From: Thermoplasmata archaeon
GTDB taxonomy: Archaea > Thermoplasmatota > Thermoplasmata > Thermoplasmatales > Thermoplasmataceae
Reading direction: 5' to 3'
Assembly: GCA_021800105.1 (NCBI GenBank)
Contig: JAJYZI010000001.1
Span: 1-64,000 of the forward strand
Length of the DNA: 64,000 bases
The translations under genes were made by a program, and so were the position numbers. This document shows positions 1-64,000 of the stretch, piece after piece. The stretch's first letter is position 1. Every line of letters starts with the position of its first letter. Below the pieces are notes generated by a model that saw nothing but the letters and a program-made list of their open reading frames with translations, was not told where the DNA came from and ran no database searches.

Positions 1-16
1 AATTAAAAAACTAATA

Positions 17-26
17 TCTATAAAGG
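17..26 (+). promoter_or_regulatory. Putative TATA box for gyrBA
   Basis: TCTATAAAGG lies about 30 nt before the gyrB ATG, which would give a transcript with a leader of under 10 nt. A second AT-rich element (GTATATACC) lies nearer the start, too close for a normal archaeal TATA spacing. This is inferred from spacing only. Confidence 0.4.
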
Positions 27-53
27 TTTTTAGTATATACCAAGGTTATCATC

Positions 54-1994
54 ATGGAAAGTTATGACGCGTCACAGATTCAGATATTAGAAGGTCTAAA
101 AGCGGTACGAAAAGTTCCAGGTATGTATATCGGTTCAACCGATGCACGCGGGCTTCATCATATAGTATACGAAGTTATCGACAACAGCATAGATGAGTCG
201 GTTGCAGGTTTCTGCAAAAACATCCTTATCCATATAAGGAAGGATAGTTCAATAGAGATAGAGGATGATGGCAGGGGAATACCGGTCGAAAATCATCCGA
301 AATATAACAGACCAGCCCTTGAAATTGTCCTCACCGAATTACACAGCGGTGCGAAGTTTGACAAGAAGGTTTATAAGATAACCGGTGGACTTCATGGGGT
401 AGGCGTTCATGTGGTGAATGCGCTAAGCAGCCTACTGATTGCGGTGGTAAAAAAACACGATGGCTATTATTACGAAAAGTTTGAGAAAGGAATCCCGACG
501 GGTGGGCTCAAGCATGTTGCGCATGAAGACTGGGGGAAAACAGGTGACGACGTAGTTGATTCCATCACACCTGGCCTTGATCCTGGACATGGATTGATAG
601 TAAGGTTCTTTCCAGATCCTGAGATATTTGAGACAGTTGAGTTTTCATACCAGGTCATCCTTGAGAGGATCAAGGAGCTGGCCTTCCTTAATCCGCAGGT
701 TGCCATTTCAATCAAGGACGACAGGATAAATGCAGGAGAGGTCATGCACTTTGAAGGAGGATTATCACAGTTTGTGGATTATCTTGGTGAGGGACACCAG
801 TCAATCCTTAAGTCGCCAATCTACAACCTGGAGGAGACGGAGGATACGGTTGTGGAGTTTGCGCTCCTTTATAATAACAGTACATCAGAAATTATGCAGT
901 CTTATGTGAACAATATAAGCACTGTTGAAGGAGGTACCCATGTCACTGGATTCAGGGCTGGACTATCAAGAGCAGTTCAGGATTATGCAAAAAACCATGA
1001 TCTTGTCAAAGGCGTTGATTCTATTGTTTCTGACGATGTCAGGGAAGGCCTTGTAGCAGTCTTGCATGTAAAGGTGATAGCTCCACAGTTTGAGGGGCAG
1101 ACAAAATCAAAGCTTGGAAACAGCGCTGTCAGGGGTATAGTGCAAAGTTCCACTGAAAAATACCTGAAGTCATATTTTGAAAGTTATCCGAACGTGGCGC
1201 AGGGCATAGTAAGACGTGTGATCATGGCTGCAGCTGCCAGGGAGGCTTCCAGGAATGCAAAAGAACTAGTCAGAAGAAAGTCTGCTCTGGAAAGCGGTAA
1301 TCTTCCGGGAAAACTCGCAGACTGTTCCTCTTCGGATCCGACGAAAGCCGAACTTTACATTGTTGAGGGTGAATCTGCTGGCGGATCTGCGAAGCAGGCG
1401 AGAACGAGGGATTACCAGGCGATACTTCCACTGAGAGGTAAGATACTCAACGTTGAGAAGGCTGCGGACATCAAGACTCTTGCAAACGAGGAAATAAGGA
1501 ACCTAATAACTGTCATGGGCACAAACATAAAGGACAGCCTGGATCTCAGCAAATTAAGATATGGAAAAATTATCATTATGACAGATGCTGATGTTGATGG
1601 TGCGCATATCAGGACCCTTCTTCTGACATTCTTTTACAGGTTTGCTAAGGAGATAATACAGAATGGAAACCTCTATATTGCGCAGCCTCCCTTATATCGT
1701 GTGCAGAAAGGAGCTAAAATAGAGTACGTTTATTCTGAGAAAGAAGTCGACGAAGTCATAAGGAAAATGGGGGCTAATTCCGTTGTTCAGAGGTTCAAGG
1801 GGCTTGGTGAGATGAACCCGTCCCAGCTATGGGAGACAACGATGAACCCCGAGACCAGGAAACTACTTCAGGTTACTATCGAGGATGCCGCTTATGCGGA
1901 ACGCCTTCTTTCCATATTGATGGGAGAAAAGGTTGAACCCAGAAAGAAGTTTATCGAGGAAAATGCAAAGAGCGTTGAAAATATAGATGCGTGA
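54..1994 (+). CDS. gyrB: DNA gyrase subunit B
   Basis: ATPase subunit of type IIA topoisomerase; ATP binding and strand passage with GyrA drive DNA supercoiling. The 646-residue protein has the GHKL ATPase region at the N-terminus ([23 protein letters not shown]), the transducer domain, and a C-terminal Toprim domain with [13 protein letters not shown] and DADVDGAHI. Its length matches the short GyrB class without the insert of enterobacterial GyrB. The ATG at 54 starts directly before the conserved [12 protein letters not shown] segment. It overlaps gyrA by 8 nt, so the two are co-transcribed. Gyrase in archaea is held to be an ancient acquisition from bacteria and is typical of Thermoplasmata and other late-branching euryarchaea. 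Confidence 0.97.
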
Positions 1995-4380
1995 TTTTAT
2001 GATACATTCAAAAAGCATTGAAGATGAGATAAGAGTTTCATACCTTGAATACGCAATGAGCGTGATTGTGAGCAGGGCAATTCCGGATGCAAGGGATGGG
2101 CTGAAACCCGTTCAGCGAAAGATAATTTATGCCATGGGGGAGCTCGGCTTCACTCATGATAAGCCTTACAAGAAATCCGCCAGGATAGTAGGAGAGACTA
2201 TGGGTAAGTATCACCCGCATGGCGACATGGCGATCTACGATGCGCTGGCGAGGATGGCTCAGCCCTTTTCCCTGAGATATCCGCTGATTGACGGTCAGGG
2301 TAACTTTGGATCAATCGATGGCGATTCACCGGCTGCAATGAGGTATACGGAAGCACGGCTTCTTTCGATAGCCGAGGACATGATACAGGATCTCGACAGG
2401 GAAACTGTTCCATTCAAGCTCAATTTCGACGGTTCTTTGCAGGAACCCGAATATTTTCCTTCAAAGATACCGCAGCTCCTCATAAATGGATCATCTGGAA
2501 TAGCGGTTGGAATGGCCACAAGCCTTGTTCCTCATAATCTTACAGAGATATGCGAGGCGGTAAAGGAAACCGTAGGCGATCCTGGAATCACGCTTGCAAG
2601 GATAATGGAGATTGTCAAGGGGCCTGATTTCCCCGGTGGTGGGCTTGTCTACCGGGACGAGGGGATGCTCAATGCTTATCTTACGGGAAGAGGAAAAGTC
2701 AAGATGAGAGGAGAAGTCGATCTTACGGAGGAGAAGAGGATCGTCATTACTAGCATTCCATACGAGATGAACAAGGCAAGATATATAGAGAACCTAGCAG
2801 AGAAGGTCAAGAATGATCAAATTCGGGGCATAGTGGATATCAGGGACGAAAGTGACAGGGACGGTATAAGGGTGGTACTGAAACTAAAGGATGAGTCGTC
2901 AAAGAACCTTATACTGAACCAGCTATATGAGATGACGGAACTAGAGAAGACCGTAAGCATTATCAACCTTGTGCTCGTGGATAATCAACCCAAGACTGTC
3001 AACATCAAGCAGCTTATCGAGATATTTATAGAACACAGGCTTAACATTATACTGAAGAGGTCGGAATTCGATCTAAAGAAGAGCCGAGAAAGGGAGCATA
3101 TACTCCAGGGCCTCTTTACGGCTGTATCGAATCTTGATCGTGTAATAGAAATAATTAGGTCAAGCCGCGAACCCAAAGATGCGAGATCCTTGCTAATGTC
3201 TGAGCTGACCCTATCTGAAGTTCAGGCGGATGCGATTCTGGAAATGAGGTTGCAGCGCCTGACAGGACAGGAAGTATCGAAGATAAAGGACGACCTTGAC
3301 AATGTCAGAAAGAAGATAGAAGAACTCCTGAAGATAGTCTCAGATGAGGGAGAGAGGAGGAAGATACTCGTTACCGAAATGGATGATCTCATCACGAAAT
3401 ACGGAGATGATAGGCGATCAAGAGTCATTGAAGGTGAAATAACTCGAAGATCGATGGAGGAGCTGATACCGAAGGAGGATTGCGTCGTCATATTGACGGA
3501 GAAGGGCATTGTAAAGAGGGTTCCTCTTGAAGAATACAGATCACAGAGAAGAGGAGGCAAGGGCATTATAACATCTACGTGGAAGGAGGATGTAATAAGA
3601 TCTGCAGTTTCCGGAAATTCACATGACGATATATTATACTTCACGGATCTTGGAAGAGTATTCGCGGGCAAGATATATGAAATTGAAAAAAGGGCCCGGA
3701 CAAGCAACGGAATTTCAGTGCAGTCATTCCTGAAGCTGCAGGATAAGGAGACGGTCAAACAGATAATGATACCTTCGTTCACTGAGGGTTCTCATATTTT
3801 CATTGCGACAAAAGCAGGATACATAAAGAAAATTGATTCCGATCAGTTGCAGAATATCAGGAGCACCGGAATTCGGATCGTCACGCTTGAAGAGGACGAT
3901 ACAGTTGTAGCTATAGAGGTCATACGTAAGGGAGACAAGATTGCCGTTGTTTCTGAGGACGCAAAAATCGCCATATTCGAGCCAGTGCATGTAAGATCGA
4001 TGGGCAGACAGGCCCGCGGTGTCAGGTCAATGCGTCTTCCCAGAGGCAGGTCAGTGCTGACAGCTTTTGCTGTTTCTGATACAGATTATATTATGAGTGT
4101 TTCAGAGAAAGGTATAGGAAAAAGGACAAGATCAAGTGAGTTTCCCGTACATAATAGGGGAACATCGGGCGTATTCATATTCAGGGAGAACAAGAGGACC
4201 GGTAAACTTGTTTCGGCGATATCTGTTAAAGAGGATGATGAGATTCTTATATTGACAAAAGGTGAGAAATCTATAAGGACCTCGGTGAAGGATATCAGAG
4301 AGATCTCTCGTGTCACTAGCGGTGTCAAGCTTGTTGATCTTGAAGATGATGACCTCGTTGTATCAGTAACAAGAATATGA
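1987..4380 (+). CDS. gyrA: DNA gyrase subunit A
   Basis: DNA-cleaving subunit of gyrase. The catalytic tyrosine is Tyr120 in [10 protein letters not shown], preceded by the winged-helix region ([10 protein letters not shown]). The C-terminal beta-pinwheel carries the intact GyrA box QRRGGKG near residue 520, the motif needed to wrap DNA and introduce negative supercoils, so this is a true gyrase rather than Topo IV. The residue matching E. coli Ser83 is Met81 here. The ATG at 1987 overlaps the gyrB stop; an in-frame ATG at 1999, after the gyrB stop, is an equally reasonable start. The length of 797 residues is normal for the family. Confidence 0.97.
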
Positions 4381-4643
4381 ACAATTTCCATTAATAAATT
4401 CCTGATTAATTAGTAAGTCGGGGATCGTTCTCGGATCTTACAAGAAGGACAAAACTCCTAGTCCCGCGCATCCAAGTGTAAAAAGAGGCAGCAAAGGAGG
4501 TACTTCTTTGATCTTTAACATTACCAAGAACAATCCAGACCCTGGCATAATAGCAGTCGAAATTACTCAAGTAAAGCTTTCATTTTTTCACATATAGTAA
4601 AAACACTACAAGAATTAAAAAATGATAAGATTATTGAAAAATA
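4381..4643. other. Convergent intergenic gap between gyrA and EF-2
   Basis: The gap of 263 nt separates two converging operons. It holds A/T runs suited to termination on both strands: TTTTTT at 4583-4588 reading from gyrA, and the complement of AAAAAA at 4617-4622 reading from EF-2. A start-less open frame of about 57 codons (near 4400-4600, plus strand) has no recognisable match and no ATG, GTG or TTG at its beginning; it may be a gene relic or chance. Confidence 0.5.
4617..4622 (-). terminator. Oligo-T terminator after EF-2
   Basis: On the minus strand a run of six T begins about 22 nt after the EF-2 stop codon, in the form of the T-tract terminators used by archaeal RNA polymerase. No strong hairpin precedes it. 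Confidence 0.4.
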
Positions 4644-6848
4644 TCAAAGAGTAGCGTAATAGTTCGCGTCATAGGGCTCTGGCTTGAGGCCTTTCCTTTC
4701 CCTTATCTTTGCTACTACCTGCGGTTGCAGTTCTGGTGGAACACGATCATATCCAAAGTTTTCAGAACTCCAGAGAACCTTGCCTCCGGTCGCCCCACGA
4801 ATTGCGGAAGCAAAACCAAACATTCCTGCCACAGGAACTTTTGCTATGATTGTTATCTCCTCTCCTTCCTGGTTCATCTCTTCAACTACACCGCGTCTCT
4901 GTTGTATCTCATTGGTCACTGATCCCATGATATCCTGGGGAACACTTACAAAGACCTTCTGCAGGGGTTCCAGCAGGATCCTGTTTGCCTGACACATTGC
5001 ACCATATATCGAGTTTCTACCAGCTGGTATTACCTGGGCCGGTCCCCTGTGGATACTATCTTCATGAAGTTTCGCATCAACAAGGCGCATCTTGAGCCCG
5101 TATACCTTTTCGTTTGCCAGAGGCCCACGATTTATAACCTCAACAAATGCATCGATCAAAAGTTCCATTGTTTCATCAAGATACTGGATACCTTTTGTTA
5201 CATCAACCATGATATTCATGCCTTCAACAGCCTCGAGCCCTCTTGCTTCATCTCTGGGGAGACCCGCGTTTTGTAAAAGTTCAATGATTCCCTTTCGATC
5301 CTTGAATTTTGATCCCTGCGGAATCTTGCCTTCTTTTATGATATCTATGATACTTTCCTCAAGCGGTTCTACTTCGAAATAAAACCTGTTATGTTTGTTT
5401 GGAGACTTCCCTTCAAAAGGGCCCCCTTTCTTCGCGACCGTTTCCCTGTATACGACAAGAGGTTCTGAAGTTGTAACTTCGACCTTGTAGTCATTCTTTA
5501 TCCTATAAAGAGTAATTTCAAGGTGAAGCTCACCCATTCCTGAAATAAGGTGCTCGCCCGTCTCCTGGTTTATATCTATCTGGATCGAGGGATCAGCCTT
5601 TGACACGTTTCTCAGGACATCTATAAGCTTAGGCAGATCTGAAGTGTGCTTTGCCTCTATCGCCAATGTGACGACAGGATCTGTGTAGTGAACCATCGGT
5701 TCAAATGGATCGAGGTCCTGGGCGGATGATACTGTTGAACCCGCAATTGCACCCTTAAGGCCTATAATGGCTGCTATGTTTCCAGCAGCAATCTCGTCAA
5801 CCTGGATCCGGTCTGGCCCTACCATCATTGAGAGTACCTGTACCTTGCTTTTCAGGCTTCCAGTCCTGGAGACGTACACCTCCGTGGATTTTCTTATTGT
5901 ACCGCTGAATACACGACCTACCGCTATTTCTCCGGCATGCGGGTCGATAATCATTTTTGTGATCATCATTGTAACGGGGCCATGAAAATCGCAGGTAAGC
6001 ATTGCTTTGCCTACATCAGATTCCAGATCGCCTCTCCAAATCTGCGGAATCCTGTATTTCTGGGCTACCCGTGGATTAGGGAGATGTCTTATAACCATGT
6101 CCAGCACAGTTTTATGAAGCGGGGATTTCTTTGCCAGTTCTTTCTGCTTACCTCCGGCGACAAGATCAACTACTTCTTTAAAGGTAGTTTTGTTTGCCTG
6201 CATTGAGTGTACAGAAATAGCCCAGTTGTTGAAAGCAGATCCGAAGGCCACTTTACCGGCCTGAACGCTCAGGGACCATTCATTCTTGAACTCATCAGCA
6301 GCGTATTTTGTTATAAGCTTATTAACATCCACAATAACTTTCTGGAACCTCTTCTGCATCTCTTCGGAGTTCAGCTTCAGTTCGTTTATAAGTCTATCAA
6401 CTTTGTTGATGAACAGGACCGGTTTAACCCTTTCGCGCAGGGCCTGTCTCACAACTGTCTCGGTTTGCGGCATAACCCCTTCAACCGAGTCAACAACTAT
6501 GACAGCGCCATCTACCGCTCGCATGGCTCTTGTTACGTCACCGCCAAAGTCGACATGACCCGGGGTGTCTATGAGATTTATCAGAAAGTCCCTGTTATCC
6601 AGAGTGTGAACCATTGACGCAACAGCTGCATTGATTGTTATTCCTCTTGCCTGCTCCTGCTCGTCAAAGTCCAGCATGAGCTGTTTGCCCGCAAGTTCTT
6701 CGCTCATCATGCCCGCACCGGCGATCAGGTTGTCGCTCAGTGTAGTTTTTCCATGATCAATGTGAGCCGCAATACCTATGTTCCTGATGAATTCGGGGTT
6801 TTCGACTATATTTCTAGCTTTTTCTATATTATCCTCTTTTCGACCCAT
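4644..6848 (-). CDS. fusA: Translation elongation factor aEF-2
   Basis: Ribosomal translocase GTPase. The G domain is at the N-terminus with AHIDHGKTTLSD (P-loop), the switch I segment ARGITINAA, DTPGHVDFGG and the NKVD base-recognition motif. The C-terminal domain IV has HRGPAQVIP, whose His600 is the predicted diphthamide residue found only in archaeal and eukaryotic EF-2. The length of 734 residues is typical for archaea. It is the last gene of the tuf-rpsJ-fusA operon, 17 nt after rpsJ. A run of eight T immediately follows the rpsJ stop and precedes this ATG, so part of the transcription may end before fusA. Confidence 0.98.
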   Translation of the reverse strand: MGRKEDNIEKARNIVENPEFIRNIGIAAHIDHGKTTLSDNLIAGAGMMSEELAGKQLMLDFDEQEQARGITINAAVASMVHTLDNRDFLINLIDTPGHVDFGGDVTRAMRAVDGAVIVVDSVEGVMPQTETVVRQALRERVKPVLFINKVDRLINELKLNSEEMQKRFQKVIVDVNKLITKYAADEFKNEWSLSVQAGKVAFGSAFNNWAISVHSMQANKTTFKEVVDLVAGGKQKELAKKSPLHKTVLDMVIRHLPNPRVAQKYRIPQIWRGDLESDVGKAMLTCDFHGPVTMMITKMIIDPHAGEIAVGRVFSGTIRKSTEVYVSRTGSLKSKVQVLSMMVGPDRIQVDEIAAGNIAAIIGLKGAIAGSTVSSAQDLDPFEPMVHYTDPVVTLAIEAKHTSDLPKLIDVLRNVSKADPSIQIDINQETGEHLISGMGELHLEITLYRIKNDYKVEVTTSEPLVVYRETVAKKGGPFEGKSPNKHNRFYFEVEPLEESIIDIIKEGKIPQGSKFKDRKGIIELLQNAGLPRDEARGLEAVEGMNIMVDVTKGIQYLDETMELLIDAFVEVINRGPLANEKVYGLKMRLVDAKLHEDSIHRGPAQVIPAGRNSIYGAMCQANRILLEPLQKVFVSVPQDIMGSVTNEIQQRRGVVEEMNQEGEEITIIAKVPVAGMFGFASAIRGATGGKVLWSSENFGYDRVPPELQPQVVAKIRERKGLKPEPYDANYYATL

Positions 6849-6865
6849 AAAACCACTAAAAAAAA

Positions 6866-7180
6866 TTAGCTCTTTATCTGTATTTCTATCTGGACCCCGT
6901 CAGGAATAGGAATTCTCATCAACTGCCTCAGGGTCCTCTCGTCGGCGTCAACATCTATAAGCCTCTTGTGAACCCTCATTTCCCACCTTTCCCAGGTCGC
7001 TGACCCTTCGCCGTCCGGACTCTTTCTAACCGGGACCGTCAGACGCCGTGTCGGAAGTGGAACAGGGCCATGGAACTCTACTCCTGTTCTCTTGGCTATT
7101 CCCTTGATCTCTTCGCAAACGACATCAACGATTTTGTGCTGTGTTCCGCTAAGTGAGATCCTTGCCCTGTAAGAAGCCAT
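6866..7180 (-). CDS. rpsJ: 30S ribosomal protein S10
   Basis: Small-subunit head protein S10 of the archaeal/eukaryotic type (S20e in eukaryotes). The family pattern is clear: ARISLSGT at the N-terminus, [20 protein letters not shown] in the middle and [13 protein letters not shown] at the C-terminus. The track begins at a TTG at 7183; the ATG at 7180 is preferred because it gives the usual MASYRARI beginning and lies a few bases after an AGGTG ribosome-binding site. It sits 8 nt after tuf, an arrangement (EF-1 alpha followed by S10) that is common in archaea. Confidence 0.97.
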
Positions 7181-7188
7181 CAATACAC

Positions 7189-8463
7189 CTACTTCTTCTC
7201 GAGGTCAATACACTGGCCAGCGGCCACTGTAATACCCATATCCCTAATGGCGAACCTACCCATCTGAGGAATATCCGAGACTTTCTCGAGTACTATCGGT
7301 CTGTCTGGTATTACCCTGACTACAGCGACGTCACCAGTCTTGATGAAGTCCGGCTTGTCCTTGAGGGTCGTACCATCCTTTGGATTCAGTGTCTTTATGA
7401 TCTCCTCAAACCTACATGCAACCTGTGCAGTGTGCACGTGGAACACAGGTTTGTAGCCGTTTGCAATAACGCTAGGATGATTCAGCACGACAATCTGTGC
7501 TGTAAAGGCTTTAACCACTGTTGGCGGGTTAGAAGTCAAACCGCATACGTCTCCCCTTTTCACATCCGTCTTGGCTATTCCACGGACGTTGAAGCCAACG
7601 TTGTCGCCAGGCTCAGCTTGCTGCATCTGTTCGTGGTGCATTTCAATCGATTTTACCTCTCCCTGCTTCTCTGCAGGCATGAAGGATACCTTATCCCCAA
7701 TCTTCATTACACCGGTTTCAACTCTTCCAACCGGAACAGTTCCAATACCAGTGATAGAGTAAACGTCCTGGATTGGTAATCTCAGAGGCTTTTCTGTAGG
7801 CTTATCCGGAACCTTAAGTGAATCTAGCGTCTGCAGAAGTGTTGGACCGTTGTACCATTTCATGTTTTCGCTGGGCTTTATAATGTTATCTCCCTTGTAT
7901 CCGCTTACAGGAATGATTGGAACATTTCTATATCCAATCGACAGAAGGAATTTCTCTACTTCGGCCTTTACCGTGTTGAATCTTTCCTGGCTGTATGGAG
8001 GTTGCGTAGAATCCATTTTGTTTGCTACAACTACAAGCTGTGGCACACCAAGAGTCTTTGCTAGGAATCCATGTTCCCTGGTCTGAGCCATAATACCCTC
8101 TCCTTCCTTGAAAGAGATTACAAGCATTGCAGCATCAGCCTGGCTGGTTCCTGTTATCATATTCTTGACAAAGTCCCTGTGGCCAGGAGCATCTATTAGA
8201 GTGAAGTAGTATTTATCTGTCTCAAATTTTTTATGGTTGAGATCAATTGTTACTCCTCTCTCCCGCTCTTCCTTTAGCCTGTCCATTACCCATGCAAACT
8301 CGAAAGTAGCCTTTCCTTTCTCAGTAGCCTCCTTCTTGTATTCCTCAATGATGTGGGCCGGGACCTCTCCATGCTCAAATAAAAGTCTTCCTACCAGAGT
8401 AGACTTTCCATGATCGACATGCCCAATCGTTACTAAATTTATGTGTGGTTTTTGTGATGCCAT
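7189..8463 (-). CDS. tuf: Translation elongation factor EF-1 alpha
   Basis: GTPase that brings aminoacyl-tRNA to the ribosome. Motifs seen: [14 protein letters not shown] (P-loop), [10 protein letters not shown] (switch I), [13 protein letters not shown], and NKMDS for guanine recognition, followed by the two beta-barrel domains. The 424-residue length is standard for archaeal EF-1 alpha. The ATG at 8463 is preceded by GGTGA at a proper distance and by a TATA element (8505-8514). It is the first gene of the operon tuf-rpsJ-fusA. Confidence 0.98.
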
Positions 8464-8504
8464 TAGTATTCACCGTTGTGACTTTCCATACGAGATGTAG
8501 AACG

Positions 8505-8514
8505 CATATAAGGA
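8505..8514 (-). promoter_or_regulatory. TATA box of the tuf operon
   Basis: On the minus strand the element reads TCCTTATATG about 45 nt before the tuf ATG, with an A-rich BRE-like stretch in front. This places transcription start some 20 nt before the start codon, leaving room for the GGTGA ribosome-binding site. Confidence 0.5.
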
Positions 8515-8835
8515 TTTTCTGAGCGCTGCTTCCAAACGCAATCCCCATCATTCCTTTATTCAGGAAAGATTCGAACGGACTATAGAAGCACCCTAATCAG
8601 GTATACTTCAGACTTGAAGCAATCACTTGAATGCTTACAAATTTTATACATTTCAAACAAATAAAGATGGTTGACCCAGAATAAATGATGAAGACAGAAG
8701 ATTGTAATTGCTGCTTCCCTGAAGAAAATTGAACCGGAAAGATTAAGATATCTTAAATCGGTAGATAAGATGGTTAGTTGGCCACAGTCGTGATTGATTA
8801 AAAACGAATTTTATAGAACGACAATAAAAAGATGG
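8515..8835. other. Gene-free stretch between tuf and the DUF981-like gene
   Basis: No RNA gene, repeat or full reading frame was found. A short plus-strand open segment near 8731-8790, reading like PERLRYLKSVDKMVSW, faintly recalls the N-terminus of IS5-type transposases but is broken by stops after about 20 codons and has no continuation, so a decayed insertion sequence is only a guess. Confidence 0.3.
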
Positions 8836-8850
8836 AAAAAATAAAAAAAA
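8836..8850 (-). terminator. Double oligo-T terminator
   Basis: On the minus strand, runs of eight and six T separated by two bases start 27 nt after the stop of the 207-residue membrane protein. This is the strongest T-tract terminator in this part of the window. Confidence 0.55.
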
Positions 8851-8876
8851 TTAAAGTGTGGCTTTATAAATAATAC

Positions 8877-9500
8877 TCATGGAGCGGACTTTATATGAGC
8901 CGCAACCGCTGTAATACCACCATAAGCCGAAGCTGCCATTGCCAGCAACACGACAAAGAAGAATATTATCAATATGATATTAGCCAGCATTGGGCTTTTT
9001 GTCTTAGAAGGAAGCATGTCGTATATCAGGCTCACCGGATAAACCAGGAAACCAAATACTCCGTATCCAATGAACAGAATGAAGGTATTAAACGCTTCAG
9101 CTGAGTTTGGGAGGGTGTTTATATACCCATTGTATCCATACACTATAGCGAGAAGCCCAATCGTTAGGGCAAATATTCCAGGGAACTGGAGCTTGTAATC
9201 TCTCAGGACAGATATCGCATACAGGAGTGTTACCATGCCAAGCAGCAGGAACGGGTCTCCGTAGAATATGTTATAGCTTCCCGGAAGGGGCCAGACAAAT
9301 TCCTGGAACAAGCCGATCATTAATATTACGCTACCCAGAATGAGAAGCGGGAAACCGGCTGGTGCCATCGCAATTCTGAGGTTTTTAGTTCCATTCTTTC
9401 TGTATTCAAGGTAAACATAGGCTATTGTATATAGCGTCAAGACGCTAACCAATGTCACCAGGAAATACTCCAATGCCAAATCATCTATAAATCCTGCCAT
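8877..9500 (-). CDS. DUF981-like integral membrane protein
   Basis: Protein of 207 residues with about six hydrophobic helices connected by short loops, and no soluble domain. The pattern FPLLILGSVILMIGLFQEFVWPLPGSYNIFYGDP resembles the archaeal DUF981 family, whose function is unknown; this assignment is from memory of the family pattern and not a search. It stands alone with its own T-tract terminator and a TATA-like TTTTAATAC about 35 nt before the ATG. No charged or cysteine motif hints at a substrate. Confidence 0.6.
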   Translation of the reverse strand: MAGFIDDLALEYFLVTLVSVLTLYTIAYVYLEYRKNGTKNLRIAMAPAGFPLLILGSVILMIGLFQEFVWPLPGSYNIFYGDPFLLLGMVTLLYAISVLRDYKLQFPGIFALTIGLLAIVYGYNGYINTLPNSAEAFNTFILFIGYGVFGFLVYPVSLIYDMLPSKTKSPMLANIILIIFFFVVLLAMAASAYGGITAVAAHIKSAP

Positions 9501-9789
9501 ATTATTTCAACCCGAGAATTCTTGCTAATGTATTAAAATACTGTCCTTACATGCAAGCATTCTGCTTTGTTAGCCCACAATAATTTGTATCCCTGGCCGC
9601 CTGGCAATAAAACTTAACATATGAATACATAACAGAAGTTTGATCATTACGTGGATCTTTAAATCATTTGCAAATTAAAGGTTTTTACCTCGTTCTAGTC
9701 AATTTTATATTTTATTCTACTGCCAGATAAAGGACTACATGCAGTTAAAAGCATTAATTTTTCATATACTTTATTCATAACAGTAACAA

Positions 9790-10566
9790 ATGGTTCTCGA
9801 AAGATTGTACGTGATCCCACATGGCGATGAAATCCTTGACCGTCCAAATGAAGATAGCACAATTATGTATAAGGCCATTTCAGAAATGGCCGCTGGTGAT
9901 TCGTCTGAGACTATTGCTATCATTTCACCGCATTCCTTAATCCTTCCTGTAAGGGTTGCCATTATTGACACCGAGAGTGCAAGTGGCACGTATGAAATAA
10001 AGACAGCTAAGTTAACCATGAAATGTACCATTGACCGGACCCTCACGAGGAAGCTTAAAACTATGGCTGGAGGTCTTGCAGATCTGGTCGGATTCGTAAC
10101 TTCAGCTGGTCAGTTGTCAGATTTCCCCCTTGATTTTGGCAGCATTATTCCTCTATCCTTCTTCGGTCAGAAGAAGATAGTCCTGATGGGACAGCCAAGA
10201 CCAAAACGTGTTGAAGGCATGTTTACTTTTGGGAAGATCCTTTTCGAATGGGCAAGAGAAGCTGACATTCGTGTGAGTATCATATTCAGCGCAGATCAGG
10301 CCCACACTCATTCCCAAGATGGTCCTTACGGCTTTTCTGACAAGTCGTCCGTTTATGACTCTGAGATTATTTCCGCCATAAATAAGTGCGATTTCAACAA
10401 AATAAGAAGTTTTGACCAGGACTTCATAGGCAAGGCAAAGCCAGACAGTTTCTGGAATATGGTTGCGTTGGCTGGTTTCCTTGATGCATCAAACCTTAAA
10501 ATGAAGGTCAATTACTATTATGTTGAACATTACTTCGGAATGCTGGCTGCAAGTCTCAGGCACTGA
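9790..10566 (+). CDS. LigB-type class III extradiol dioxygenase-like protein
   Basis: Protein of 258 residues with the fold pattern of the LigB/MEMO superfamily: IPHGDE at the N-terminus, IISPHSL near residue 46 (metal-ligand His in the family), DFGSIIPLSF in the middle and SADQAHTHSQDGPYGF near residue 180, comparable to the conserved SGDLSH-PYG segment. Members cleave aromatic rings with non-heme iron or, like MEMO, have other roles. No aromatic-catabolism genes lie nearby, so a ring-cleaving function is doubtful. A TATA-like TTTATTCAT lies about 25 nt before the ATG, suggesting a leaderless message. Confidence 0.7.
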   Translation: MVLERLYVIPHGDEILDRPNEDSTIMYKAISEMAAGDSSETIAIISPHSLILPVRVAIIDTESASGTYEIKTAKLTMKCTIDRTLTRKLKTMAGGLADLVGFVTSAGQLSDFPLDFGSIIPLSFFGQKKIVLMGQPRPKRVEGMFTFGKILFEWAREADIRVSIIFSADQAHTHSQDGPYGFSDKSSVYDSEIISAINKCDFNKIRSFDQDFIGKAKPDSFWNMVALAGFLDASNLKMKVNYYYVEHYFGMLAASLRH

Positions 10567-10576
10567 TAAGAGAATC

Positions 10577-10584
10577 TTAAATAA
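10577..10584 (+). promoter_or_regulatory. TATA box for the 34-residue ORF and pgi/pmi
   Basis: TTAAATAA is centred 25 nt before the ATG of the small membrane ORF at 10606, which predicts a leaderless transcript starting on that ATG. No other promoter is evident before the isomerase gene. Confidence 0.5.
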
Positions 10585-10605
10585 TTTGGTTATCTCTCCA
10601 TCTGC

Positions 10606-10710
10606 ATGGAAGGAGAGACAAAAATAGTATTGTTGCTTGTATTTTCTGCCATAGTTACGGCAATATTCGGCTATATGGTTGTAGGTGGCTATCTTCTCTG
10701 GACGCCGTAG
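10606..10710 (+). CDS. 34-residue single-helix membrane peptide (not in ORF track)
   Basis: Translation gives a short charged N-terminus (MEGETK) followed by one continuous hydrophobic helix of about 25 residues ending in YLLWTP. The ATG lies exactly where a leaderless transcript would begin from the TATA box at 10577, and the ORF ends 9 nt before the isomerase ATG, so the two are probably one transcript. The composition is typical of a membrane helix and not of random sequence. No known family was recognised. Similar tiny membrane proteins act as subunits or regulators of larger membrane complexes, but nothing here indicates a partner. Confidence 0.5.
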   Translation: MEGETKIVLLLVFSAIVTAIFGYMVVGGYLLWTP

Positions 10711-10719
10711 GTAAATTAT

Positions 10720-11634
10720 ATGCTTGACGAACTCAAGAGTCTGAAGGATCAACTTTTGTTCCAGGGGAAATTCGATCACACCGATTTTAAGAATATCGTA
10801 ATAGCAGGTATGGGTGGATCGGGCATAGCAGGTTCTATATTTTCTGAGATTTATGATAAGTCTCCGATCGAGATTATTTCGGATTACTCCATTCCTTCCT
10901 ATGTAGATTCTAATACTCTTTTCATTGCAATCAGCTATTCCGGAAATACCGAAGAGACAATTTCAGCTTACAGGGAAGCCGAGAGGAAAGGAGCTCAGAC
11001 AGCAGCGATTACTTCTGGCGGGACAATTGCAAAGATATGCCGTAATTCACTTTTAATCCCTTCCGGACTTCAGCCGAGGTCCGCTCTAGGGTTTATGATA
11101 GTTCCTCTTATCTTGTCACTACTTCCGGATGCGTCCAAAGACCTGAAGGAAGCCTCAAAGGTAGTTGAAAATATAGATTTTTCCAATGACAGGATCAGAG
11201 AGGAGGCAATTAGCCTTGTGCGGGCCAGGAAGCTTCCAGTGATCATGGGTTTCAAGCCTTTTGAATCTGTTGCTTACAGATGGCAGACACAATTTAATGA
11301 AAATTCAAAACTGCTTGCGTTCAGTTCCTCTTTTCCTGAACTCGACCATAACCAGATAATGGCCCTTGAGAACAGTTATGGAAAAGAAAACCTTGCGTTC
11401 TACTACTTCTCGGGCTCTTCCGGAAAGGTAAGGGAAAGAATCAAGTTCACCATAGATCTGGCGGGAGTCGATGCAAAGCAGATTCCTGTGGAGGGAAATT
11501 CAAGGATCGCGCAGATTATGCATCTAGTGCATTACGGAGATTATTTTTCATACTACGCTGCACTTGAAAGAAAAGTTGAGCCCAGGGACGTAACAACAAT
11601 AGAGAAGCTTAAAAAATTACTTTCCCAGTTCTAG
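10720..11634 (+). CDS. Bifunctional phosphoglucose/phosphomannose isomerase
   Basis: Interconverts glucose-6-phosphate, mannose-6-phosphate and fructose-6-phosphate. The 304-residue protein is a SIS-domain isomerase with IAGMGGSGIAG near residue 30 and the sugar-phosphate signature SYSGNTEETI near residue 77, the hallmark of the PGI/PMI family of crenarchaea and Thermoplasmata. The ENSK segment in the second half and the C-terminal helix match the family. It connects gluconeogenesis (see the FBP aldolase/phosphatase in this window) with mannose-nucleotide supply. Its stop codon shares the tetranucleotide CTAG with the stop of the convergent NFACT gene. Confidence 0.88.
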   Translation: MLDELKSLKDQLLFQGKFDHTDFKNIVIAGMGGSGIAGSIFSEIYDKSPIEIISDYSIPSYVDSNTLFIAISYSGNTEETISAYREAERKGAQTAAITSGGTIAKICRNSLLIPSGLQPRSALGFMIVPLILSLLPDASKDLKEASKVVENIDFSNDRIREEAISLVRARKLPVIMGFKPFESVAYRWQTQFNENSKLLAFSSSFPELDHNQIMALENSYGKENLAFYYFSGSSGKVRERIKFTIDLAGVDAKQIPVEGNSRIAQIMHLVHYGDYFSYYAALERKVEPRDVTTIEKLKKLLSQF

Positions 11635-13457
11635 ACGATTTCGGAAGTGCCGGGAGGAAGAATCCTTTCAATCTCTTCAAGGCCCGTCTCCAAGGCTTCC
11701 CTGATCTTTCGAGCAATCTCGTCCCGTTTTGACTTACCTGGGATTATTTCGATTAATTTTCCCTGTGATTCAAAAGGCACTGGTGATACCATTGGGAGAG
11801 TCTCGCCTGAAAAGCTTATTTTACCAATATAAAGGTGCATCGGCAGGTCAAAAAGGTAATTTCTTTTTCCTCTTATCACCCAAGATCCTGATGATACGTA
11901 CTCACCTGATTCAGCCGTCTTTGAAACCTGTTCCGGATATACCCAGTAAGCGGAGCCTGATAGCTGACCTGCCGGCCATGCCCTTGAAAAACATACGGCA
12001 AACTGGCAGGCTTCCCTTACGCTTTTCTCTGGTGGCCTGCTCGTGTCGGTCCCCTTGACTACTGTGCTGGGAGCGCCATAGAGATCTGCATGAACGTAGA
12101 GATCGAACTGCTTCATGTGCTTTTTTACTACTTTTTCATTGGATTTTCTGTCCTTCCCGGCGAGAACGAGGTTACCTTCTGAAGTGAAGAACCATCTGTA
12201 GGTCTCAAACCAGAATGTCTTCCTGACCTTTTTTCTCTGTGCCTTCTGGACCGGAACTATCTGCCTCTTTGCTTCCTCAATCGCTTTCTCTGCGCCATCT
12301 ATTTTTGCATGAAAATCTTTGGATTCCTGGAATGCAAAGTTTCCATTTTCCGTGGGCTTTTTGTTATATTGCAGATCGATAATGCTACCATAGAGATCAA
12401 CCTGGCAGCGTTTCTTTGCTGGATCAAAGGCAACGATTGTACAGCCCGGAAACAGTTTAGTGTCCTTGGTTATGCTATTCTCCTGATTCCTTATCATCTC
12501 GATAACTGTCTCGACGACCTTCAGGTTAGAGAATATGAATTCACCTTGCTTCCTAAATTTCTCGGAGTTGGACTTGAATTCCTCGATACTCTTCTCTATA
12601 GATCTGATCCTCTTCTGCATGGGAGATTCTTTAAGGTCCATTTCTGGAAAGTTTTGAAGATAATTGTCGAGTCCATCACTGAATGTCTCAAATACACGGT
12701 CCGGTTCCTTCTGTAGATGGGTCAATAAGATGGGTGAGATAATGTAATCGTTTGAGTACAAGTATCCCCTGTTGATTTTTGATTCATCAAGTGTGTTAAT
12801 TATGGTTTTCCATAATTCATCCACCTCGGTGAATTCTGCGGCTGGAGTGTTCTTCTCCAGACCCAGCCTGAACACAACTTCCTCTGCCATTTCACCTCCC
12901 AAGTTGAATCTTGTCGCAAGTGTCTGCACAATATTTGCCTTGCTATTCCTCAGTATCTGGGAATAGCCTTCTGGCCCGAGGTTTGTGGGATCATTGGACT
13001 CCGGCGGGCTATAGGGAGATCCTCTTGCTATCGTCCTGTTCTTCCATTCACGCTGGTTGTATGCAAATTTTATTACATCATCCTGCAGAACGATAAGGTT
13101 GCCTTCTCTGAATACTTCAAGTATTATCCTTAAACCACCGGATAATTCAATACTTACTATCCTGTCAAAATTTATCTGGTGAATCGACAGTATTTTCCGG
13201 TCCTCAAGCATGCTTCGAAGCGTCATTGCCATGTTTGATGGAGTTTCCGGTGTTTCTGCATCATGAAAGGCGATGCCCTTTGACAGGGATAAGAAAAGAG
13301 ATCTTTTTTTGACATCACTACGGTATATCTGAAAGAGAAATTCGTCCTGTGAAACCTGGTGTATCTTCTTGATGAAGGAACCTGAAATTTCATACTGATA
13401 ACAGTTTACAAAGGCGTAAATGTCTAGGGAAGATTCCTTGTATTTCATGTATGGCAC
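11631..13457 (-). CDS. NFACT family protein (RqcH/Rqc2-like)
   Basis: Ribosome-quality-control factor that in bacteria and eukaryotes binds stalled 60S/50S-peptidyl-tRNA and adds C-terminal tails. The 608-residue protein has NFACT-N at the N-terminus, a helix-hairpin-helix/coiled-coil region with many K/E/R residues (about 270-330) and the NFACT-R domain (about 430-540) with FWFETYRWFFTSEG, DLYVHADLYGAPSTVVKG and GSWVIRGKRNYL. Archaeal members are thought to work in the same pathway. It is a single gene facing a divergent hydrolase-like gene, with a perfect palindrome in the shared promoter gap. Confidence 0.88.
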   Translation of the reverse strand: MPYMKYKESSLDIYAFVNCYQYEISGSFIKKIHQVSQDEFLFQIYRSDVKKRSLFLSLSKGIAFHDAETPETPSNMAMTLRSMLEDRKILSIHQINFDRIVSIELSGGLRIILEVFREGNLIVLQDDVIKFAYNQREWKNRTIARGSPYSPPESNDPTNLGPEGYSQILRNSKANIVQTLATRFNLGGEMAEEVVFRLGLEKNTPAAEFTEVDELWKTIINTLDESKINRGYLYSNDYIISPILLTHLQKEPDRVFETFSDGLDNYLQNFPEMDLKESPMQKRIRSIEKSIEEFKSNSEKFRKQGEFIFSNLKVVETVIEMIRNQENSITKDTKLFPGCTIVAFDPAKKRCQVDLYGSIIDLQYNKKPTENGNFAFQESKDFHAKIDGAEKAIEEAKRQIVPVQKAQRKKVRKTFWFETYRWFFTSEGNLVLAGKDRKSNEKVVKKHMKQFDLYVHADLYGAPSTVVKGTDTSRPPEKSVREACQFAVCFSRAWPAGQLSGSAYWVYPEQVSKTAESGEYVSSGSWVIRGKRNYLFDLPMHLYIGKISFSGETLPMVSPVPFESQGKLIEIIPGKSKRDEIARKIREALETGLEEIERILPPGTSEIV

Positions 13458-13556
13458 CAGTTGCTGAGGCTACGAGCACCCAAAGGCAATGACCGATATT
13501 AAGATAAACGTAAAGCAAGCTCTTCCCGAATCTTCATAAAAGAGACAATTCAAGCA

Positions 13557-13575
13557 GGGCAAATATTATTTGCCC
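13557..13575. promoter_or_regulatory. Perfect 9-bp inverted repeat in a divergent promoter
   Basis: GGGCAAATA-T-TATTTGCCC is a perfect 19-bp palindrome with one central base. It lies 20-38 nt before the ATG at 13595 and includes the AT-rich sequence expected for the TATA box of that gene, so it looks like an operator that overlaps the core promoter. The divergent NFACT gene begins 100 nt away on the other side. Confidence 0.5.
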
Positions 13576-13594
13576 ATTATAATAAGAGCGTAAC

Positions 13595-14071
13595 ATGAGG
13601 ATGTTCTTTGTTGCATTGCATATCAGGCTGGATGAAAGCACTGTCCAGCATTTTTCACAGAGGATGGCTTCTTCGGGTTTCAATGTTACATACTTGGAAG
13701 AGGGAAAAGTGCACGCTAAAGAACTTGAGAAAATCCCCGATCTATATCCAGACTGCATTATTCTGACATCCGGTCCTTCGGTTTCCGCTGCCCTAGTAGC
13801 CTCTGTGAAATCGCGTCATTCTGGTGCCATAATAGCTATCAATCCGGTGTGGAAGGAGGATCTCAAGCCATTGCTGAGCTCGGTGGAAGCCAGCGTAATA
13901 ATATTTACCGATGAGCCGGATCTATCCAGTACAAGGATGCAGGCGATGAAATACCATGACCGCATTGCAGGTTCGCGCATTCATTATTTGAAGTCCGACG
14001 CAATGAAGACACTGCTCAGCCACCCTGAAAGGCTGATAAGGGTTCTGGAGGACGTCCTTGATGCAAGATGA
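13595..14071 (+). CDS. Small alpha/beta-hydrolase-like protein
   Basis: Protein of 158 residues that was not matched to a named family. The order of motifs suggests a short alpha/beta hydrolase: a strand followed by TSGPSVSA (a G-x-S-x-S variant of the nucleophile elbow), a strand-turn FTDEPDLSS as the acid region, and LLSHPERLIRVLEDVL, which looks like the usual C-terminal His helix. It lacks the first strands of full-size hydrolases. The following thioesterase begins inside its 3' end, so the two are translationally coupled and may share an acyl or ester substrate. That functional link is inference. Confidence 0.4.
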   Translation: MRMFFVALHIRLDESTVQHFSQRMASSGFNVTYLEEGKVHAKELEKIPDLYPDCIILTSGPSVSAALVASVKSRHSGAIIAINPVWKEDLKPLLSSVEASVIIFTDEPDLSSTRMQAMKYHDRIAGSRIHYLKSDAMKTLLSHPERLIRVLEDVLDAR

Positions 14072-14468
14072 TCTTGTTGACAGGCTGGAAATTCAGGTTA
14101 GATATGCCGATATTGATTCCTATGGACATGTGAATAATGCAGTTTTTCTCTCATATTTTGAGCTTGGAAGAATTAATTTCCTGAGAAAACATATTTCAAT
14201 GGAAAGTATTGAAAATTTGAGCATTGTTGTGGCAAGGGCAGAGGTTGATTATATCAGTGAAGTAAAACTCGGTGACCCTCTAACGTGCGAAACATGGATA
14301 TCATCCATTGGCAGAACAAGCCTTGTTTTTGAATCCTTAGTAAGGAAGGGCAATAAATTAGCGGCAAAAGCGAGAATAACAATGGTTCACGTTGATGGAA
14401 AAGGCCGTCCGGAGCCATTACCGGAATTTTATCGATCTCTGGCAACTCATGTCGGTAGCATCAGATAA
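14061..14468 (+). CDS. Hotdog-fold acyl-CoA thioesterase (4HBT/YbgC type)
   Basis: Predicted hydrolase of acyl-CoA thioesters. The N-terminal half has the YbgC/4-hydroxybenzoyl-CoA thioesterase signature VRYADIDSYGHVNNAVFLSYFE, in which the Asp and the GHVNN segment form the active site; the second half (ARAEVDYISEVKLGDPL) is the usual hotdog sheet. The track starts at a TTG; the next codon ATG at 14061 is preferred and has GGAGG upstream inside the preceding gene. Its 3' end overlaps the convergent CPBP-like gene by 22 nt. Confidence 0.85.
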   Translation: MQDDLVDRLEIQVRYADIDSYGHVNNAVFLSYFELGRINFLRKHISMESIENLSIVVARAEVDYISEVKLGDPLTCETWISSIGRTSLVFESLVRKGNKLAAKARITMVHVDGKGRPEPLPEFYRSLATHVGSIR

Positions 14469-15076
14469 GGAATCCAGCCTGGTATCGGCGGCGAAAAATA
14501 TACCATGTCAAATAACGAAAGGTGTAGGATCAGATCCAGGTAAATTGACCTCCTCAGGTAGGCCAGAACACCATAGAGAATGCCCATGCTGAACATGTCT
14601 ACCACATATAGTGGTGCATAAAGGCCAGGATATGCTGCTGGCTCAATAAGCAGGTAGTTCAAATATAGAAGCATGAACATTACAGCCTGTATAATGACAG
14701 CATATTCCCTCCTGACGTATCTGGAAAGAATTCCAAAGACAAGGAAACGAAAGTTTATTTCGTCTATGATGGCAATTCCATAAAAAATGTCAAATGGTGA
14801 GAATTTGTTCAGTGCAAAAATATAGGCCCAGACAAAGATTGCAGTAACCAGCAGGGCCCAGTCCTTGTTCTCGACGCTTCTAACCGCATCTCTTAACAGG
14901 CCATGATCACTTGCTATCGTGGCAACAAGCAGCAGCGGAACAATGAACAGATAAAGGTAATACAGTGTAGCGCTCAGCGATGGTTGAAGCAGGAACGCCA
15001 GGAAGAGGTAAAAAAGGAGATAAACAACTGCCTCAGTGAGTAAGAATAAGATGAGTGTCCTTTTCCCAGTTCGCAT
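14447..15076 (-). CDS. CPBP-family membrane protein with incomplete active site
   Basis: Polytopic protein of about 209 residues with six or seven helices. It carries DEINFRFLVFG, which fits the first CPBP/Abi motif (EExxxR) with Asp in place of the first Glu, and ILHLSLFD, which fits the last motif. The middle F-x3-H motif appears as FMLLY, with the His lost. Active members are prenyl-protein or other intramembrane endopeptidases; loss of a metal-binding His suggests this copy is inactive or altered. It is the last gene of the oxidase operon and its start overlaps the preceding gene by 44 nt. The ATG at 15076 is preferred over the TTG at 15082. Confidence 0.5.
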   Translation of the reverse strand: MRTGKRTLILFLLTEAVVYLLFYLFLAFLLQPSLSATLYYLYLFIVPLLLVATIASDHGLLRDAVRSVENKDWALLVTAIFVWAYIFALNKFSPFDIFYGIAIIDEINFRFLVFGILSRYVRREYAVIIQAVMFMLLYLNYLLIEPAAYPGLYAPLYVVDMFSMGILYGVLAYLRRSIYLDLILHLSLFDMVYFSPPIPGWIPYLMLPT

Positions 15077-16460
15077 TTGCAATAAGAGATAGGTTTGTGA
15101 TATACCACATTATCGGTAGTGTTACTATTATCAGGATGATAGAAAAATAAAATTGCGAAGCCAGTGTGAAAGCATTCCAAACAAGTATGTTGAATGAGGT
15201 TGCATATAGCAGTACAATACCAGACATGGAGAACATCATGGTAATATATTCTAGGAGGACGATCCTTTCTTTGCTCTTATAAGATATAAAGGGAAAAGCA
15301 ATCATAACACCAGAGCCTATGCTGCTAACATTCATAAGCGCAAAATAGCCTGGAGTTCGCGTGGCAAGCGTTACAAGACCTGGTCCATACCATATGAGGA
15401 AGAGAAGGGTCGAAATAACTACCCACAAAATGGGGTACCGGATTCTCCTCCCATTCCAAAAGGTGCTTATCAGAAGCCCCGAAGCCAGTGCTCCTTCTAC
15501 GAACATGAGGAAGTTTATACCAAAGAAGAAGGCCTCATTGTGGATAAGGTTCGCCATTAAACCAAATATTTCGATGAAAGGAACCGCGAGTATGAAGACG
15601 TAACTAGCTGGATAGAAAAAAGATCCTCGTTTATTGGCGGGGTCATGTATCCTTATAAACCCTTTCCTGTGGTTGATTAGCAAGAACAGTGTCAGCGTTG
15701 TAAGCAGTACAAGGACAAGGGATTCGATGAAAAGCGGTATTACAATCACTGAAATAAGAAGAGCAGCGAGGCTCGGCATAACTGCTGTAATGCTTTCGCA
15801 CTGACAGCCCAGTACAGCCCCGGCACCTGCGAATGCAGAAGTGAACCTTCCACCCCTGGTAGAATAAGTTCTCAGGATCCATAGATAGTTTTCAGCTATT
15901 GCAGCTGATATAATCGGATATATGAGCATTGTCGGCAGGCTGATTGTAAAAACAAGGGCCGGAGACTGTATTACTATTCCGTCATAAAACAGGAGCGGAA
16001 CGCCTGATGGCTGCTCATCGCTATATATCGAAAAGAAGAGAATATGTGAAGGTATTCCAGGGTCAAGGCGAACCAGGCTTGATACAATTATCATAAAAAA
16101 GAAGACAAGCGATGAACCGGCAAGAAGCTTCCAGGAATCGCTTCCAGATCTACGTATATGAGCGATTAGCATCAGCACCACAATCGCTATCCATGGCACA
16201 AACAGGTCAGTGCCAAACAGAATCAATCCAAGGATGGCATATAATAAAAATACCCCGTTCCCGGTTATTCTGGAATACCTGGGCGAGGGTATAAATATCA
16301 AGGCAGGAGCAAGTATCAATGTTGCCTCTAGGCCGACAAATGCAAAACCCGTATCACTGCGGATAAAGATGCTGAAATAGTTTGTAAATAATATAAATGT
16401 CATTACAAGTATGGGGAAGGTCACAAGATACACGATATCCCGTCTTGGGAAGCTGTTCAT
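15033..16460 (-). CDS. Uncharacterised 12-helix membrane protein with CQC motif in the oxidase operon
   Basis: Protein of about 475 residues, almost entirely hydrophobic, with some twelve predicted helices and no recognised family. The notable element is LGCQCESITAVMPS near residue 224 (track numbering), at the entry to a helix: two cysteines spaced by one residue next to a Glu, a pattern that could bind copper or another metal. The gene lies directly after ctaB; the ATG at 16460 overlaps the ctaB stop by the same ATGA tetranucleotide used elsewhere in this operon and is preferred over the ATG at 16475. Placement points to a role in oxidase assembly, metal delivery or heme transport. This is inference from context. 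Confidence 0.6.
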   Translation of the reverse strand: MNSFPRRDIVYLVTFPILVMTFILFTNYFSIFIRSDTGFAFVGLEATLILAPALIFIPSPRYSRITGNGVFLLYAILGLILFGTDLFVPWIAIVVLMLIAHIRRSGSDSWKLLAGSSLVFFFMIIVSSLVRLDPGIPSHILFFSIYSDEQPSGVPLLFYDGIVIQSPALVFTISLPTMLIYPIISAAIAENYLWILRTYSTRGGRFTSAFAGAGAVLGCQCESITAVMPSLAALLISVIVIPLFIESLVLVLLTTLTLFLLINHRKGFIRIHDPANKRGSFFYPASYVFILAVPFIEIFGLMANLIHNEAFFFGINFLMFVEGALASGLLISTFWNGRRIRYPILWVVISTLLFLIWYGPGLVTLATRTPGYFALMNVSSIGSGVMIAFPFISYKSKERIVLLEYITMMFSMSGIVLLYATSFNILVWNAFTLASQFYFSIILIIVTLPIMWYITNLSLIANANWEKDTHLILTH

Positions 16461-17335
16461 AAGACTACAAACCATATAGAAATCAGGAGTATGAGAAGAT
16501 AGAAATTAGAGAATATGAAGGCACTTTTGAATTGCGCTGGAGCATAATGCGTTCTATGTATCACAAGCATGCGATATGCAAGATATGCATCGGAGATTAC
16601 CGCCAATATGTAGTAAACAATTCCCACATGGAAAATCACGCTCATGTTAAATATGATAAAAAATAATGGGAGAAGCGAGAAAACTATCAGGATTACAGTA
16701 TTAACCATGATCCACGTATATCCTGTTTCAATTCCGACAACCGAAGGCAACATAGGTATGTCGGCACTTTTGTAATCTTCGCTCCTGTAAGACGCAAGAG
16801 ACCAGAAGTGTGTAGGAGTCCACATGAAAACCAGGGTAGCAATAAAGAGTGCTGTAATAGAAATGTTTCCGCTAACTGCTGCCCAGCCGGCGAGCGCAGG
16901 GAAACTGCCTGCAATACCACCGATCACAATGTTCCATGTTGTTCTTCTCTTAAGTATGACGGTATAAAGAACGAAATAACTGAGGAATCCGAGGAAGATG
17001 AATATCGATGTGAGGTAATTTATCAGGAAATAAGAGAGAAGCATTGATACAATAAGGAATGCGAGTGCTATTCCGGTTAGTGCCTTCTTGTTCCCTGCAT
17101 TAACAATATTCTGACGGTAGCTGGTGCGGTGCATTTTGCCATCTATATCCATGTCGTAGAGATTATTCATTATGCTGGCGGAGAAGGATGCGAGGGTGCC
17201 GGCAACTGCAAGTGGAACAATATATAGAATGCGGGAAATTGCCAATGGATTAGATAAGAACCCCGTGACCGCAACCAGAACAACTAGAAATGTTATTCCG
17301 CCCTTGGAGACCTGAATAAATTCTGAAAGTTTCAT
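16457..17335 (-). CDS. ctaB: Protoheme IX farnesyltransferase (heme O synthase)
   Basis: UbiA-family prenyltransferase that adds a farnesyl group to protoheme to make heme O, used directly or as the precursor of heme A in terminal oxidases. The 292-residue protein has the Asp-rich motif NNLYDMDIDGKMHRT near residue 62 with the following YRQ, the typical first motif of COX10/CtaB, and SYRSEDYKSADIPMLPSVVG as the second conserved loop. About nine helices are visible. It overlaps the cupredoxin gene by 4 nt (ATGA). No ctaA for heme A is present in this window. Confidence 0.95.
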   Translation of the reverse strand: MKLSEFIQVSKGGITFLVVLVAVTGFLSNPLAISRILYIVPLAVAGTLASFSASIMNNLYDMDIDGKMHRTSYRQNIVNAGNKKALTGIALAFLIVSMLLSYFLINYLTSIFIFLGFLSYFVLYTVILKRRTTWNIVIGGIAGSFPALAGWAAVSGNISITALFIATLVFMWTPTHFWSLASYRSEDYKSADIPMLPSVVGIETGYTWIMVNTVILIVFSLLPLFFIIFNMSVIFHVGIVYYILAVISDAYLAYRMLVIHRTHYAPAQFKSAFIFSNFYLLILLISIWFVVL

Positions 17336-18546
17336 GGATAAGGTTCGTCTCTGGTTTGCATGCCAAGCAGGGAAATATAGTTACCTGGGTCTGATTCTGA
17401 GCCAGGTAAATATGATACAAACGAAGAGGAAGATGAGGAATTAGTTACCTCTATAATTCCCACGGCAGTGGACGGATGATAAAGGTCCCAATAGGTATAA
17501 TTGCCGGTTGACATGAAGAGGTAGTAGCCCTGTGAAATATTGGTAGTTGAATTAACTGATGCGACTGCTACCGAAGTGTTCGAATTCTCCTTGTTTCCAG
17601 AGTTAATTTCCAGCACATGCGTAAGATCATCTTCATTTATCAGGGTAAAGTTTACTAAAGTACCACTGGCGATAGTTAGAGTTGGGTTAACCCCGCCGGA
17701 CTTGCTGAAATTCCATCCGTTCACATCTGCGTATAGAGAAATGTTCGCCAGAGCAGAGTAAATATATATTATGCCAAAGCGGCTCGTATTATTAGAATTC
17801 CAGTAAACATACTGGCCTGTCTGATTGAAGGGGATGGAGGCAGTTGAGCTCTTGTTAGTCTCGTTAATCACAATTGTAAAGTTGGATGTTTCCACCTTGG
17901 ATCCAGAGGATATCTTGAGCGTGTAATTGCTTGAACTGGCGTCTCTTATGGTCAGATTCAGTAATGTACTTGTTGGCAGTTCAATTGTCGGATAAAGGAC
18001 GCCGTTGGCAGTAAGGTTGTTCTTCAGCAGGTCAAGTGTCTGGTTTGAGTAATTTGCATAATGAGCAGATGGCACTGTTGTATTAACAGTTGCATTTACA
18101 TAGATCAGAGCAACCATTGTCTCCGGGTGCACCGTGCACCAGTATGTGAAGACGCCAATTGTATCGAAATAAGCCTGGGTAGTGGATACATGTCCCGGGA
18201 TAGTCGTTATCTGGGAAGTTGAAAGTAGCGTGTCCTGATAAGAGGATTCGGCTGAACCAGGGTTAATTGTCAATGTATGTGGTTGACCATCCTCCTCAAT
18301 GACAGTGAAATTTACGATGGTGTTGTTGGCTAAGTATATTGTTGGGTTCAGGGTTCCATGACCGTAATCCCAGCCAAGTGCGTCAGCATAAATAGTGATG
18401 TTTTCATAATGCTTGACCCCCTTAGAGGGGACTGCAGGAAGTGAAAATGACTTGACAGTTGGTGGGTTCAGCATTAGCGAAAATCCTATCGCAACCATGA
18501 TCAGCACGATTACGACAAATACAACTCCGCCCTTATTTCCCTCCAT
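17332..18546 (-). CDS. Membrane-anchored triple cupredoxin (blue copper protein)
   Basis: Predicted extracytoplasmic electron carrier for the adjacent oxidase. One N-terminal membrane anchor (about residues 9-28) is followed by three cupredoxin-like domains, each beginning with a strand such as NITIYADALGWDYGHG or NISLYADVNGWNFSKSG. Only the first domain has a full type 1 copper site: His92, then Cys139, His142 and Met146 in YWCTVHPETM. In the second the cysteine position is Asn (YVYWNSNN); in the third it is Asp356 with His312 and His359 kept. The protein is rich in N-x-S/T sites and ends in a Ser-rich tail. The ATG at 18546 is 9 nt after GGAGG and is preferred over the GTG at 18552, which overlaps the coxA stop. 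Confidence 0.85.
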   Translation of the reverse strand: MEGNKGGVVFVVIVLIMVAIGFSLMLNPPTVKSFSLPAVPSKGVKHYENITIYADALGWDYGHGTLNPTIYLANNTIVNFTVIEEDGQPHTLTINPGSAESSYQDTLLSTSQITTIPGHVSTTQAYFDTIGVFTYWCTVHPETMVALIYVNATVNTTVPSAHYANYSNQTLDLLKNNLTANGVLYPTIELPTSTLLNLTIRDASSSNYTLKISSGSKVETSNFTIVINETNKSSTASIPFNQTGQYVYWNSNNTSRFGIIYIYSALANISLYADVNGWNFSKSGGVNPTLTIASGTLVNFTLINEDDLTHVLEINSGNKENSNTSVAVASVNSTTNISQGYYLFMSTGNYTYWDLYHPSTAVGIIEVTNSSSSSSFVSYLPGSESDPGNYISLLGMQTRDEPYP

Positions 18547-18548
18547 GA

Positions 18549-20273
18549 TCACTTGCCTCCCGATAGGGACGGAGCCCTTCCCAAGCCCGTATTATCTTCC
18601 TCGAATGCATTATCTGATGAAGTTGAAGGCGCCTTCAACCAGCTCACGGCGATATTATAAAGGAATACAAGCTGCCCAATTCCTATGATAACTCCGCCGA
18701 TGATCGATGCGTCCTGATAGCCCTGAAAGAAGCCGAAATACCCTGCCACTGCCCTAGGCATTCCAAGGAATCCGCCAACCGACCACGCGAACGCCATCAG
18801 GTATGAACCGAAGGCAGTGAGGGCAAAGTGCCATCTTGCAAGTGAAACGTTATACTTTCTGCCACCAGTGAAGGTTGGAAAGAGCATATAGAAGGCAGCA
18901 AATGAGATCCCCATGGTTATACCAATGAATATAAAGTGGAAGTGACCGGTAACCCAGTATGTCCCATGAACCTGCTCATTGAAGGGAGCGAATGATTGCA
19001 TTACGCCTGTTATGCCCCCAATTATAAAGTCAATTATTCCGTTAATAACAAAAAGCATGGGAACTGTCATCCTGATGGATTTAGCAGTCCACAATGTGCC
19101 TATGAAATTGAAAACAGTAATAGCAGAAGGTATTACAACAAGGAAAGACATCGTAGTGAAGAAAGTAATCCACTCAATGCCAAGACCAGAATTTAAGAGG
19201 TGGTGCCCCCAGACAAGTTCGCTGAGAATAAGGAGTAGACCAAGACCCCACACACCTGAATTATAACTGTATACCTTATTGCCTGTGAATCTTGGAAGTA
19301 TCTCGTAGATTAAACCGAAATAGGGTATTATTGCCATGTAAACAATAGGATGGCCCCAGAACCAGAAGAGTATCGTAAAGAGAAGCGTGTTTGTACCTGT
19401 TATAAAGAAAATTGGATTAAAATAGTCATAGAACATCATTCCCAGACCAACCATAAGTGGTGGAGCGGAAGAGATTCCCATTATCACCGTGAAAAGAATG
19501 GACCATGTGAAAAGTGACATCTGGTTTAGCTTTATGTCCGGAGATCGGTCAAAAGCTATTATCTTAATTATAGCAACAGATGCAATCATCAGCCCTATGA
19601 ATACTAGTTCCAATCCAAGAACAGCAAGCCAGGCGAATTCGCCACCTCCAGATTGCGTCAGCTCCAGTGAAAGAGGCGGGTAGAAGTACCATCTCAATGC
19701 TGCCCGGGATATGAGAATAAAAATTCCACCTGCGAGCCATATCCAGTAAGCCATAGACGTGTATACTCCCATAGTATCTTTTTTCAGCTTCAGATGGGAC
19801 GGAAGAAGGTAAAAACCAAGACCCAGAGCGGCACCAAGGGCAAACATGTATATCATGAGTGTTGCATGCTCTGTCATCAACACGTTGTACTGGGCAGGCC
19901 CTATGATGGTTGGGCTCGGTTCTGTTAGGCTTACCCTCATCAAGACACCGAATGAACCAGCAATGAAGAGGAAGAGTATGCTTGTGAAAAGATATCTCAG
20001 GCCAATGCTTTTGGAGTCATCATATAGAAATATCCTCCAGCTCAATTCCCTTGGCTTATCTGCAAGTTTTTCCCTGACATACTCGTTTGGTCTGTCATAT
20101 CCTGCAGCTTCTGCCTGCTCGTGCAGGTATTCCTTGGCTGGAATTATCCTGAAGTAAAAATAAAAAAGAACTATAGCTATTATGCCTAATATTATGGATA
20201 TGTAAAGCAGGCTCAGGCTTGTACCAGTCAGACCCAGGGATGAAAGGCTAAATAAACTTGCAAATGAGAACAT
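18549..20273 (-). CDS. coxA: Heme-copper terminal oxidase subunit I
   Basis: Catalytic subunit that reduces oxygen to water while pumping protons. Ligands visible: His136 (TEHATLMIY) for the low-spin heme, His308 in the HPIVY motif with Tyr312 as the cross-linked tyrosine, His357/His358 (GHHL) for CuB, and His444/His446 (VTGHFHFIF) for the two hemes. The A1 motif HPEVY is HPIVY here, so the Glu of the D-channel end is absent, as in type A2 oxidases. An N-terminal helix with a cytoplasmic charged linker (about residues 45-88) precedes the core. The start overlaps coxB by one base (TGATG). Confidence 0.96.
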   Translation of the reverse strand: MFSFASLFSLSSLGLTGTSLSLLYISIILGIIAIVLFYFYFRIIPAKEYLHEQAEAAGYDRPNEYVREKLADKPRELSWRIFLYDDSKSIGLRYLFTSILFLFIAGSFGVLMRVSLTEPSPTIIGPAQYNVLMTEHATLMIYMFALGAALGLGFYLLPSHLKLKKDTMGVYTSMAYWIWLAGGIFILISRAALRWYFYPPLSLELTQSGGGEFAWLAVLGLELVFIGLMIASVAIIKIIAFDRSPDIKLNQMSLFTWSILFTVIMGISSAPPLMVGLGMMFYDYFNPIFFITGTNTLLFTILFWFWGHPIVYMAIIPYFGLIYEILPRFTGNKVYSYNSGVWGLGLLLILSELVWGHHLLNSGLGIEWITFFTTMSFLVVIPSAITVFNFIGTLWTAKSIRMTVPMLFVINGIIDFIIGGITGVMQSFAPFNEQVHGTYWVTGHFHFIFIGITMGISFAAFYMLFPTFTGGRKYNVSLARWHFALTAFGSYLMAFAWSVGGFLGMPRAVAGYFGFFQGYQDASIIGGVIIGIGQLVFLYNIAVSWLKAPSTSSDNAFEEDNTGLGRAPSLSGGK

Positions 20274-20743
20274 CAGGCCACCACGTTCATAATTCCTCGC
20301 ATCTCATAATGATCGAGGCCACAATATTCAACACATTCAAAATAATATGAACCAACTACAGTCGGGGTGAAGCTCAAAGAATTGTTCTGGCCAGGTATAG
20401 CGTATACTTGCACATCGAGCTTTGGAATGGATAAGTCATGTATAACGGCAAAGGATTGCGCCCCTTTCAAAGATGTCACGACCAATACCACAGGCTTATT
20501 AACAGTAACGTTAAGCACATTGACTGTTTCTGTCCCATTACTGTAAACGAATGTCCAAGACCACTGGGTAGCATCTACCTTCACAATCGTCGCGTTACTT
20601 GGGTAACTTGGATTCGCATTGACGTTTTGTGCCAAGTTTTGATTATGCATAGAAATATAGATAAAATTTCCAATGGCGGCCCCAATAAGGATTGCCAGAA
20701 CACCCGCCATCCAGATCATCTCCTTTCTCGTTCTGTCATTCAT
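20273..20743 (-). CDS. coxB: Oxidase subunit II with CuA site
   Basis: Electron-entry subunit of the oxidase. One N-terminal helix (about residues 9-31) anchors a cupredoxin domain with a complete binuclear CuA set: His102, then Cys137, Glu139, Cys141, His145 and Met148 in CVEYCGLDHYEM. The conserved aromatic stretch WSWTFVY is also present. An intact CuA site means the subunit accepts electrons from a soluble or tethered copper or heme protein and not from quinol; the cupredoxin encoded two genes downstream is the natural candidate. At 156 residues it is short because it has a single transmembrane helix. Confidence 0.95.
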   Translation of the reverse strand: MNDRTRKEMIWMAGVLAILIGAAIGNFIYISMHNQNLAQNVNANPSYPSNATIVKVDATQWSWTFVYSNGTETVNVLNVTVNKPVVLVVTSLKGAQSFAVIHDLSIPKLDVQVYAIPGQNNSLSFTPTVVGSYYFECVEYCGLDHYEMRGIMNVVA

Positions 20744-20988
20744 CTAAAATCATCCCATTCGTATGATTTGTCCTTCTTCTTAATCACAGGATACGCCAAG
20801 AGAAGAATACTGAATAAGCCAGCACCAATGCCTGTGCCGATAGTTGGAGCATTGATATATGCCGCCTGTAGTCCCGGGTTTCCACCATAAAACGTTTGCA
20901 TCCAGATGAAAAGAAGTTCCCCTGACACAATTGCAGCTATAACACCAATTATGAAAAACTGTATAGTTAGTCTTTCACCAGTACTCAT
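20740..20988 (-). CDS. Small two-helix membrane protein heading the oxidase operon
   Basis: Protein of 82 residues with two membrane helices (about 8-32 and 47-66) and a short charged C-terminus (KKKDKSYEWDDFR). No family was recognised. It overlaps coxB by 4 nt and is the first gene after the operon promoter, so it is probably a minor oxidase subunit or assembly factor, comparable in size to the small subunits of archaeal and bacterial oxidases. Confidence 0.65.
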   Translation of the reverse strand: MSTGERLTIQFFIIGVIAAIVSGELLFIWMQTFYGGNPGLQAAYINAPTIGTGIGAGLFSILLLAYPVIKKKDKSYEWDDFR

Positions 20989-21009
20989 TCTGGTGGTTAT
21001 GGGTTCAAC

Positions 21010-21018
21010 TTATTTAAT
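21010..21018 (-). promoter_or_regulatory. TATA box of the respiratory operon
   Basis: ATTAAATAA on the minus strand is centred about 26 nt before the ATG at 20988, predicting a leaderless or nearly leaderless transcript covering the seven oxidase genes. No other promoter-sized gap exists inside the operon. Confidence 0.5.
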
Positions 21019-21232
21019 GGTTATTGGCCTTAGAAAAAACAGATATATTTAGCCATACGTTTACATGTGAATTTAGTCAAACGGATATTTCGTGCTTGCC
21101 TTCTGTCTCAACGATAACCATTTCGTGAGGATGGCTGGCATCCTTCCTATATCATGTAGGAGAAGGATCTAAAACGAAAGTATGTCGCGGATATTTCCAG
21201 ATTTTTATACAATCCAGTATTACTTATAAAAG

Positions 21233-21307
21233 CGGGCACGAGGGGATTTGGACCCCTGATCTATAGCTTAGGAGGCTATTGCCCTATCCAGGCTAGGCCA
21301 CGTGCCC
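21233..21307 (-). tRNA. tRNA-Arg (anticodon CCU)
   Basis: A full cloverleaf can be folded: acceptor stem GGGCACG/CGTGCCC, D-arm GCCT...GGGC, anticodon stem ATAGC/GCTAT with loop CTCCTAA (anticodon CCT, reading AGG), a five-base variable loop, T-arm AGGGG TCCAAAT CCCCT, and discriminator G. All stems pair, with one T-G pair in the D-arm. CCA is not encoded and no intron is seen. AGG is one of the commonest Arg codons in this window. A short T run follows the gene. Confidence 0.95.
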
Positions 21308-21349
21308 TATCCTTGCCGATTAACAAGGTCTGTGGGCATTATAACACCG

Positions 21350-21358
21350 TATATAAAT
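21350..21358 (-). promoter_or_regulatory. TATA box for tRNA-Arg
   Basis: ATTTATATA on the minus strand lies about 45 nt before the mature tRNA 5' end, which would give a primary transcript with a short leader for RNase P to remove. Confidence 0.4.
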
Positions 21359-21388
21359 TTGAAAAATTGCCTCAGCATGTCGAAAGTT

Positions 21389-21823
21389 TTACAGTAATAT
21401 CCTTACACTCCATGTTGATTTGTCCTGAATAACATCCCCCTTCAACCCTTTTTCTATTACTTGCTTAAGTGCACGGCCCGCAGCTGATTCGTTATTATAC
21501 TGAAGGTATACGGAATCGTAACCAATTATAGGGACAAACTGCTGCTCAGAAAGAAGGTCACGTATTTTTTCCATAGATTCGATGAAGGTCTCCTTCCTTA
21601 TGATTGTATTGCCACCGTCGATCTTCCGAAGACCCTGATCAATAATGCTATTATAAGTCAATGCTGAAATCGATTTGCCGGCAATCATTGCGCGGGCATC
21701 CGGGTAGATAAAAAATGCCGCTATTGCAACAACAATAACTCCGAGTAAGAGACTGTCTCTCAAAAATGCATAAAGTGAAACTAGAAGGAGAATTATGCCT
21801 ATCGTAAGGTAAAGATTCTTCAT
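21389..21823 (-). CDS. Unknown protein with two N-terminal membrane helices
   Basis: Protein of 144 residues. Two adjacent hydrophobic helices (about 4-18 and 24-40) are followed by a soluble alpha/beta region of about 100 residues with no cysteine or known motif (FIESMEKIRDLLSEQQFVPI is part of it). No family was recognised. It is a single gene upstream of tRNA-Arg on the same strand, and divergent from the aIF5A operon. Confidence 0.6.
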   Translation of the reverse strand: MKNLYLTIGIILLLVSLYAFLRDSLLLGVIVVAIAAFFIYPDARAMIAGKSISALTYNSIIDQGLRKIDGGNTIIRKETFIESMEKIRDLLSEQQFVPIIGYDSVYLQYNNESAAGRALKQVIEKGLKGDVIQDKSTWSVRILL

Positions 21824-22028
21824 TTGCCTTGAGAGACATTGCTTATTGACATTTAAGGATTATAACGTTGAATTTGTCTCATGACTGGACGGTACTTTAC
21901 AGCAAATCAAGAATCCTAAGTGTATTAGATTTATATTGTGATCCTCACGTTTTTTAGAATCATTTAAAGGTTGCCTTACTCATAACAAAAATTAATTATT
22001 AACATATCAATCCGAAACGAGATATATA

Positions 22029-22418
22029 ATGGGCTGGCAGGAAGCAGAAGTTAGGGAATTAAAAGTCGGGCGATACATGCTGATAGATGAAGAACCATGC
22101 AAGATTATGGAGATTACCATGTCTAAACCTGGTAAGCATGGTGAGGCCAAGGCCCGGATTGTGGCAATTGGCGCTTTCGACAACCAGAAGAGGAGTGTTG
22201 TTTTTCCAGTAAAACACAAGATCAAGGTTCCGATCATTGAAAAGAAGACCGCTCAGGTCCTTTCTATAACCAACAAAGAAGCACAGTTGATGGACAGCGA
22301 GACTTTTGAAACTTTTATCATTCCCCTTGACGACGAAATTATTGACAGAGTTAAACCTGGAACGGAGATCCCTTACTGGGATACTATGGGAAAGAGGAAG
22401 ATAGTATTTCAGAATTGA
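22029..22418 (+). CDS. Translation factor aIF5A
   Basis: Archaeal IF5A, which relieves ribosome stalling (notably at proline runs) and needs hypusine or deoxyhypusine. The modification loop [10 protein letters not shown] is intact with Lys36 as the modified residue. The 129 residues cover the SH3-like N-domain and the OB-fold C-domain ([13 protein letters not shown]). The ATG at 22029 lies directly after an AT-rich promoter region. It overlaps the agmatinase gene by 4 nt, which links the factor with polyamine synthesis, the source of its modification. Confidence 0.95.
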
Positions 22419-23275
22419 AACATTTCTTCCAGCAGCCCGGTCTTCCTGACGCAGTTTCTTCTTACAAGGACGCAAAGTATGTCGTTTTCGGAGTTCCTTT
22501 TGATAGTACCTCATCATACAGGAGAGGTTCCCGCCTCGCTCCGGCTGCAATAAGGTATGCTTACAGGAACCTTGAAGCATTTGATCCTTGGTATGGAATT
22601 GCTTTCCCGGATCTTAAGATAGCCGACCTGGGCGACCTGACTGAAGAAGAAGACGCAAGATTAGTTGTAGATACAGTTGAATCTGTCGTATCCCTCTTGA
22701 AAGCGGATGGCAAGATTCCAATAATGCTTGGAGGGGAACATTCGATTACAACGGGAGCCGTTAGAAATTTCAAGGAATGCAGCATGGTCATAATAGACGC
22801 CCACTCAGATTTCCGAAGAACTTACTTCGGCAATGAGCACAATCATGCTTGTGTGACTCACCGTTCCCTTGAGATACTGGGCCCTGGAAGGATCTTTTCA
22901 GTTGGTACAAGATCCACTTCAAGGGAGGAGTATGAGGACCCCGATTATAGCAAGGTTAAATTCTATTCATCAAGGGAGGTCGATGCTGCCGGTATTAAGA
23001 AAGTTGCGGACGAAATCGATGCAAAGGCCAAAGGCAAGATATATTTCTCGATCGATATGGATGGCATTGACCCAGCCGAAGCACCTGGAGTAGGTACTCC
23101 TGAACCTTACGGGATATCGGCAAGGGATCTTAGGCTGCTGTTGAGCAGACTTGCAAAGAGAATCGTAGGATTCGATATAGTGGAGATGACTCCTCTGTAT
23201 GATAACGGAAATACGGCTATGCTGGCAGCAAAAATAATACAGGATTTTCTTGGCAGCAGTGTACAGAAAAAATAA
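22415..23275 (+). CDS. speB: Agmatinase (ureohydrolase family)
   Basis: Hydrolyses agmatine to putrescine and urea with a binuclear manganese centre. Metal-binding motifs are all present: GGEHS near residue 109, DAHSDFR near 129 and SIDMDGIDP near 213. The length of 286 residues matches archaeal agmatinases. The start is a TTG overlapping the aIF5A stop in TTGA; no ATG or GTG occurs in frame upstream. The tight coupling makes agmatinase rather than arginase the better call, because putrescine leads to spermidine, the donor for deoxyhypusine. Substrate choice is inferred from context. Confidence 0.88.
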
Positions 23276-23288
23276 TCAGGAAATATTT

Positions 23289-23819
23289 TTATAATCCTAT
23301 TTTGCTCATTGCCTCTCTTCCCTTAACAATTTCGACCTTGCAGGGGGTTGGCAGTTTGAATGATGCTTTGTGAATGGCATCCTTCAAGCGGGCAGCTGCA
23401 TCCAAGTTTACCCTTGCAACAAGCAAGACATCGTCCCTGTGGACCCTTGCAGCAGTGCCTACCGGTCTCCCGAAGGACATGCTCATTCCACTTGAAATAC
23501 GGTCAGCACCAGCGCCTGTAGCCATCTTGTGCTCTCTTATAACATGATGCGGATAAGGGATGATTTTCAGGAAATAGTTATCCACTCCTACTGACTCAAG
23601 AAGCTTTCTGTTTACGGATACCCTTGCAGCTTCCAGCGCAGAATGCCTGATCTGGCAGGACTCCTTTGCTATCAATCTCATCTCCACTGCAAAATCCTTC
23701 TTCTGATTACCCTGTGTGAAAGTAGTTATCTTAGGATATGGGACACCACCCATGAACTCCCTTCTGGTATAGGCAGGTCCGCTGATTTTAGAATACATTC
23801 TCGCCGGCTTAGTTACCAT
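23289..23819 (-). CDS. rpl10e: 50S ribosomal protein L10e (uL16)
   Basis: Large-subunit protein homologous to bacterial L16, located near the peptidyl-transferase centre and tRNA. Family segments: TKPARMYSKISGPAYTRREF at the start, GVPYPKI, RHSALEAARVSVNRKL and GMSMSFGRPVGTAARV. The track begins at a TTG 24 nt upstream, but the family consistently starts at the MVxKPARMY segment, and the TATA element at 23848-23856 would place the 5' end about 8 nt before the ATG at 23819. That ATG is therefore chosen. Confidence 0.95.
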   Translation of the reverse strand: MVTKPARMYSKISGPAYTRREFMGGVPYPKITTFTQGNQKKDFAVEMRLIAKESCQIRHSALEAARVSVNRKLLESVGVDNYFLKIIPYPHHVIREHKMATGAGADRISSGMSMSFGRPVGTAARVHRDDVLLVARVNLDAAARLKDAIHKASFKLPTPCKVEIVKGREAMSKIGL

Positions 23820-23847
23820 GAGTATCTCAGACCCTAAGGTCAAACAG

Positions 23848-23856
23848 ATATAAAAA
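23848..23856 (-). promoter_or_regulatory. TATA box of L10e
   Basis: TTTTTATAT on the minus strand is centred 33 nt before the preferred L10e ATG. It supports the shorter start, since the TTG used in the track would lie before the predicted transcription start. Confidence 0.5.
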
Positions 23857-23946
23857 CCGACTGCTCACACCTCACATTTCCATGTTATAATAGAAGACAA
23901 AATGGAATAAGTGCAATAACTATAATAAGTGAATGTATCCCGTGAC

Positions 23947-24111
23947 ATGGACAAGAAGCAACTGCTGGAAGTGGCCCATGTGACGGTTAGAGGAACTTCC
24001 ATCCGGATTACTTTACCAAAAAAGATAGTTAAATTACTTGATGTTTCAGAAGGAGATATTGTAGGCTTCTATGAAGAAAACGGGAAAATAGGATTAAAGA
24101 AACTGGAGTAG
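23947..24111 (+). CDS. AbrB/SpoVT-type DNA-binding protein
   Basis: Swapped-hairpin (AbrB/MazE) regulator of 54 residues. The domain reads EVAHVTVRGTSIRITLPKKIVKLLDVSEGDIVGFYEENGKIGLKK, the typical strand-loop-strand pattern with the RITLPKKI core. The track uses a GTG at 23929; the ATG at 23947 is chosen because the TATA element CTATAATAA at 23920-23928 is centred close to 25 nt before it. No toxin gene follows, so it is more likely a stand-alone transcription factor than an antitoxin. It is divergent from L10e. Confidence 0.8.
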   Translation: MDKKQLLEVAHVTVRGTSIRITLPKKIVKLLDVSEGDIVGFYEENGKIGLKKLE

Positions 24112-24189
24112 ATCATTGCTCTGATAACAGGATCACTTCTCTCTTTGGCACTTTCAATTCTTCTTAGCATATCAAAGTGCGTCAGCCAA

Positions 24190-24657
24190 TTATCTGACTA
24201 CAAGCACGGAGACCGGTGAATTTGCCGATACACGTTCAGAGACAGAACCCAGAAATATGCCCTTTTTGAAGCCATGCTTTCGCGTGCCCATTACGATAAG
24301 ACCCACCTTGAATTCTTCAGCTGCATTAAGAATCACACTTTCTGGATCACCCATCGAAACAACTGTCTGAACGTTCTTTATTCCCTTTTTCTTTAAAGAA
24401 GCAGCAAGGTTTTTAGTTTTGACCTTGCCTTCTTTCAAGAGCTGTTCATTGTCGTCGATAATGTATTCTGCAGCTCCAAAATCGTCACTCATAGGAACAA
24501 CTGATTGTTTGACAGCATGCACGATATAGAGTGTGGATTCATTATCCCTGGAAACTAATTCAGCAGCAAAGTCAACTGCCTTCTCTGATTCTTCTGAAAA
24601 GTCTGTAGCAACGAGTATCCGTTTCAGATGCTGCATTGTTTTATTATCTTGTGTCAT
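24190..24657 (-). CDS. Universal stress protein (UspA family)
   Basis: Single UspA domain of about 155 residues. It begins with KRILVATDFSEESEKAVDFA and ends with the ATP-binding pattern MGTRKHGFKKGIFLGSVSERV...SPVSVLVV (G-x2-G-x9-GS type, approximately kept), so it is probably an ATP-binding member. The track starts 15 codons upstream; the ATG at 24657 directly follows GAGGGG at good spacing and removes an atypical N-terminus. It lies just downstream of the radical SAM gene on the same strand. Confidence 0.88.
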   Translation of the reverse strand: MTQDNKTMQHLKRILVATDFSEESEKAVDFAAELVSRDNESTLYIVHAVKQSVVPMSDDFGAAEYIIDDNEQLLKEGKVKTKNLAASLKKKGIKNVQTVVSMGDPESVILNAAEEFKVGLIVMGTRKHGFKKGIFLGSVSERVSANSPVSVLVVR

Positions 24658-24722
24658 GAAATCCCCTCTGTTGGTATTATACCCTGTAGAGATAAAAGTC
24701 AATACCCATAAATGTTCGCTTT

Positions 24723-26405
24723 TTATTGCGCAACAACGGTGCGCCTCATGCGTTCGTAAAGAGAATACATGAACACTGCAATTGAAACTGCTGTAACGCC
24801 GTGCCTGCGTGACCAGTCCAGTTCCTTGACCATGTAAGTGAGGTGTTTGCTCTTGTCCTCATGTGGTGTATATTCACCTCCATTCATATAACTCATGATG
24901 TTATCAATTATACGCTCCTTGTCAGTACGCTGAATGTATCCAACCTTGCTGCCAACCTCAACCATCCTGATTCCTGATTCGTAAGTGGCCTCGATCATTT
25001 CACGCTTTGTCATCCACTTTGTTTCATAATTCAGAAAATCTTCCCAGGAGTTACCTTTGTCCAGGAGATTGTAATAGTCCAGTATAGATTTAGCAGTGAT
25101 TTTAAAGCCATATCTGTCTGGCATTTCGTAGAAAAGTGAGCCAGGGTCGAGAAAAGGAGCAAGCGGGCTTATAAACCCGAAAATGGGCATGTTGTCCGAG
25201 CCATGACTGGATATGAGCCTTTCAAGGTAGTCTGCATCATCAAGAACGTCACTTTTTCTCTGCATGGGAAGGCCAATCGAGAAATATACGTCGAATTTTC
25301 TTGATCCGTATTTCCTTGCTATATCAATTGATTTTTCGAGATCCTCGTTGGAATAATATCTGCCGGTCTCTGACCTAATCCTCTGGTTTGATGAGTCCGG
25401 TGAAATTTCACACATGAACTGTGGAACAAATTTTGAAAACATGCTGAAATACTCCTCACCAGGAGGGGCAAAATATTCTGTCAGGAGGGGGAGGTCTAAG
25501 CCTCTTTCCTTGATCTCTTTAAAAAGTTCAGCATAAAACTTTTCTCCCATCAGGTTGAGATCACCAGCTATGAAAACTGGTGAGTTAATTGTGTCTTGCA
25601 CAACTTCGATTTCTTCTGCAACCCTTGATGGGTCCCTTCTCAATGGTGAAATGTGAAAATAGTGATTCTTGTATGCGAAGTTGGAACCGCCGCAAAAACC
25701 GCAGTTCAACTGGCATCCATGCTGTACGAGTGTCATTCCAGTCGGGTTTGTAATCCATGAATAGAAAGGGAGATGTCCCTTTATATCATGATATCTGACA
25801 GCATTCTTCACTAATACCTGATAGTTGATGAATTCCGTAGCTGTAGGATCCGGGTCCTTCAATGGCGGGTTCTTCAAAATCCTGCCATCTTTTTTATACA
25901 CGAGATTTGGGACGTTTTCAAGGTTGCTTTCTTTCTGCACGGCATTTATTAGTAAATTCATCTGCTTCTCCAGAAGATCTCCTGCTAGAATGTAATCTAC
26001 AGCTTCATTTGCCGCGAGGATTTCTTCAGCGAAATAACTGGAAGAGAACCCGCCAAAAACCACCTTTTTGTCTGGGTGCAGCCTCTTGATGATCTTTGCG
26101 ACATTGAATGCACCATGAACATGGGGGAGCCAGTGCAGATCTATTCCGAAGATATCTGCGTCGACTCCTTTCAAATAGCGTTCGACATCAAATGTGTCAT
26201 CGGACAGCATTAGCACCGCTAGATTACATATTCTTCCGGAAAATCCTTCCTCAAGGGCATGATTCAGCATACTGACAAATCCAACGGGATACATTTCAAA
26301 GAGGGGAGTTGATGGCACAACATCTCCAATCGGTCCTTCTTTCAAAGGCCTGCGCCTGAAGTCGTAGATGCTTGGAGCGTGGACAAACGCTATATCAGAC
26401 TTCAT
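24723..26405 (-). CDS. B12-binding radical SAM protein
   Basis: Radical SAM enzyme of 560 residues. The N-terminal third looks like a cobalamin-binding Rossmann domain (DIFGIDLHWLPH near residue 85, VVFGGFSSSYFAEEIL near 115), followed by the radical SAM cluster motif C231-x3-C235-x2-C238 in HGCQLNCGFCGGS. Sequence pattern recalls the Ta0216-like family of Thermoplasma, from memory. Members of the B12-radical SAM class methylate or join unreactive carbons, and the archaeal lipid-ring synthases GrsA/B belong to the same class, so a membrane-lipid role is possible but not shown. A TATA-like CTTAATAAAC lies about 30 nt before the ATG. Confidence 0.8.
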   Translation of the reverse strand: MKSDIAFVHAPSIYDFRRRPLKEGPIGDVVPSTPLFEMYPVGFVSMLNHALEEGFSGRICNLAVLMLSDDTFDVERYLKGVDADIFGIDLHWLPHVHGAFNVAKIIKRLHPDKKVVFGGFSSSYFAEEILAANEAVDYILAGDLLEKQMNLLINAVQKESNLENVPNLVYKKDGRILKNPPLKDPDPTATEFINYQVLVKNAVRYHDIKGHLPFYSWITNPTGMTLVQHGCQLNCGFCGGSNFAYKNHYFHISPLRRDPSRVAEEIEVVQDTINSPVFIAGDLNLMGEKFYAELFKEIKERGLDLPLLTEYFAPPGEEYFSMFSKFVPQFMCEISPDSSNQRIRSETGRYYSNEDLEKSIDIARKYGSRKFDVYFSIGLPMQRKSDVLDDADYLERLISSHGSDNMPIFGFISPLAPFLDPGSLFYEMPDRYGFKITAKSILDYYNLLDKGNSWEDFLNYETKWMTKREMIEATYESGIRMVEVGSKVGYIQRTDKERIIDNIMSYMNGGEYTPHEDKSKHLTYMVKELDWSRRHGVTAVSIAVFMYSLYERMRRTVVAQ

Positions 26406-26523
26406 CGACTCAGATATCTTACAACGTTTATTAAGTAATACCTTACGTGTTTAATTGTCAGATATTATTGGGGTTTTAAAAGTCATTCTTCGTGGACTGC
26501 ATTAACTCTGCCCCCTGGCTCAT

Positions 26524-27552
26524 TTAAATTATCTTCTTGTTCTGGATTATTATATTGAATTTGCCTTCGGCATCTTTCTCCACTATTTCATTGCACCTTT
26601 CACATTTCAGCGAGCCATCTGGTTGAAGATGGAACTTTGAATCACCACAGTTTGGACAAGTCCCCCTGACCCAGAGCTTAGAATAATCTGTTCCCTCTAT
26701 GTATCTCTTCGCCAGATCTTCACTGCGTTCCTGCGGTCTGGTCTTGAACGTTGTACCCATCATTATTGATGTTATCCACGCAAATCCGACAAAAGCCCAT
26801 AAGAGTAGAAAAACTGTCAGGAGAACAGAGAGAAGTAGGTTGCTTAGAACAATGAATGAAACAACGCTGAACATAGTTGATATAAAATAAGCTAAGAGAG
26901 ATCGCGTGAAACCAGCTTTTAAGCAGATATAATTGAGCACCATGACAGATAAAAGCATAGAAATAGAGTCCTGGCCAACGAAGGGAATGAAGTAACCTAT
27001 GACAAGATCTAACGCTGCAGCGATAAGTACTATCTCGAGGTTCCTCCATTTCTTTCTCTGCTGATTACTCTGAATGATGCCTCCGGCTTCCAGATGCCGG
27101 AATACATAAGCCACCGGGTAAACAGTGACCAATTGCATTACAATTGAGAAAAGCAAGGAAGAGAACCCATATACAACGATTGCGGAATCGTCAGGCATAC
27201 CCAGGCTTGACGGCGCAACCCCAGAAAGTGCTTCTATCTCGGAAAGGAAGAGATCGAGCAGGGCAAACGCAGCCAGATAGGAAGTGTAAGACAGGCTGGC
27301 ACTCCTTTCTTCACCTTTTCCTCTGATCAACGACTTTTTCCCGTAAATTACAGTATATGTTAAGTAAGCTATTCCTGCCAGGACAGATATCCACGCCAGG
27401 TACACCGTGAACTGGTTGACTATAGGGTAAAGGTAAGCTGGTGTGTAATTGTGAATGTACTTATACGCAGGGCCAAGGTTATAAGCCCCATAAAGAGCGA
27501 ACCCAATGGCAGATATGGCTGCAATGATGAAGAGAAACGCAGATGTCCGCAC
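26524..27552 (-). CDS. Polytopic membrane protein with C-terminal zinc ribbon
   Basis: Protein of 342 residues with seven or eight helices over the first 260 residues, then a cytoplasmic tail holding a zinc ribbon: CPNC near residue 302 and CERC near 320 (spacing CxxC-x14-CxxC). The family was not recognised. Zinc ribbons on membrane proteins of Thermoplasmata are frequent and often of unknown role. The start is a GTG with a GAGG motif about 12 nt upstream. It follows the AlaX-like gene by 60 nt and probably shares its transcript. Confidence 0.6.
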   Translation of the reverse strand: MRTSAFLFIIAAISAIGFALYGAYNLGPAYKYIHNYTPAYLYPIVNQFTVYLAWISVLAGIAYLTYTVIYGKKSLIRGKGEERSASLSYTSYLAAFALLDLFLSEIEALSGVAPSSLGMPDDSAIVVYGFSSLLFSIVMQLVTVYPVAYVFRHLEAGGIIQSNQQRKKWRNLEIVLIAAALDLVIGYFIPFVGQDSISMLLSVMVLNYICLKAGFTRSLLAYFISTMFSVVSFIVLSNLLLSVLLTVFLLLWAFVGFAWITSIMMGTTFKTRPQERSEDLAKRYIEGTDYSKLWVRGTCPNCGDSKFHLQPDGSLKCERCNEIVEKDAEGKFNIIIQNKKII

Positions 27553-27612
27553 AGATAGTGAAGTCCTCTGGGTCTTTACCCGCTCAGTTTCATGTTCCAG
27601 TCAATTTCACCT

Positions 27613-28326
27613 TCAGGAGAGTGTGATATTAAGTCTGTTGTTGATTTTTCCCTTGACTAGTGTTGTTTTTATATTGATAGTACCAACTTCAGATGTTTTC
27701 CTGACTTGGGTTCCCATATCCGGAAATTCCGGGTAATCAAGAATTTTCACAAGTTTAATCCTCTCGAAATCGGGCACCTTCCCTTTAGTCAAGGACATCA
27801 AATCGCTGGATGACTGGAATTCTGCCTTTGTGACGAATCTTGTGCTTATCTCGGCTGAAGACCCTACAATGGCCCTTGCTTTTGCGACAATAGAATTCAA
27901 CGTCTCTTCGGTCAAGTCGTCCAGATATATATCTATCCATGCGGAGTCGTCATATGTCTGGTTGATCCTGCAATTTGCGGAATAATCTTTATAAGCAATA
28001 CCCTGCAATATGTAAAGAGCGGTTCTGAAACGCATGTGCATGTACCGTACATTCCAGTCAATGACCTGTCTTACCTCTTTTCCAATAATATCTGTCGGAT
28101 AAGTGTCAAGTGACATGAGATGTATAGATTCTCCGTCATTCCATGCGTCTACGATTATATATTTCTTGTCGTCAATTATGACATCTCCCCTGTCGTTTGG
28201 CTGTCCGTCGCCGGTTGGAACGAAGACGGTTTTGTCCACCACAAGATCCGTAAATTCCACTTTTACGGCCTTTCCTGTTCCCTCTTTTGCATAAGGATCG
28301 TCGATATAGGATCTTTCTGTTACCAT
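27613..28326 (-). CDS. AlaX-like protein without zinc ligands
   Basis: Homologue of the trans-editing domain that removes wrongly attached Ser or Gly from tRNA-Ala. The overall AlaX-M layout is present: a small N-terminal barrel with TGDGQPNDRGD, then the editing domain with YMHMRFRTALYILQGIAYKDY and a C-terminal LVKILDYPEFPDMGTQVRKTSEVG. However, the zinc site HxxxH...CxxxH is changed at all four positions: Arg101, Tyr105, Asp203 and Gln207, with spacing kept exactly. The reading frame is intact at 237 residues, so it is not a pseudogene by sequence. Hydrolysis by the usual metal-assisted route is unlikely; tRNA binding or another use may remain. Confidence 0.8.
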   Translation of the reverse strand: MVTERSYIDDPYAKEGTGKAVKVEFTDLVVDKTVFVPTGDGQPNDRGDVIIDDKKYIIVDAWNDGESIHLMSLDTYPTDIIGKEVRQVIDWNVRYMHMRFRTALYILQGIAYKDYSANCRINQTYDDSAWIDIYLDDLTEETLNSIVAKARAIVGSSAEISTRFVTKAEFQSSSDLMSLTKGKVPDFERIKLVKILDYPEFPDMGTQVRKTSEVGTINIKTTLVKGKINNRLNITLS

Positions 28327-28411
28327 TGCATCGATATGTCCTGTTTTTTTAAAACAATTTCCCTAAATCATACTGCATTAAAGCTTTAACTTGGTAACGA
28401 TACCGCCCACG

Positions 28412-29689
28412 ATGGATTTGGAATTCCTTTACTCCCTGAAAAGGGAGGGAGTGAAGCTTGATCTGGATATAATGCGCGAATTTGCACCAAGGCTTGGTAA
28501 TCCACAGAATAAGTTCAAGTCTTTCCATATTGCTGGAACAAATGCAAAGGGGTCTGTCTCATCCTTCATTTATAACATATTCAGGCAGAGGTTCAGCACA
28601 GGCCTCTACACTTCACCTCATCTCGTGAAGTTCAACGAACGCATAGTCGTCGATAAGGACTTCATAACCGACGAATACATGGAAACTTTCATGTCAAAAT
28701 ATTTGCCTGTAATAACGGATCTCATGAGGACTAGAAGAAATCCAACCTTTTTTGAAACGACAACGCTTATGGCTTTTGACTATTTTTCAAGCAAAAAGGT
28801 AGAATTTGGTTCCATTGAAGTGGGTCTTGGTGGGAGACTGGATTCCACCAATATCATCAATCCTGAGGTTTCTGTTATCTGCAATATAGGATACGATCAC
28901 TTCGACCGTCTCGGTTGCACTCTTGAATCAATTGCCTATGAGAAAGGAGGGATAATAAAGGAAGGAAGGCCGGTGGTACTTGCGGACCAGAAGGAGGAGG
29001 TTGTCAGGACCATAAGGAGAATTTCCGATCTCAGGAACTCAAGGCTCTTCGAGCTTTCAAATAACAGCATTGCAAGCAATGTAAATCAGGGGATTGAAGG
29101 AATTTCGTTTGAGCTAAAAGGCATGCTTGATACTTACTATATAGAGTCGAAAATGCTTGGATCTCACCAGGTGAAGAATATTCAAACAGCCATCCTGGCA
29201 GCAGAAGTTTCAGGGGTGGATAAGATAGGAAGAAAGGGGATAGAGAAAGGCATTAAGGAGGCAGTCTGGCCTGCTAGGATGGAGATTCTGAGCCATGAGC
29301 CTTTTGTTCTGGTCGACTGCGCCCATAACCCACCGGCTGCACGCACACTCGTCACCTCTTATAAAAAAATATTCAATGAAAAGACTGCCGTCCTCCTCGG
29401 AATGCTTAATGACAAGGACTGGTATACGTTTGCACATACAATAAGTGAGATAGCCGATGAGGTCGTGTTCACACGCCCTGATGAACCAGAGAGATCACTT
29501 GATCCTCAAGAGTTCAGCAAGTATTGCGGCTCTTTCTTCAAGAAGAGCGTTATAATTGAGGATATAAAAGAAGCATATGAGTATGCTATACAGCATTATG
29601 ACAGGATACTTGTCACAGGATCAATTTATCTGGTTGGAAAGATAAAAGAATTCACCGGATCCAGTTTATATCCTTATATCCTAGAGTAA
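28412..29689 (+). CDS. folC: Folylpolyglutamate synthase/dihydrofolate synthase-like ligase
   Basis: Mur-ligase-family ATP-dependent enzyme that adds glutamate to folates (or to the pterin carrier used by the organism). Motifs: HIAGTNAKGSVSSFI (P-loop GTNGKGS variant, with Ala for Gly), GLYTSPHLVKFNERI, EVGLGGRLDSTN and LVDCAHNPPAA. The length of about 425 residues is normal. The track begins at a TTG; the ATG at 28412 is preferred because the TATA-like AAAGCTTTAA lies some 25-30 nt before it. It diverges from the AlaX-like gene. Confidence 0.88.
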   Translation: MDLEFLYSLKREGVKLDLDIMREFAPRLGNPQNKFKSFHIAGTNAKGSVSSFIYNIFRQRFSTGLYTSPHLVKFNERIVVDKDFITDEYMETFMSKYLPVITDLMRTRRNPTFFETTTLMAFDYFSSKKVEFGSIEVGLGGRLDSTNIINPEVSVICNIGYDHFDRLGCTLESIAYEKGGIIKEGRPVVLADQKEEVVRTIRRISDLRNSRLFELSNNSIASNVNQGIEGISFELKGMLDTYYIESKMLGSHQVKNIQTAILAAEVSGVDKIGRKGIEKGIKEAVWPARMEILSHEPFVLVDCAHNPPAARTLVTSYKKIFNEKTAVLLGMLNDKDWYTFAHTISEIADEVVFTRPDEPERSLDPQEFSKYCGSFFKKSVIIEDIKEAYEYAIQHYDRILVTGSIYLVGKIKEFTGSSLYPYILE

Positions 29690-29758
29690 TTATTCATATG
29701 CCATTTCATAAAAATACTTATTAGTACTTCAATACTCTAACCAGTTTTACCGGTTTCT

Positions 29759-31060
29759 ATGACAAATCCTTTTTTTAAATACAGGTCGAGTGAAGTGGAT
29801 AATGACCTTCGACTTACTGTACTTTCCAGCTCTTTCATTCCAGATTCTTTTCCTCACAGATCGGAGCAGATAGACCAGATGGTGAAGATCCTGAGCAGCG
29901 TAATGCGTAACAGCTCTCCATCAAACCTCCTTCTTTACGGGAAGAGCGGTACTGGAAAAACATCAGTTGCAAAGAAGGTATCAAACCTCCTGAAAGAGGC
30001 ATTTCCGGAGAAGGTAAAAGTAATATACATTAACTGCCAGTTAAACGATTCCACATATTCCGTACTTGTCAATGCAGCTAATTCAATTATAGTTAACGAG
30101 AATGAGAAAATACCACTATCTGGCTGGACAGTTGAGCGAATTTATAATGAGCTACTCAGGCAGCTTGAAAAAATAGGTGGATTCATAGTCCTTATTCTAG
30201 ATGAGATCGATAAGCTGGCAAGAAAAAATGACGGTGACTCCCTTTACGTGATACTGAAGCTTGCAGATGATGCAAAATCTTCAAGGTTGTCGTTTATAGG
30301 AATTACAAACTATACCTCGTTCCTTGAAACGTTGGATGCCCGTGTCCGCAGCAGGCTGAATCAGGAAAGCATCGTTTTCCCCTCATATAATGCGTCGCAG
30401 CTGCGTGATATTCTTCAGGAAAGGGTAAGCCTTACCGGAATGCGGAACATGGTTGATGATTCTGCAATCAGTCTCTGTGCAGCAATCGGTGCCAGAGAAC
30501 ATGGTGATGCCAGGAAAGCAATCGATCTTATGCGTATTTCCATAGAGATTGGGATACGCGATTTCATGGAAAGAATTGGTGAGGAAAACGTTTACAAAGC
30601 GAGGGATAAGTATGAGATGAATATCCTAAGGGAGAGCATAAACGGTCTTCCACTTCACTCTAAGATACTTCTACTTAGCGCCGTGGTGACGCAGGATCAG
30701 GACAGAGACAACATGATCACTGGCGAGATTTACGAAAACTACAAGAAAATATGTGATGAGCTGAGTGTTCAGTCGCTCACTTCGAGGAGGATAGGCGATC
30801 TGCTCTCGGAACTTGATGATCTTGGGTTGATTATAACTGTTACAAAGAGCCTTGGAAGATATGGACGCACCCGCATAATAACTGTCCCCGATTATGATGA
30901 TCTGATGAAGAAATACCTGCTTGAAGATGAAATTCTGAGCACATTCAAGGGCATCAAGATAGGAAAACAGCACAGGCTGAAAATGGATACCGATGAATCC
31001 CAGTCCAGGCCTGTAAAAGAGGATGAAATGAGCGATATAATCTCTTCAAAAAAAGAGTAA
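29759..31060 (+). CDS. cdc6: Orc1/Cdc6 replication initiator
   Basis: Origin-recognition AAA+ ATPase. Walker A is YGKSGTGKTS (about residue 60), Walker B is VLILDEIDKL (about 142), then the sensor 1 region IGITNY and REHGDARKAIDLM (sensor 2), followed by the winged-helix domain in the last third (YENYKKICDELSVQSLTSRRIGDLL). The acidic, lysine-rich C-terminal tail after residue 400 is probably disordered. In archaea an origin often lies next to this gene, but only 69 nt separate it from folC, and no ORB-like repeats were recognised on either side. Confidence 0.95.
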   Translation: MTNPFFKYRSSEVDNDLRLTVLSSSFIPDSFPHRSEQIDQMVKILSSVMRNSSPSNLLLYGKSGTGKTSVAKKVSNLLKEAFPEKVKVIYINCQLNDSTYSVLVNAANSIIVNENEKIPLSGWTVERIYNELLRQLEKIGGFIVLILDEIDKLARKNDGDSLYVILKLADDAKSSRLSFIGITNYTSFLETLDARVRSRLNQESIVFPSYNASQLRDILQERVSLTGMRNMVDDSAISLCAAIGAREHGDARKAIDLMRISIEIGIRDFMERIGEENVYKARDKYEMNILRESINGLPLHSKILLLSAVVTQDQDRDNMITGEIYENYKKICDELSVQSLTSRRIGDLLSELDDLGLIITVTKSLGRYGRTRIITVPDYDDLMKKYLLEDEILSTFKGIKIGKQHRLKMDTDESQSRPVKEDEMSDIISSKKE

Positions 31061-31084
31061 GCGCACAAGCTGAGGTGGCAGTAA

Positions 31085-31711
31085 TCAAGCGTCTCTGTAA
31101 ATTGCGCAGAGATCGTCGACAATGTGCGTAAGGGTCATCTTGGTTTTAGAGGCAAACATGTTTGGAGCTTCTGTCCAGTCGTAATTGTCGACTAAGATGA
31201 GGGATCGGCTCGAAAGATAAGGGAACACAGCTTCAAGCTCGAATATTACGTGCTCTTTGGTGTGCTCGGAATCATGAAGGAACAGGTCAACGCTGCCAAT
31301 CCTTGCTAGCTCTTTCGGAAGGGTTAACTTGCTGTTGCCAAGCGTCAGATCCCATCGCCTGTGCATAGTCTCCGGAACTATAAAACCTACAGGCTCCCCT
31401 TTCTCTTCTTCGCCGTACTTCATCCCCAGATCAAAGCTGTGCAGCAATCCACCAGTCTTCTCGAGAGCAGAAAGAAAGGCAAAGCTTGTTGTTCCCGGCC
31501 CTACACCAGTCTCAACAACATTTCTAGGCTGAAGCGTTCGTGTAATTGAATATATAAAAGTCAGCTCATCGGCTGAGACCTGCCAGAACTGCCTCCCACC
31601 AATTTTGGAGGATATATAGGAATTGATTTCTCGCGCTTCTTTGGTTGCGACCGCGTAATCGGCATCGCTTATTCCAAGAGTCCGTAGCACTGGTTTATAG
31701 TTTGTTTCCAT
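31085..31711 (-). CDS. Class I SAM-dependent methyltransferase
   Basis: Rossmann-fold methyltransferase of about 208 residues. Motif I is VVETGVGPGTTSFAFLSALE, the following acidic residue is in LHSFDLG, and SVDLFLHDSEHTKEHVIFELE resembles the O-methyltransferase/cephalosporin-hydroxylase-like group (Methyltransf_24 type) with a D-x-x-H metal-like segment. The substrate is unknown. The start ATG at 31711 overlaps the end of the UPF0173 gene by 17 nt; the track's TTG start is three codons earlier. Confidence 0.75.
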   Translation of the reverse strand: METNYKPVLRTLGISDADYAVATKEAREINSYISSKIGGRQFWQVSADELTFIYSITRTLQPRNVVETGVGPGTTSFAFLSALEKTGGLLHSFDLGMKYGEEEKGEPVGFIVPETMHRRWDLTLGNSKLTLPKELARIGSVDLFLHDSEHTKEHVIFELEAVFPYLSSRSLILVDNYDWTEAPNMFASKTKMTLTHIVDDLCAIYRDA

Positions 31712-32408
31712 TTTTGTCAAACATTATAGGTTTCTCTATCTCAGCCATAATAGCATGCTGTCCCTTAAGTTCCTTGAAACCTTCAACAAACTTGTTAGGA
31801 TCCTGTCGAATTGCTTCGAAGGTGTTATAATGCATAGGTATAACATACTTCGAACCAAGCATCTTTGATGCGTAGAGCGCTTCCGGGATGCTCATTGTAT
31901 AATATCCACCAATTGGCAGCAATGCGATATCCGGCTTGTAAAGATCCCGTATCACTTCCATATCTTTGAAAACACCTGTATCTCCAGCGTGGTATAGCTT
32001 CAGCCCGTCTGTAACTATTATCCCCATTGGGCTTCCTCCGTATTTACCGTTATACCCGGAAGAGTGGAAAGCCGGTACCGAAGTGAACTTGATCCCGTCA
32101 ATAGTGGTTGATCCTGAATAGTTTATGCCGACAGCGTTCAGGTCCTTGTTTTCTTCCTGAAGAATTCCAGCAAGTTCAACCATGGTGACAAGTGGTGCAG
32201 AGTTCTTCAGTGCTATCTTGACTGCATCTGCCACGTGATCAAAGTGCCCATGCGTAACAGCAACCATGTCAACCTTCACAGAATCGGGTTTAATCTTTGC
32301 GACGGGGTTTCCTTCCAGAAACGGGTCTATGATTATTTTCTTTGTCATTCCTACTGTGAAGCAGGCATGACCGTGCCATCTTACCTCAAATTGTTCTGCC
32401 ATGTTCAT
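31695..32408 (-). CDS. Metallo-beta-lactamase-fold hydrolase, UPF0173 family
   Basis: Zinc-dependent hydrolase of 237 residues. Ligand motifs: WHGHACF at the N-terminus (UPF0173 hallmark), THGHFDHVAD (HxHxDH), FHSSGYN, HAGDTG and PMHYNTF at the C-terminus. The family is widespread and its natural substrate is unknown. An alternative ATG lies two codons downstream (32402). The promoter gap shared with the divergent LysE gene contains a 16-bp perfect palindrome. Confidence 0.9.
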   Translation of the reverse strand: MNMAEQFEVRWHGHACFTVGMTKKIIIDPFLEGNPVAKIKPDSVKVDMVAVTHGHFDHVADAVKIALKNSAPLVTMVELAGILQEENKDLNAVGINYSGSTTIDGIKFTSVPAFHSSGYNGKYGGSPMGIIVTDGLKLYHAGDTGVFKDMEVIRDLYKPDIALLPIGGYYTMSIPEALYASKMLGSKYVIPMHYNTFEAIRQDPNKFVEGFKELKGQHAIMAEIEKPIMFDKNGNKL

Positions 32409-32464
32409 GAATTACTTCAATTATATTTAGATATCCTTGACAACTTGGTTTGACAATGGATTTT

Positions 32465-32480
32465 TAGAAATGCATTTCTA
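32465..32480. promoter_or_regulatory. 16-bp perfect palindrome between UPF0173 and LysE genes
   Basis: TAGAAATGCATTTCTA reads the same on both strands. It lies midway between the two divergent starts (57 nt from one and 49 nt from the other), just upstream of the LysE TATA-like TTTATAC at 32507. The position suits an operator for a dimeric regulator acting on one or both genes. Confidence 0.5.
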
Positions 32481-32528
32481 TTGATTCCTACCGTAATCCA
32501 GTCAAACTTTATACACTGAAGAATATCA

Positions 32529-33116
32529 ATGGCGTTGAACCTCTTATTGGATGCGTTGATTGGAACACTTCTTGGAATATCTCTGGCTGCCCCGCCGGGA
32601 CCGGTTACCGCCTTGATAGTCCGTAAGGCGGCATCATCAGTGTGGAAAGCATTCAGTATAGGATTGGGAGCCATGACTGCGGACTTGACCCTGATGCTCA
32701 TTATTTTCTTTCTAAGGAGCGAAATAGATTTTACTTCCTATGACAAGTATATCTACCTTGTAGGAGCTCTTTTCCTGTTCTTCATCGCTTTCGAGATCTA
32801 TGAAAATCAGACATCTTTTTCCGATGAGACTTCCGGTTCATATTTACGAGGTCTGACTATTGGCCTCGTGAATCCAATGCAGATAGGCTGGTGGCTTTCT
32901 GTAGGACTGAGCTTTCTCGCGGCATTCGGGTATACTGTATTTTATTTTCTTTTCGTCGGAATTGCAATCTGGGTTCTTGCTTTATCATATCTGATTAAAA
33001 TTGGAGTGAGGGCATATGGAGAAGCGGCCCAAAAAGTTACGAGGCTTGTAAGTGTGTCGCTTTTATTGGCATTTGGAATCTATTTTGCAGTGGTTGCCTA
33101 TATAAAAATTGCTTAA
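32529..33116 (+). CDS. LysE/RhtB-family exporter
   Basis: Membrane exporter of 195 residues with six predicted helices. The first helix carries GISLAAPPGPVTALIVRKA, corresponding to the conserved SPGPN-type motif of LysE/RhtB proteins, and NPMQIGWWLSVG matches the second conserved NP segment. Members export amino acids such as lysine, homoserine or threonine; the substrate here cannot be told. A TATA-like TTTATAC some 20 nt before the ATG suggests a leaderless transcript. Confidence 0.8.
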   Translation: MALNLLLDALIGTLLGISLAAPPGPVTALIVRKAASSVWKAFSIGLGAMTADLTLMLIIFFLRSEIDFTSYDKYIYLVGALFLFFIAFEIYENQTSFSDETSGSYLRGLTIGLVNPMQIGWWLSVGLSFLAAFGYTVFYFLFVGIAIWVLALSYLIKIGVRAYGEAAQKVTRLVSVSLLLAFGIYFAVVAYIKIA

Positions 33117-33249
33117 AAACTACAAACATAAGCTCTGCCGGACTCACTCTGCTTTTTTATCGACTGCTCCAGGAATTGCCCTTAGGAAGGTTAATGCGAT
33201 ATGTATAAAAGGATTATACACATTTCCACAATTCAAACACATCAGTGAT

Positions 33250-33277
33250 ATATTCAAAGCTGTATAAATTTGAATAT
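33250..33277. promoter_or_regulatory. 9-bp inverted repeat flanking a TATA-like box
   Basis: ATATTCAAA-(10 nt)-TTTGAATAT is a perfect inverted repeat whose spacer holds TGTATAAA. It lies about 120 nt before the surface-protein start in a 280-nt gap. It may be an operator around a distal promoter or a hairpin; a nearer TATA-like CATAAATG (33367-33374) fits the leaderless start better. Confidence 0.4.
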
Positions 33278-33396
33278 GGTTTACGATCGGTTTAAGCACT
33301 GTTTTTGCAAAATCCAGTTGCGATTACGAGACATCGTTATACACAACCTTCTGTATATCGAAAGACTCATAAATGCCAATTATATGCCCCATACAT

Positions 33397-36276
33397 ATGA
33401 GTAAAAAAATTCTTATACTATTAATCGCAGTAGTGATGGTCACATCCTCTCTTGCAATTGCGCTAGCAAACAACGAAAGTACGTCTGGAGTAACTGTCGT
33501 GCAGAGCCCAGATGTAACTCCAACTAGTGCATTTATAGGAAATGTAATCATTTATGCAAACGGAACTGCAAGCAGCCAGACAGTAATCGGCCAGGTCAGT
33601 AATCAGTACACCCTGAAGGAAAACATTAATGGAACCCTTATTGACATGAGAAGCAACTCGATCGTATCGGGTAACGGATACACCATCAATGGAATGGGAA
33701 AGGACGGTTTCAATATAACAAATGATTCCTCAGTTGAATTCAACGATTTTAAGGTCATAAATTCATCCATGGGTGCGTATGTGGTTAATTCAACGCATGT
33801 TACCATAGCTGGCAGCAATATTACTGCAACTAGCTACGGGGCATATGCAATATACTCTGCTTTCCTCTCGTTTTCAGCTGACAAGTTAAGCGTCCCTACA
33901 GATTATGGCATTTATGTCAAAGACACGCCGCAAGTTTTCATAAATTCAACTTATGTTAAGGCAGCGACAGGATTTGAGACAGATACTTCAACAGTTCAGG
34001 TCGAATTCAACAATGACACAATTATAACTTCGAGCGTTGGTATTTGTTTTGATGGTTATACCAACAGCAACACAATTATCGCTAATAACACAATAGTTGG
34101 GATCAACGCAGGATATGGTATTGAAATCTGTTCTGGTAACGCCAATAATATTACAGTTGTCAACAACAATATTTATAATATGACCTCGAAAGGTTTCTGT
34201 GCTGACGTGGCTTCCGGATTCAATTACGTCTTGAGCAAAAACGTTTTTGTTTCCGATTTAGTACCCGTTTACTTAATCGATCTTTACAACGTGCTGATAC
34301 AGGGAAATCATTTCAATCACTCTACTGGGTCATATGTAATAGAGGCAGAATACCTTGTAAATGTGACATTGTCTGGAAACATTCTCACAAACTTTTCTTC
34401 AGCAAATGGTATTTACTTGGAATATTCTGATTATGTTAACATTCGGGGCAACTTCATTCAAAATACATCCGATGCGATTGATCTTTGCTATGTTAGTAAC
34501 ATAAATGTTGCCGGGAATTCAATCTCAAAAGCCTCCTACGGCGTTTATTTGTATTCTTACGAAGCAGATAACGTCAACGTTTCAAGCAACATGCTTTCAA
34601 ATATCACAGCCTATGCTATAGAATTCGAAGTAGATAGTGGCACTAATTATACAGTGAATAACAACGTGATATTGAATTCATCTTACCCCATTTACATTTA
34701 CTACGATATCAAGGATATCACCATAAGCGGAAACATGATTTTCAACACAACAGGTTATGCAATTTACGTTAAGTACACTTCAATGCTTTCAGTTTCAGGG
34801 AACATGATTTCAGGATTCAGGGGTAGTGCAACTTCTCAATATGGTATTTATGTTGAGTACTCTGGACAGGCGACCGTATCGAATAATGTTATACTGGGTA
34901 ATGCCTCGGCAAACGGAGCTGAGGGAATATACCTCTATGAATCATCCTCTGCCGCTCTTTTCGGAAATACAGTGGTAAATACGACATATGGTATCGATGT
35001 TGAATACTCAGGAACTTTTTCTGTTTTCAACAATACAATCCAAAAAAGTCAATATGGAATATATTCCTATGAAAACTCCCAGTTTAGTTATTTCAGTAAC
35101 TCAATAATGAGTTCAAATTATTCTCTTTACTCAGAGTATGATTATGGAGGAGTAATCTATGGAAATACTTTTTCGATAGCAAAAATTTACATGGTCTATC
35201 TGGGTTATTCAACTGGTCTCAGCTTTTATCATAACAATTTCATAAATGGAAGCAAAGTCGCCATCTATGTTTACAGCAGTTCACTAATTACATGGAACAT
35301 GTCTCTACCAGTTGCTGGAAACTATTGGTCAAGTTACACCGGTACCGGATCTGACGGTGTTGGAACGACACCATATACCGTAAATGGAACTTTGAAGGAC
35401 TATCTTCCTCTAACGGGAAAATGGACTGGCTATACCGTTACATTTGTTGAGTCGGGTCTTCCATCAGGCACACCCTGGACAGTAACCCTCGGGATGTCCA
35501 CACTAACCTCCGGAACGAAGACAGTCTCTTTCAGCCCGGACGCTGCACAGCATGTGGCAGAGAATTATTCGGTGGGAGAAGTTTCCGGTTATACTGTATC
35601 TCAAAAGACGGGTTCAGTTACACTGTCTGGAACAAACAAAGTGATTAGCCTGACATTTACTCCGGTGACCTATGTAATATCGTTTTCTGAAACTGGACTG
35701 CCGTCTGGAACCACATGGGCTTTGACAGTAGGCAACATTAAAGCATCTTCGTCTAACGCTACGGTTTCCCTCAGTTTACCCAATGGAACGTATAATTACA
35801 CCATTCAACCAGTATCAGGATACCATGCAGTTACAGATACTGGGTCATTCCAGGTGGATGCAGCTGGCAGAAGTATAAGCGTCACCTTCGAACCGAATCT
35901 GTATACCCTCGTGATAAGCGAAACAGGACTGCCAAGTGGAATTGCTTGGACCGTGAATGTTAGCGGAACACTAAAGACCACGACGGGTACATCGGTTGAC
36001 ATACTGCTTGCTTCTGGAACTTATAATGTGAGTGTAACGGGTCCCTCCAGTTATAGCAGCACCATATCAGTCAAATCGGTTACTATTGGCACCTCGAATA
36101 CAACGGTAAGCGTTGTCTTCACTAACACCACCGCACATTCTAAAACATCAAATTCCGCTTCTATCTACGAAGGACTTGGGGCAGGCGCTATCGTTGGAGT
36201 GGTTGTCGGTATTCTTGGAACAATGATGTACACTGGAACCGGTATATTCAGGAAGTTCAAGAAGGGAAATAACTGA
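33397..36276 (+). CDS. Large surface protein with beta-helix and SGLPSGT repeats
   Basis: Secreted, membrane-anchored protein of about 959 residues. A clear signal peptide (MSKKILILLIAVVMVTSSLAIALA) supports the ATG at 33397 over the track's ATG at 33373. Residues from about 80 to 650 form NosD/PbH1-type right-handed beta-helix repeats rich in N, Y, S and I (e.g. NVTLSGNILTNFSSANGIYL). Then come three Ig-like repeats with SGLPSGTPW, TGLPSGTTW and TGLPSGIAW, and a C-terminal anchor (GAGAIVGVVVGILGTMMYTG) followed by RKFKKG. N-glycosylation sites are abundant. Such proteins are typical of the cell surface of Thermoplasmata; binding or processing of polysaccharide is possible but not shown. Confidence 0.88.
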   Translation: MSKKILILLIAVVMVTSSLAIALANNESTSGVTVVQSPDVTPTSAFIGNVIIYANGTASSQTVIGQVSNQYTLKENINGTLIDMRSNSIVSGNGYTINGMGKDGFNITNDSSVEFNDFKVINSSMGAYVVNSTHVTIAGSNITATSYGAYAIYSAFLSFSADKLSVPTDYGIYVKDTPQVFINSTYVKAATGFETDTSTVQVEFNNDTIITSSVGICFDGYTNSNTIIANNTIVGINAGYGIEICSGNANNITVVNNNIYNMTSKGFCADVASGFNYVLSKNVFVSDLVPVYLIDLYNVLIQGNHFNHSTGSYVIEAEYLVNVTLSGNILTNFSSANGIYLEYSDYVNIRGNFIQNTSDAIDLCYVSNINVAGNSISKASYGVYLYSYEADNVNVSSNMLSNITAYAIEFEVDSGTNYTVNNNVILNSSYPIYIYYDIKDITISGNMIFNTTGYAIYVKYTSMLSVSGNMISGFRGSATSQYGIYVEYSGQATVSNNVILGNASANGAEGIYLYESSSAALFGNTVVNTTYGIDVEYSGTFSVFNNTIQKSQYGIYSYENSQFSYFSNSIMSSNYSLYSEYDYGGVIYGNTFSIAKIYMVYLGYSTGLSFYHNNFINGSKVAIYVYSSSLITWNMSLPVAGNYWSSYTGTGSDGVGTTPYTVNGTLKDYLPLTGKWTGYTVTFVESGLPSGTPWTVTLGMSTLTSGTKTVSFSPDAAQHVAENYSVGEVSGYTVSQKTGSVTLSGTNKVISLTFTPVTYVISFSETGLPSGTTWALTVGNIKASSSNATVSLSLPNGTYNYTIQPVSGYHAVTDTGSFQVDAAGRSISVTFEPNLYTLVISETGLPSGIAWTVNVSGTLKTTTGTSVDILLASGTYNVSVTGPSSYSSTISVKSVTIGTSNTTVSVVFTNTTAHSKTSNSASIYEGLGAGAIVGVVVGILGTMMYTGTGIFRKFKKGNN
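35431..36123 (+). repeat. Three tandem SGLPSGTxW Ig-like domain repeats
   Basis: Three units of about 77-80 codons start at 35431, 35671 and 35902. Each opens with Y-x-[VL]-x-[FI]-x-E-[ST]-G-L-P-S-G-x-x-W and ends with a strand such as VISLTFTP or ISVTFEP. They share the protein pattern but little DNA identity, so they are old duplications. Confidence 0.75.
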
Positions 36277-36678
36277 ACGCAGTAATCGTAGAAAAATTTA
36301 TTGCGCAAAATTTATTTTTTTCTCGGTGGGATGATATATTCCATTTCGTCCCTTTTATTTTTCTATAGACGGAATATTATGCCAGTTCTAATTTGTATTT
36401 AGAGAATTTTCTGAGTTACTCAATTTAAATGGTGAAAGACACAAACTATTTCTAAGCCTAAATGTACATTTGTTTCACGTAATGTTTTCTAGTGAAGAAA
36501 ATATTTTAACATGCATAATAATCGAGTCGTTGATTCCTTAACCTTATTCCTGAATAGCTCCAATAACGCTATTGCAAATTCCTGAACTTATTAGCCAGTA
36601 GATATAAAATCGGAAATTGTGGGTGATTGCCACAAATCCCATGTTTTTTATTTTCGGTTAAGATTTACAATAGACCCT
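36277..36678. other. AT-rich convergent gap
   Basis: The 402 nt between the surface protein and the oxidoreductase beta subunit hold no reading frame longer than about 25 codons and no RNA gene. T runs at about 36310-36323 and 36351-36362 suit termination after the surface protein. A small hairpin (TTGTGG-7-CCACAA near 36618) precedes another T-rich stretch. Confidence 0.5.
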
Positions 36679-37602
36679 TTACTGCAATATCTTGTCAACG
36701 AAACTGTTTGCTGGATCGACCAGTGATTTTCCGTTCTTTTCCACTGACTGAAGTGCAGGAGGCGATGTCAAGTAATCCTTTACATGTTCATTCAGCCTTC
36801 TGGGGAAGCTCGGTATCGTGTTGTTCTCAAAGAAAACGCCTGTTGGTATCCTCTTATCCATCTCAAGTGCTTTCATGAAAGCACGCTGATAGATTTCCTC
36901 ATAATGATCAGCACTACTCTCATTGATTGTGGGATTCCATGTCTTGTCATCTTCAAGCTTGTAAACCTTCTGCCTGTAAACTTCCATTGTGTTTATGTTG
37001 TTGTACGTCGGGCATGGCTGCAGAACATCGATAAGAGAAGATCCATCATGCATTATTGATCTCTTGATGATATCCTTAAGCTGCTTGGTGTCGAATGAGA
37101 ATCCCCGGGCCACGAAGGTATAACCGGATGCAAGCGCGAGAGCAACAGGATTTACCTGCCCGAATACATTTGGCCTGGTAAGAGACTTTGTCTGCATACC
37201 GAGAGCCATGGTGGGAGCAGCCTGTCCTTTTGTCAAGCCGTAAACTTGGTTATCGAAAAGTACCACAGTTATGCCAGTATTTCTTCTTCCTTCAGCTACA
37301 AAATGTCCAGCACCGATTGAAAGAAGATCACCATCTCCTCCTGTAAGAACGACCTTGAGATTCGGGTTTGCCAGCTTTACACCGGTAGCAAACGGTATTC
37401 CCCTGCCGTGTAGAGTGTGCATTCCAGCCGCGTTTACATAGTGAGGGGTCTTCCCAGAGCAGCCTATTCCTGAAACCATGGCAAGATTCTTCGGATCCAG
37501 GTTCAGTTCAGTGAACGCCTGCGTAAGGGCTGTTAAAATGCCAAAATCCCCGCATCCGGGGCACCAGTCAATTGCCACATCAGTTCTAAAATTATGCACC
37601 AT
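36679..37602 (-). CDS. 2-oxoacid:ferredoxin oxidoreductase, beta subunit
   Basis: Thiamine-diphosphate subunit that decarboxylates pyruvate or other 2-oxoacids and reduces ferredoxin. The TPP-binding region is GGDGDLLSIGAGHFVEAGRRN-like near residue 88 with DNQVYGLTKGQ following; cysteines in CPGCGDFG and GIGCSGKTPHY fit the ligands of the 4Fe-4S cluster. At 307 residues it is the usual size. It overlaps the alpha gene by 11 nt. Which oxoacid is used (pyruvate, 2-oxoglutarate or branched-chain) cannot be decided from motifs alone; archaeal two-subunit enzymes are often broad. Confidence 0.93.
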   Translation of the reverse strand: MVHNFRTDVAIDWCPGCGDFGILTALTQAFTELNLDPKNLAMVSGIGCSGKTPHYVNAAGMHTLHGRGIPFATGVKLANPNLKVVLTGGDGDLLSIGAGHFVAEGRRNTGITVVLFDNQVYGLTKGQAAPTMALGMQTKSLTRPNVFGQVNPVALALASGYTFVARGFSFDTKQLKDIIKRSIMHDGSSLIDVLQPCPTYNNINTMEVYRQKVYKLEDDKTWNPTINESSADHYEEIYQRAFMKALEMDKRIPTGVFFENNTIPSFPRRLNEHVKDYLTSPPALQSVEKNGKSLVDPANSFVDKILQ

Positions 37603-39490
37603 TTTCCAACACCACTACTTTTTCCTTCTTTTCTATTATCCTAAGCGAAGCGTCAATCACTTCATCTTCTGTTACATGTCGACCATTATATTTTAGGATC
37701 AGATTCTCAACGTCAATACCGGTATTCATCTTGATGACCTTGCATGCCTGAGCCGTCATGTTGCTTTCCACTCCAATCACAATCTTTGCCTTCTTTAGCA
37801 CTTCAGAAACAAACTTTGAAGGGAAAGGTTCAAACATCTTAATATAAAGAAGGTTTGCTTTTATTCCCTTCTTTCCAAGGGCATCGATGACATCAAGTAC
37901 AAGCCCCTTCTGGCTTCCCCATGTCATAAAAGTAACATCTGCTTTGGCAGGTCCAAGAACAACAGCTCGTTCAGAGATTGGTATCTCCTCCTCGGCAGTC
38001 TGGAGTTTGAGAAATCTCTTCTCCATTTGCCTGTCCCTCATCCAGGTGTCCTCTGTGACATGACCTTTCTCGTCATGTTCATCGCCGGTAAGCCAGAATA
38101 TATCTTTGCCAAAATAACCTATGGGGGAAATACCGTTCTTTGTATCAAGCGTGAATCTTGAAAACGAGTCCTTCCCATCTGACCTGTCTGGCTGCTGTAT
38201 ATTTATGGATGATCCATCCGGGATATCGACCAATTCAGTTGTGTTTGCAAGGTTCTTGTCAATAAGGTGTATAACAGGTAGTTGATATCTTTGAGCATAA
38301 TTCAGCGCACGGGCAGAGTCCTCTATGCACTCTTTCACATCGCCTGAAGAAATGACCATTCTTGGAAATTCACCATGACCAGTGTGAAGGGCAAAAAGCA
38401 GATCAGATTGCCCGTTTCTTGTCGGAAGTCCCGTACTCGGCCCTCCCCTCTGGTATAATGTCACAACAAGAGGGATCTCATCCATTCCAGCAAAGGATAT
38501 AGCCTCTGCCATGAGCGAAAAACCGGGACCGCTTGTAGCAGTAGCGCTCCTGGTCCCAGTCATTGCAGCACCTGATGCCATATTTATCGCAGAAATCTCG
38601 TCCTCTGCCTGAACCACAGTGACACCGCCTGTTATAAGGTTGGTGTTCTCGCCATCCATCCACTTGAGTTCTTCGTGCTCTTCCAATATAGTGCTTTCGT
38701 CGCTTGCGGGAGTTATTGGGTAATAGGTCTGGAACCTAAGTCCGCCGAGAACTTTACCAATTGCTGATCCATCATTTCCAGTAAGAAGCATCTTCTTACC
38801 CATTTCGAGATCAGGAAGGTTCTTTATTCTCAGCTTATGATTGGCGCAATAATCATAAGCCGCATCAACGACCTTTATATTTGGTCCTATCACCTTTTCC
38901 TTGTTTCCGAATACGCTCTTTATAACTTTCTCAACATAGTTCTTGTCTATTCCAAGAACAGCAAGAGTTGCCGCGGCTCCGAACGTGTTGAAATATCTGG
39001 TCGGAGTCCCATCGGGAACAGCTTCAGACACCACATTACCAAAAGAGATTGGAATTGGGAGAGCGCCTTTTGACTTCATATAATCGAGGACGCCCCTCAC
39101 GTTGAGCGTATGTCCTGCGCTTTCAAGCATTTCCTTGATCCTTCTTGAGGTGTCCCTCATAATCATCCTTGCCTGTGAAAGCTCAGATGTCTCGAAGTCT
39201 GCATCATAAAGCACTCGTGTTCCTTTTGAAATATCCTCGTGATGCTCGAAGATTGTATCAGGGTCGAGTGCAACAAGTATGTCGACAGGGTACTTCAGTG
39301 AACGGACTTGAGAATTCTTCACACGAAGGTGCACATAACTGTGCCTCCCCTTGATGTTGGAATGGAACTCCCTCACAGAAATTACCTGGTATCCAGAGTA
39401 GGCAAATGCCTTGCTGATCATGTTAGAAGCAGTGTCGATACCGCCACCCTGCGGTCCACCGATCACGATGCTGAGATCTACATTTTCCAT
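37592..39490 (-). CDS. 2-oxoacid:ferredoxin oxidoreductase, fused gamma-alpha subunit
   Basis: Partner of the beta subunit. The first 190 residues form the gamma domain (GGPQGGGIDTASNMISKAF), and the rest is the alpha subunit with YYPITPASDESTILEEH, the conserved YPITP motif that contacts the substrate. A gamma-alpha fusion with a separate beta is the layout of Sulfolobus and Thermoplasma enzymes. A TATA element (39511-39520) is centred 25 nt before the ATG, so the transcript is predicted to be leaderless. Confidence 0.93.
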   Translation of the reverse strand: MENVDLSIVIGGPQGGGIDTASNMISKAFAYSGYQVISVREFHSNIKGRHSYVHLRVKNSQVRSLKYPVDILVALDPDTIFEHHEDISKGTRVLYDADFETSELSQARMIMRDTSRRIKEMLESAGHTLNVRGVLDYMKSKGALPIPISFGNVVSEAVPDGTPTRYFNTFGAAATLAVLGIDKNYVEKVIKSVFGNKEKVIGPNIKVVDAAYDYCANHKLRIKNLPDLEMGKKMLLTGNDGSAIGKVLGGLRFQTYYPITPASDESTILEEHEELKWMDGENTNLITGGVTVVQAEDEISAINMASGAAMTGTRSATATSGPGFSLMAEAISFAGMDEIPLVVTLYQRGGPSTGLPTRNGQSDLLFALHTGHGEFPRMVISSGDVKECIEDSARALNYAQRYQLPVIHLIDKNLANTTELVDIPDGSSINIQQPDRSDGKDSFSRFTLDTKNGISPIGYFGKDIFWLTGDEHDEKGHVTEDTWMRDRQMEKRFLKLQTAEEEIPISERAVVLGPAKADVTFMTWGSQKGLVLDVIDALGKKGIKANLLYIKMFEPFPSKFVSEVLKKAKIVIGVESNMTAQACKVIKMNTGIDVENLILKYNGRHVTEDEVIDASLRIIEKKEKVVVLENGA

Positions 39491-39510
39491 AACGCCAAGA
39501 ATAGCAAATC

Positions 39511-39520
39511 AATTAATATA
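39511..39520 (-). promoter_or_regulatory. TATA box of the oxidoreductase operon
   Basis: TATATTAATT on the minus strand is centred 25 nt before the start codon at 39490, the spacing expected for leaderless transcription. Confidence 0.5.
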
Positions 39521-39615
39521 CTTTTTATGAGCGCTACTGCTAAATTGCAGGAAAAGCAGAATTATCTGATCCTCAGGCTCAAAGAATTTATTATGTATAG
39601 CCCTATGCGGTAGAC

Positions 39616-39909
39616 GTGTTTGCAATCTACTTCCTTAAACCTGAAAACAGGTCCGCAGTGGATACAATGAAAGACGATGATCTCATAGGCCGTCAATCGA
39701 TCATAACAAAAGATGCGTCTTCCTTTGATTTCAAGGATCCGGGCTTGATAGTATTAGTTGAAGGATCCGCCGATGCCATTAACGCCGTCGATTCCAGGCT
39801 AGGTTCCTTGATGGAAAAACTGGATAAGGATAGATCTGATCGATTGTACGCTCTTATAAAAGAGGAAGAGAAGAAGGCAGACGAGGGTATGGGGTTCCTT
39901 TTTGGCTAA
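39616..39909 (+). CDS. Uncharacterised 97-residue protein preceding UPF0200 kinase
   Basis: Small soluble protein with an opening strand FAIYFLKPENRSAV, a central strand LIVLVEGSADAINAVDSRLG and a charged C-terminal helix (DKDRSDRLYALIKEEEKKADEG). The alternating strands and helices suggest a ferredoxin-like alpha/beta fold. No family was recognised. The start is a GTG with a TATA-like ATTATGTATA about 25 nt before it. It overlaps the UPF0200 kinase by 8 nt, so the two products probably act together. Confidence 0.65.
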   Translation: MFAIYFLKPENRSAVDTMKDDDLIGRQSIITKDASSFDFKDPGLIVLVEGSADAINAVDSRLGSLMEKLDKDRSDRLYALIKEEEKKADEGMGFLFG

Positions 39910-40450
39910 GAAAGTTCTCGTGGTCACAGGAATGCCAGGCGCAGGCAAGGACGAGTTTATCTCTGTTGCCCGAGAAATTGGGTTCGCTGATTTTCACATG
40001 GGCAACACTGTAAGGAAGTATGCTGCGGTCGAGGGGATCCCGTCAACGGATTCTGATATTGGTGATTTTGCCTCAAGGGAGAGGGTTCTCAGGGGCAAGG
40101 ACATATGGGCAAGAAGAACCATAGAGACCATAAGTGACTCAGACAGGATTATTATAGACGGGTTACGTAACCAGGAAGAGTTGGACTTTTTCAAGAAAGT
40201 AGAGGGTCATGTATTTGTTGTTGCAATTTTTGCAAACCGTGCCACAAGACTTTCCCGCATATTGAAGAGGAACAGGCCGGATGACATTAAGAGCCTGGAA
40301 GAACTAATAGAAAGAGACAACCGTGAACTTTCGTGGGGGATTGCGAAAGCCATAGTCCTTTCGGATTATCTTGTCGTCAATGACACTACGCTGGAGCATT
40401 TCAGGCAACAGTCGCGTAGACTTCTGGCTGAAGTGTCAGAAATTTCATAA
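39902..40450 (+). CDS. UPF0200-family P-loop kinase-like protein
   Basis: Predicted nucleotide kinase of 182 residues related to dephospho-CoA kinase and adenylate kinase. Walker A is VTGMPGAGKDEF (about residues 8-19); DSDRIIIDGLRNQEEL has the Walker B/DG pattern; NRATRLSRILKRNRPDD is the likely lid with arginines. The UPF0200 family is archaeal and uncharacterised. The start is a TTG inside the preceding gene (TTGGCTAAG), and its 3' end overlaps convergent purQ by 6 nt. Confidence 0.8.
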   Translation: MAKKVLVVTGMPGAGKDEFISVAREIGFADFHMGNTVRKYAAVEGIPSTDSDIGDFASRERVLRGKDIWARRTIETISDSDRIIIDGLRNQEELDFFKKVEGHVFVVAIFANRATRLSRILKRNRPDDIKSLEELIERDNRELSWGIAKAIVLSDYLVVNDTTLEHFRQQSRRLLAEVSEIS

Positions 40451-41188
40451 TGATTTTGAATAGGCGACAACTGCGTCGAAAAATTGCTTTCCTGCTGTAG
40501 GTTCAAGCTTTTCTGAGGCCTGATATGTATAATAGATCCTTTCAGGGTGAGGCATGAGCCCTATTGCATTCCCATAAGTATTTGAAAGTGCTGCTATATT
40601 TCGGTAAGAGCCGTTTGGATTCCATGGATAACCGGCAAGTTTTCCGTCTGCGTCAACATACTGTAAGAGAATGTTTCCTTGATCACTTAGTGACATGAAG
40701 GTGCTTTCTGGATCATCGAGAACGACGCGTCCTTCGGAGTGGGCCACCGGTATCTCCCAGGAATTCCTGCCTGAGTATGCCGATCCAATCATTCTGTTTT
40801 TGGATGCTATTCTTACAAAAACCTTCCTGCACTCGAATCTACCGGAAGAGTTGAAGGTAAGAGTAACTTTCTTCTCCAGATCTGAAGACCCAGGAAGCAG
40901 GCCAAGTTCTACCATAACCTGGAATCCGTTACATACACCAATAATCGGCCTGTGCGAGTCATCAAAGTTCAGGATGTCGTGACCTGAAGCGGCCCCGATT
41001 CTTGCTGCAAATATCGCCCCGGCTCTCACATAGTCCCCAGCAGAGAAACCTCCTGGAAAAAATATGATGTCAAAATCCGTCAGCTTCTTGCTGTGATCTT
41101 CAAGCTGCTTGATGTGAACATATTGCGGATCGGCACCCGATCGCTTGAAGCTCTGATATGCCTCATACTCGCAGTTTGTTCCTTCCAT
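40445..41188 (-). CDS. purQ: Phosphoribosylformylglycinamidine synthase, glutaminase subunit
   Basis: Class I glutamine amidotransferase that supplies ammonia to PurL in purine synthesis. The nucleophile is Cys86 in IIGVCNGFQVM, with His and Glu in MPHPERIYY. The first ATG gives MEGTNCEYEA and omits the first beta strand (family form KIAVIRFPGTNC). That strand is encoded upstream in the same frame as PTAAIVR, but the frame back to the L40e stop TAA (41228-41230) contains no ATG, GTG or TTG. The true start is therefore unclear: a rare codon such as ATA or ACG, readthrough of the L40e stop, or a sequence error. No purL or purS lies in the window. Confidence 0.88.
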   Translation of the reverse strand: MEGTNCEYEAYQSFKRSGADPQYVHIKQLEDHSKKLTDFDIIFFPGGFSAGDYVRAGAIFAARIGAASGHDILNFDDSHRPIIGVCNGFQVMVELGLLPGSSDLEKKVTLTFNSSGRFECRKVFVRIASKNRMIGSAYSGRNSWEIPVAHSEGRVVLDDPESTFMSLSDQGNILLQYVDADGKLAGYPWNPNGSYRNIAALSNTYGNAIGLMPHPERIYYTYQASEKLEPTAGKQFFDAVVAYSKSL

Positions 41189-41227
41189 CCTTACTATTGC
41201 AGCAGTGGGCTGGCCGGAAGAATCCGT

Positions 41228-41377
41228 TTACTGACCGCCCCTTCTCTCCTTTGCTTTCATTCTGAGATCGGGAGAACCGCATTTCCTGCACCTCTTTGCT
41301 GTTGGTGCATTCCTTGCATTGCATTTCATGCATATTTTTTTATTTAATCTTCTTTCGACTGCTTCTGGAAACGGCAT
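41228..41377 (-). CDS. rpl40e: 50S ribosomal protein L40e (not in ORF track)
   Basis: A 49-residue zinc-ribbon ribosomal protein too short for the ORF track. Translation gives [20 protein letters not shown] at the start, then CRKCG and [12 protein letters not shown] at the end; the four cysteines form CxxC-x10-CxxC and the whole matches the archaeal L40e pattern (fused to ubiquitin in eukaryotes). The ATG at 41377 fits the family start. It lies 138 nt after the site-2 protease gene on the same strand. Its stop codon TAA is in frame with the following purQ sequence. Confidence 0.93.
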
Positions 41378-41515
41378 CTGTGTACACTTCCCTGTATTAT
41401 CGCTACGTTCACCTGATTGTTTACTCCCTAATAATTCTTATACTGCATCCCGTACGATCAAGAGGGAAAATTCTCTGAGTGGCTACCTTGTTCATCTTAA
41501 GCGACTGCGTTCTGA
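41378..41515 (-). other. Leader region of L40e
   Basis: This 138-nt gap contains a TATA-like GTATAAGA (minus strand, near 41441), some 60 nt before the L40e ATG. A 24-codon frame (beginning MNKVATQRI) occurs in it but shows no family pattern and is not called as a gene. Confidence 0.35.
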
Positions 41516-43072
41516 TTAGATTATCCTTGGTATCAGAAGCTCCCAGAATATAAGAAACACAATGAAGAGCCCCAGATAGTTCGCAATTGCACTTGCCGTC
41601 TTCTCGTTCGAAAGAGACTTGATTTTCCTTTTAGTTCCAAATATGTAAATGGTGTCTTTCAGGAACTGCCCGCCGTCAGTAATAAGGATTGGCAAGGCGT
41701 TCGTCAGGCCAAGAAGAAAACTCAACCAGAAGATCCAGAATAGCATGTTGGTTGAGAACCAGAACAATGGAGCATAGAATGGGGTTGCGAACAGTGATGC
41801 CAGGCTTGCAGGTACAGGTGATAATCCCTGAAAAGGAAGAGAAAGGGTCGTGAAGAATCCCTGGGTCCCCCCATAAATTGCATCTGCGCCAAACACCGTT
41901 GACTTGATAAAACTCATTGGATATCCAGCTATGCCTAGATAGGAAGTTGTAACGCCTAGGAAACTCTCACTCTTATACGAAGGAGAATTTAGACCTGGAG
42001 CGTATTGCGCATAATAGTCATATTTCGAGGCGGTGGTGAGATTGACTGTCTGATATGTGACTGCGGATGATAGATTAGAATATATCATTGTTATGGACAC
42101 TGTGGTATCAGGAGGAATAGCATCCAGCGCGTTTGTAAGAGAGGTCTGGTTATATATTGGGGTGGCGCCCACGTAAGCTATTATTCCACCGGGAAGAATT
42201 GTGTTATATGCAGGATAACCACTCAGGGTACCAGATACTACAAGGCCAGCTGGTAAATCCTGGTTTTTGAGAACGCCTCCAGAAAGTATGCCGGCTTTTG
42301 TCATGGTACCAGGAAGAATTGTAGAGTTCTGAAGCTCGTTCAGTAAATTGTTCCCACTGTAATTGCCAAAACTAACCAATTCAGATCCTGGGAGAATTAC
42401 GCCTGAAACAGGGGACCCGGAAGCAACCTGTTGCACGTAAGCCCCCGGCTGATATGCATGAACCGAGGGCATAAGCAGAAAAACGAGGATTAGGAAAGCT
42501 ATAAGAGCAATAATTATGTTTATTGAGGGGCCAGCTGCAAATACACGTCGTCTTACGACAGGATCTGCCGCCATCATAGCTTCCTGTTCCGGCTCAACAA
42601 ATGCACCAATCGGGATTATGAAAAAGAGTGCTCCGACTGAAGATACTGGAAGTCCGTGTTTTCTTGCAGTTATTCCGTGCATAAGTTCATGTATCACTAC
42701 TGAGAAGATCAGGGCTACCGATCCATAAAGAAGTGGAATATCTCTGTTTATACCCGGAAGCACAATATATTCAGTAAGTGGAACAGAAACGACCTCCTTG
42801 ATTTGTGTGGCAAGGTAACTTTCATACAGGAGCAGGGCAATTCCGCCTATTAAAAAAACAAGAACTATTACAACTGAAATTTTTGAAAAAAGTTTGGACC
42901 CATTCACTCTTGAAACACGATCAAGGACTCCCCTGTTCTTAACTGCCTTAAGCATGAGAAATGGCCCATATACCTGGAAATTCTTTGTTTTAGCTATTCG
43001 TCCGGAAAGAGCGGTTAGAACAACTATCCATGCGATAATTAACAGAATCGCTAATTCCAGACCACTGATCAT
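41516..43072 (-). CDS. Site-2 protease-like M50 metalloprotease
   Basis: Intramembrane zinc protease of 518 residues. The first catalytic motif is HELMHGITARKHG (HExxH) in a hydrophobic helix near residue 128; the second is NALPILITDGGQFLKD (NxxPxxxxDG) near residue 465. Between them lies a large extracytoplasmic region of about 230 residues with a PDZ-like part. This is the topology of archaeal S2P proteins that release membrane-bound regulators or remove protein remnants. It does not overlap its neighbours. Confidence 0.9.
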   Translation of the reverse strand: MISGLELAILLIIAWIVVLTALSGRIAKTKNFQVYGPFLMLKAVKNRGVLDRVSRVNGSKLFSKISVVIVLVFLIGGIALLLYESYLATQIKEVVSVPLTEYIVLPGINRDIPLLYGSVALIFSVVIHELMHGITARKHGLPVSSVGALFFIIPIGAFVEPEQEAMMAADPVVRRRVFAAGPSINIIIALIAFLILVFLLMPSVHAYQPGAYVQQVASGSPVSGVILPGSELVSFGNYSGNNLLNELQNSTILPGTMTKAGILSGGVLKNQDLPAGLVVSGTLSGYPAYNTILPGGIIAYVGATPIYNQTSLTNALDAIPPDTTVSITMIYSNLSSAVTYQTVNLTTASKYDYYAQYAPGLNSPSYKSESFLGVTTSYLGIAGYPMSFIKSTVFGADAIYGGTQGFFTTLSLPFQGLSPVPASLASLFATPFYAPLFWFSTNMLFWIFWLSFLLGLTNALPILITDGGQFLKDTIYIFGTKRKIKSLSNEKTASAIANYLGLFIVFLIFWELLIPRII

Positions 43073-43152
43073 TGACGCCTAATTTCTCACAGATATTACT
43101 CTTTTTCCTCGAAGAATGGAAAATGGCTCGGGATATATTTGTTAATTGTGTA

Positions 43153-44091
43153 TCAGATCCAGTCCCATACCGAATCGCTAAGTCCCGAGTAGTATTCAAG
43201 TGCGGCTTTAGATTCAGGTTCTCGCATCAATGACCCGAATAATATTGAAATGTATTCCTCAGCTTCCGGCGTCGGTAAAAACGTCGTGACATAAAGCCTG
43301 CCCTCCATTATGCTGAGGAATACCTGGAACCTGGGGATTCTAGCTTCGCCCATCTGCTTTCTCATTTCCATCAATTTCTGTACCTTGAAGTATGCTTCGT
43401 AGATATTATCCTTCTGGGAAATAACATTGAAACCGTTTTCCGCAAGTGAAGTGGTGGTGAATACTAGAACCTTAAGGCCATGTTCATAAGAGGATGCCCC
43501 TACGATCTCTCCTATTGCTTCTTCAGATAGCATGTTTAAATTTGAGACAAGTGGATCATCGATCGGTGCATTCAATGAATATTTTACAACGGAGAGGGGA
43601 ACATATCTGTTGAGATCCTCCATTCTGGCTCTCATCGGCCTGGAAGCGGTCAGGCTGACTATACGGAAGTCTGGGCTAATTCCAACAAAGCCGGAGAGGA
43701 TTTCATGAATCGCATGCATCTTGCTGCTGCTGAACCTGAAATCAATGAAAAGCTCGTTCTTGAACATGTAAGTGTCATTAAGAGCAACTGATGGAGCTTC
43801 TAACAGGTTTGTAATAACTATCATATTTTCCTGATTCCTAATCCTTTCAGCTATAGTGTAATACGACCTCTTCGCGATCACATCACTCCTGGAAAGAATA
43901 GGAGAAATGATAGTATTGGATCTCCCCATCATGTGGAAAAATAACTGCAGGTAGAGGTCTGTCGATTCGGTGAAAATATACGCCTGAAACCTCTCTTCGG
44001 TTCTTGAGAGAAGATCAAAGAGTTCGGATCTGAGCTTGATTGCTAATACACACTGTGTGTCAAGCTTCCCGTCTGCAATGCTAATTCTCAT
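43153..44091 (-). CDS. Unknown 312-residue protein paired with a membrane protein
   Basis: Soluble alpha/beta protein with no recognised domain and no cysteine motif. Segments such as IIVITNLLEAPSV (written MIVITNLLEAPSVA), DFRIVSLTASRPMRARM and GLKVLVFTTTSLAENG look like parallel strands followed by helices, and RFQVFLSIMEGRLYVTTFLPTPEAEEYI may be a second domain. The ATG follows the stop of the 4-helix membrane protein with no spacing, so the two are co-translated. A regulatory or sensor role beside the membrane protein is only a guess. Confidence 0.6.
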   Translation of the reverse strand: MRISIADGKLDTQCVLAIKLRSELFDLLSRTEERFQAYIFTESTDLYLQLFFHMMGRSNTIISPILSRSDVIAKRSYYTIAERIRNQENMIVITNLLEAPSVALNDTYMFKNELFIDFRFSSSKMHAIHEILSGFVGISPDFRIVSLTASRPMRARMEDLNRYVPLSVVKYSLNAPIDDPLVSNLNMLSEEAIGEIVGASSYEHGLKVLVFTTTSLAENGFNVISQKDNIYEAYFKVQKLMEMRKQMGEARIPRFQVFLSIMEGRLYVTTFLPTPEAEEYISILFGSLMREPESKAALEYYSGLSDSVWDWI

Positions 44092-44580
44092 TTAAATTTC
44101 CTCTGGTCTGAACAATGCCGTTTCCTTTCCTCTCTCTATGCCCACAAGATAGAATCCCGCCGCAGCCGAAATCATTGCAGATACTGCACTCATTGCCATT
44201 CCTATCGAGAATCCAAAAAATTGGCCATAGTACAAGAAGAGCCAGCCGTTGGCAATCGCACCAATCACGGAAAGCAATACAATAATGCTTACAATCTTGA
44301 TTCCTACGTTAGGGTAACTTTTTGAGACGGCAACGAGAATTATTGTGATTAGCAAGATTAGTACTGCATTGCCTATGTGCAACGCTACCAGAAGATAGTG
44401 CTGAAAGTAGTAAAGGAGTATTGTCGTAAATGGCTTTTGCACAATCTGAAGGTTCAACTCAAGATTAATGCTCATGCCCAGCCAGAATTGTATTCCCATG
44501 AGCATTAGAAAGATCATTAGCGTGTTTCTGATCATTTTTGTTTTAGCAGTCCAGTCCTTTATTGCCTTATTATCTATCAA
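44092..44580 (-). CDS. Unknown four-helix membrane protein
   Basis: Protein of 162 residues with four helices (about 17-36, 53-84, 92-115 and 120-145). Two His residues lie in the second helix (YFQHYLLVALHIGNA), a pattern seen in small heme- or quinone-binding proteins, but no matching partner His set is visible in the other helices. The family was not recognised. It is the first gene of the pair with the 312-residue protein, and has a TATA-like GTCATAAAG about 30 nt before the ATG. Confidence 0.6.
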   Translation of the reverse strand: MIDNKAIKDWTAKTKMIRNTLMIFLMLMGIQFWLGMSINLELNLQIVQKPFTTILLYYFQHYLLVALHIGNAVLILLITIILVAVSKSYPNVGIKIVSIIVLLSVIGAIANGWLFLYYGQFFGFSIGMAMSAVSAMISAAAGFYLVGIERGKETALFRPEEI

Positions 44581-44595
44581 ATTTTACAGCCCTCT

Positions 44596-44607
44596 AATTC
44601 TAGAATT
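44596..44607. promoter_or_regulatory. 12-bp palindrome at the promoter of the membrane-protein pair
   Basis: AATTCTAGAATT is a perfect palindrome between the TATA-like box (about 44609-44617, minus strand) and the ATG at 44580, a position where a bound repressor would block initiation. A second inverted repeat, CCTGCA-AAC-TGCAGG, follows at 44621-44635 on the upstream side of the TATA box. Confidence 0.4.
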
Positions 44608-44848
44608 GTCATAAAGTGATCCTGCAAACTGCAGGTTCCAACTTTTGTTCCCCCCGGTTTGAATGTTTTTGAGTTTCGGATGCTAACTAATAACATTAAT
44701 CGGACGATAAATATCACATATAAGCCATTTTGGTTAAGGTCTCAATCAGAAAGTTTCCGTTCATTATAACGAGATCCTCATCTTGCCTGCATATCGTGAC
44801 TTATAGCTTGGAGTTGGCTAATTGTTTTCATTTCTCGAGCGGAATAGG

Positions 44849-46063
44849 TCAATCAATTATTAGGTCATCTATGTCCCTGGGGTAATACGTGATTACTTCT
44901 GGGACCTCCTTATGCATTATAATGGTATCAGAATGCCTGAAACCTCCAAGCCTCGGTATATATAGCCCTGGTTCAATAGTGAAGACCATGTTTTCGCGAA
45001 TCAACGAATCGTCCCCAACGTCAAAGAATGGTGATTCGTGACCTTCGAGTCCTATGCAGTGACCAGTGTGATGCAGAAGGAGCTGGGACACTTCATTCAT
45101 CTTGGCAAATGAATTAATCACCCGATCTATATCGCTGAACTTGGATCCAACCTTTAATGCGGATATTGCTGCTTGTTGCATTTCCACCATCAATCCATGA
45201 TATTTGCGCATCTGAGTTGTAACTTTTCCCACAAATAGGTTTCTCTCAATCTCCACGTGGTAGCCGTCAATATTTCCATCGGCCCCTGATCCAAGGAGAT
45301 CATCTTTCTTGATGGGCCTATTGATTGAAAGGGAGTGTGGGTAATAAGAGTGCGTTCCCACCTGCCCGCGGAACCCCGCTGAGATGTCCATAGGGTAACG
45401 AATTGGCGGCTGATTGTCCATGCCAAAAGATTTCATTGCAGCAAGACAAGCATCTGAACTGGCTTTATGCGCGATTTGAAAGTCGAAAAGACCTGGTTCC
45501 GTATATTCCTGCAAGAGCCTGTGTGCGTAGTTTGCCCACTTTGCACTTTCGCGAAGCACAAGCCTCTCATTTTCGCTCTTTATCCTGCGCATATCGTACA
45601 GGGATGATGAAATGTCGACAATCTTCTCTTCATCCATCAATTCGGATACCGGCATACCCCTGAAGCCGTAGACAGAAGGGTACAGTGATGCATTGTCAAC
45701 TCCCAGATTCTTTGTACCATTCAAGTCATGGAACCACCTCGTGAATTGCTTCAGAGGATGCACTTTTCCCGGATAATCGAAATATGAGTATGAGTTGCTA
45801 ATTATGTTAGATAAAAACATTGAATGCTCTTCTTCAAGCTTCGGCCCCATAAAATAGACTTCTAATTCACCGGTTACGTAAATACCGGCTGGGCGCTCAG
45901 TCTGGATATAGGTCATGCCAGTGAAATATTTTATATTGGTCGGACTGGAAAGAAAAACGCCGGCAACGTTTCTCTTCTCCATAATGGAAGCCAGCGCGGA
46001 CAACCTCTTTCTATACTCAGACTCTGGGATCAGGTGCATTGCTGTTGAAGTTTTAGCATGCAT
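44849..46063 (-). CDS. M24-family (Xaa-Pro peptidase-like) protein with altered metal site
   Basis: Protein of 404 residues with the creatinase N-domain (VAGVFLSSPTNIKYFTGM) and a pita-bread C-domain. The five metal ligands of M24 peptidases (D, D, H, E, E) read here as Gly260, Glu271 (DGYHVEIER), His335 (HHTGHCIGLEGHE), Glu364 (FTIEPGLYIP) and Ser378 (GFRHSDT): only His and one Glu are unchanged. The dinuclear site of a prolidase is therefore unlikely; M24 relatives with changed ligands act on non-peptide substrates (creatinase, ectoine hydrolase, DddP). The next gene downstream of its promoter side is a class V aminotransferase, 65 nt away on the same strand. Confidence 0.85.
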   Translation of the reverse strand: MHAKTSTAMHLIPESEYRKRLSALASIMEKRNVAGVFLSSPTNIKYFTGMTYIQTERPAGIYVTGELEVYFMGPKLEEEHSMFLSNIISNSYSYFDYPGKVHPLKQFTRWFHDLNGTKNLGVDNASLYPSVYGFRGMPVSELMDEEKIVDISSSLYDMRRIKSENERLVLRESAKWANYAHRLLQEYTEPGLFDFQIAHKASSDACLAAMKSFGMDNQPPIRYPMDISAGFRGQVGTHSYYPHSLSINRPIKKDDLLGSGADGNIDGYHVEIERNLFVGKVTTQMRKYHGLMVEMQQAAISALKVGSKFSDIDRVINSFAKMNEVSQLLLHHTGHCIGLEGHESPFFDVGDDSLIRENMVFTIEPGLYIPRLGGFRHSDTIIMHKEVPEVITYYPRDIDDLIID

Positions 46064-46128
46064 TTATAACTTCCCCACTGTTCGATGAGCGTACCGAGAT
46101 TATGATACTGGCTATGCAGAAGATTTCA

Positions 46129-47250
46129 CTATTCAACCATCTTCCGAGATAGCTCGGAAATTCTCTCTACTGCGAGGTCAATTTCTTCTGCGGTGTTATA
46201 AAAATGTGGAGCAAGCCTTAATCCAATATCCCTACTTGAGGTGAAAATCTTCGATAATCTGAGTATGCTTTCAAGTTTGTGGGCACCTGGTACTATAAAG
46301 GACACTATGGCGCCTCTTTCATTTGCCTCTTTAGGAGTTATTGTTTCCAAACCGTGTTCCTCGCCTGTTTTTATGGCTCTTTCTGTCAGCTTCACAATTC
46401 TGGATCTAACAGTATCTATTCCAATTGAGAGTATTGTCTTCATCCCCGTGATGCCAGCATAAATCGAGGGAACAGCCCAAGTCCCGGACTGGAATCTATC
46501 GGCGTCTTCAGTAAAGTCAAGATTTTCGGGACCGAACCGGAAGGGGTTCTTCTGAGAGAACCAACCTATGAATGAAGGCTCCACTGTATTTATCAGTTCC
46601 TTACGAACGTAGAGAAAAGCAAGCCCCGGTAAACCCAGCAGATATTTCAAAGTACCTGCGGTTAAATAATCTATATCATCCTTTTTAACGTCAATGGGAG
46701 TGTTTCCTGCAGACTGGTATGCATCAACATATATTTCGGATCCAGCAGTTCTTGCAATTTCCGCTATGGCATTCAAGTCCTGCCTGAAGCCGTTGAGTGA
46801 ACTGACATGAATGGCGGTTAAAAGTCTCGTTTTTTTACCTGCAGAAGAGATGTATTGTTCCTTGGTAAGACGATAGTTTCTATTCCTCAACAGTATTTGC
46901 TTGGCTCCGTACTTATTTTGTGCAAGAATAATGTGATTGGTGGTTGGATATTCAAGATCTGATGTGACTATCTCATCCCTCTCACCATATGTGAAGCCAC
47001 TCAGAAGTGAGCCAAATGCTGATGACACCGAAAAATGTGGAGAAACTTCATCCTTATTCGCATTAATGATCCTTGCAAAAAGGGCCTTTGACTCATCAAC
47101 CTTTTCAGCCCATAAATCCCATGGATTTCCAAATTCAATAAGGTCATCTTGATACTGTAGCATCGAGTTGCGCATCTGCTTATAGAAAGGAGAATGAGAA
47201 CAGGCTGCTAAATAGATCCCTTTTGTCTCGATATTAAAACCAGTATCCAT
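46129..47250 (-). CDS. Class V aminotransferase (cysteine desulfurase/kynureninase-like)
   Basis: PLP enzyme of 373 residues. The PLP-pyridine Asp176 is in IYVDAYQSAG and the Schiff-base lysine is Lys202 in TAGTLKYLLGLPGLAF; HVSSLNGFRQDL corresponds to the conserved substrate-side loop. It lacks the Cys loop of cysteine desulfurases and fits the isopenicillin-N epimerase/aminotransferase V group of unknown substrate. It is followed 65 nt downstream by the altered M24 protein, which may act in the same pathway, and is divergent from FBP aldolase/phosphatase. Confidence 0.82.
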   Translation of the reverse strand: MDTGFNIETKGIYLAACSHSPFYKQMRNSMLQYQDDLIEFGNPWDLWAEKVDESKALFARIINANKDEVSPHFSVSSAFGSLLSGFTYGERDEIVTSDLEYPTTNHIILAQNKYGAKQILLRNRNYRLTKEQYISSAGKKTRLLTAIHVSSLNGFRQDLNAIAEIARTAGSEIYVDAYQSAGNTPIDVKKDDIDYLTAGTLKYLLGLPGLAFLYVRKELINTVEPSFIGWFSQKNPFRFGPENLDFTEDADRFQSGTWAVPSIYAGITGMKTILSIGIDTVRSRIVKLTERAIKTGEEHGLETITPKEANERGAIVSFIVPGAHKLESILRLSKIFTSSRDIGLRLAPHFYNTAEEIDLAVERISELSRKMVE

Positions 47251-47413
47251 CTTGTTCTGATGCTAAGTTATCTGTCCATTAACTAATTTTTGCTCAAAGA
47301 AAGGACCCTTCTGTGTGAATCATGGGAGTTAATTCATCCTATACAAGATGGGATATTGTCTTTGAAATTACTGTATGGGAAAGATTATAAGGGTAGAGCT
47401 ATATATATGTGAT

Positions 47414-48574
47414 ATGACAAAGGTTACAATTTCACATATAAAAGCCGATATAGGTAGCTTGCCAGGGCACACTACAGTTTATGAGCCAGTGGTCGACACA
47501 GTGAGAAGGTACGTGAAGGAACATTCTTCCTCTATCCTCAGTGACTTCTACATTTCACACATAGGGGATGACATACAGATAACTATGATACATAACCTAG
47601 GAATCGACAGCGCAGAGGTTCATAGGATTGCGTGGGATGCCTTTAAAGCTGGTACGGAAGTTGCAAAATCAGTTGGATTATATGGTGCGGGGCAGGATCT
47701 TCTAAAAGATGCATTTTCGGGAAACATCAAAGGAATGGGACCGGGGGTCGCAGAGATGGAGATCACACCTAGGAAGAGCGAGCCTTTTCTCGTATATATG
47801 ATGGACAAGACGGAGCCAGGTTCTTTCAACTATCCCATTTACAAAATGTTTGCTGATCCCTTCAATACGCCGGGACTTGTTATAGATCCAAACATGCATG
47901 AGGGATTCACGTTTGAGATATGGGATATAATCGCAGGCAAAAAGATAGAGCTCTCAACACCGGAGAATCTTTACGATATGCTTGCTATGATAGGCTCGAA
48001 GAGCAAGTATGTCATTAAGCGCGTCTATACAAAGAGCGGCCATGAAAAATTACCCGATGAAAACGTCGCCGTGATTACGACGGATAAATTATCATTCATA
48101 GCTGGCGAATATGTGGGCAAAGACGACCCTGCTGCTATTGTCAGGATACAATCTGGCCTTCCGGCCTCGGGAGAAGCCATGGAGGCATTCAGCCACCCAT
48201 TCCTGGTTTCAGGCTGGATGCGTGGATCATTCAATGGCCCATTAATGCCTGTCGGCATGAAAGATTCAAAGATGACAAGATTCGATGGCCCTCCAAGAGT
48301 AGTGTGCCTTGGTTTTGTCTTGAAGGATGGCAAACTGACTGGACCAGTTGACATGTTTGACGATCCTGCTTTTGACGGCGCCAGACGAAAAGCTGGCGAG
48401 ATAGCTGAATATGTAAGGAGAATGGGCCCGTTCGAACCTCACAGGCTTCCTGATGAAGAAATGGAATATACTACCCTGCCAAAGATACTTGAGAGGTTTA
48501 AGGACAGGTTTGAAGCCATAGAGTCATCAATAAAGAAGAAAAAGAACCTGGTTTCGACGAAAGACACTGATTGA
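47414..48574 (+). CDS. fbp: Fructose-1,6-bisphosphate aldolase/phosphatase
   Basis: Bifunctional gluconeogenic enzyme found in archaea and deep-branching bacteria: it joins DHAP and glyceraldehyde-3-phosphate and then removes the C1 phosphate. The N-terminus KVTISHIKADIGSLPGH is the family signature with Asp and His metal ligands; GAGQDLLKDAFSGNIKGMGPG and RFDGPPRVVCLGF are also characteristic. The track starts 13 codons earlier; the ATG at 47414 matches the family start, and a TATA-like GATTATAAGG lies about 25 nt before it. It ends about 40 nt before the convergent radical SAM gene. Confidence 0.95.
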   Translation: MTKVTISHIKADIGSLPGHTTVYEPVVDTVRRYVKEHSSSILSDFYISHIGDDIQITMIHNLGIDSAEVHRIAWDAFKAGTEVAKSVGLYGAGQDLLKDAFSGNIKGMGPGVAEMEITPRKSEPFLVYMMDKTEPGSFNYPIYKMFADPFNTPGLVIDPNMHEGFTFEIWDIIAGKKIELSTPENLYDMLAMIGSKSKYVIKRVYTKSGHEKLPDENVAVITTDKLSFIAGEYVGKDDPAAIVRIQSGLPASGEAMEAFSHPFLVSGWMRGSFNGPLMPVGMKDSKMTRFDGPPRVVCLGFVLKDGKLTGPVDMFDDPAFDGARRKAGEIAEYVRRMGPFEPHRLPDEEMEYTTLPKILERFKDRFEAIESSIKKKKNLVSTKDTD

Positions 48575-48613
48575 AGGCGTAGAATGAGGATTTACATGGT
48601 GCAGCCACATCTT

Positions 48614-49786
48614 TCAGTGCCGCACTGTGCTTGGTCTTGTTCCACTTAATCTGTTATTGTTCCTTGCCGGGGAATCATCGACTGAACAAGATTCCTCGGG
48701 CTTGTTGAAAAGAAGGCGTGCTTGACCAGCCAGTCCCCACAGTTGTCTCGGGAATAATCCATATGTGTAGGAATATCCCCGCACGCATGTCCTGACGCAT
48801 TTGTTGCAGGATTCTGCCGATTTTACATATGACCAGAAGCCTTCGCTCCTGAAGTACTGCTCAAAGGACCCTTTCTTCAGATCATAAGCATATGTGTAAT
48901 CGCAGTTGTAGACTTGTTTGTTTGGCGTCACATAGAGAAACATTTTTGGAAAGTGGCATTTCCATGGTTTGCTGTCAACAAAATCCTCCAGAACCTCCTC
49001 TGTCTCAAGCAACGGAAATCCTTCCCTCTTAAGCTCAAGAAGAGTTCGATAGAATTCTTTCAGTTTCTCTGAATCAAGGCCCACGTCAAAGTTGGGCGTC
49101 GTTTCAGAAGTTGTCTGGCCGAAGTCGAGTGACTGCTCGACAGAGTTGAATGAGATACCAACTCCCATCTCTGAAGCCAGCTCTGCCATCCTTCTCATCG
49201 AATTCCAGTTCAGGCTGCTGATTGTAGTTACTAGTGCCGCTTTGGTTCTGCCTATTTTTTTCAATTCATAGATTCCGCGAATGACCTCACCAAATGTGTT
49301 AGGCCGGCCGCGAATCACGTCATCATAGTCGTTGTAATAGTCAAGCGATACGAAAGCAAAGTCAAGGTTCTTCAAATCCTTGGCCTTCTGCTCCAACAGG
49401 GAACCGTTTGTATTCATCACTGTGACAAAGCCTTTGTTCTTGGCGTAGTCTGTTATTTTAGTTATGTCCTGCCTTATCAGCGGTTCGCCACCAAACATAT
49501 AGTATCCACGCATTCCAGCATCATAGGCTTCGTCAAGCATCTGGAAGACTTCCTCAGTTTTCATGTCTTCTTTCATCCTTGAAATATTTTTCCAGTAAGT
49601 GCAAGTTTTGCATCTGGAGTTACAACCAAAGGTCATGGCATGCGCCAGGAAGAACGGACGATGCGTGAACAACCGAGATTTAAGCATGGAATCGAGTGCA
49701 CCAAGATACCTCTTCCAATCTCCTGTCTTTAAATCATTGTTCGGATAAACATTTCCAGCATTTTGAATCTGAACAGTTCCAGCCAT
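48614..49786 (-). CDS. Radical SAM protein with SPASM-like C-terminus
   Basis: Radical SAM enzyme of about 390 residues. The cluster motif CNSRCKTCTYW (C-x3-C-x2-C) is followed by GYYMFGGEPLIRQDI, the conserved GGEPL element, and NTNGSLL. A later Cys set (CHFPK, CDYTY, CNKCVRTCVRG) resembles an auxiliary-cluster SPASM/twitch region. The substrate is unknown; relatives modify peptides, lipids or sugars. The track starts at 49849 with a hydrophobic leader; the ATG at 49786 is preferred because a TATA-like TTATAAAAGG lies at about 49840, which would place the transcript start inside the longer version. Confidence 0.78.
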   Translation of the reverse strand: MAGTVQIQNAGNVYPNNDLKTGDWKRYLGALDSMLKSRLFTHRPFFLAHAMTFGCNSRCKTCTYWKNISRMKEDMKTEEVFQMLDEAYDAGMRGYYMFGGEPLIRQDITKITDYAKNKGFVTVMNTNGSLLEQKAKDLKNLDFAFVSLDYYNDYDDVIRGRPNTFGEVIRGIYELKKIGRTKAALVTTISSLNWNSMRRMAELASEMGVGISFNSVEQSLDFGQTTSETTPNFDVGLDSEKLKEFYRTLLELKREGFPLLETEEVLEDFVDSKPWKCHFPKMFLYVTPNKQVYNCDYTYAYDLKKGSFEQYFRSEGFWSYVKSAESCNKCVRTCVRGYSYTYGLFPRQLWGLAGQARLLFNKPEESCSVDDSPARNNNRLSGTRPSTVRH

Positions 49787-49882
49787 GATAAAGAAAATAT
49801 CTGCCAGAATATTAACAAGATATCTTACATATATGCCTTTTATAACCATGTGCTTCTGGCGATATAGCTTTCGACAGGCTTT

Positions 49883-49901
49883 TTCGGCAACAAATGCCGA
49901 A
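49883..49901. promoter_or_regulatory. 7-bp perfect hairpin between kdpC and the radical SAM gene
   Basis: TTCGGCA-ACAAA-TGCCGAA can form a stable stem-loop. It lies 15 nt after the kdpC stop and upstream of the radical SAM promoter. No T run follows on the minus strand, so it is not a typical terminator; it may protect the kdp mRNA end or bind a regulator. Confidence 0.4.
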
Positions 49902-49915
49902 TTGTGGATGCGTAA

Positions 49916-50359
49916 TTACACAGAATATCTATCGTAAATAGCCGGATAATGCTCAGCCAAGTTGATATTCAAGTCCAGCACATTCACGTAAGCCGTACCG
50001 AAGAAGAACAGCGTATATTTTGTATTTTCCTTTATGATGCTATCCAGATAAGCCATGCTGATTCCTGTAACGTTATGAATCTTAGACGCCTGCTGGGTGG
50101 CATTCTGGACTGTAATATCTGGGTCCAGACCGGATGCTGAATCATTCCTTGGCTGGAAGAAGCCGCTGTAATTGAAGTCCTGGGCGATAAGGGATGAGCC
50201 AATGGTTGTGTTGTGGAAGCTGATAAGTGATCCGTTTGCCTGTACGGGCATAGCAAGCTGCGCAATGCTCGTAACAACGCCGGGGAACAGAATGCCACAT
50301 GCAACGAGCGAAACCAGGGCTATCCTTATTGGGACCGTGAGTGAGTTTGATTTTTTCAT
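49916..50359 (-). CDS. kdpC: Potassium-transporting ATPase KdpC subunit (short)
   Basis: Small subunit of the Kdp potassium pump, with one N-terminal helix (about residues 10-33) and an outer domain. The family pattern is clear: IALVSLVACGILFPGVVTSIAQ, then GSSLIAQDFNYSGFFQPRND and SGLDPDITVQNATQQ. At 147 residues it is roughly 40 shorter than common KdpC; the middle and the distal part are trimmed. It lies 2 nt after kdpB and closes the kdpABC operon. Confidence 0.9.
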   Translation of the reverse strand: MKKSNSLTVPIRIALVSLVACGILFPGVVTSIAQLAMPVQANGSLISFHNTTIGSSLIAQDFNYSGFFQPRNDSASGLDPDITVQNATQQASKIHNVTGISMAYLDSIIKENTKYTLFFFGTAYVNVLDLNINLAEHYPAIYDRYSV

Positions 50360-50361
50360 TC

Positions 50362-52509
50362 CTAGATCCCCCCTAAATGCGTAATAACGAATGCAATAGC
50401 CGCTATCCCGGCGAATGGCAGAATGACACCGCCCAGCCCGTAAAGAAACACATTCTTGAGGAATATCCTCATTGCACTCTGTGGCTTGAATTCGGCACCG
50501 CGCAAGGCCAGAGGTATGAGAAATGGAATGATCAATGCGTTGAATATTAGCGCAGAAAGAACCGCGATATGTGGAGTCAGGTGAAGAAGATTCAATTTGC
50601 TAAGGCTTGAAAGAGCCACCGCGGTGAACATAACCGGGACAATCACAAAGTATTTTGCGACATCGTTTGCAATACTGAATGTCGTCACCGCTCCGCGGGT
50701 CATAAGTATCTGCTTCCCCATCATCACCACATCAATTATCTTGGCCGGGTTTGACTCAAGATCCACCATATTGGCTGCCTCCTTTGCAGGTTCAGTCCCT
50801 GATGCCATAGCGATTCCAACGTCCGATGCGGCTAAAGCAGGAGCATCGTTTGTTCCGTCGCCTATCATTGCAACAATCCTGCCACGTGACTGTTCTTGCT
50901 TCACAAGATCATATTTCGTTTCCGGTTTTGCTCTGGAAACATAATCATCTATGCCAACTTCGCGGGAAATACTAGATGCAGTTACTTCTATGTCTCCAGT
51001 TATCATGACTGGTTTTATACCCATATTCTTGATTGAAGCAATCCTGCTCTTTATTCCAGGCTTCACTTCATCCCTCAGCCTGATAAGACCAATTATTTCT
51101 CCGCCTTCTGCAATAGCCATAATCGTGTCACCTGATTTTGCTGCTTCGTCCACGATGTTGTCAAAGTTCAGCGGAACTGTCTTGACAATCCCCTTTATCG
51201 CATCCGGGGCTCCCTTGATTATGTCTATTTCATCCTCCCTGCTTTCCGGATCATACTTACGCCTGATCCTCTTGTGCTGAAGGATCCCTTTTCCTCCCTT
51301 TGGGAGAAAGAATTCTGATGCCTCCTGAAGGCTCGCACCGCTTTTGCGTGTTGAAGCACTGAATTCCTCGAACTTGATCCTTTCGATGATAGCAAATTCA
51401 TGAGGAACAAAGCCTTCCTGGTATGCAAGCTCTACCATGCTCTTTCCTTCGGGGGTGTCGTCATCCCAGGATGACATGAAGGCAGCTTCACCAACATCGC
51501 GTTTAGTGTGCTTTCCAAGCGGTATGTATTCAATTGCAGTTCTCATTCCGCGGGTAATTGTACCGGTCTTGTCAAGGAGCAGCGAATCAGTGTCTCCTGC
51601 TGCTTCTATTGCTTTGCCGGATTTTATTATAATCCTCTTTTCTGACATCCTGTTAATACCTGAAATACCTATTGCAGGAAGAAGTGCACCAATAGTGGTA
51701 GGAAGAAGCGACACATATAGGGCGATCAGGACTGAGAGATCCAGGCCTAGCTTAAGGATGATGCTAAGAGCGAGGATTGAGATGACAATTATGGAAAAAA
51801 TGGCGGTAAAACCAGCAAGCAATATTGAAACGGCACGTTCGTTCGGTGTCTTTGGCCTGGAGGATGATTCGACGAGCCTTATCAGTTTGTTGAGGAATGT
51901 ATCGCTTGGATTGACACTGACCCTTGCGATTATGCTGTCGGACGTGATCATGGACCCTCCGAGAACCGTAGTTCCGACAGATTTCCTAACGTTCACAGAT
52001 TCCCCAGTCAGGAGTGATTCGTCAACCATTGCTATCCCTTCCATGACTTCGCAATCTATAGGAACAACATCGCCTTTCTTGATTAGGAGAAGATCTCCTT
52101 TCTTGAGCTGCTTTGAAGTCACTTCCGATATTTCCCTGCGGTCTTCGGAGACTATTTTTCTGGCAGGAACTTCCTTTTCAATCTTTCTGAGAGTCGAGGC
52201 AGTATTCTTAATCTGGGCTTCCGCGATAGAATCTGATAAGGTGCTGAACCAGACAGTTAGGATAAGTATCACAGCAACTTCAATGTAGAACGGGACCTCG
52301 GATATGCTGGAAACCTCGGGTATGAGGGATGGATCGATAGCCATCACAGCGACGATGACGAAGCAGATTTCTACAATGAACATGACCACGTTTTTATAGA
52401 GAAGGGTTGGGCTCAGTCTCCTGATAGAGTCCTTTATTATCGCCATTTTGTACAATTTTGGTTTGGTTATCTTGAATTTTGTAACGGCAAAATGAGGTTC
52501 AGAATCCAT
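50362..52509 (-). CDS. kdpB: Potassium-transporting P-type ATPase KdpB
   Basis: Catalytic subunit of the Kdp pump. It has the phosphorylation motif DKTGT (LLLDKTGTITRG), the actuator loop LLTGESVNVRK, the membrane-domain segment PTTIGALLPAIG, and the hinge IGDGTNDAPALAASDVG. The track extends the frame 23 codons upstream; the ATG at 52509 (MDSEPHFAV) is preferred and overlaps the kdpA stop by 11 nt. About 715 residues is near the usual length. Confidence 0.95.
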   Translation of the reverse strand: MDSEPHFAVTKFKITKPKLYKMAIIKDSIRRLSPTLLYKNVVMFIVEICFVIVAVMAIDPSLIPEVSSISEVPFYIEVAVILILTVWFSTLSDSIAEAQIKNTASTLRKIEKEVPARKIVSEDRREISEVTSKQLKKGDLLLIKKGDVVPIDCEVMEGIAMVDESLLTGESVNVRKSVGTTVLGGSMITSDSIIARVSVNPSDTFLNKLIRLVESSSRPKTPNERAVSILLAGFTAIFSIIVISILALSIILKLGLDLSVLIALYVSLLPTTIGALLPAIGISGINRMSEKRIIIKSGKAIEAAGDTDSLLLDKTGTITRGMRTAIEYIPLGKHTKRDVGEAAFMSSWDDDTPEGKSMVELAYQEGFVPHEFAIIERIKFEEFSASTRKSGASLQEASEFFLPKGGKGILQHKRIRRKYDPESREDEIDIIKGAPDAIKGIVKTVPLNFDNIVDEAAKSGDTIMAIAEGGEIIGLIRLRDEVKPGIKSRIASIKNMGIKPVMITGDIEVTASSISREVGIDDYVSRAKPETKYDLVKQEQSRGRIVAMIGDGTNDAPALAASDVGIAMASGTEPAKEAANMVDLESNPAKIIDVVMMGKQILMTRGAVTTFSIANDVAKYFVIVPVMFTAVALSSLSKLNLLHLTPHIAVLSALIFNALIIPFLIPLALRGAEFKPQSAMRIFLKNVFLYGLGGVILPFAGIAAIAFVITHLGGI

Positions 52510-54154
52510 TCTTGAATCCCTCCAGATAAGACAATATGGGGCCGATTGCAAGGAACGGGAAGAATGTAAGAACTGCAAGTATAAATATGGCTACAATCAG
52601 CACAGCTGTAAATGCGAGTGTATCGGTTCTTAGCGCTTCGGACGCATATCTTTTCCTCTGCACCATGTTGCCTGCAATCGCAAGCATGACAGCTATTGGT
52701 ATAAAACGACCAAGCCACATGACAATTCCTGTGCTTACATTGAAATATACAGTATTTCCAGCGGATCCGAGAAAATCTGACCCATTGTTAGCCGCGGCGG
52801 AGGTGTACTCATATAGAATCTGGGTAAAGCTTAATGAATTTGTTCCGAGGCCCACTGCAACCTGCGCCCCTATCGCGAATGTGATAACTGTTGGAATAAG
52901 TATGATTATCGGGTGGCTGAGGAAGGCAATTATGGCAAGTTTTACATCACTTGCATTTATCTTAGTCCCAAGATACTCTGGCGTTCTACCCGCCATAAGA
53001 CCTACTATGAATACGGTCATTATAACGTACATGAGCATGTACATTGCCCCAACCCCAATTCCCCCCGGTGTAGCCTGGATTATCATTCCAAAAAAACCTG
53101 CAAGAATGACAAGCGGATTGAACGCAGAAAGGTTTGCATTCAGGGAGCCCGTTGTAAATGCTGTTGTTGTTACTGTCCAGAATACAGACGAGGCGGCGCC
53201 GAACCTGACTTCCATTCCCTGTCCAATGTGAGTTATCGGTATGAAAGCTATGAGAAGATCGATGAAGTAGAGAGAATAAGAAGCAACGATGATTGTCCGT
53301 CCCTCTTTCATTCGTCCAAGCATCCTTCCAAACAAGAAGGGGAGTGAAGTTGGGATCAACATCATAATGGCAAGTTCAAAGAGATTAGTGATCTGACTTG
53401 GGTTCGTCAGTGGATTTGCAGCATTTGCCCCGAAGTACCCCCCTCCATTGGTGCCTAGCTGCATTATGGATACCAATGAGGCAATAGGGCCAGATTTGAC
53501 AATCTCAGATCCTCCAATTTCAAGCGTCTTGAAGATTGTGTATCCATTGAGAGATTGTGGTACACCCAGGAATATGAGGATTAGTGCGGTGACACCGGAG
53601 AGCGGGATCAAAACCCGGACTAAAGTTCTTGTATAGTCAACATAGAAGTTCCCCAGCCCTTTTGTTTTTCCCGTAAGACCCCTGAATATTGCAATGCCAA
53701 CGGAAAGTCCGGTAGCAGCAGAGGTGAACTGAAGAAATTGGATCACGGCCATCTGCGACATATAAGATAGGGCACTGCCACCATTGTAATGCTGCAGGTT
53801 CGTGTTTGATGAGAATGACAACGCCGTGTTGAGAGATAAGGACCATGACATATCCGGCGCATGCATCGGATTCAATGGAAGGCTTCCCTGGTAAAGGAGT
53901 AACACGAATCCAATAGCTGCCTCCACTGCGTTTAGTGCAAGCACCGACCTAAGATAGGCTTTCCATCCCATCTCCTCATATGGATTTACTCCGCCAAGAT
54001 AATAGATTGTCCGTTCTATCGGACCAAAAATCCTGTCGAGTCTTGTCCTCTTTGTTGAATAGACTTTAAGCAGGTATGATGAAAGGAGCCAGCCGCCTAT
54101 CAGGACCGATCCAAATTCCACGACGATTATGAAGGCTGCGCTGGTGGTAATCAT
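52499..54154 (-). CDS. kdpA: Potassium-transporting ATPase KdpA subunit
   Basis: Potassium-selective channel-like subunit of Kdp, related to Trk/Ktr channels. The 551 residues hold about ten helices and four pore-loop repeats, seen as SFSSNTNLQHYNGG, QLGTNGGGYFGANAANPL, WTVTTTAFTTGSLNA and AAANNGSDFLGS. The ATG at 54154 has a strong GGAGG 8 nt upstream, unlike the mostly leaderless genes around it. No kdpF is visible, and no kdpD/kdpE sensor pair occurs in the window. Confidence 0.95.
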   Translation of the reverse strand: MITTSAAFIIVVEFGSVLIGGWLLSSYLLKVYSTKRTRLDRIFGPIERTIYYLGGVNPYEEMGWKAYLRSVLALNAVEAAIGFVLLLYQGSLPLNPMHAPDMSWSLSLNTALSFSSNTNLQHYNGGSALSYMSQMAVIQFLQFTSAATGLSVGIAIFRGLTGKTKGLGNFYVDYTRTLVRVLIPLSGVTALILIFLGVPQSLNGYTIFKTLEIGGSEIVKSGPIASLVSIMQLGTNGGGYFGANAANPLTNPSQITNLFELAIMMLIPTSLPFLFGRMLGRMKEGRTIIVASYSLYFIDLLIAFIPITHIGQGMEVRFGAASSVFWTVTTTAFTTGSLNANLSAFNPLVILAGFFGMIIQATPGGIGVGAMYMLMYVIMTVFIVGLMAGRTPEYLGTKINASDVKLAIIAFLSHPIIILIPTVITFAIGAQVAVGLGTNSLSFTQILYEYTSAAANNGSDFLGSAGNTVYFNVSTGIVMWLGRFIPIAVMLAIAGNMVQRKRYASEALRTDTLAFTAVLIVAIFILAVLTFFPFLAIGPILSYLEGFKNGF

Positions 54155-54283
54155 AAGAATTTCCTCCCCATAATTACCGTATCAGATAATCCTCCCTTAG
54201 CTAACAGGCAAAGACAACTGAAACAGAATAAAAATATGGATGCAATTATAAATGTGTGCATGGACCGCTCCAGCAAGTGTGAT

Positions 54284-54556
54284 CTATTGAACTCTTGCAG
54301 TTTCCTGGGTTCTGTGCGATTTCAGGACTATAGAACTGACGGTGCTCTTTATTCCCTGTATCTTCATTATCTTGTTCTTAAGAAGGTCCCGGAGTTCCTC
54401 AATATCTTTTGCCTTGGCGAGGATGACGATGTCAAATTCACCCGTTACCTCATAAATTTCACTTATATTCTTGAACTCCTTAAGAGCGTCCACCACGTCA
54501 TCTACGTGCGGCGAGTCTACAAAGAGATCAATGAATGCCAGTATGCCATCGTCCAT
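54284..54556 (-). CDS. Stand-alone Lrp/AsnC ligand-binding (RAM) domain protein
   Basis: Protein of 90 residues consisting only of the alpha/beta RAM domain of Lrp/AsnC regulators: AFIDLFVDSPHVDDVVDALK, VTGEFDIVILAKAKDIEEL and IQGIKSTVSSIVL. No helix-turn-helix precedes it. Such stand-alone domains (SARD-like) bind amino acids or pair with full Lrp regulators. The ATG is 9 nt after GAGGAG. It lies about 130 nt upstream of kdpA on the same strand, so control of kdp is possible but unproven. Confidence 0.85.
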   Translation of the reverse strand: MDDGILAFIDLFVDSPHVDDVVDALKEFKNISEIYEVTGEFDIVILAKAKDIEELRDLLKNKIMKIQGIKSTVSSIVLKSHRTQETARVQ

Positions 54557-54928
54557 TCTTGACTCTCCTCATTTTTCAGATGAGATAATTCCAACGTTGT
54601 ATAAATAACTGGAAGGTTAAGGTAAATATAATGATCGGCGGCAATTGTCCATTTAAATATCTATGTTCCTTGTATCAGGCGTTAAAACTTGAATTTAAAG
54701 GTGAATTGGTTAGAGAGTTTTGTATCTCTGCCTCGTCGCTTTAAAGAGAAATGACCATCTTCACTTATTATTGTTATTTCATGAGGATCTTCATTAAAAG
54801 AACTACAGCAGTCAAAGATCGTTCTCAATGTACAATTTTACAAGAATAGATAACAAAATTTTTTCCACCCAGTACAAAAACTATTAGGGCATTTAAGTAA
54901 CCTTAAACCTGTCGAAATCGAGGAGAAA
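54557..54928. other. Convergent/divergent gap with a candidate small ORF
   Basis: The gap holds GTATAAATAAC (54597-54607), a TATA-like box readable in both directions, serving the RAM gene (minus) and possibly a small ORF (plus, listed separately). At 54922-54938 a perfect 8-bp inverted repeat GGAGAAAT-T-ATTTCTCC is centred on the stop codon of the TPP enzyme and may act in its 3' end formation. Nothing else is recognised. Confidence 0.45.
54631..54744 (+). CDS. Candidate 37-residue ORF (not in ORF track)
   Basis: Reads MIGGNCPFKYLCSLYQALKL and ends in REFCISASSL. The ATG is placed 25-28 nt after the TATA-like box at 54597-54607, the spacing of leaderless genes here. Three cysteines are present. 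There is no known match, and the frame is short enough to occur by chance, so the call is weak. Confidence 0.25.
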   Translation: MIGGNCPFKYLCSLYQALKLEFKGELVREFCISASSL

Positions 54929-56584
54929 TTATTTCTCCATCAACGATTCCCGGAGGATTGAAGTTATATATCCCTTGACTTGCGAGAAACTGAGTTTAGG
55001 TGGCATTGGCTTCTCGTCTGGGTTCACAACCACTTCCAGGACTCCTGGAGATTTTGCTGAGAGAAATTCATCTATAGACGGATCCAGATCGGATAATTTC
55101 TCTACCCTCCTTCCATAAATACCAATGGACTGCGCAAGTTTCGAAAAATCTGGATTAAGTAGGTCGACACCCCATTCCGGATATCCCATTACTTCCTGCT
55201 CAAACTTTATCATCCCGAGTTTTGAATTGTTGAAAACAACCACCTTGATTCTGCGATCGTACTTTCTTGCAGTGATGAGTTCCATCATCGTCATTGCGAA
55301 GCTTCCATCACCAACAAGCGCCACGACCTGGCGATCTGTGGCAAACGAGGCACCTACAGATGCGGGTATGCCAACTCCCATGCTACCAAGCCATGGGGAA
55401 AAGAGAAATGTCTTACCCTCTTCAGTTCTGAAATTTCGCATGCCCCACACCGTTACGTTGCCGGTATCCACAACGATGACAGCGTTCTTGTCGACCTTGC
55501 GGGACAATCTGGCTGCAACTATCTCCGGTTTCATTGGCTCCGAGGTGTCGTTTTCAGCTTTTTCGAGTTCCTTTATCCAGGACTCTTTTGCCCCTTGAAG
55601 TTTTGTATAAAACTTGTCCTCTTTTATTTCCGGATTGACATTCTTGAGGAAATCTGAAACTGTGCATAGGCAATCTACGCTTGAGTTGAATCTTTTATGA
55701 AGATTGGAAGGGTTTGATTCTACATGTATTATGTTCATATCATCGCGAATGAAGGCACTGTATGGAAAATTTGTACCTAGAAGTAAGAGCAAGTCAGCAT
55801 CTTTCATAGCTTCGATTGATGCTTTGGAACCCAGTAGGCCAAGCCCGCCAAGTACTTTCTTGTCAAAGTCGCTCATAATCCCCTTTGCGTTCAGCGCATA
55901 TATGATAGGGGCGCCTATTTTTTCCGCAAAGTTATTGACCGCTGCAGACTGCCCTGCAGAGCCTCTCCCGATGAACAGCAGCGGTCTCTTGCTGTGATTT
56001 ATTGCATCGACCGCCTCTTCAGGATCAAAATTATAGGATATCAATGGATATTTCGCAATACCATGTAGCTGCTTTGACTCAGATTGCGATCTGAGCATGT
56101 CAACCGGAAGCGTGATGTGGGCAACGCCACCATTCACCTTTGCTTCGTGGCATGCCCTCATAGTTAAGTATTGAGCACTATCCGGGTTTACGATCTGCTT
56201 GTTGAAAATAGAAACATCGTCAAAAAGCCTGTTGATATCAACCTCCTGAAAATAATCGTGACCAATTAGGTCGGTTTCCACCTGCCCAGTCAGCGCAATG
56301 ACGGGAGCATGATCCATTTTTGCCTCGTAGAGACCGTTCAGAAGGTGTATGGACCCTGGGCCGGAAGTTCCCATGCATGCAACGGGCATTCCCGTCATCT
56401 TCGCCTCAAAGGCTGCTTCTAGGGCTGATCCTTCCTCATGCCTGCCCTGAACATACTGGATATTTTTGTTTCTTCTTATAGCATCAATAAGGGGATCGAT
56501 AGAGTCGCCAGGTATTCCATAAATTCTCTTAACCCCGCAGGATACAAGCGTCTCCACTATAACATCTGCAACTGTGGTGCCCAT
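54929..56584 (-). CDS. Thiamine-diphosphate enzyme, pyruvate oxidase-like
   Basis: TPP/FAD-family enzyme of about 551 residues. The order is PYR domain (GIPGDSIDPLIDAI, catalytic Glu in GRHEEGSALEAAF), central Rossmann domain (LLFIGRGSAG, VLGGLGLLGSKAS) and PP domain with the TPP motif VALVGDGSFAMTMMELITARKY and NNSKLGMIKFEQ. The pattern is closest to pyruvate oxidase/pyruvate:quinone dehydrogenase (PoxB) and also related to acetolactate synthase; the absence of a small ilvN gene nearby favours the former. The second ATG (56584) gives the usual MGTTVADVIVETL start. If PoxB-like, it would feed electrons to the respiratory chain. Confidence 0.82.
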   Translation of the reverse strand: MGTTVADVIVETLVSCGVKRIYGIPGDSIDPLIDAIRRNKNIQYVQGRHEEGSALEAAFEAKMTGMPVACMGTSGPGSIHLLNGLYEAKMDHAPVIALTGQVETDLIGHDYFQEVDINRLFDDVSIFNKQIVNPDSAQYLTMRACHEAKVNGGVAHITLPVDMLRSQSESKQLHGIAKYPLISYNFDPEEAVDAINHSKRPLLFIGRGSAGQSAAVNNFAEKIGAPIIYALNAKGIMSDFDKKVLGGLGLLGSKASIEAMKDADLLLLLGTNFPYSAFIRDDMNIIHVESNPSNLHKRFNSSVDCLCTVSDFLKNVNPEIKEDKFYTKLQGAKESWIKELEKAENDTSEPMKPEIVAARLSRKVDKNAVIVVDTGNVTVWGMRNFRTEEGKTFLFSPWLGSMGVGIPASVGASFATDRQVVALVGDGSFAMTMMELITARKYDRRIKVVVFNNSKLGMIKFEQEVMGYPEWGVDLLNPDFSKLAQSIGIYGRRVEKLSDLDPSIDEFLSAKSPGVLEVVVNPDEKPMPPKLSFSQVKGYITSILRESLMEK

Positions 56585-56715
56585 AATCATGAGTATGGCA
56601 TAATTGAAAATCTTTTGCAGATATGCAAGAATTTTACATGCAGTTTAAAGAAAGTAAGCATTCTTCAGAGGCCAGGTTGGACAATATTTATTTTGATATA
56701 ATGCTCTGGTTGCCT

Positions 56716-58725
56716 ATGGATAGCACTTTTGTAAACCACGAGATTACACTGGTTGGAGAGGATGAGAAACCTGAGGATCCTGAGTTTTCGGTCAAGTATA
56801 TGGACATGAGCGTAAATCCATTCGAGGATTTCTACTCTTTTTGCAATGGAACATGGGCCAGAGAGCATACGATTCCAGAGGACAAGGCTTTCTGGAGCGG
56901 CTCAGCTGAACTTTTTGAAAAGAACAGGTACGTTCTAGCGAAGATACTTGAAAAATGTGCAACCACGCCACTCGGGAAGCTTGATCAAGTACACAAAATG
57001 CTTGGTGATTTTTATTATTCCGGTATGAACGAGGCGCTAATTGAAAGTCTCAAATTCAAACCTGTTGAGGAATATATGAAAAAAGTAGACAGGGCAGATA
57101 ACAAGGAAGATTTACTGAACGTTGCAAAAGAACTTCATTCTATCGGTGTCTCATGCCTGTTTTCATGGGACTCGAGCACTGATGCCAAGAATAGTGAAGT
57201 TTATGCAATGTACCTGAAGCAAGGCGGGATTTCACTCCCAAACCGCGATTATTATTTCGATGACTCGTTCGACAAACTCAGGAAAGAATATGTCATGCAC
57301 ATTACAAATATGTTCAGGCTTTATGGTTTATCCGCTGTTGAAGCATCGAAAGCCGCAGATGTTGTATTCAGGATCGAGGCTGAGATGGCAAAGGTCAGCA
57401 GGCGCCCTGAAGAGTTGAGAGATCCAGAGAAGAATTACAACAGGATCTCGATGGATGAGATAGGAAAGAGGTTCCCATCCCTAGATTTCAGGTCATATTT
57501 CGAACAGATATCGATGCCTAAGGTTGATTATGTCGTTATATCCCAACCGGAGTTCATCGATGGGCTGGGAAGGCTCGTGCAGGAAATTAGTGTTGATGAG
57601 TGGAAGTCATACCTGAAGTGGAAGATCCTTCATTTTGCCGCGCCGTATCTCCATACTGCAGTTCAGGATGAGGATTTTGACTTCTTCGCTAGAAAGCTCT
57701 TTGGAAGAAAACAAAAGGAGAAGAGATGGAAGAGAATGGTTTCAATCACTGATGCGCGTCTTGGTGAAGCCCTTGGGAAATTATATGTTGAGCAGGAATT
57801 TGGCGAGGAAGCAAGGAAAAGAATGAGCGATATGATCGAGGACCTACGGGAAGTCTTTACCGAGAGGCTCAAGGAACTTGACTGGCTTAGCCCCACTACT
57901 AAAGAGAAAGCTCTTGAGAAGTTTTCAAGATTCAGGGCGAAGGTTGGCTATCCTTCGAAATTTATCGACTATTCATCTATCAGGATTACAAGGGAAAACT
58001 TCTTTGAGAATATCACTGCAACCAATAATTTCGATTTCCAGAGATATATAAAAAGGGTGAATTCCCCAGTGGACAGGGAATTGTGGGAAATGACTCCGCC
58101 AACGGTTAATGCCTACTTTTCGCCAACCGAAAATGAGATAGTGTTTCCTGCTGGAATCCTGCAGCCTCCATTCTTTGATCCTAGGCTCGATGATGCTGTC
58201 AATTATGGAGCTACGGGGGGTACAATAGCGCATGAGATTACGCATGGATTTGACGATGAGGGAAGGAAGTTCGACGCGAACGGAAACATCAAGGACTGGT
58301 GGACACAGGAAGATGAGAAAGCCTTTCTGGAAAAGGCAAAAGAGGTTTCAAGACTTTACGGATCGCTCGAAGCACTGCCCGGCCTCAAGGTAAATGGGGA
58401 TCTTACATTGGGAGAGAACATAGCAGATATTGGTGGTGTGAGCATTGCATTCGAGGCTCTTGAAAGAAGGTTGAAGCGGAACCCAAAATTGAGAAAGGAA
58501 ATAGACGGGCTGACGCCAGAGCAGCGCTTTTTCATTGGATGGGGGCAGAGCTGGAGAATGAATGTTAGGGAAGAGGCATTGAGATGGCAGATTTCTAGTG
58601 ACCCGCATTCTCCGGATAACTTTAGAGCGGAAGTGCCTGCCTGGGTTCATGAAAGGTTTGATTCAACCTTCGCAGTAATGAAGGGAAATCGCCAGAAGCC
58701 TGTCCAGACCATAAAGATCTGGTAG
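56716..58725 (+). CDS. pepO: M13-family (neprilysin-like) zinc endopeptidase
   Basis: Metalloendopeptidase of about 669 residues. The zinc motif HEITHGFDDEG (HExxH) and the third ligand in GENIADIGGVSIAFEAL (ExxxD) are intact; NAYFSPTENEIVFPAGILQPPFF is the substrate-binding N-A-Y/F-x element. The N-terminal domain starts at MDMSVNPFEDFYSFCNGTW, as in PepO. There is no signal peptide, so it acts in the cytoplasm, probably on peptides released by larger proteases. The ATG at 56716 is preferred over the track's 56623 because the TATA-like TTTTGATAT lies about 25 nt before it. Confidence 0.92.
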   Translation: MDSTFVNHEITLVGEDEKPEDPEFSVKYMDMSVNPFEDFYSFCNGTWAREHTIPEDKAFWSGSAELFEKNRYVLAKILEKCATTPLGKLDQVHKMLGDFYYSGMNEALIESLKFKPVEEYMKKVDRADNKEDLLNVAKELHSIGVSCLFSWDSSTDAKNSEVYAMYLKQGGISLPNRDYYFDDSFDKLRKEYVMHITNMFRLYGLSAVEASKAADVVFRIEAEMAKVSRRPEELRDPEKNYNRISMDEIGKRFPSLDFRSYFEQISMPKVDYVVISQPEFIDGLGRLVQEISVDEWKSYLKWKILHFAAPYLHTAVQDEDFDFFARKLFGRKQKEKRWKRMVSITDARLGEALGKLYVEQEFGEEARKRMSDMIEDLREVFTERLKELDWLSPTTKEKALEKFSRFRAKVGYPSKFIDYSSIRITRENFFENITATNNFDFQRYIKRVNSPVDRELWEMTPPTVNAYFSPTENEIVFPAGILQPPFFDPRLDDAVNYGATGGTIAHEITHGFDDEGRKFDANGNIKDWWTQEDEKAFLEKAKEVSRLYGSLEALPGLKVNGDLTLGENIADIGGVSIAFEALERRLKRNPKLRKEIDGLTPEQRFFIGWGQSWRMNVREEALRWQISSDPHSPDNFRAEVPAWVHERFDSTFAVMKGNRQKPVQTIKIW

Positions 58726-58743
58726 GACTTCGTAACAACAGAA

Positions 58744-59682
58744 TCAGTGAATTGTTATCAGTTCAAGCCTGGTTGGTTCAGCTGTCCGGATGACAACGTC
58801 TCCACTTGGCTCTATTATTGATCCTTCCCTAAATCTCCTGTTTTCCGGAAGTATCATACCAGATCCTGAGTTGAACCTGACCACGGATTGCCCAGGTATA
58901 TGGATGGTGGGCTCCTCCTCGGCTCGGATGAAGTAGTCTGTTATTGTACTCTTCTTGTCGGTCATTACTGTCTTATAGTAACCCCAGGGAGAATCTTCCC
59001 TGTTAGAGTATTCCTCCCTTATTGCCTCAAGATCCTTTTCGCTGTCTATTCCCATCCAGAATGCGTCCTCCATATAGGCGCCTATGTTTTTATTTGAAGC
59101 AAGTCGGGGAAAAACCGTTGTCTCAAGCTCCTTGTCGGGATAGCTTTCGAAAAAGTAATCAAATATGTCCTTTTTGAAGATGTAAATGCCTGCATTCATG
59201 TATGAGTTGATGAATGGCTTTTCCTTGAACCTAGTTACTGTATCACCAAAGATTTCCAGGATGCCATAAGGGCTTCTCATCTTAACTGCAAAAATAACGG
59301 CTCCATATGAGGTATTGCCCGCAAATTTAACCATAGCCTTGAAGTTCATATCGGTAACTGTATCGCCGTTCCTGAGCATTACGTCCTGGTCCTTTCTGTG
59401 CTCGAGGAGGTTTCTCATAGAATACAAGGTGCCAAGTGGTTTCTCCTCCCTGAAATATTTAATCTTCATGTCTTTATATTTTGGCGTTAGATACTCTTCG
59501 ATTTTCTCTCCCAGGTGACCAGAGAGAATGTAAAGTTCGGTTATGCCAATAGATCTGAAATCGCTGATCTGCCTGTCAAGTATAGTGAAGTTCTCCTTGA
59601 TCTGGATCATGGACTTTGGTATGTCGTTTGTTATTGGCTTTAAACGTTTACCGTAACCACCTGCAAGAATTGCACCGATCAT
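58744..59682 (-). CDS. Sugar-phosphate nucleotidyltransferase
   Basis: Nucleotidyltransferase of 312 residues. The N-terminus AILAGGYGKRLKPITNDIPKSMIQI is the G-x-G-x-R-L...PK signature of sugar-1-phosphate nucleotidyltransferases, MLRNGDTVTDM carries the metal Asp, and FKEKPFINSYMNAGIYIF is the EKP-x-N-G-type sugar site. The last 60 residues (EPTIHIPGQSVVRFNSGSG) form a short C-terminal domain of strands. The sugar (glucose, mannose or GlcNAc) cannot be told; together with the PGI/PMI enzyme it suits nucleotide-sugar supply for surface glycans. Confidence 0.85.
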   Translation of the reverse strand: MIGAILAGGYGKRLKPITNDIPKSMIQIKENFTILDRQISDFRSIGITELYILSGHLGEKIEEYLTPKYKDMKIKYFREEKPLGTLYSMRNLLEHRKDQDVMLRNGDTVTDMNFKAMVKFAGNTSYGAVIFAVKMRSPYGILEIFGDTVTRFKEKPFINSYMNAGIYIFKKDIFDYFFESYPDKELETTVFPRLASNKNIGAYMEDAFWMGIDSEKDLEAIREEYSNREDSPWGYYKTVMTDKKSTITDYFIRAEEEPTIHIPGQSVVRFNSGSGMILPENRRFREGSIIEPSGDVVIRTAEPTRLELITIH

Positions 59683-59735
59683 ATCTGGTAATAGTGAGTT
59701 GGTTTAAATTTTTAACAGGCCATTTTCAAATATAT

Positions 59736-61181
59736 TCAGTTTTCTCGATTACTTTTGGCAAGGTATGCAAGCATGACCGGAAAAACGGCCCATACCAGAC
59801 CCGTAACTATGACCAAGGACAACGGGAAAGATAAGTCGGATGGAATATAGTTGGGTTGAAAGTAAGATGCTATTCCAGGAGCAGCTGAATTAGCGTATAA
59901 TTCCAGAAAGTTTGTGGGGCTCAGTAAATAAATGATCTGAATGTAAGCGGGGAGGTTGGAAGGATTGGTTCCATATGTTGAAAGTATGGCACCTCCAGCG
60001 AATAAAGAGCCAAGTGCAAATAATATAAAAAGGGAAAATGTGAAATAGAAACCGTATCTGCGAAACCGGGAAAATAAGACCGAAAAGCCCATAATTGAAA
60101 TCATGGCAATTAAGATTCCAAAAAACACAGATTCTATCAATACAAGTGGGAGTCCCCGTCCGGATAGCAGATAGAAACTTATGTAGTCGAAGGCAACGAT
60201 TCCTATCAACGCCAGTACCATGACAATTGCACTGCTGCCGAACCTGTCAAGCATCAACCTTCTCTTTGAGATCGGCTGTGAAAGAACAAGGTCCAGGGTT
60301 CCGTTTGCCAGCTCCCGGGAATACATCATTTCGATAACAATAATGGCAGTTGTGGTAATTAGAAAACCCGTAATTGCCCAGATTTCACCCATAAAACTGA
60401 TTGTGTTCGCCAGATCAGGCGGCGGCGCATAAACCGAGCCACTAAATACATAAGGTGATGAATTATTGGAATTATTATCTGTGTACAGAAAAAATGCCTT
60501 ATCAGGATTGGATGGCCCGCCAAAAATTCCGTTGACAGTAAGAAGGTGAAAATGCGAGTATGTCCCCACTAGTGTAAGGTTTGTCGGTTTTTGTGAGAAC
60601 GAGTTTGGTGTGATGTTTGTGCTGTATAGCGTGACAGGAGGGGCTGAAGTCCCACTTGGCCCGAAATATGCAATAAAAGGTATGGAGTAATATGGGTTGG
60701 AGGCATTTAGTACGAGTTGTGGGGAAATTGAATAGCTAATGTTGCTGACTGCTAGATTCCTGAAAACACTCTGTCCAGTGAATGAGAAATCTTTAGATAG
60801 CACATGAATATTGAAAATTACACCACTCAATTGCGAAAAGTTCCCCAGTGTCAGATTTGCATATCCTTCATCATTGCTTGAAATGTTCGGAAAATTCAAG
60901 TTTTGCGGAATGTTAGGTGACCCGACCTTACCGAATGCGGTTATATTTATTTCAATACCATTGAGAGGCTGCCCCATGCAGTTCATTGAATAGGTTGATA
61001 GATTTACGGTGCCATTGTCATCGTAAATCCCTGACAGGACGTAATTCTGCTCGTTGAGTGGCACCGATGCGGACTCGTAGATAACAAGAAACGAAATTAT
61101 CATGATAAATGCGAGCAGGAATATGAAGGCGGGTTGCTTTACAATCCTCTTAATATAATAAGAAAGCCCTTTTATTATCAT
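59736..61181 (-). CDS. ABC-2 type permease with large outer domain
   Basis: Membrane subunit of an ABC exporter, 481 residues. One N-terminal helix (about 15-37) is followed by an extracytoplasmic region of about 210 residues rich in N, S and P, then about six helices in the C-terminal half. MMYSRELANGTLDLVLSQPISKRRLMLDRF is the typical ABC-2 coupling segment preceding the membrane core. It overlaps the ATPase gene by 4 nt (ATGA). The substrate is unknown. Confidence 0.85.
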   Translation of the reverse strand: MIIKGLSYYIKRIVKQPAFIFLLAFIMIISFLVIYESASVPLNEQNYVLSGIYDDNGTVNLSTYSMNCMGQPLNGIEINITAFGKVGSPNIPQNLNFPNISSNDEGYANLTLGNFSQLSGVIFNIHVLSKDFSFTGQSVFRNLAVSNISYSISPQLVLNASNPYYSIPFIAYFGPSGTSAPPVTLYSTNITPNSFSQKPTNLTLVGTYSHFHLLTVNGIFGGPSNPDKAFFLYTDNNSNNSSPYVFSGSVYAPPPDLANTISFMGEIWAITGFLITTTAIIVIEMMYSRELANGTLDLVLSQPISKRRLMLDRFGSSAIVMVLALIGIVAFDYISFYLLSGRGLPLVLIESVFFGILIAMISIMGFSVLFSRFRRYGFYFTFSLFILFALGSLFAGGAILSTYGTNPSNLPAYIQIIYLLSPTNFLELYANSAAPGIASYFQPNYIPSDLSFPLSLVIVTGLVWAVFPVMLAYLAKSNREN

Positions 61182-62083
61182 TCGTGAGCACCTGTCTTCT
61201 GTGCAAAGTACTCTTCCAGTATATTGTCTGTTGAAACAAACTCTGTAACCAGGTATCCTGCTTTAACCAGTTCAGCGTTTATCGACGAAGGATCCCGCCT
61301 GACGCCTGAAACATTTATTTGATCCTGTCCTGTGGATACTGTGCCATATGTCTTGAGACGCTCGAGTAATTTTTCGTCAGGATTTGATACCCTCAACCTG
61401 ATAGTGGACTTACCCTGAGAGAGTAAGTCCGCTAAAGTAACCGGTTCGGTCGTCTCTCCGTTGATGATAAGAACCACGCGGTTTGCTATTGACTGGAGCT
61501 CGCTTAGCACATGTGAACTAAGCAGGATCCCATGCCCGGATGATCTCAGCTCAGAAATCTTGTCCTTCATGAATTTTATACCCTCAGGATCAAGGCCGTT
61601 GAACATTTCGTCGAAGAGGTAATATTTAGGATTTCCAAGCATTGCGATCGCAATTGATAAGCGTTTTCTCATGCCCATAGTCAATTTTGTTACTTTCAAC
61701 CTCTCAGCTCCGGAAAGACCCACTCTAATGAGAACATAGTGGACAGTTCTTTCCAGATTAACTCGATCTATTCCTCGCAGTGTAGCGAAGTACTTGACCA
61801 AGTCGAAGATTGAGCTCTCTGTTTCGAAGAGCGGGTTTTCCTGGACCCAGGCAATCTTTTCTGAAACAAATTCTTTGGCACTTGCCGGATCAACCCCATC
61901 AACGAGGACCTTTCCCGCATGAGGTGAAAGAATACCCGCCAGCGTTTTTATGGTCGTGGTCTTCCCTGAACCATTCAGGCCAGCAAGGCCAAGCACTTCC
62001 CCTTCCTTAATGCTAAGAGTAAGATCTCTAAGAACCAGTTTTTTGCCATAACCTACGGAAACATGGAGTGCATCTAAGCTAAT
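61178..62083 (-). CDS. ABC transporter ATPase, probable AUU start
   Basis: ATPase of an ABC-2 exporter, about 301 residues if begun at 62083. Motifs: Walker A LNGSGKTTT, Q-loop WVQENPLF, signature KLTMGMRKRLSIAIAM (TMGMR variant of LSGGQ), Walker B YYLFDEMFNGLDPEG and switch SSHVLSEL. The track begins at a GTG at 61996, which cuts off the first strands. The frame continues upstream through LHVSVGYGKKLVLRDLTLSI, the normal N-terminus with the A-loop Tyr, but has no ATG, GTG or TTG before its upstream stop. An ATT at 62083 gives the usual family length and follows AAGGTGG by 6 nt. The gene is 23 nt after the fusion enzyme. Confidence 0.88.
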   Translation of the reverse strand: MSLDALHVSVGYGKKLVLRDLTLSIKEGEVLGLAGLNGSGKTTTIKTLAGILSPHAGKVLVDGVDPASAKEFVSEKIAWVQENPLFETESSIFDLVKYFATLRGIDRVNLERTVHYVLIRVGLSGAERLKVTKLTMGMRKRLSIAIAMLGNPKYYLFDEMFNGLDPEGIKFMKDKISELRSSGHGILLSSHVLSELQSIANRVVLIINGETTEPVTLADLLSQGKSTIRLRVSNPDEKLLERLKTYGTVSTGQDQINVSGVRRDPSSINAELVKAGYLVTEFVSTDNILEEYFAQKTGAHE

Positions 62084-62089
62084 TCCTTG

Positions 62090-62096
62090 CCACCTT
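62090..62096 (-). promoter_or_regulatory. Ribosome-binding site deciding an AUU start
   Basis: AAGGTGG on the minus strand lies 6 nt before the ATT at 62083. It matches the archaeal anti-Shine-Dalgarno well and has optimal spacing for that codon, while the GTG used in the track (61996) has GGAAGGGG-like purines within the conserved IKEGE codons and would remove the A-loop. Confidence 0.55.
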
Positions 62097-62106
62097 CTGA
62101 CAGTAT

Positions 62107-64000
62107 TTATCTGCCCTTGAACTCAGGCTCCCTCTTCTGGAGGAACGCTGAAATTCCCTCTTTTAAATCTTCGGTTCCATATACAAGTCCCATGGATATG
62201 GCTTCCATTGTGAGACCGTCATCCAGAGAAGTTTCAGATCCCTTGTTAATCAGAAGTTTCGCAAGGTAAGCAGCACCTGGAGCGACCTTCCTGGAAAGAT
62301 CATGGGCAAAATTCAGCACATCGTCATCTATTGTCTCTGCCCCGAACGTTCGTGTCACTATGCCCATATCAAGAGCCTCTTTACCGGTTATCCTTTCAGC
62401 TGTGAGGATTAGATAAGATGCGCGTGAAGAACCAATGAGCTTTGAAAGACGCTGTGTACCTCCCCATCCTGGCACGAGTCCTCTCTGAAGCTCCGGAAAC
62501 CCTATCTTTGCATCCGGGGACGAGACCCTGATGTCGCATGCAAGTGATAGTTCGAAGCCACCGCCAAGCGCGTATCCCTTGATTTCTGCTATAGTTATTT
62601 TGTTCATTTCCGAGAGGAGGCGAAAAACAGATTGCCCGTGCCTGGAGGCTTGCATGAAGTCTATACCTCCAGAGAAAAACTGTGAAAGTTCAGCCCCAGC
62701 AGAAAACACTGTACCTTTGCCTGTTACCACGACGACATTGATTTCCTTGTCTTCCCTTATTTCAAGGAATGTTTTCTCAAGACCATCCAGTACTGCAGCA
62801 TTTAGGAGGTTAAGCCTTCCGTTGTTGAGATAAACAATTGCAATCTTGTCCTTTTTGACCATGAATACGGGGTCGTTACCCTGGGTTTGAGTCTCCGGGG
62901 ATACAGGCTTATTTCCTTGCTTTGGAGTAATCTTTCCGGAAATGGCTTCCTTCAGTTTTCCTTCCGCAATTGATTTGGAGGGCGCGAAAACGGTGGATTC
63001 GAACCTTGCACTCAGGTCTTCCAGCTTTTTCTTTATTTCAGCATTGGTCAATCCCTGAGCAACAGATATTGGACCGAATGGTCTGTTCATGCCAAGGCGG
63101 ACTCCAGTTTCTATGTCCTCAGGCGATGCTACACCTTCTTCGATCAGCTTTACTGCCTCATTGAGCTCTATTGCCAGAACGTCCATGAGCTCCACCTTGC
63201 TTGACGGCTCCCCGGATGGGATCTGTGCCTTGCCATTTTCCCAGGTATAAAAACCATGTCCGGTCTTCCTACCAAGCCTGTTCTGTTCCATCATCTGTTT
63301 GTAGATCATGCATTTTCCGTATTCAGGAGATAGCTCCTTTGCATAATATTCGAGGGAGTGAACCACTGTATCAATGCCAACATAGTCCATCAACTCATAC
63401 GGGCCCATAGGAAGACCCTGCGATCTGGCAAAGATATCAATTGATGAAGGCGAATCGATCTTTCTATCAAGCAGAAGACAAAAGAAGAGGCTTTCAGGAG
63501 CATTGATCCTGTTTACCACAAAACCTGGGGAATCTTTTACCACTCGAATGGGTGTCTTTCCTATCTTTCGGGATAGATCAAAGACTGCCTCGAATGTCTG
63601 GTCATCAGTCTTTTCACCTTTAACAACCTCGACAAGCTTAAGTACAACTGGTGGGTTGAAGAAGTGCATACCGACGATTCTATGCGGTCTTACGCTTCCA
63701 TCCTGCAGCTCAGTGATCCTGAAGTTGGAAGTATTTGATGCTATAATAGCATCTGGAGAACATGAAGACTCGACCTCCCTTATGACACTTTTCTTTATGT
63801 CAAGCACCTCAGGAACAGCTTCAATTATAATGTCAGCTTTTGCAACTGAGTTCCTGATATCGGTCGAAAATGTAAGCTTTGCAAGGGCATCGTTCATAAC
63901 AGGTTCATTTAACTTACCGCTCTCCTTCATCCTTGAGAGACTAGAAAGGACGTTCTGCCTGGCACGATCCAGAAAGTCCTGTGAGACGTCGTTAAGCACA
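62107..64000 (-). CDS. 3-hydroxyacyl-CoA dehydrogenase/enoyl-CoA hydratase fusion (partial)
   Basis: Bifunctional beta-oxidation enzyme, cut by the right edge of the window so that the N-terminal NAD-binding glycine motif is missing. The visible 630 residues give the rest of the dehydrogenase (IIEAVPEVLDIKKSV, SNTSNFRITEL, GMHFFNPPVVLKLVEVV with the catalytic His and following Glu), its C-terminal domains (PGFVVNRI, GPYELMDYVGID), then the crotonase domain (GKGTVFSAGAELSQFF, YALGGGFELSLACDIRV, GLVPGWGGTQRL). Dehydrogenase-first order is the archaeal fusion type, opposite to bacterial FadB. It oxidises fatty or branched acyl-CoA and leads the operon with the ABC exporter. Confidence 0.93.
   Translation of the reverse strand, partial: VLNDVSQDFLDRARQNVLSSLSRMKESGKLNEPVMNDALAKLTFSTDIRNSVAKADIIIEAVPEVLDIKKSVIREVESSCSPDAIIASNTSNFRITELQDGSVRPHRIVGMHFFNPPVVLKLVEVVKGEKTDDQTFEAVFDLSRKIGKTPIRVVKDSPGFVVNRINAPESLFFCLLLDRKIDSPSSIDIFARSQGLPMGPYELMDYVGIDTVVHSLEYYAKELSPEYGKCMIYKQMMEQNRLGRKTGHGFYTWENGKAQIPSGEPSSKVELMDVLAIELNEAVKLIEEGVASPEDIETGVRLGMNRPFGPISVAQGLTNAEIKKKLEDLSARFESTVFAPSKSIAEGKLKEAISGKITPKQGNKPVSPETQTQGNDPVFMVKKDKIAIVYLNNGRLNLLNAAVLDGLEKTFLEIREDKEINVVVVTGKGTVFSAGAELSQFFSGGIDFMQASRHGQSVFRLLSEMNKITIAEIKGYALGGGFELSLACDIRVSSPDAKIGFPELQRGLVPGWGGTQRLSKLIGSSRASYLILTAERITGKEALDMGIVTRTFGAETIDDDVLNFAHDLSRKVAPGAAYLAKLLINKGSETSLDDGLTMEAISMGLVYGTEDLKEGISAFLQKREPEFKGR

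Follow-up and report, generated by a model that had tools for sequence, protein, structure and literature searches.

The window analysed here, a stretch of 64,000 nucleotides from the assembly G000 of an uncultured Thermoplasmata archaeon, carries on its reverse strand the ATPase and permease genes of an ABC-2 exporter, which follow a gene for a fused 3-hydroxyacyl-CoA dehydrogenase/enoyl-CoA hydratase (Table 1). With 92.4 bits against a curated cut-off of 25, the PF00005 match places the ATPase among the ABC ATPases. Its stop codon (61180-61178) and the start codon of the permease gene share an ATGA that is conserved in the related genomes G002 and G005, and translational coupling of the two genes is likely. 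The pair resembles other ABC-2 exporters, with a DrrA/NosF-like ATPase and an ABC2_membrane_2 permease, in gene order and domains, and only the start codon is unusual.

The ORF caller placed the start of the ATPase at a GTG at 61996. According to the initial annotation, the frame extends 29 codons further upstream, is devoid of ATG, GTG and TTG between the preceding stop codon and this GTG, and appears to start at an ATT at 62083 behind the motif AAGGTGG. The sequence features named there were confirmed: the GTG is codon 30 counted from the ATT, canonical start codons (ATG, GTG or TTG) are absent across the 42 codons from the TGA at 62125-62123 to the GTG, and a spacer of 6 nt (CAAGGA) separates the ATT from AAGGTGG. 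Gene callers commonly take only ATG, GTG and TTG as start codons, so that archaeal genes of this kind are truncated or missed.

For the comparison, six genomes of the genus including G000 were used, none of which is more than 90% complete; G000 itself is a 98-contig assembly with a completeness of about 71%. A close ortholog of the ATPase was present in three of the five other genomes, with protein identities of 91% (G002), 91% (G005) and 47% (G001), and was not found in G003 and G004.

Table 1. Genes and sequence elements around the ATPase start
Feature	Position	Strand	Remarks
ABC-2 exporter ATPase	61178..62083	-	301 codons and a stop, counted from ATT; PF00005 domain; ungapped alignment (47% identity) to the G001 ortholog, whose M1 corresponds to I1
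ATT start codon	62081..62083	-	ATG at this column in G002 and G001, ATT in G005
Shine-Dalgarno motif AAGGTGG	62090..62096	-	pairs with the 3' end of the organism's own 16S rRNA, GGATCACCTCCT (read from G000); duplex -8.7 kcal/mol; AAGGTG kept in G005
GTG, codon 30, start of the ORF caller, rejected	61994..61996	-	GTT in G005; a start here would cost the protein 29 conserved residues at its N-terminus, among them the A-loop Tyr region
In-frame stop TGA upstream	62123..62125	-	common to own genome, G002 and G005
3-hydroxyacyl-CoA dehydrogenase/enoyl-CoA hydratase fusion, upstream gene (listed part)	62107..63999	-	TAA at 62109-62107, 23 nt before ATT
Exporter permease, PF12679	59736..61181	-	its ATG overlaps the TGA of the ATPase (ATGA, 61178-61181)

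Start column and coding constraint of the ATPase gene

At the start column of the ATPase, the genes of G000 and G005 read ATT and those of G002 and G001 read ATG. Both outcomes that had been envisaged for related genomes, conservation of the ATT and its replacement by ATG, were thus observed. The sequence GGA ATT AGC TTA GAT of the window and GGG ATG AGC ATA GAG of G002 are aligned without gaps at the ATT/ATG, and a gap-free correspondence of the first residues was also obtained with G001 in spite of the low identity. In G005 the region reads TGA AGG TGT CAA TAT ATT AGC CTA GAA with an in-frame TGA just upstream of the ATT, and the first canonical codon of this frame is codon 52, past the Walker A motif.

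Over the ATPase gene, G000 and G005 show 14% DNA divergence and a dS of 0.67. Codons 2-29 contain nine synonymous differences and a single nonsynonymous one (D/E), whereas the stretch of seven codons that precedes the ATT contains no synonymous and five nonsynonymous differences, one of them a stop (Fisher p = 0.002, from small counts). Judged by these substitutions, coding constraint begins directly after the ATT. The dN/dS ratio of the ATPase is about 0.06 for G000 versus G005 as well as for G000 versus G002, values indicative of strong purifying selection, which argues that the gene is alive; the ATT-started gene is as constrained as the ATG-started one. The AUU at 62083 is very probably the start codon of the ATPase, because it occupies the column of the orthologs' AUG, coding constraint starts after it and no canonical in-frame start lies upstream of the conserved coding sequence. 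The earlier proposal of an AUU start is therefore strongly supported.

Probable initiation at the AUU codon and competing readings

The predicted Shine-Dalgarno pairing of the ATT-started genes amounts to -8.7 kcal/mol in G000 and -8.3 kcal/mol in G005, and that of the ATG-started genes to -6.6 kcal/mol in G002 and -11.3 kcal/mol in G001. For ATG genes of the window genome the median is -4.45 and the lower quartile -7.0 kcal/mol, which puts the ATPase ahead of at least three quarters of them. Belinky et al. (PMC5622118) described stronger Shine-Dalgarno sequences at suboptimal start codons as a tendency of GUG and UUG genes. The good Shine-Dalgarno sequence found here fits a weak start codon, and compensation was not seen across the four orthologs. 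A scan for promoters and terminators returned nothing above chance, the scan being of a bacterial type that is ill-suited to archaea.

During initiation, AAGGUGG would pair with the 16S tail and thereby place the initiator tRNA over the AUU. As a near-cognate codon, AUU would keep the first two base pairs, so that methionine would be inserted and the predicted N-terminus would be (M)SLDALHVSVGYGK. Translation of the permease would probably be coupled to that of the ATPase via the start/stop overlap, so that both exporter proteins would be kept at a modest level by the weak start. Most likely, the AUU stems from a one-base AUG/AUU change that was tolerated thanks to the good Shine-Dalgarno sequence. 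This account as a whole, with Shine-Dalgarno-led initiation at 62083, probable coupling to the permease and a tolerated codon change instead of a dedicated switch, is very likely. Weak start codons can lower protein synthesis, and from this general knowledge a throttling of exporter synthesis by the AUU is plausible; since two orthologs use ATG, a requirement for low expression is not shared across the orthologs.

A known AUU start is that of the bacterial gene infC, whose autoregulation rests on the proofreading of start codons by its product IF3. The likeness to infC drawn in the initial annotation holds for the codon, as AUU serves as a natural start codon in both cases; the AUU start itself is thus of a known kind, seen here in an archaeon. 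The autoregulatory part does not transfer, because an exporter ATPase does not proofread start codons: in place of an initiation factor the archaeal gene encodes an ABC ATPase, which closes no autoregulatory loop, and the weak codon is not strictly conserved, as G002 and G001 have ATG.

A dedicated regulatory device for exporter synthesis, controlled by a fidelity factor or by RNA structure, is a rather unlikely reading of the AUU. Such a device would agree with the retention of the codon across the divergence of G000 and G005 and with the overlap of the permease start and the ATPase stop, but not with the ATG of two orthologs, and the RNA around the start is not more stably structured than its shuffles (z about +0.6). 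A precedent exists in sigR of Streptomyces, also a functional gene with a noncanonical start (GTC), a bacterial regulator gene whose level is controlled through the start codon, with demonstrated repression by IF3 (PMC5472188). No link of the ATPase to a fidelity factor was found. The archaeal fidelity factor aIF1, which according to one study makes complexes on non-AUG mRNA less stable (PMC6237735), is encoded in this genome by a gene with a normal ATG start.

Translation from the GTG at 61996, giving a protein of 272 residues, is very improbable. This GTG is the first canonical codon of the frame in the window and is retained at the aligned codon of G002, but it cannot be the common start because G005 has GTT there. 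Furthermore, G002 and G001 carry ATG upstream of it at the ATT column, coding constraint acts on codons 2-29 in three species, and the nucleotide-binding domain of the shortened product would be without its first strands and its A-loop. That the ATT is a misread or misassembled ATG deserves very little credence: the draft genomes are fragmented and the G005 contig has a coverage of about 7x, but two assemblies made independently agree on this base although their sequences of the gene diverge at 14% of sites. That frameshifting or readthrough joins the ATPase to the upstream hydratase in one fusion protein, as the 23 nt between the two genes on the same strand might suggest, is scarcely credible in view of the TGA just before the ATT of G005, the differing hydratase stop codons among species and the further stop that a readthrough frame soon meets. 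The out-of-frame ATG at 62073 was also considered as a frameshifted start and rejected, since it is not conserved (AAG in G005, AGG in G002).

Probable noncanonical starts across the genus

AUU starts arise rarely in the survey of Belinky et al. (PMC5622118), where 61,358 ancestral AUG starts yielded a single switch to AUU and 5,080 GUG starts likewise one. The evolutionary event is the same as that considered here; theirs is a broad survey of start-codon switches, whereas the present study establishes a single start from the identity of its column and the onset of coding constraint. A review of archaeal initiation (PMC7531240) gives the start codons as AUG, GUG and UUG, and searches of the open literature returned no direct report of an archaeal AUU start.

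About 515 kb of G000 were sampled, and 369 kb aligned to G005 or G002 yielded 314 genes with alignable 5' ends. The conserved canonical codon seen first was ATG in 229, TTG in 44 and GTG in 41 genes, a tally that approximates start usage by the first aligned canonical codon and counts two exceptions via internal codons. In these two genes, the ATPase and an FtsJ/RlmE-type methyltransferase (PF01728, TIGR00438), conserved coding sequence extends upstream of every canonical codon. The count of two is a minimum, because the test overlooks any gene that happens to have a canonical codon upstream. Other loci flagged by the scan (L097, L108 and L232) were discarded as antisense shadows of real frames.

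The methyltransferase gene adjoins gcvH (L099:9519-10112, G000:C4; L182-L187), and none of the six genus genomes provides it with a canonical start (ATG, GTG or TTG). In each genome the gene has GTA-NNN-ACG-GAN at the N-terminus, following GGGGAG or a similar sequence, with the ACG five bases after GGGGAG. By inspection, the ACG column is ATG in four genomes of other genera (M-N-R-K-D versus T-D-R-R-D). From this alignment, ACG is probably the start codon; a GTA start or a -1 frameshift from gcvH may be alternatives. More generally, the genus might put up with or make use of near-cognate start codons (AUU, ACG) at a low but constant frequency, the roughly 314 genes supplying at least two conserved cases. 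The choice of start codon by aIF1 would then be less strict here, or serve a control function, outside the AUG, GUG and UUG usually given for archaea. This generalization is tentative and rather doubtful. The archaeal AUU and the conserved probable ACG offer test cases for the start-codon strictness of aIF1 and the archaeal 30S subunit.

Mosaic relatedness and the history of the ATT

The ATT occurs in two genomes only, G000 and G005, both metagenome-derived or incomplete. Contig-wide aligned DNA identity is higher between G000 and G002 (87.6%) than between G000 and G005 (78.5%), but the order is reversed for the ATPase gene, with 86.3% to G005 and 84.1% to G002. The identity of G000 to these two genomes is thus a mosaic that varies gene by gene. 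The ATT may be ancestral with a reversion in G002, may have originated twice or may have been shared by recombination; whichever history applies, the ATT-bearing gene is well preserved in both carrying lineages. A contrast between two neighbouring genes of the window points to homologous recombination among species of this genus: the gene at 58744-59682 shows 93% DNA identity to G005 versus 85% to G002, and the adjoining permease gene (59700-61150) is closer to G002.
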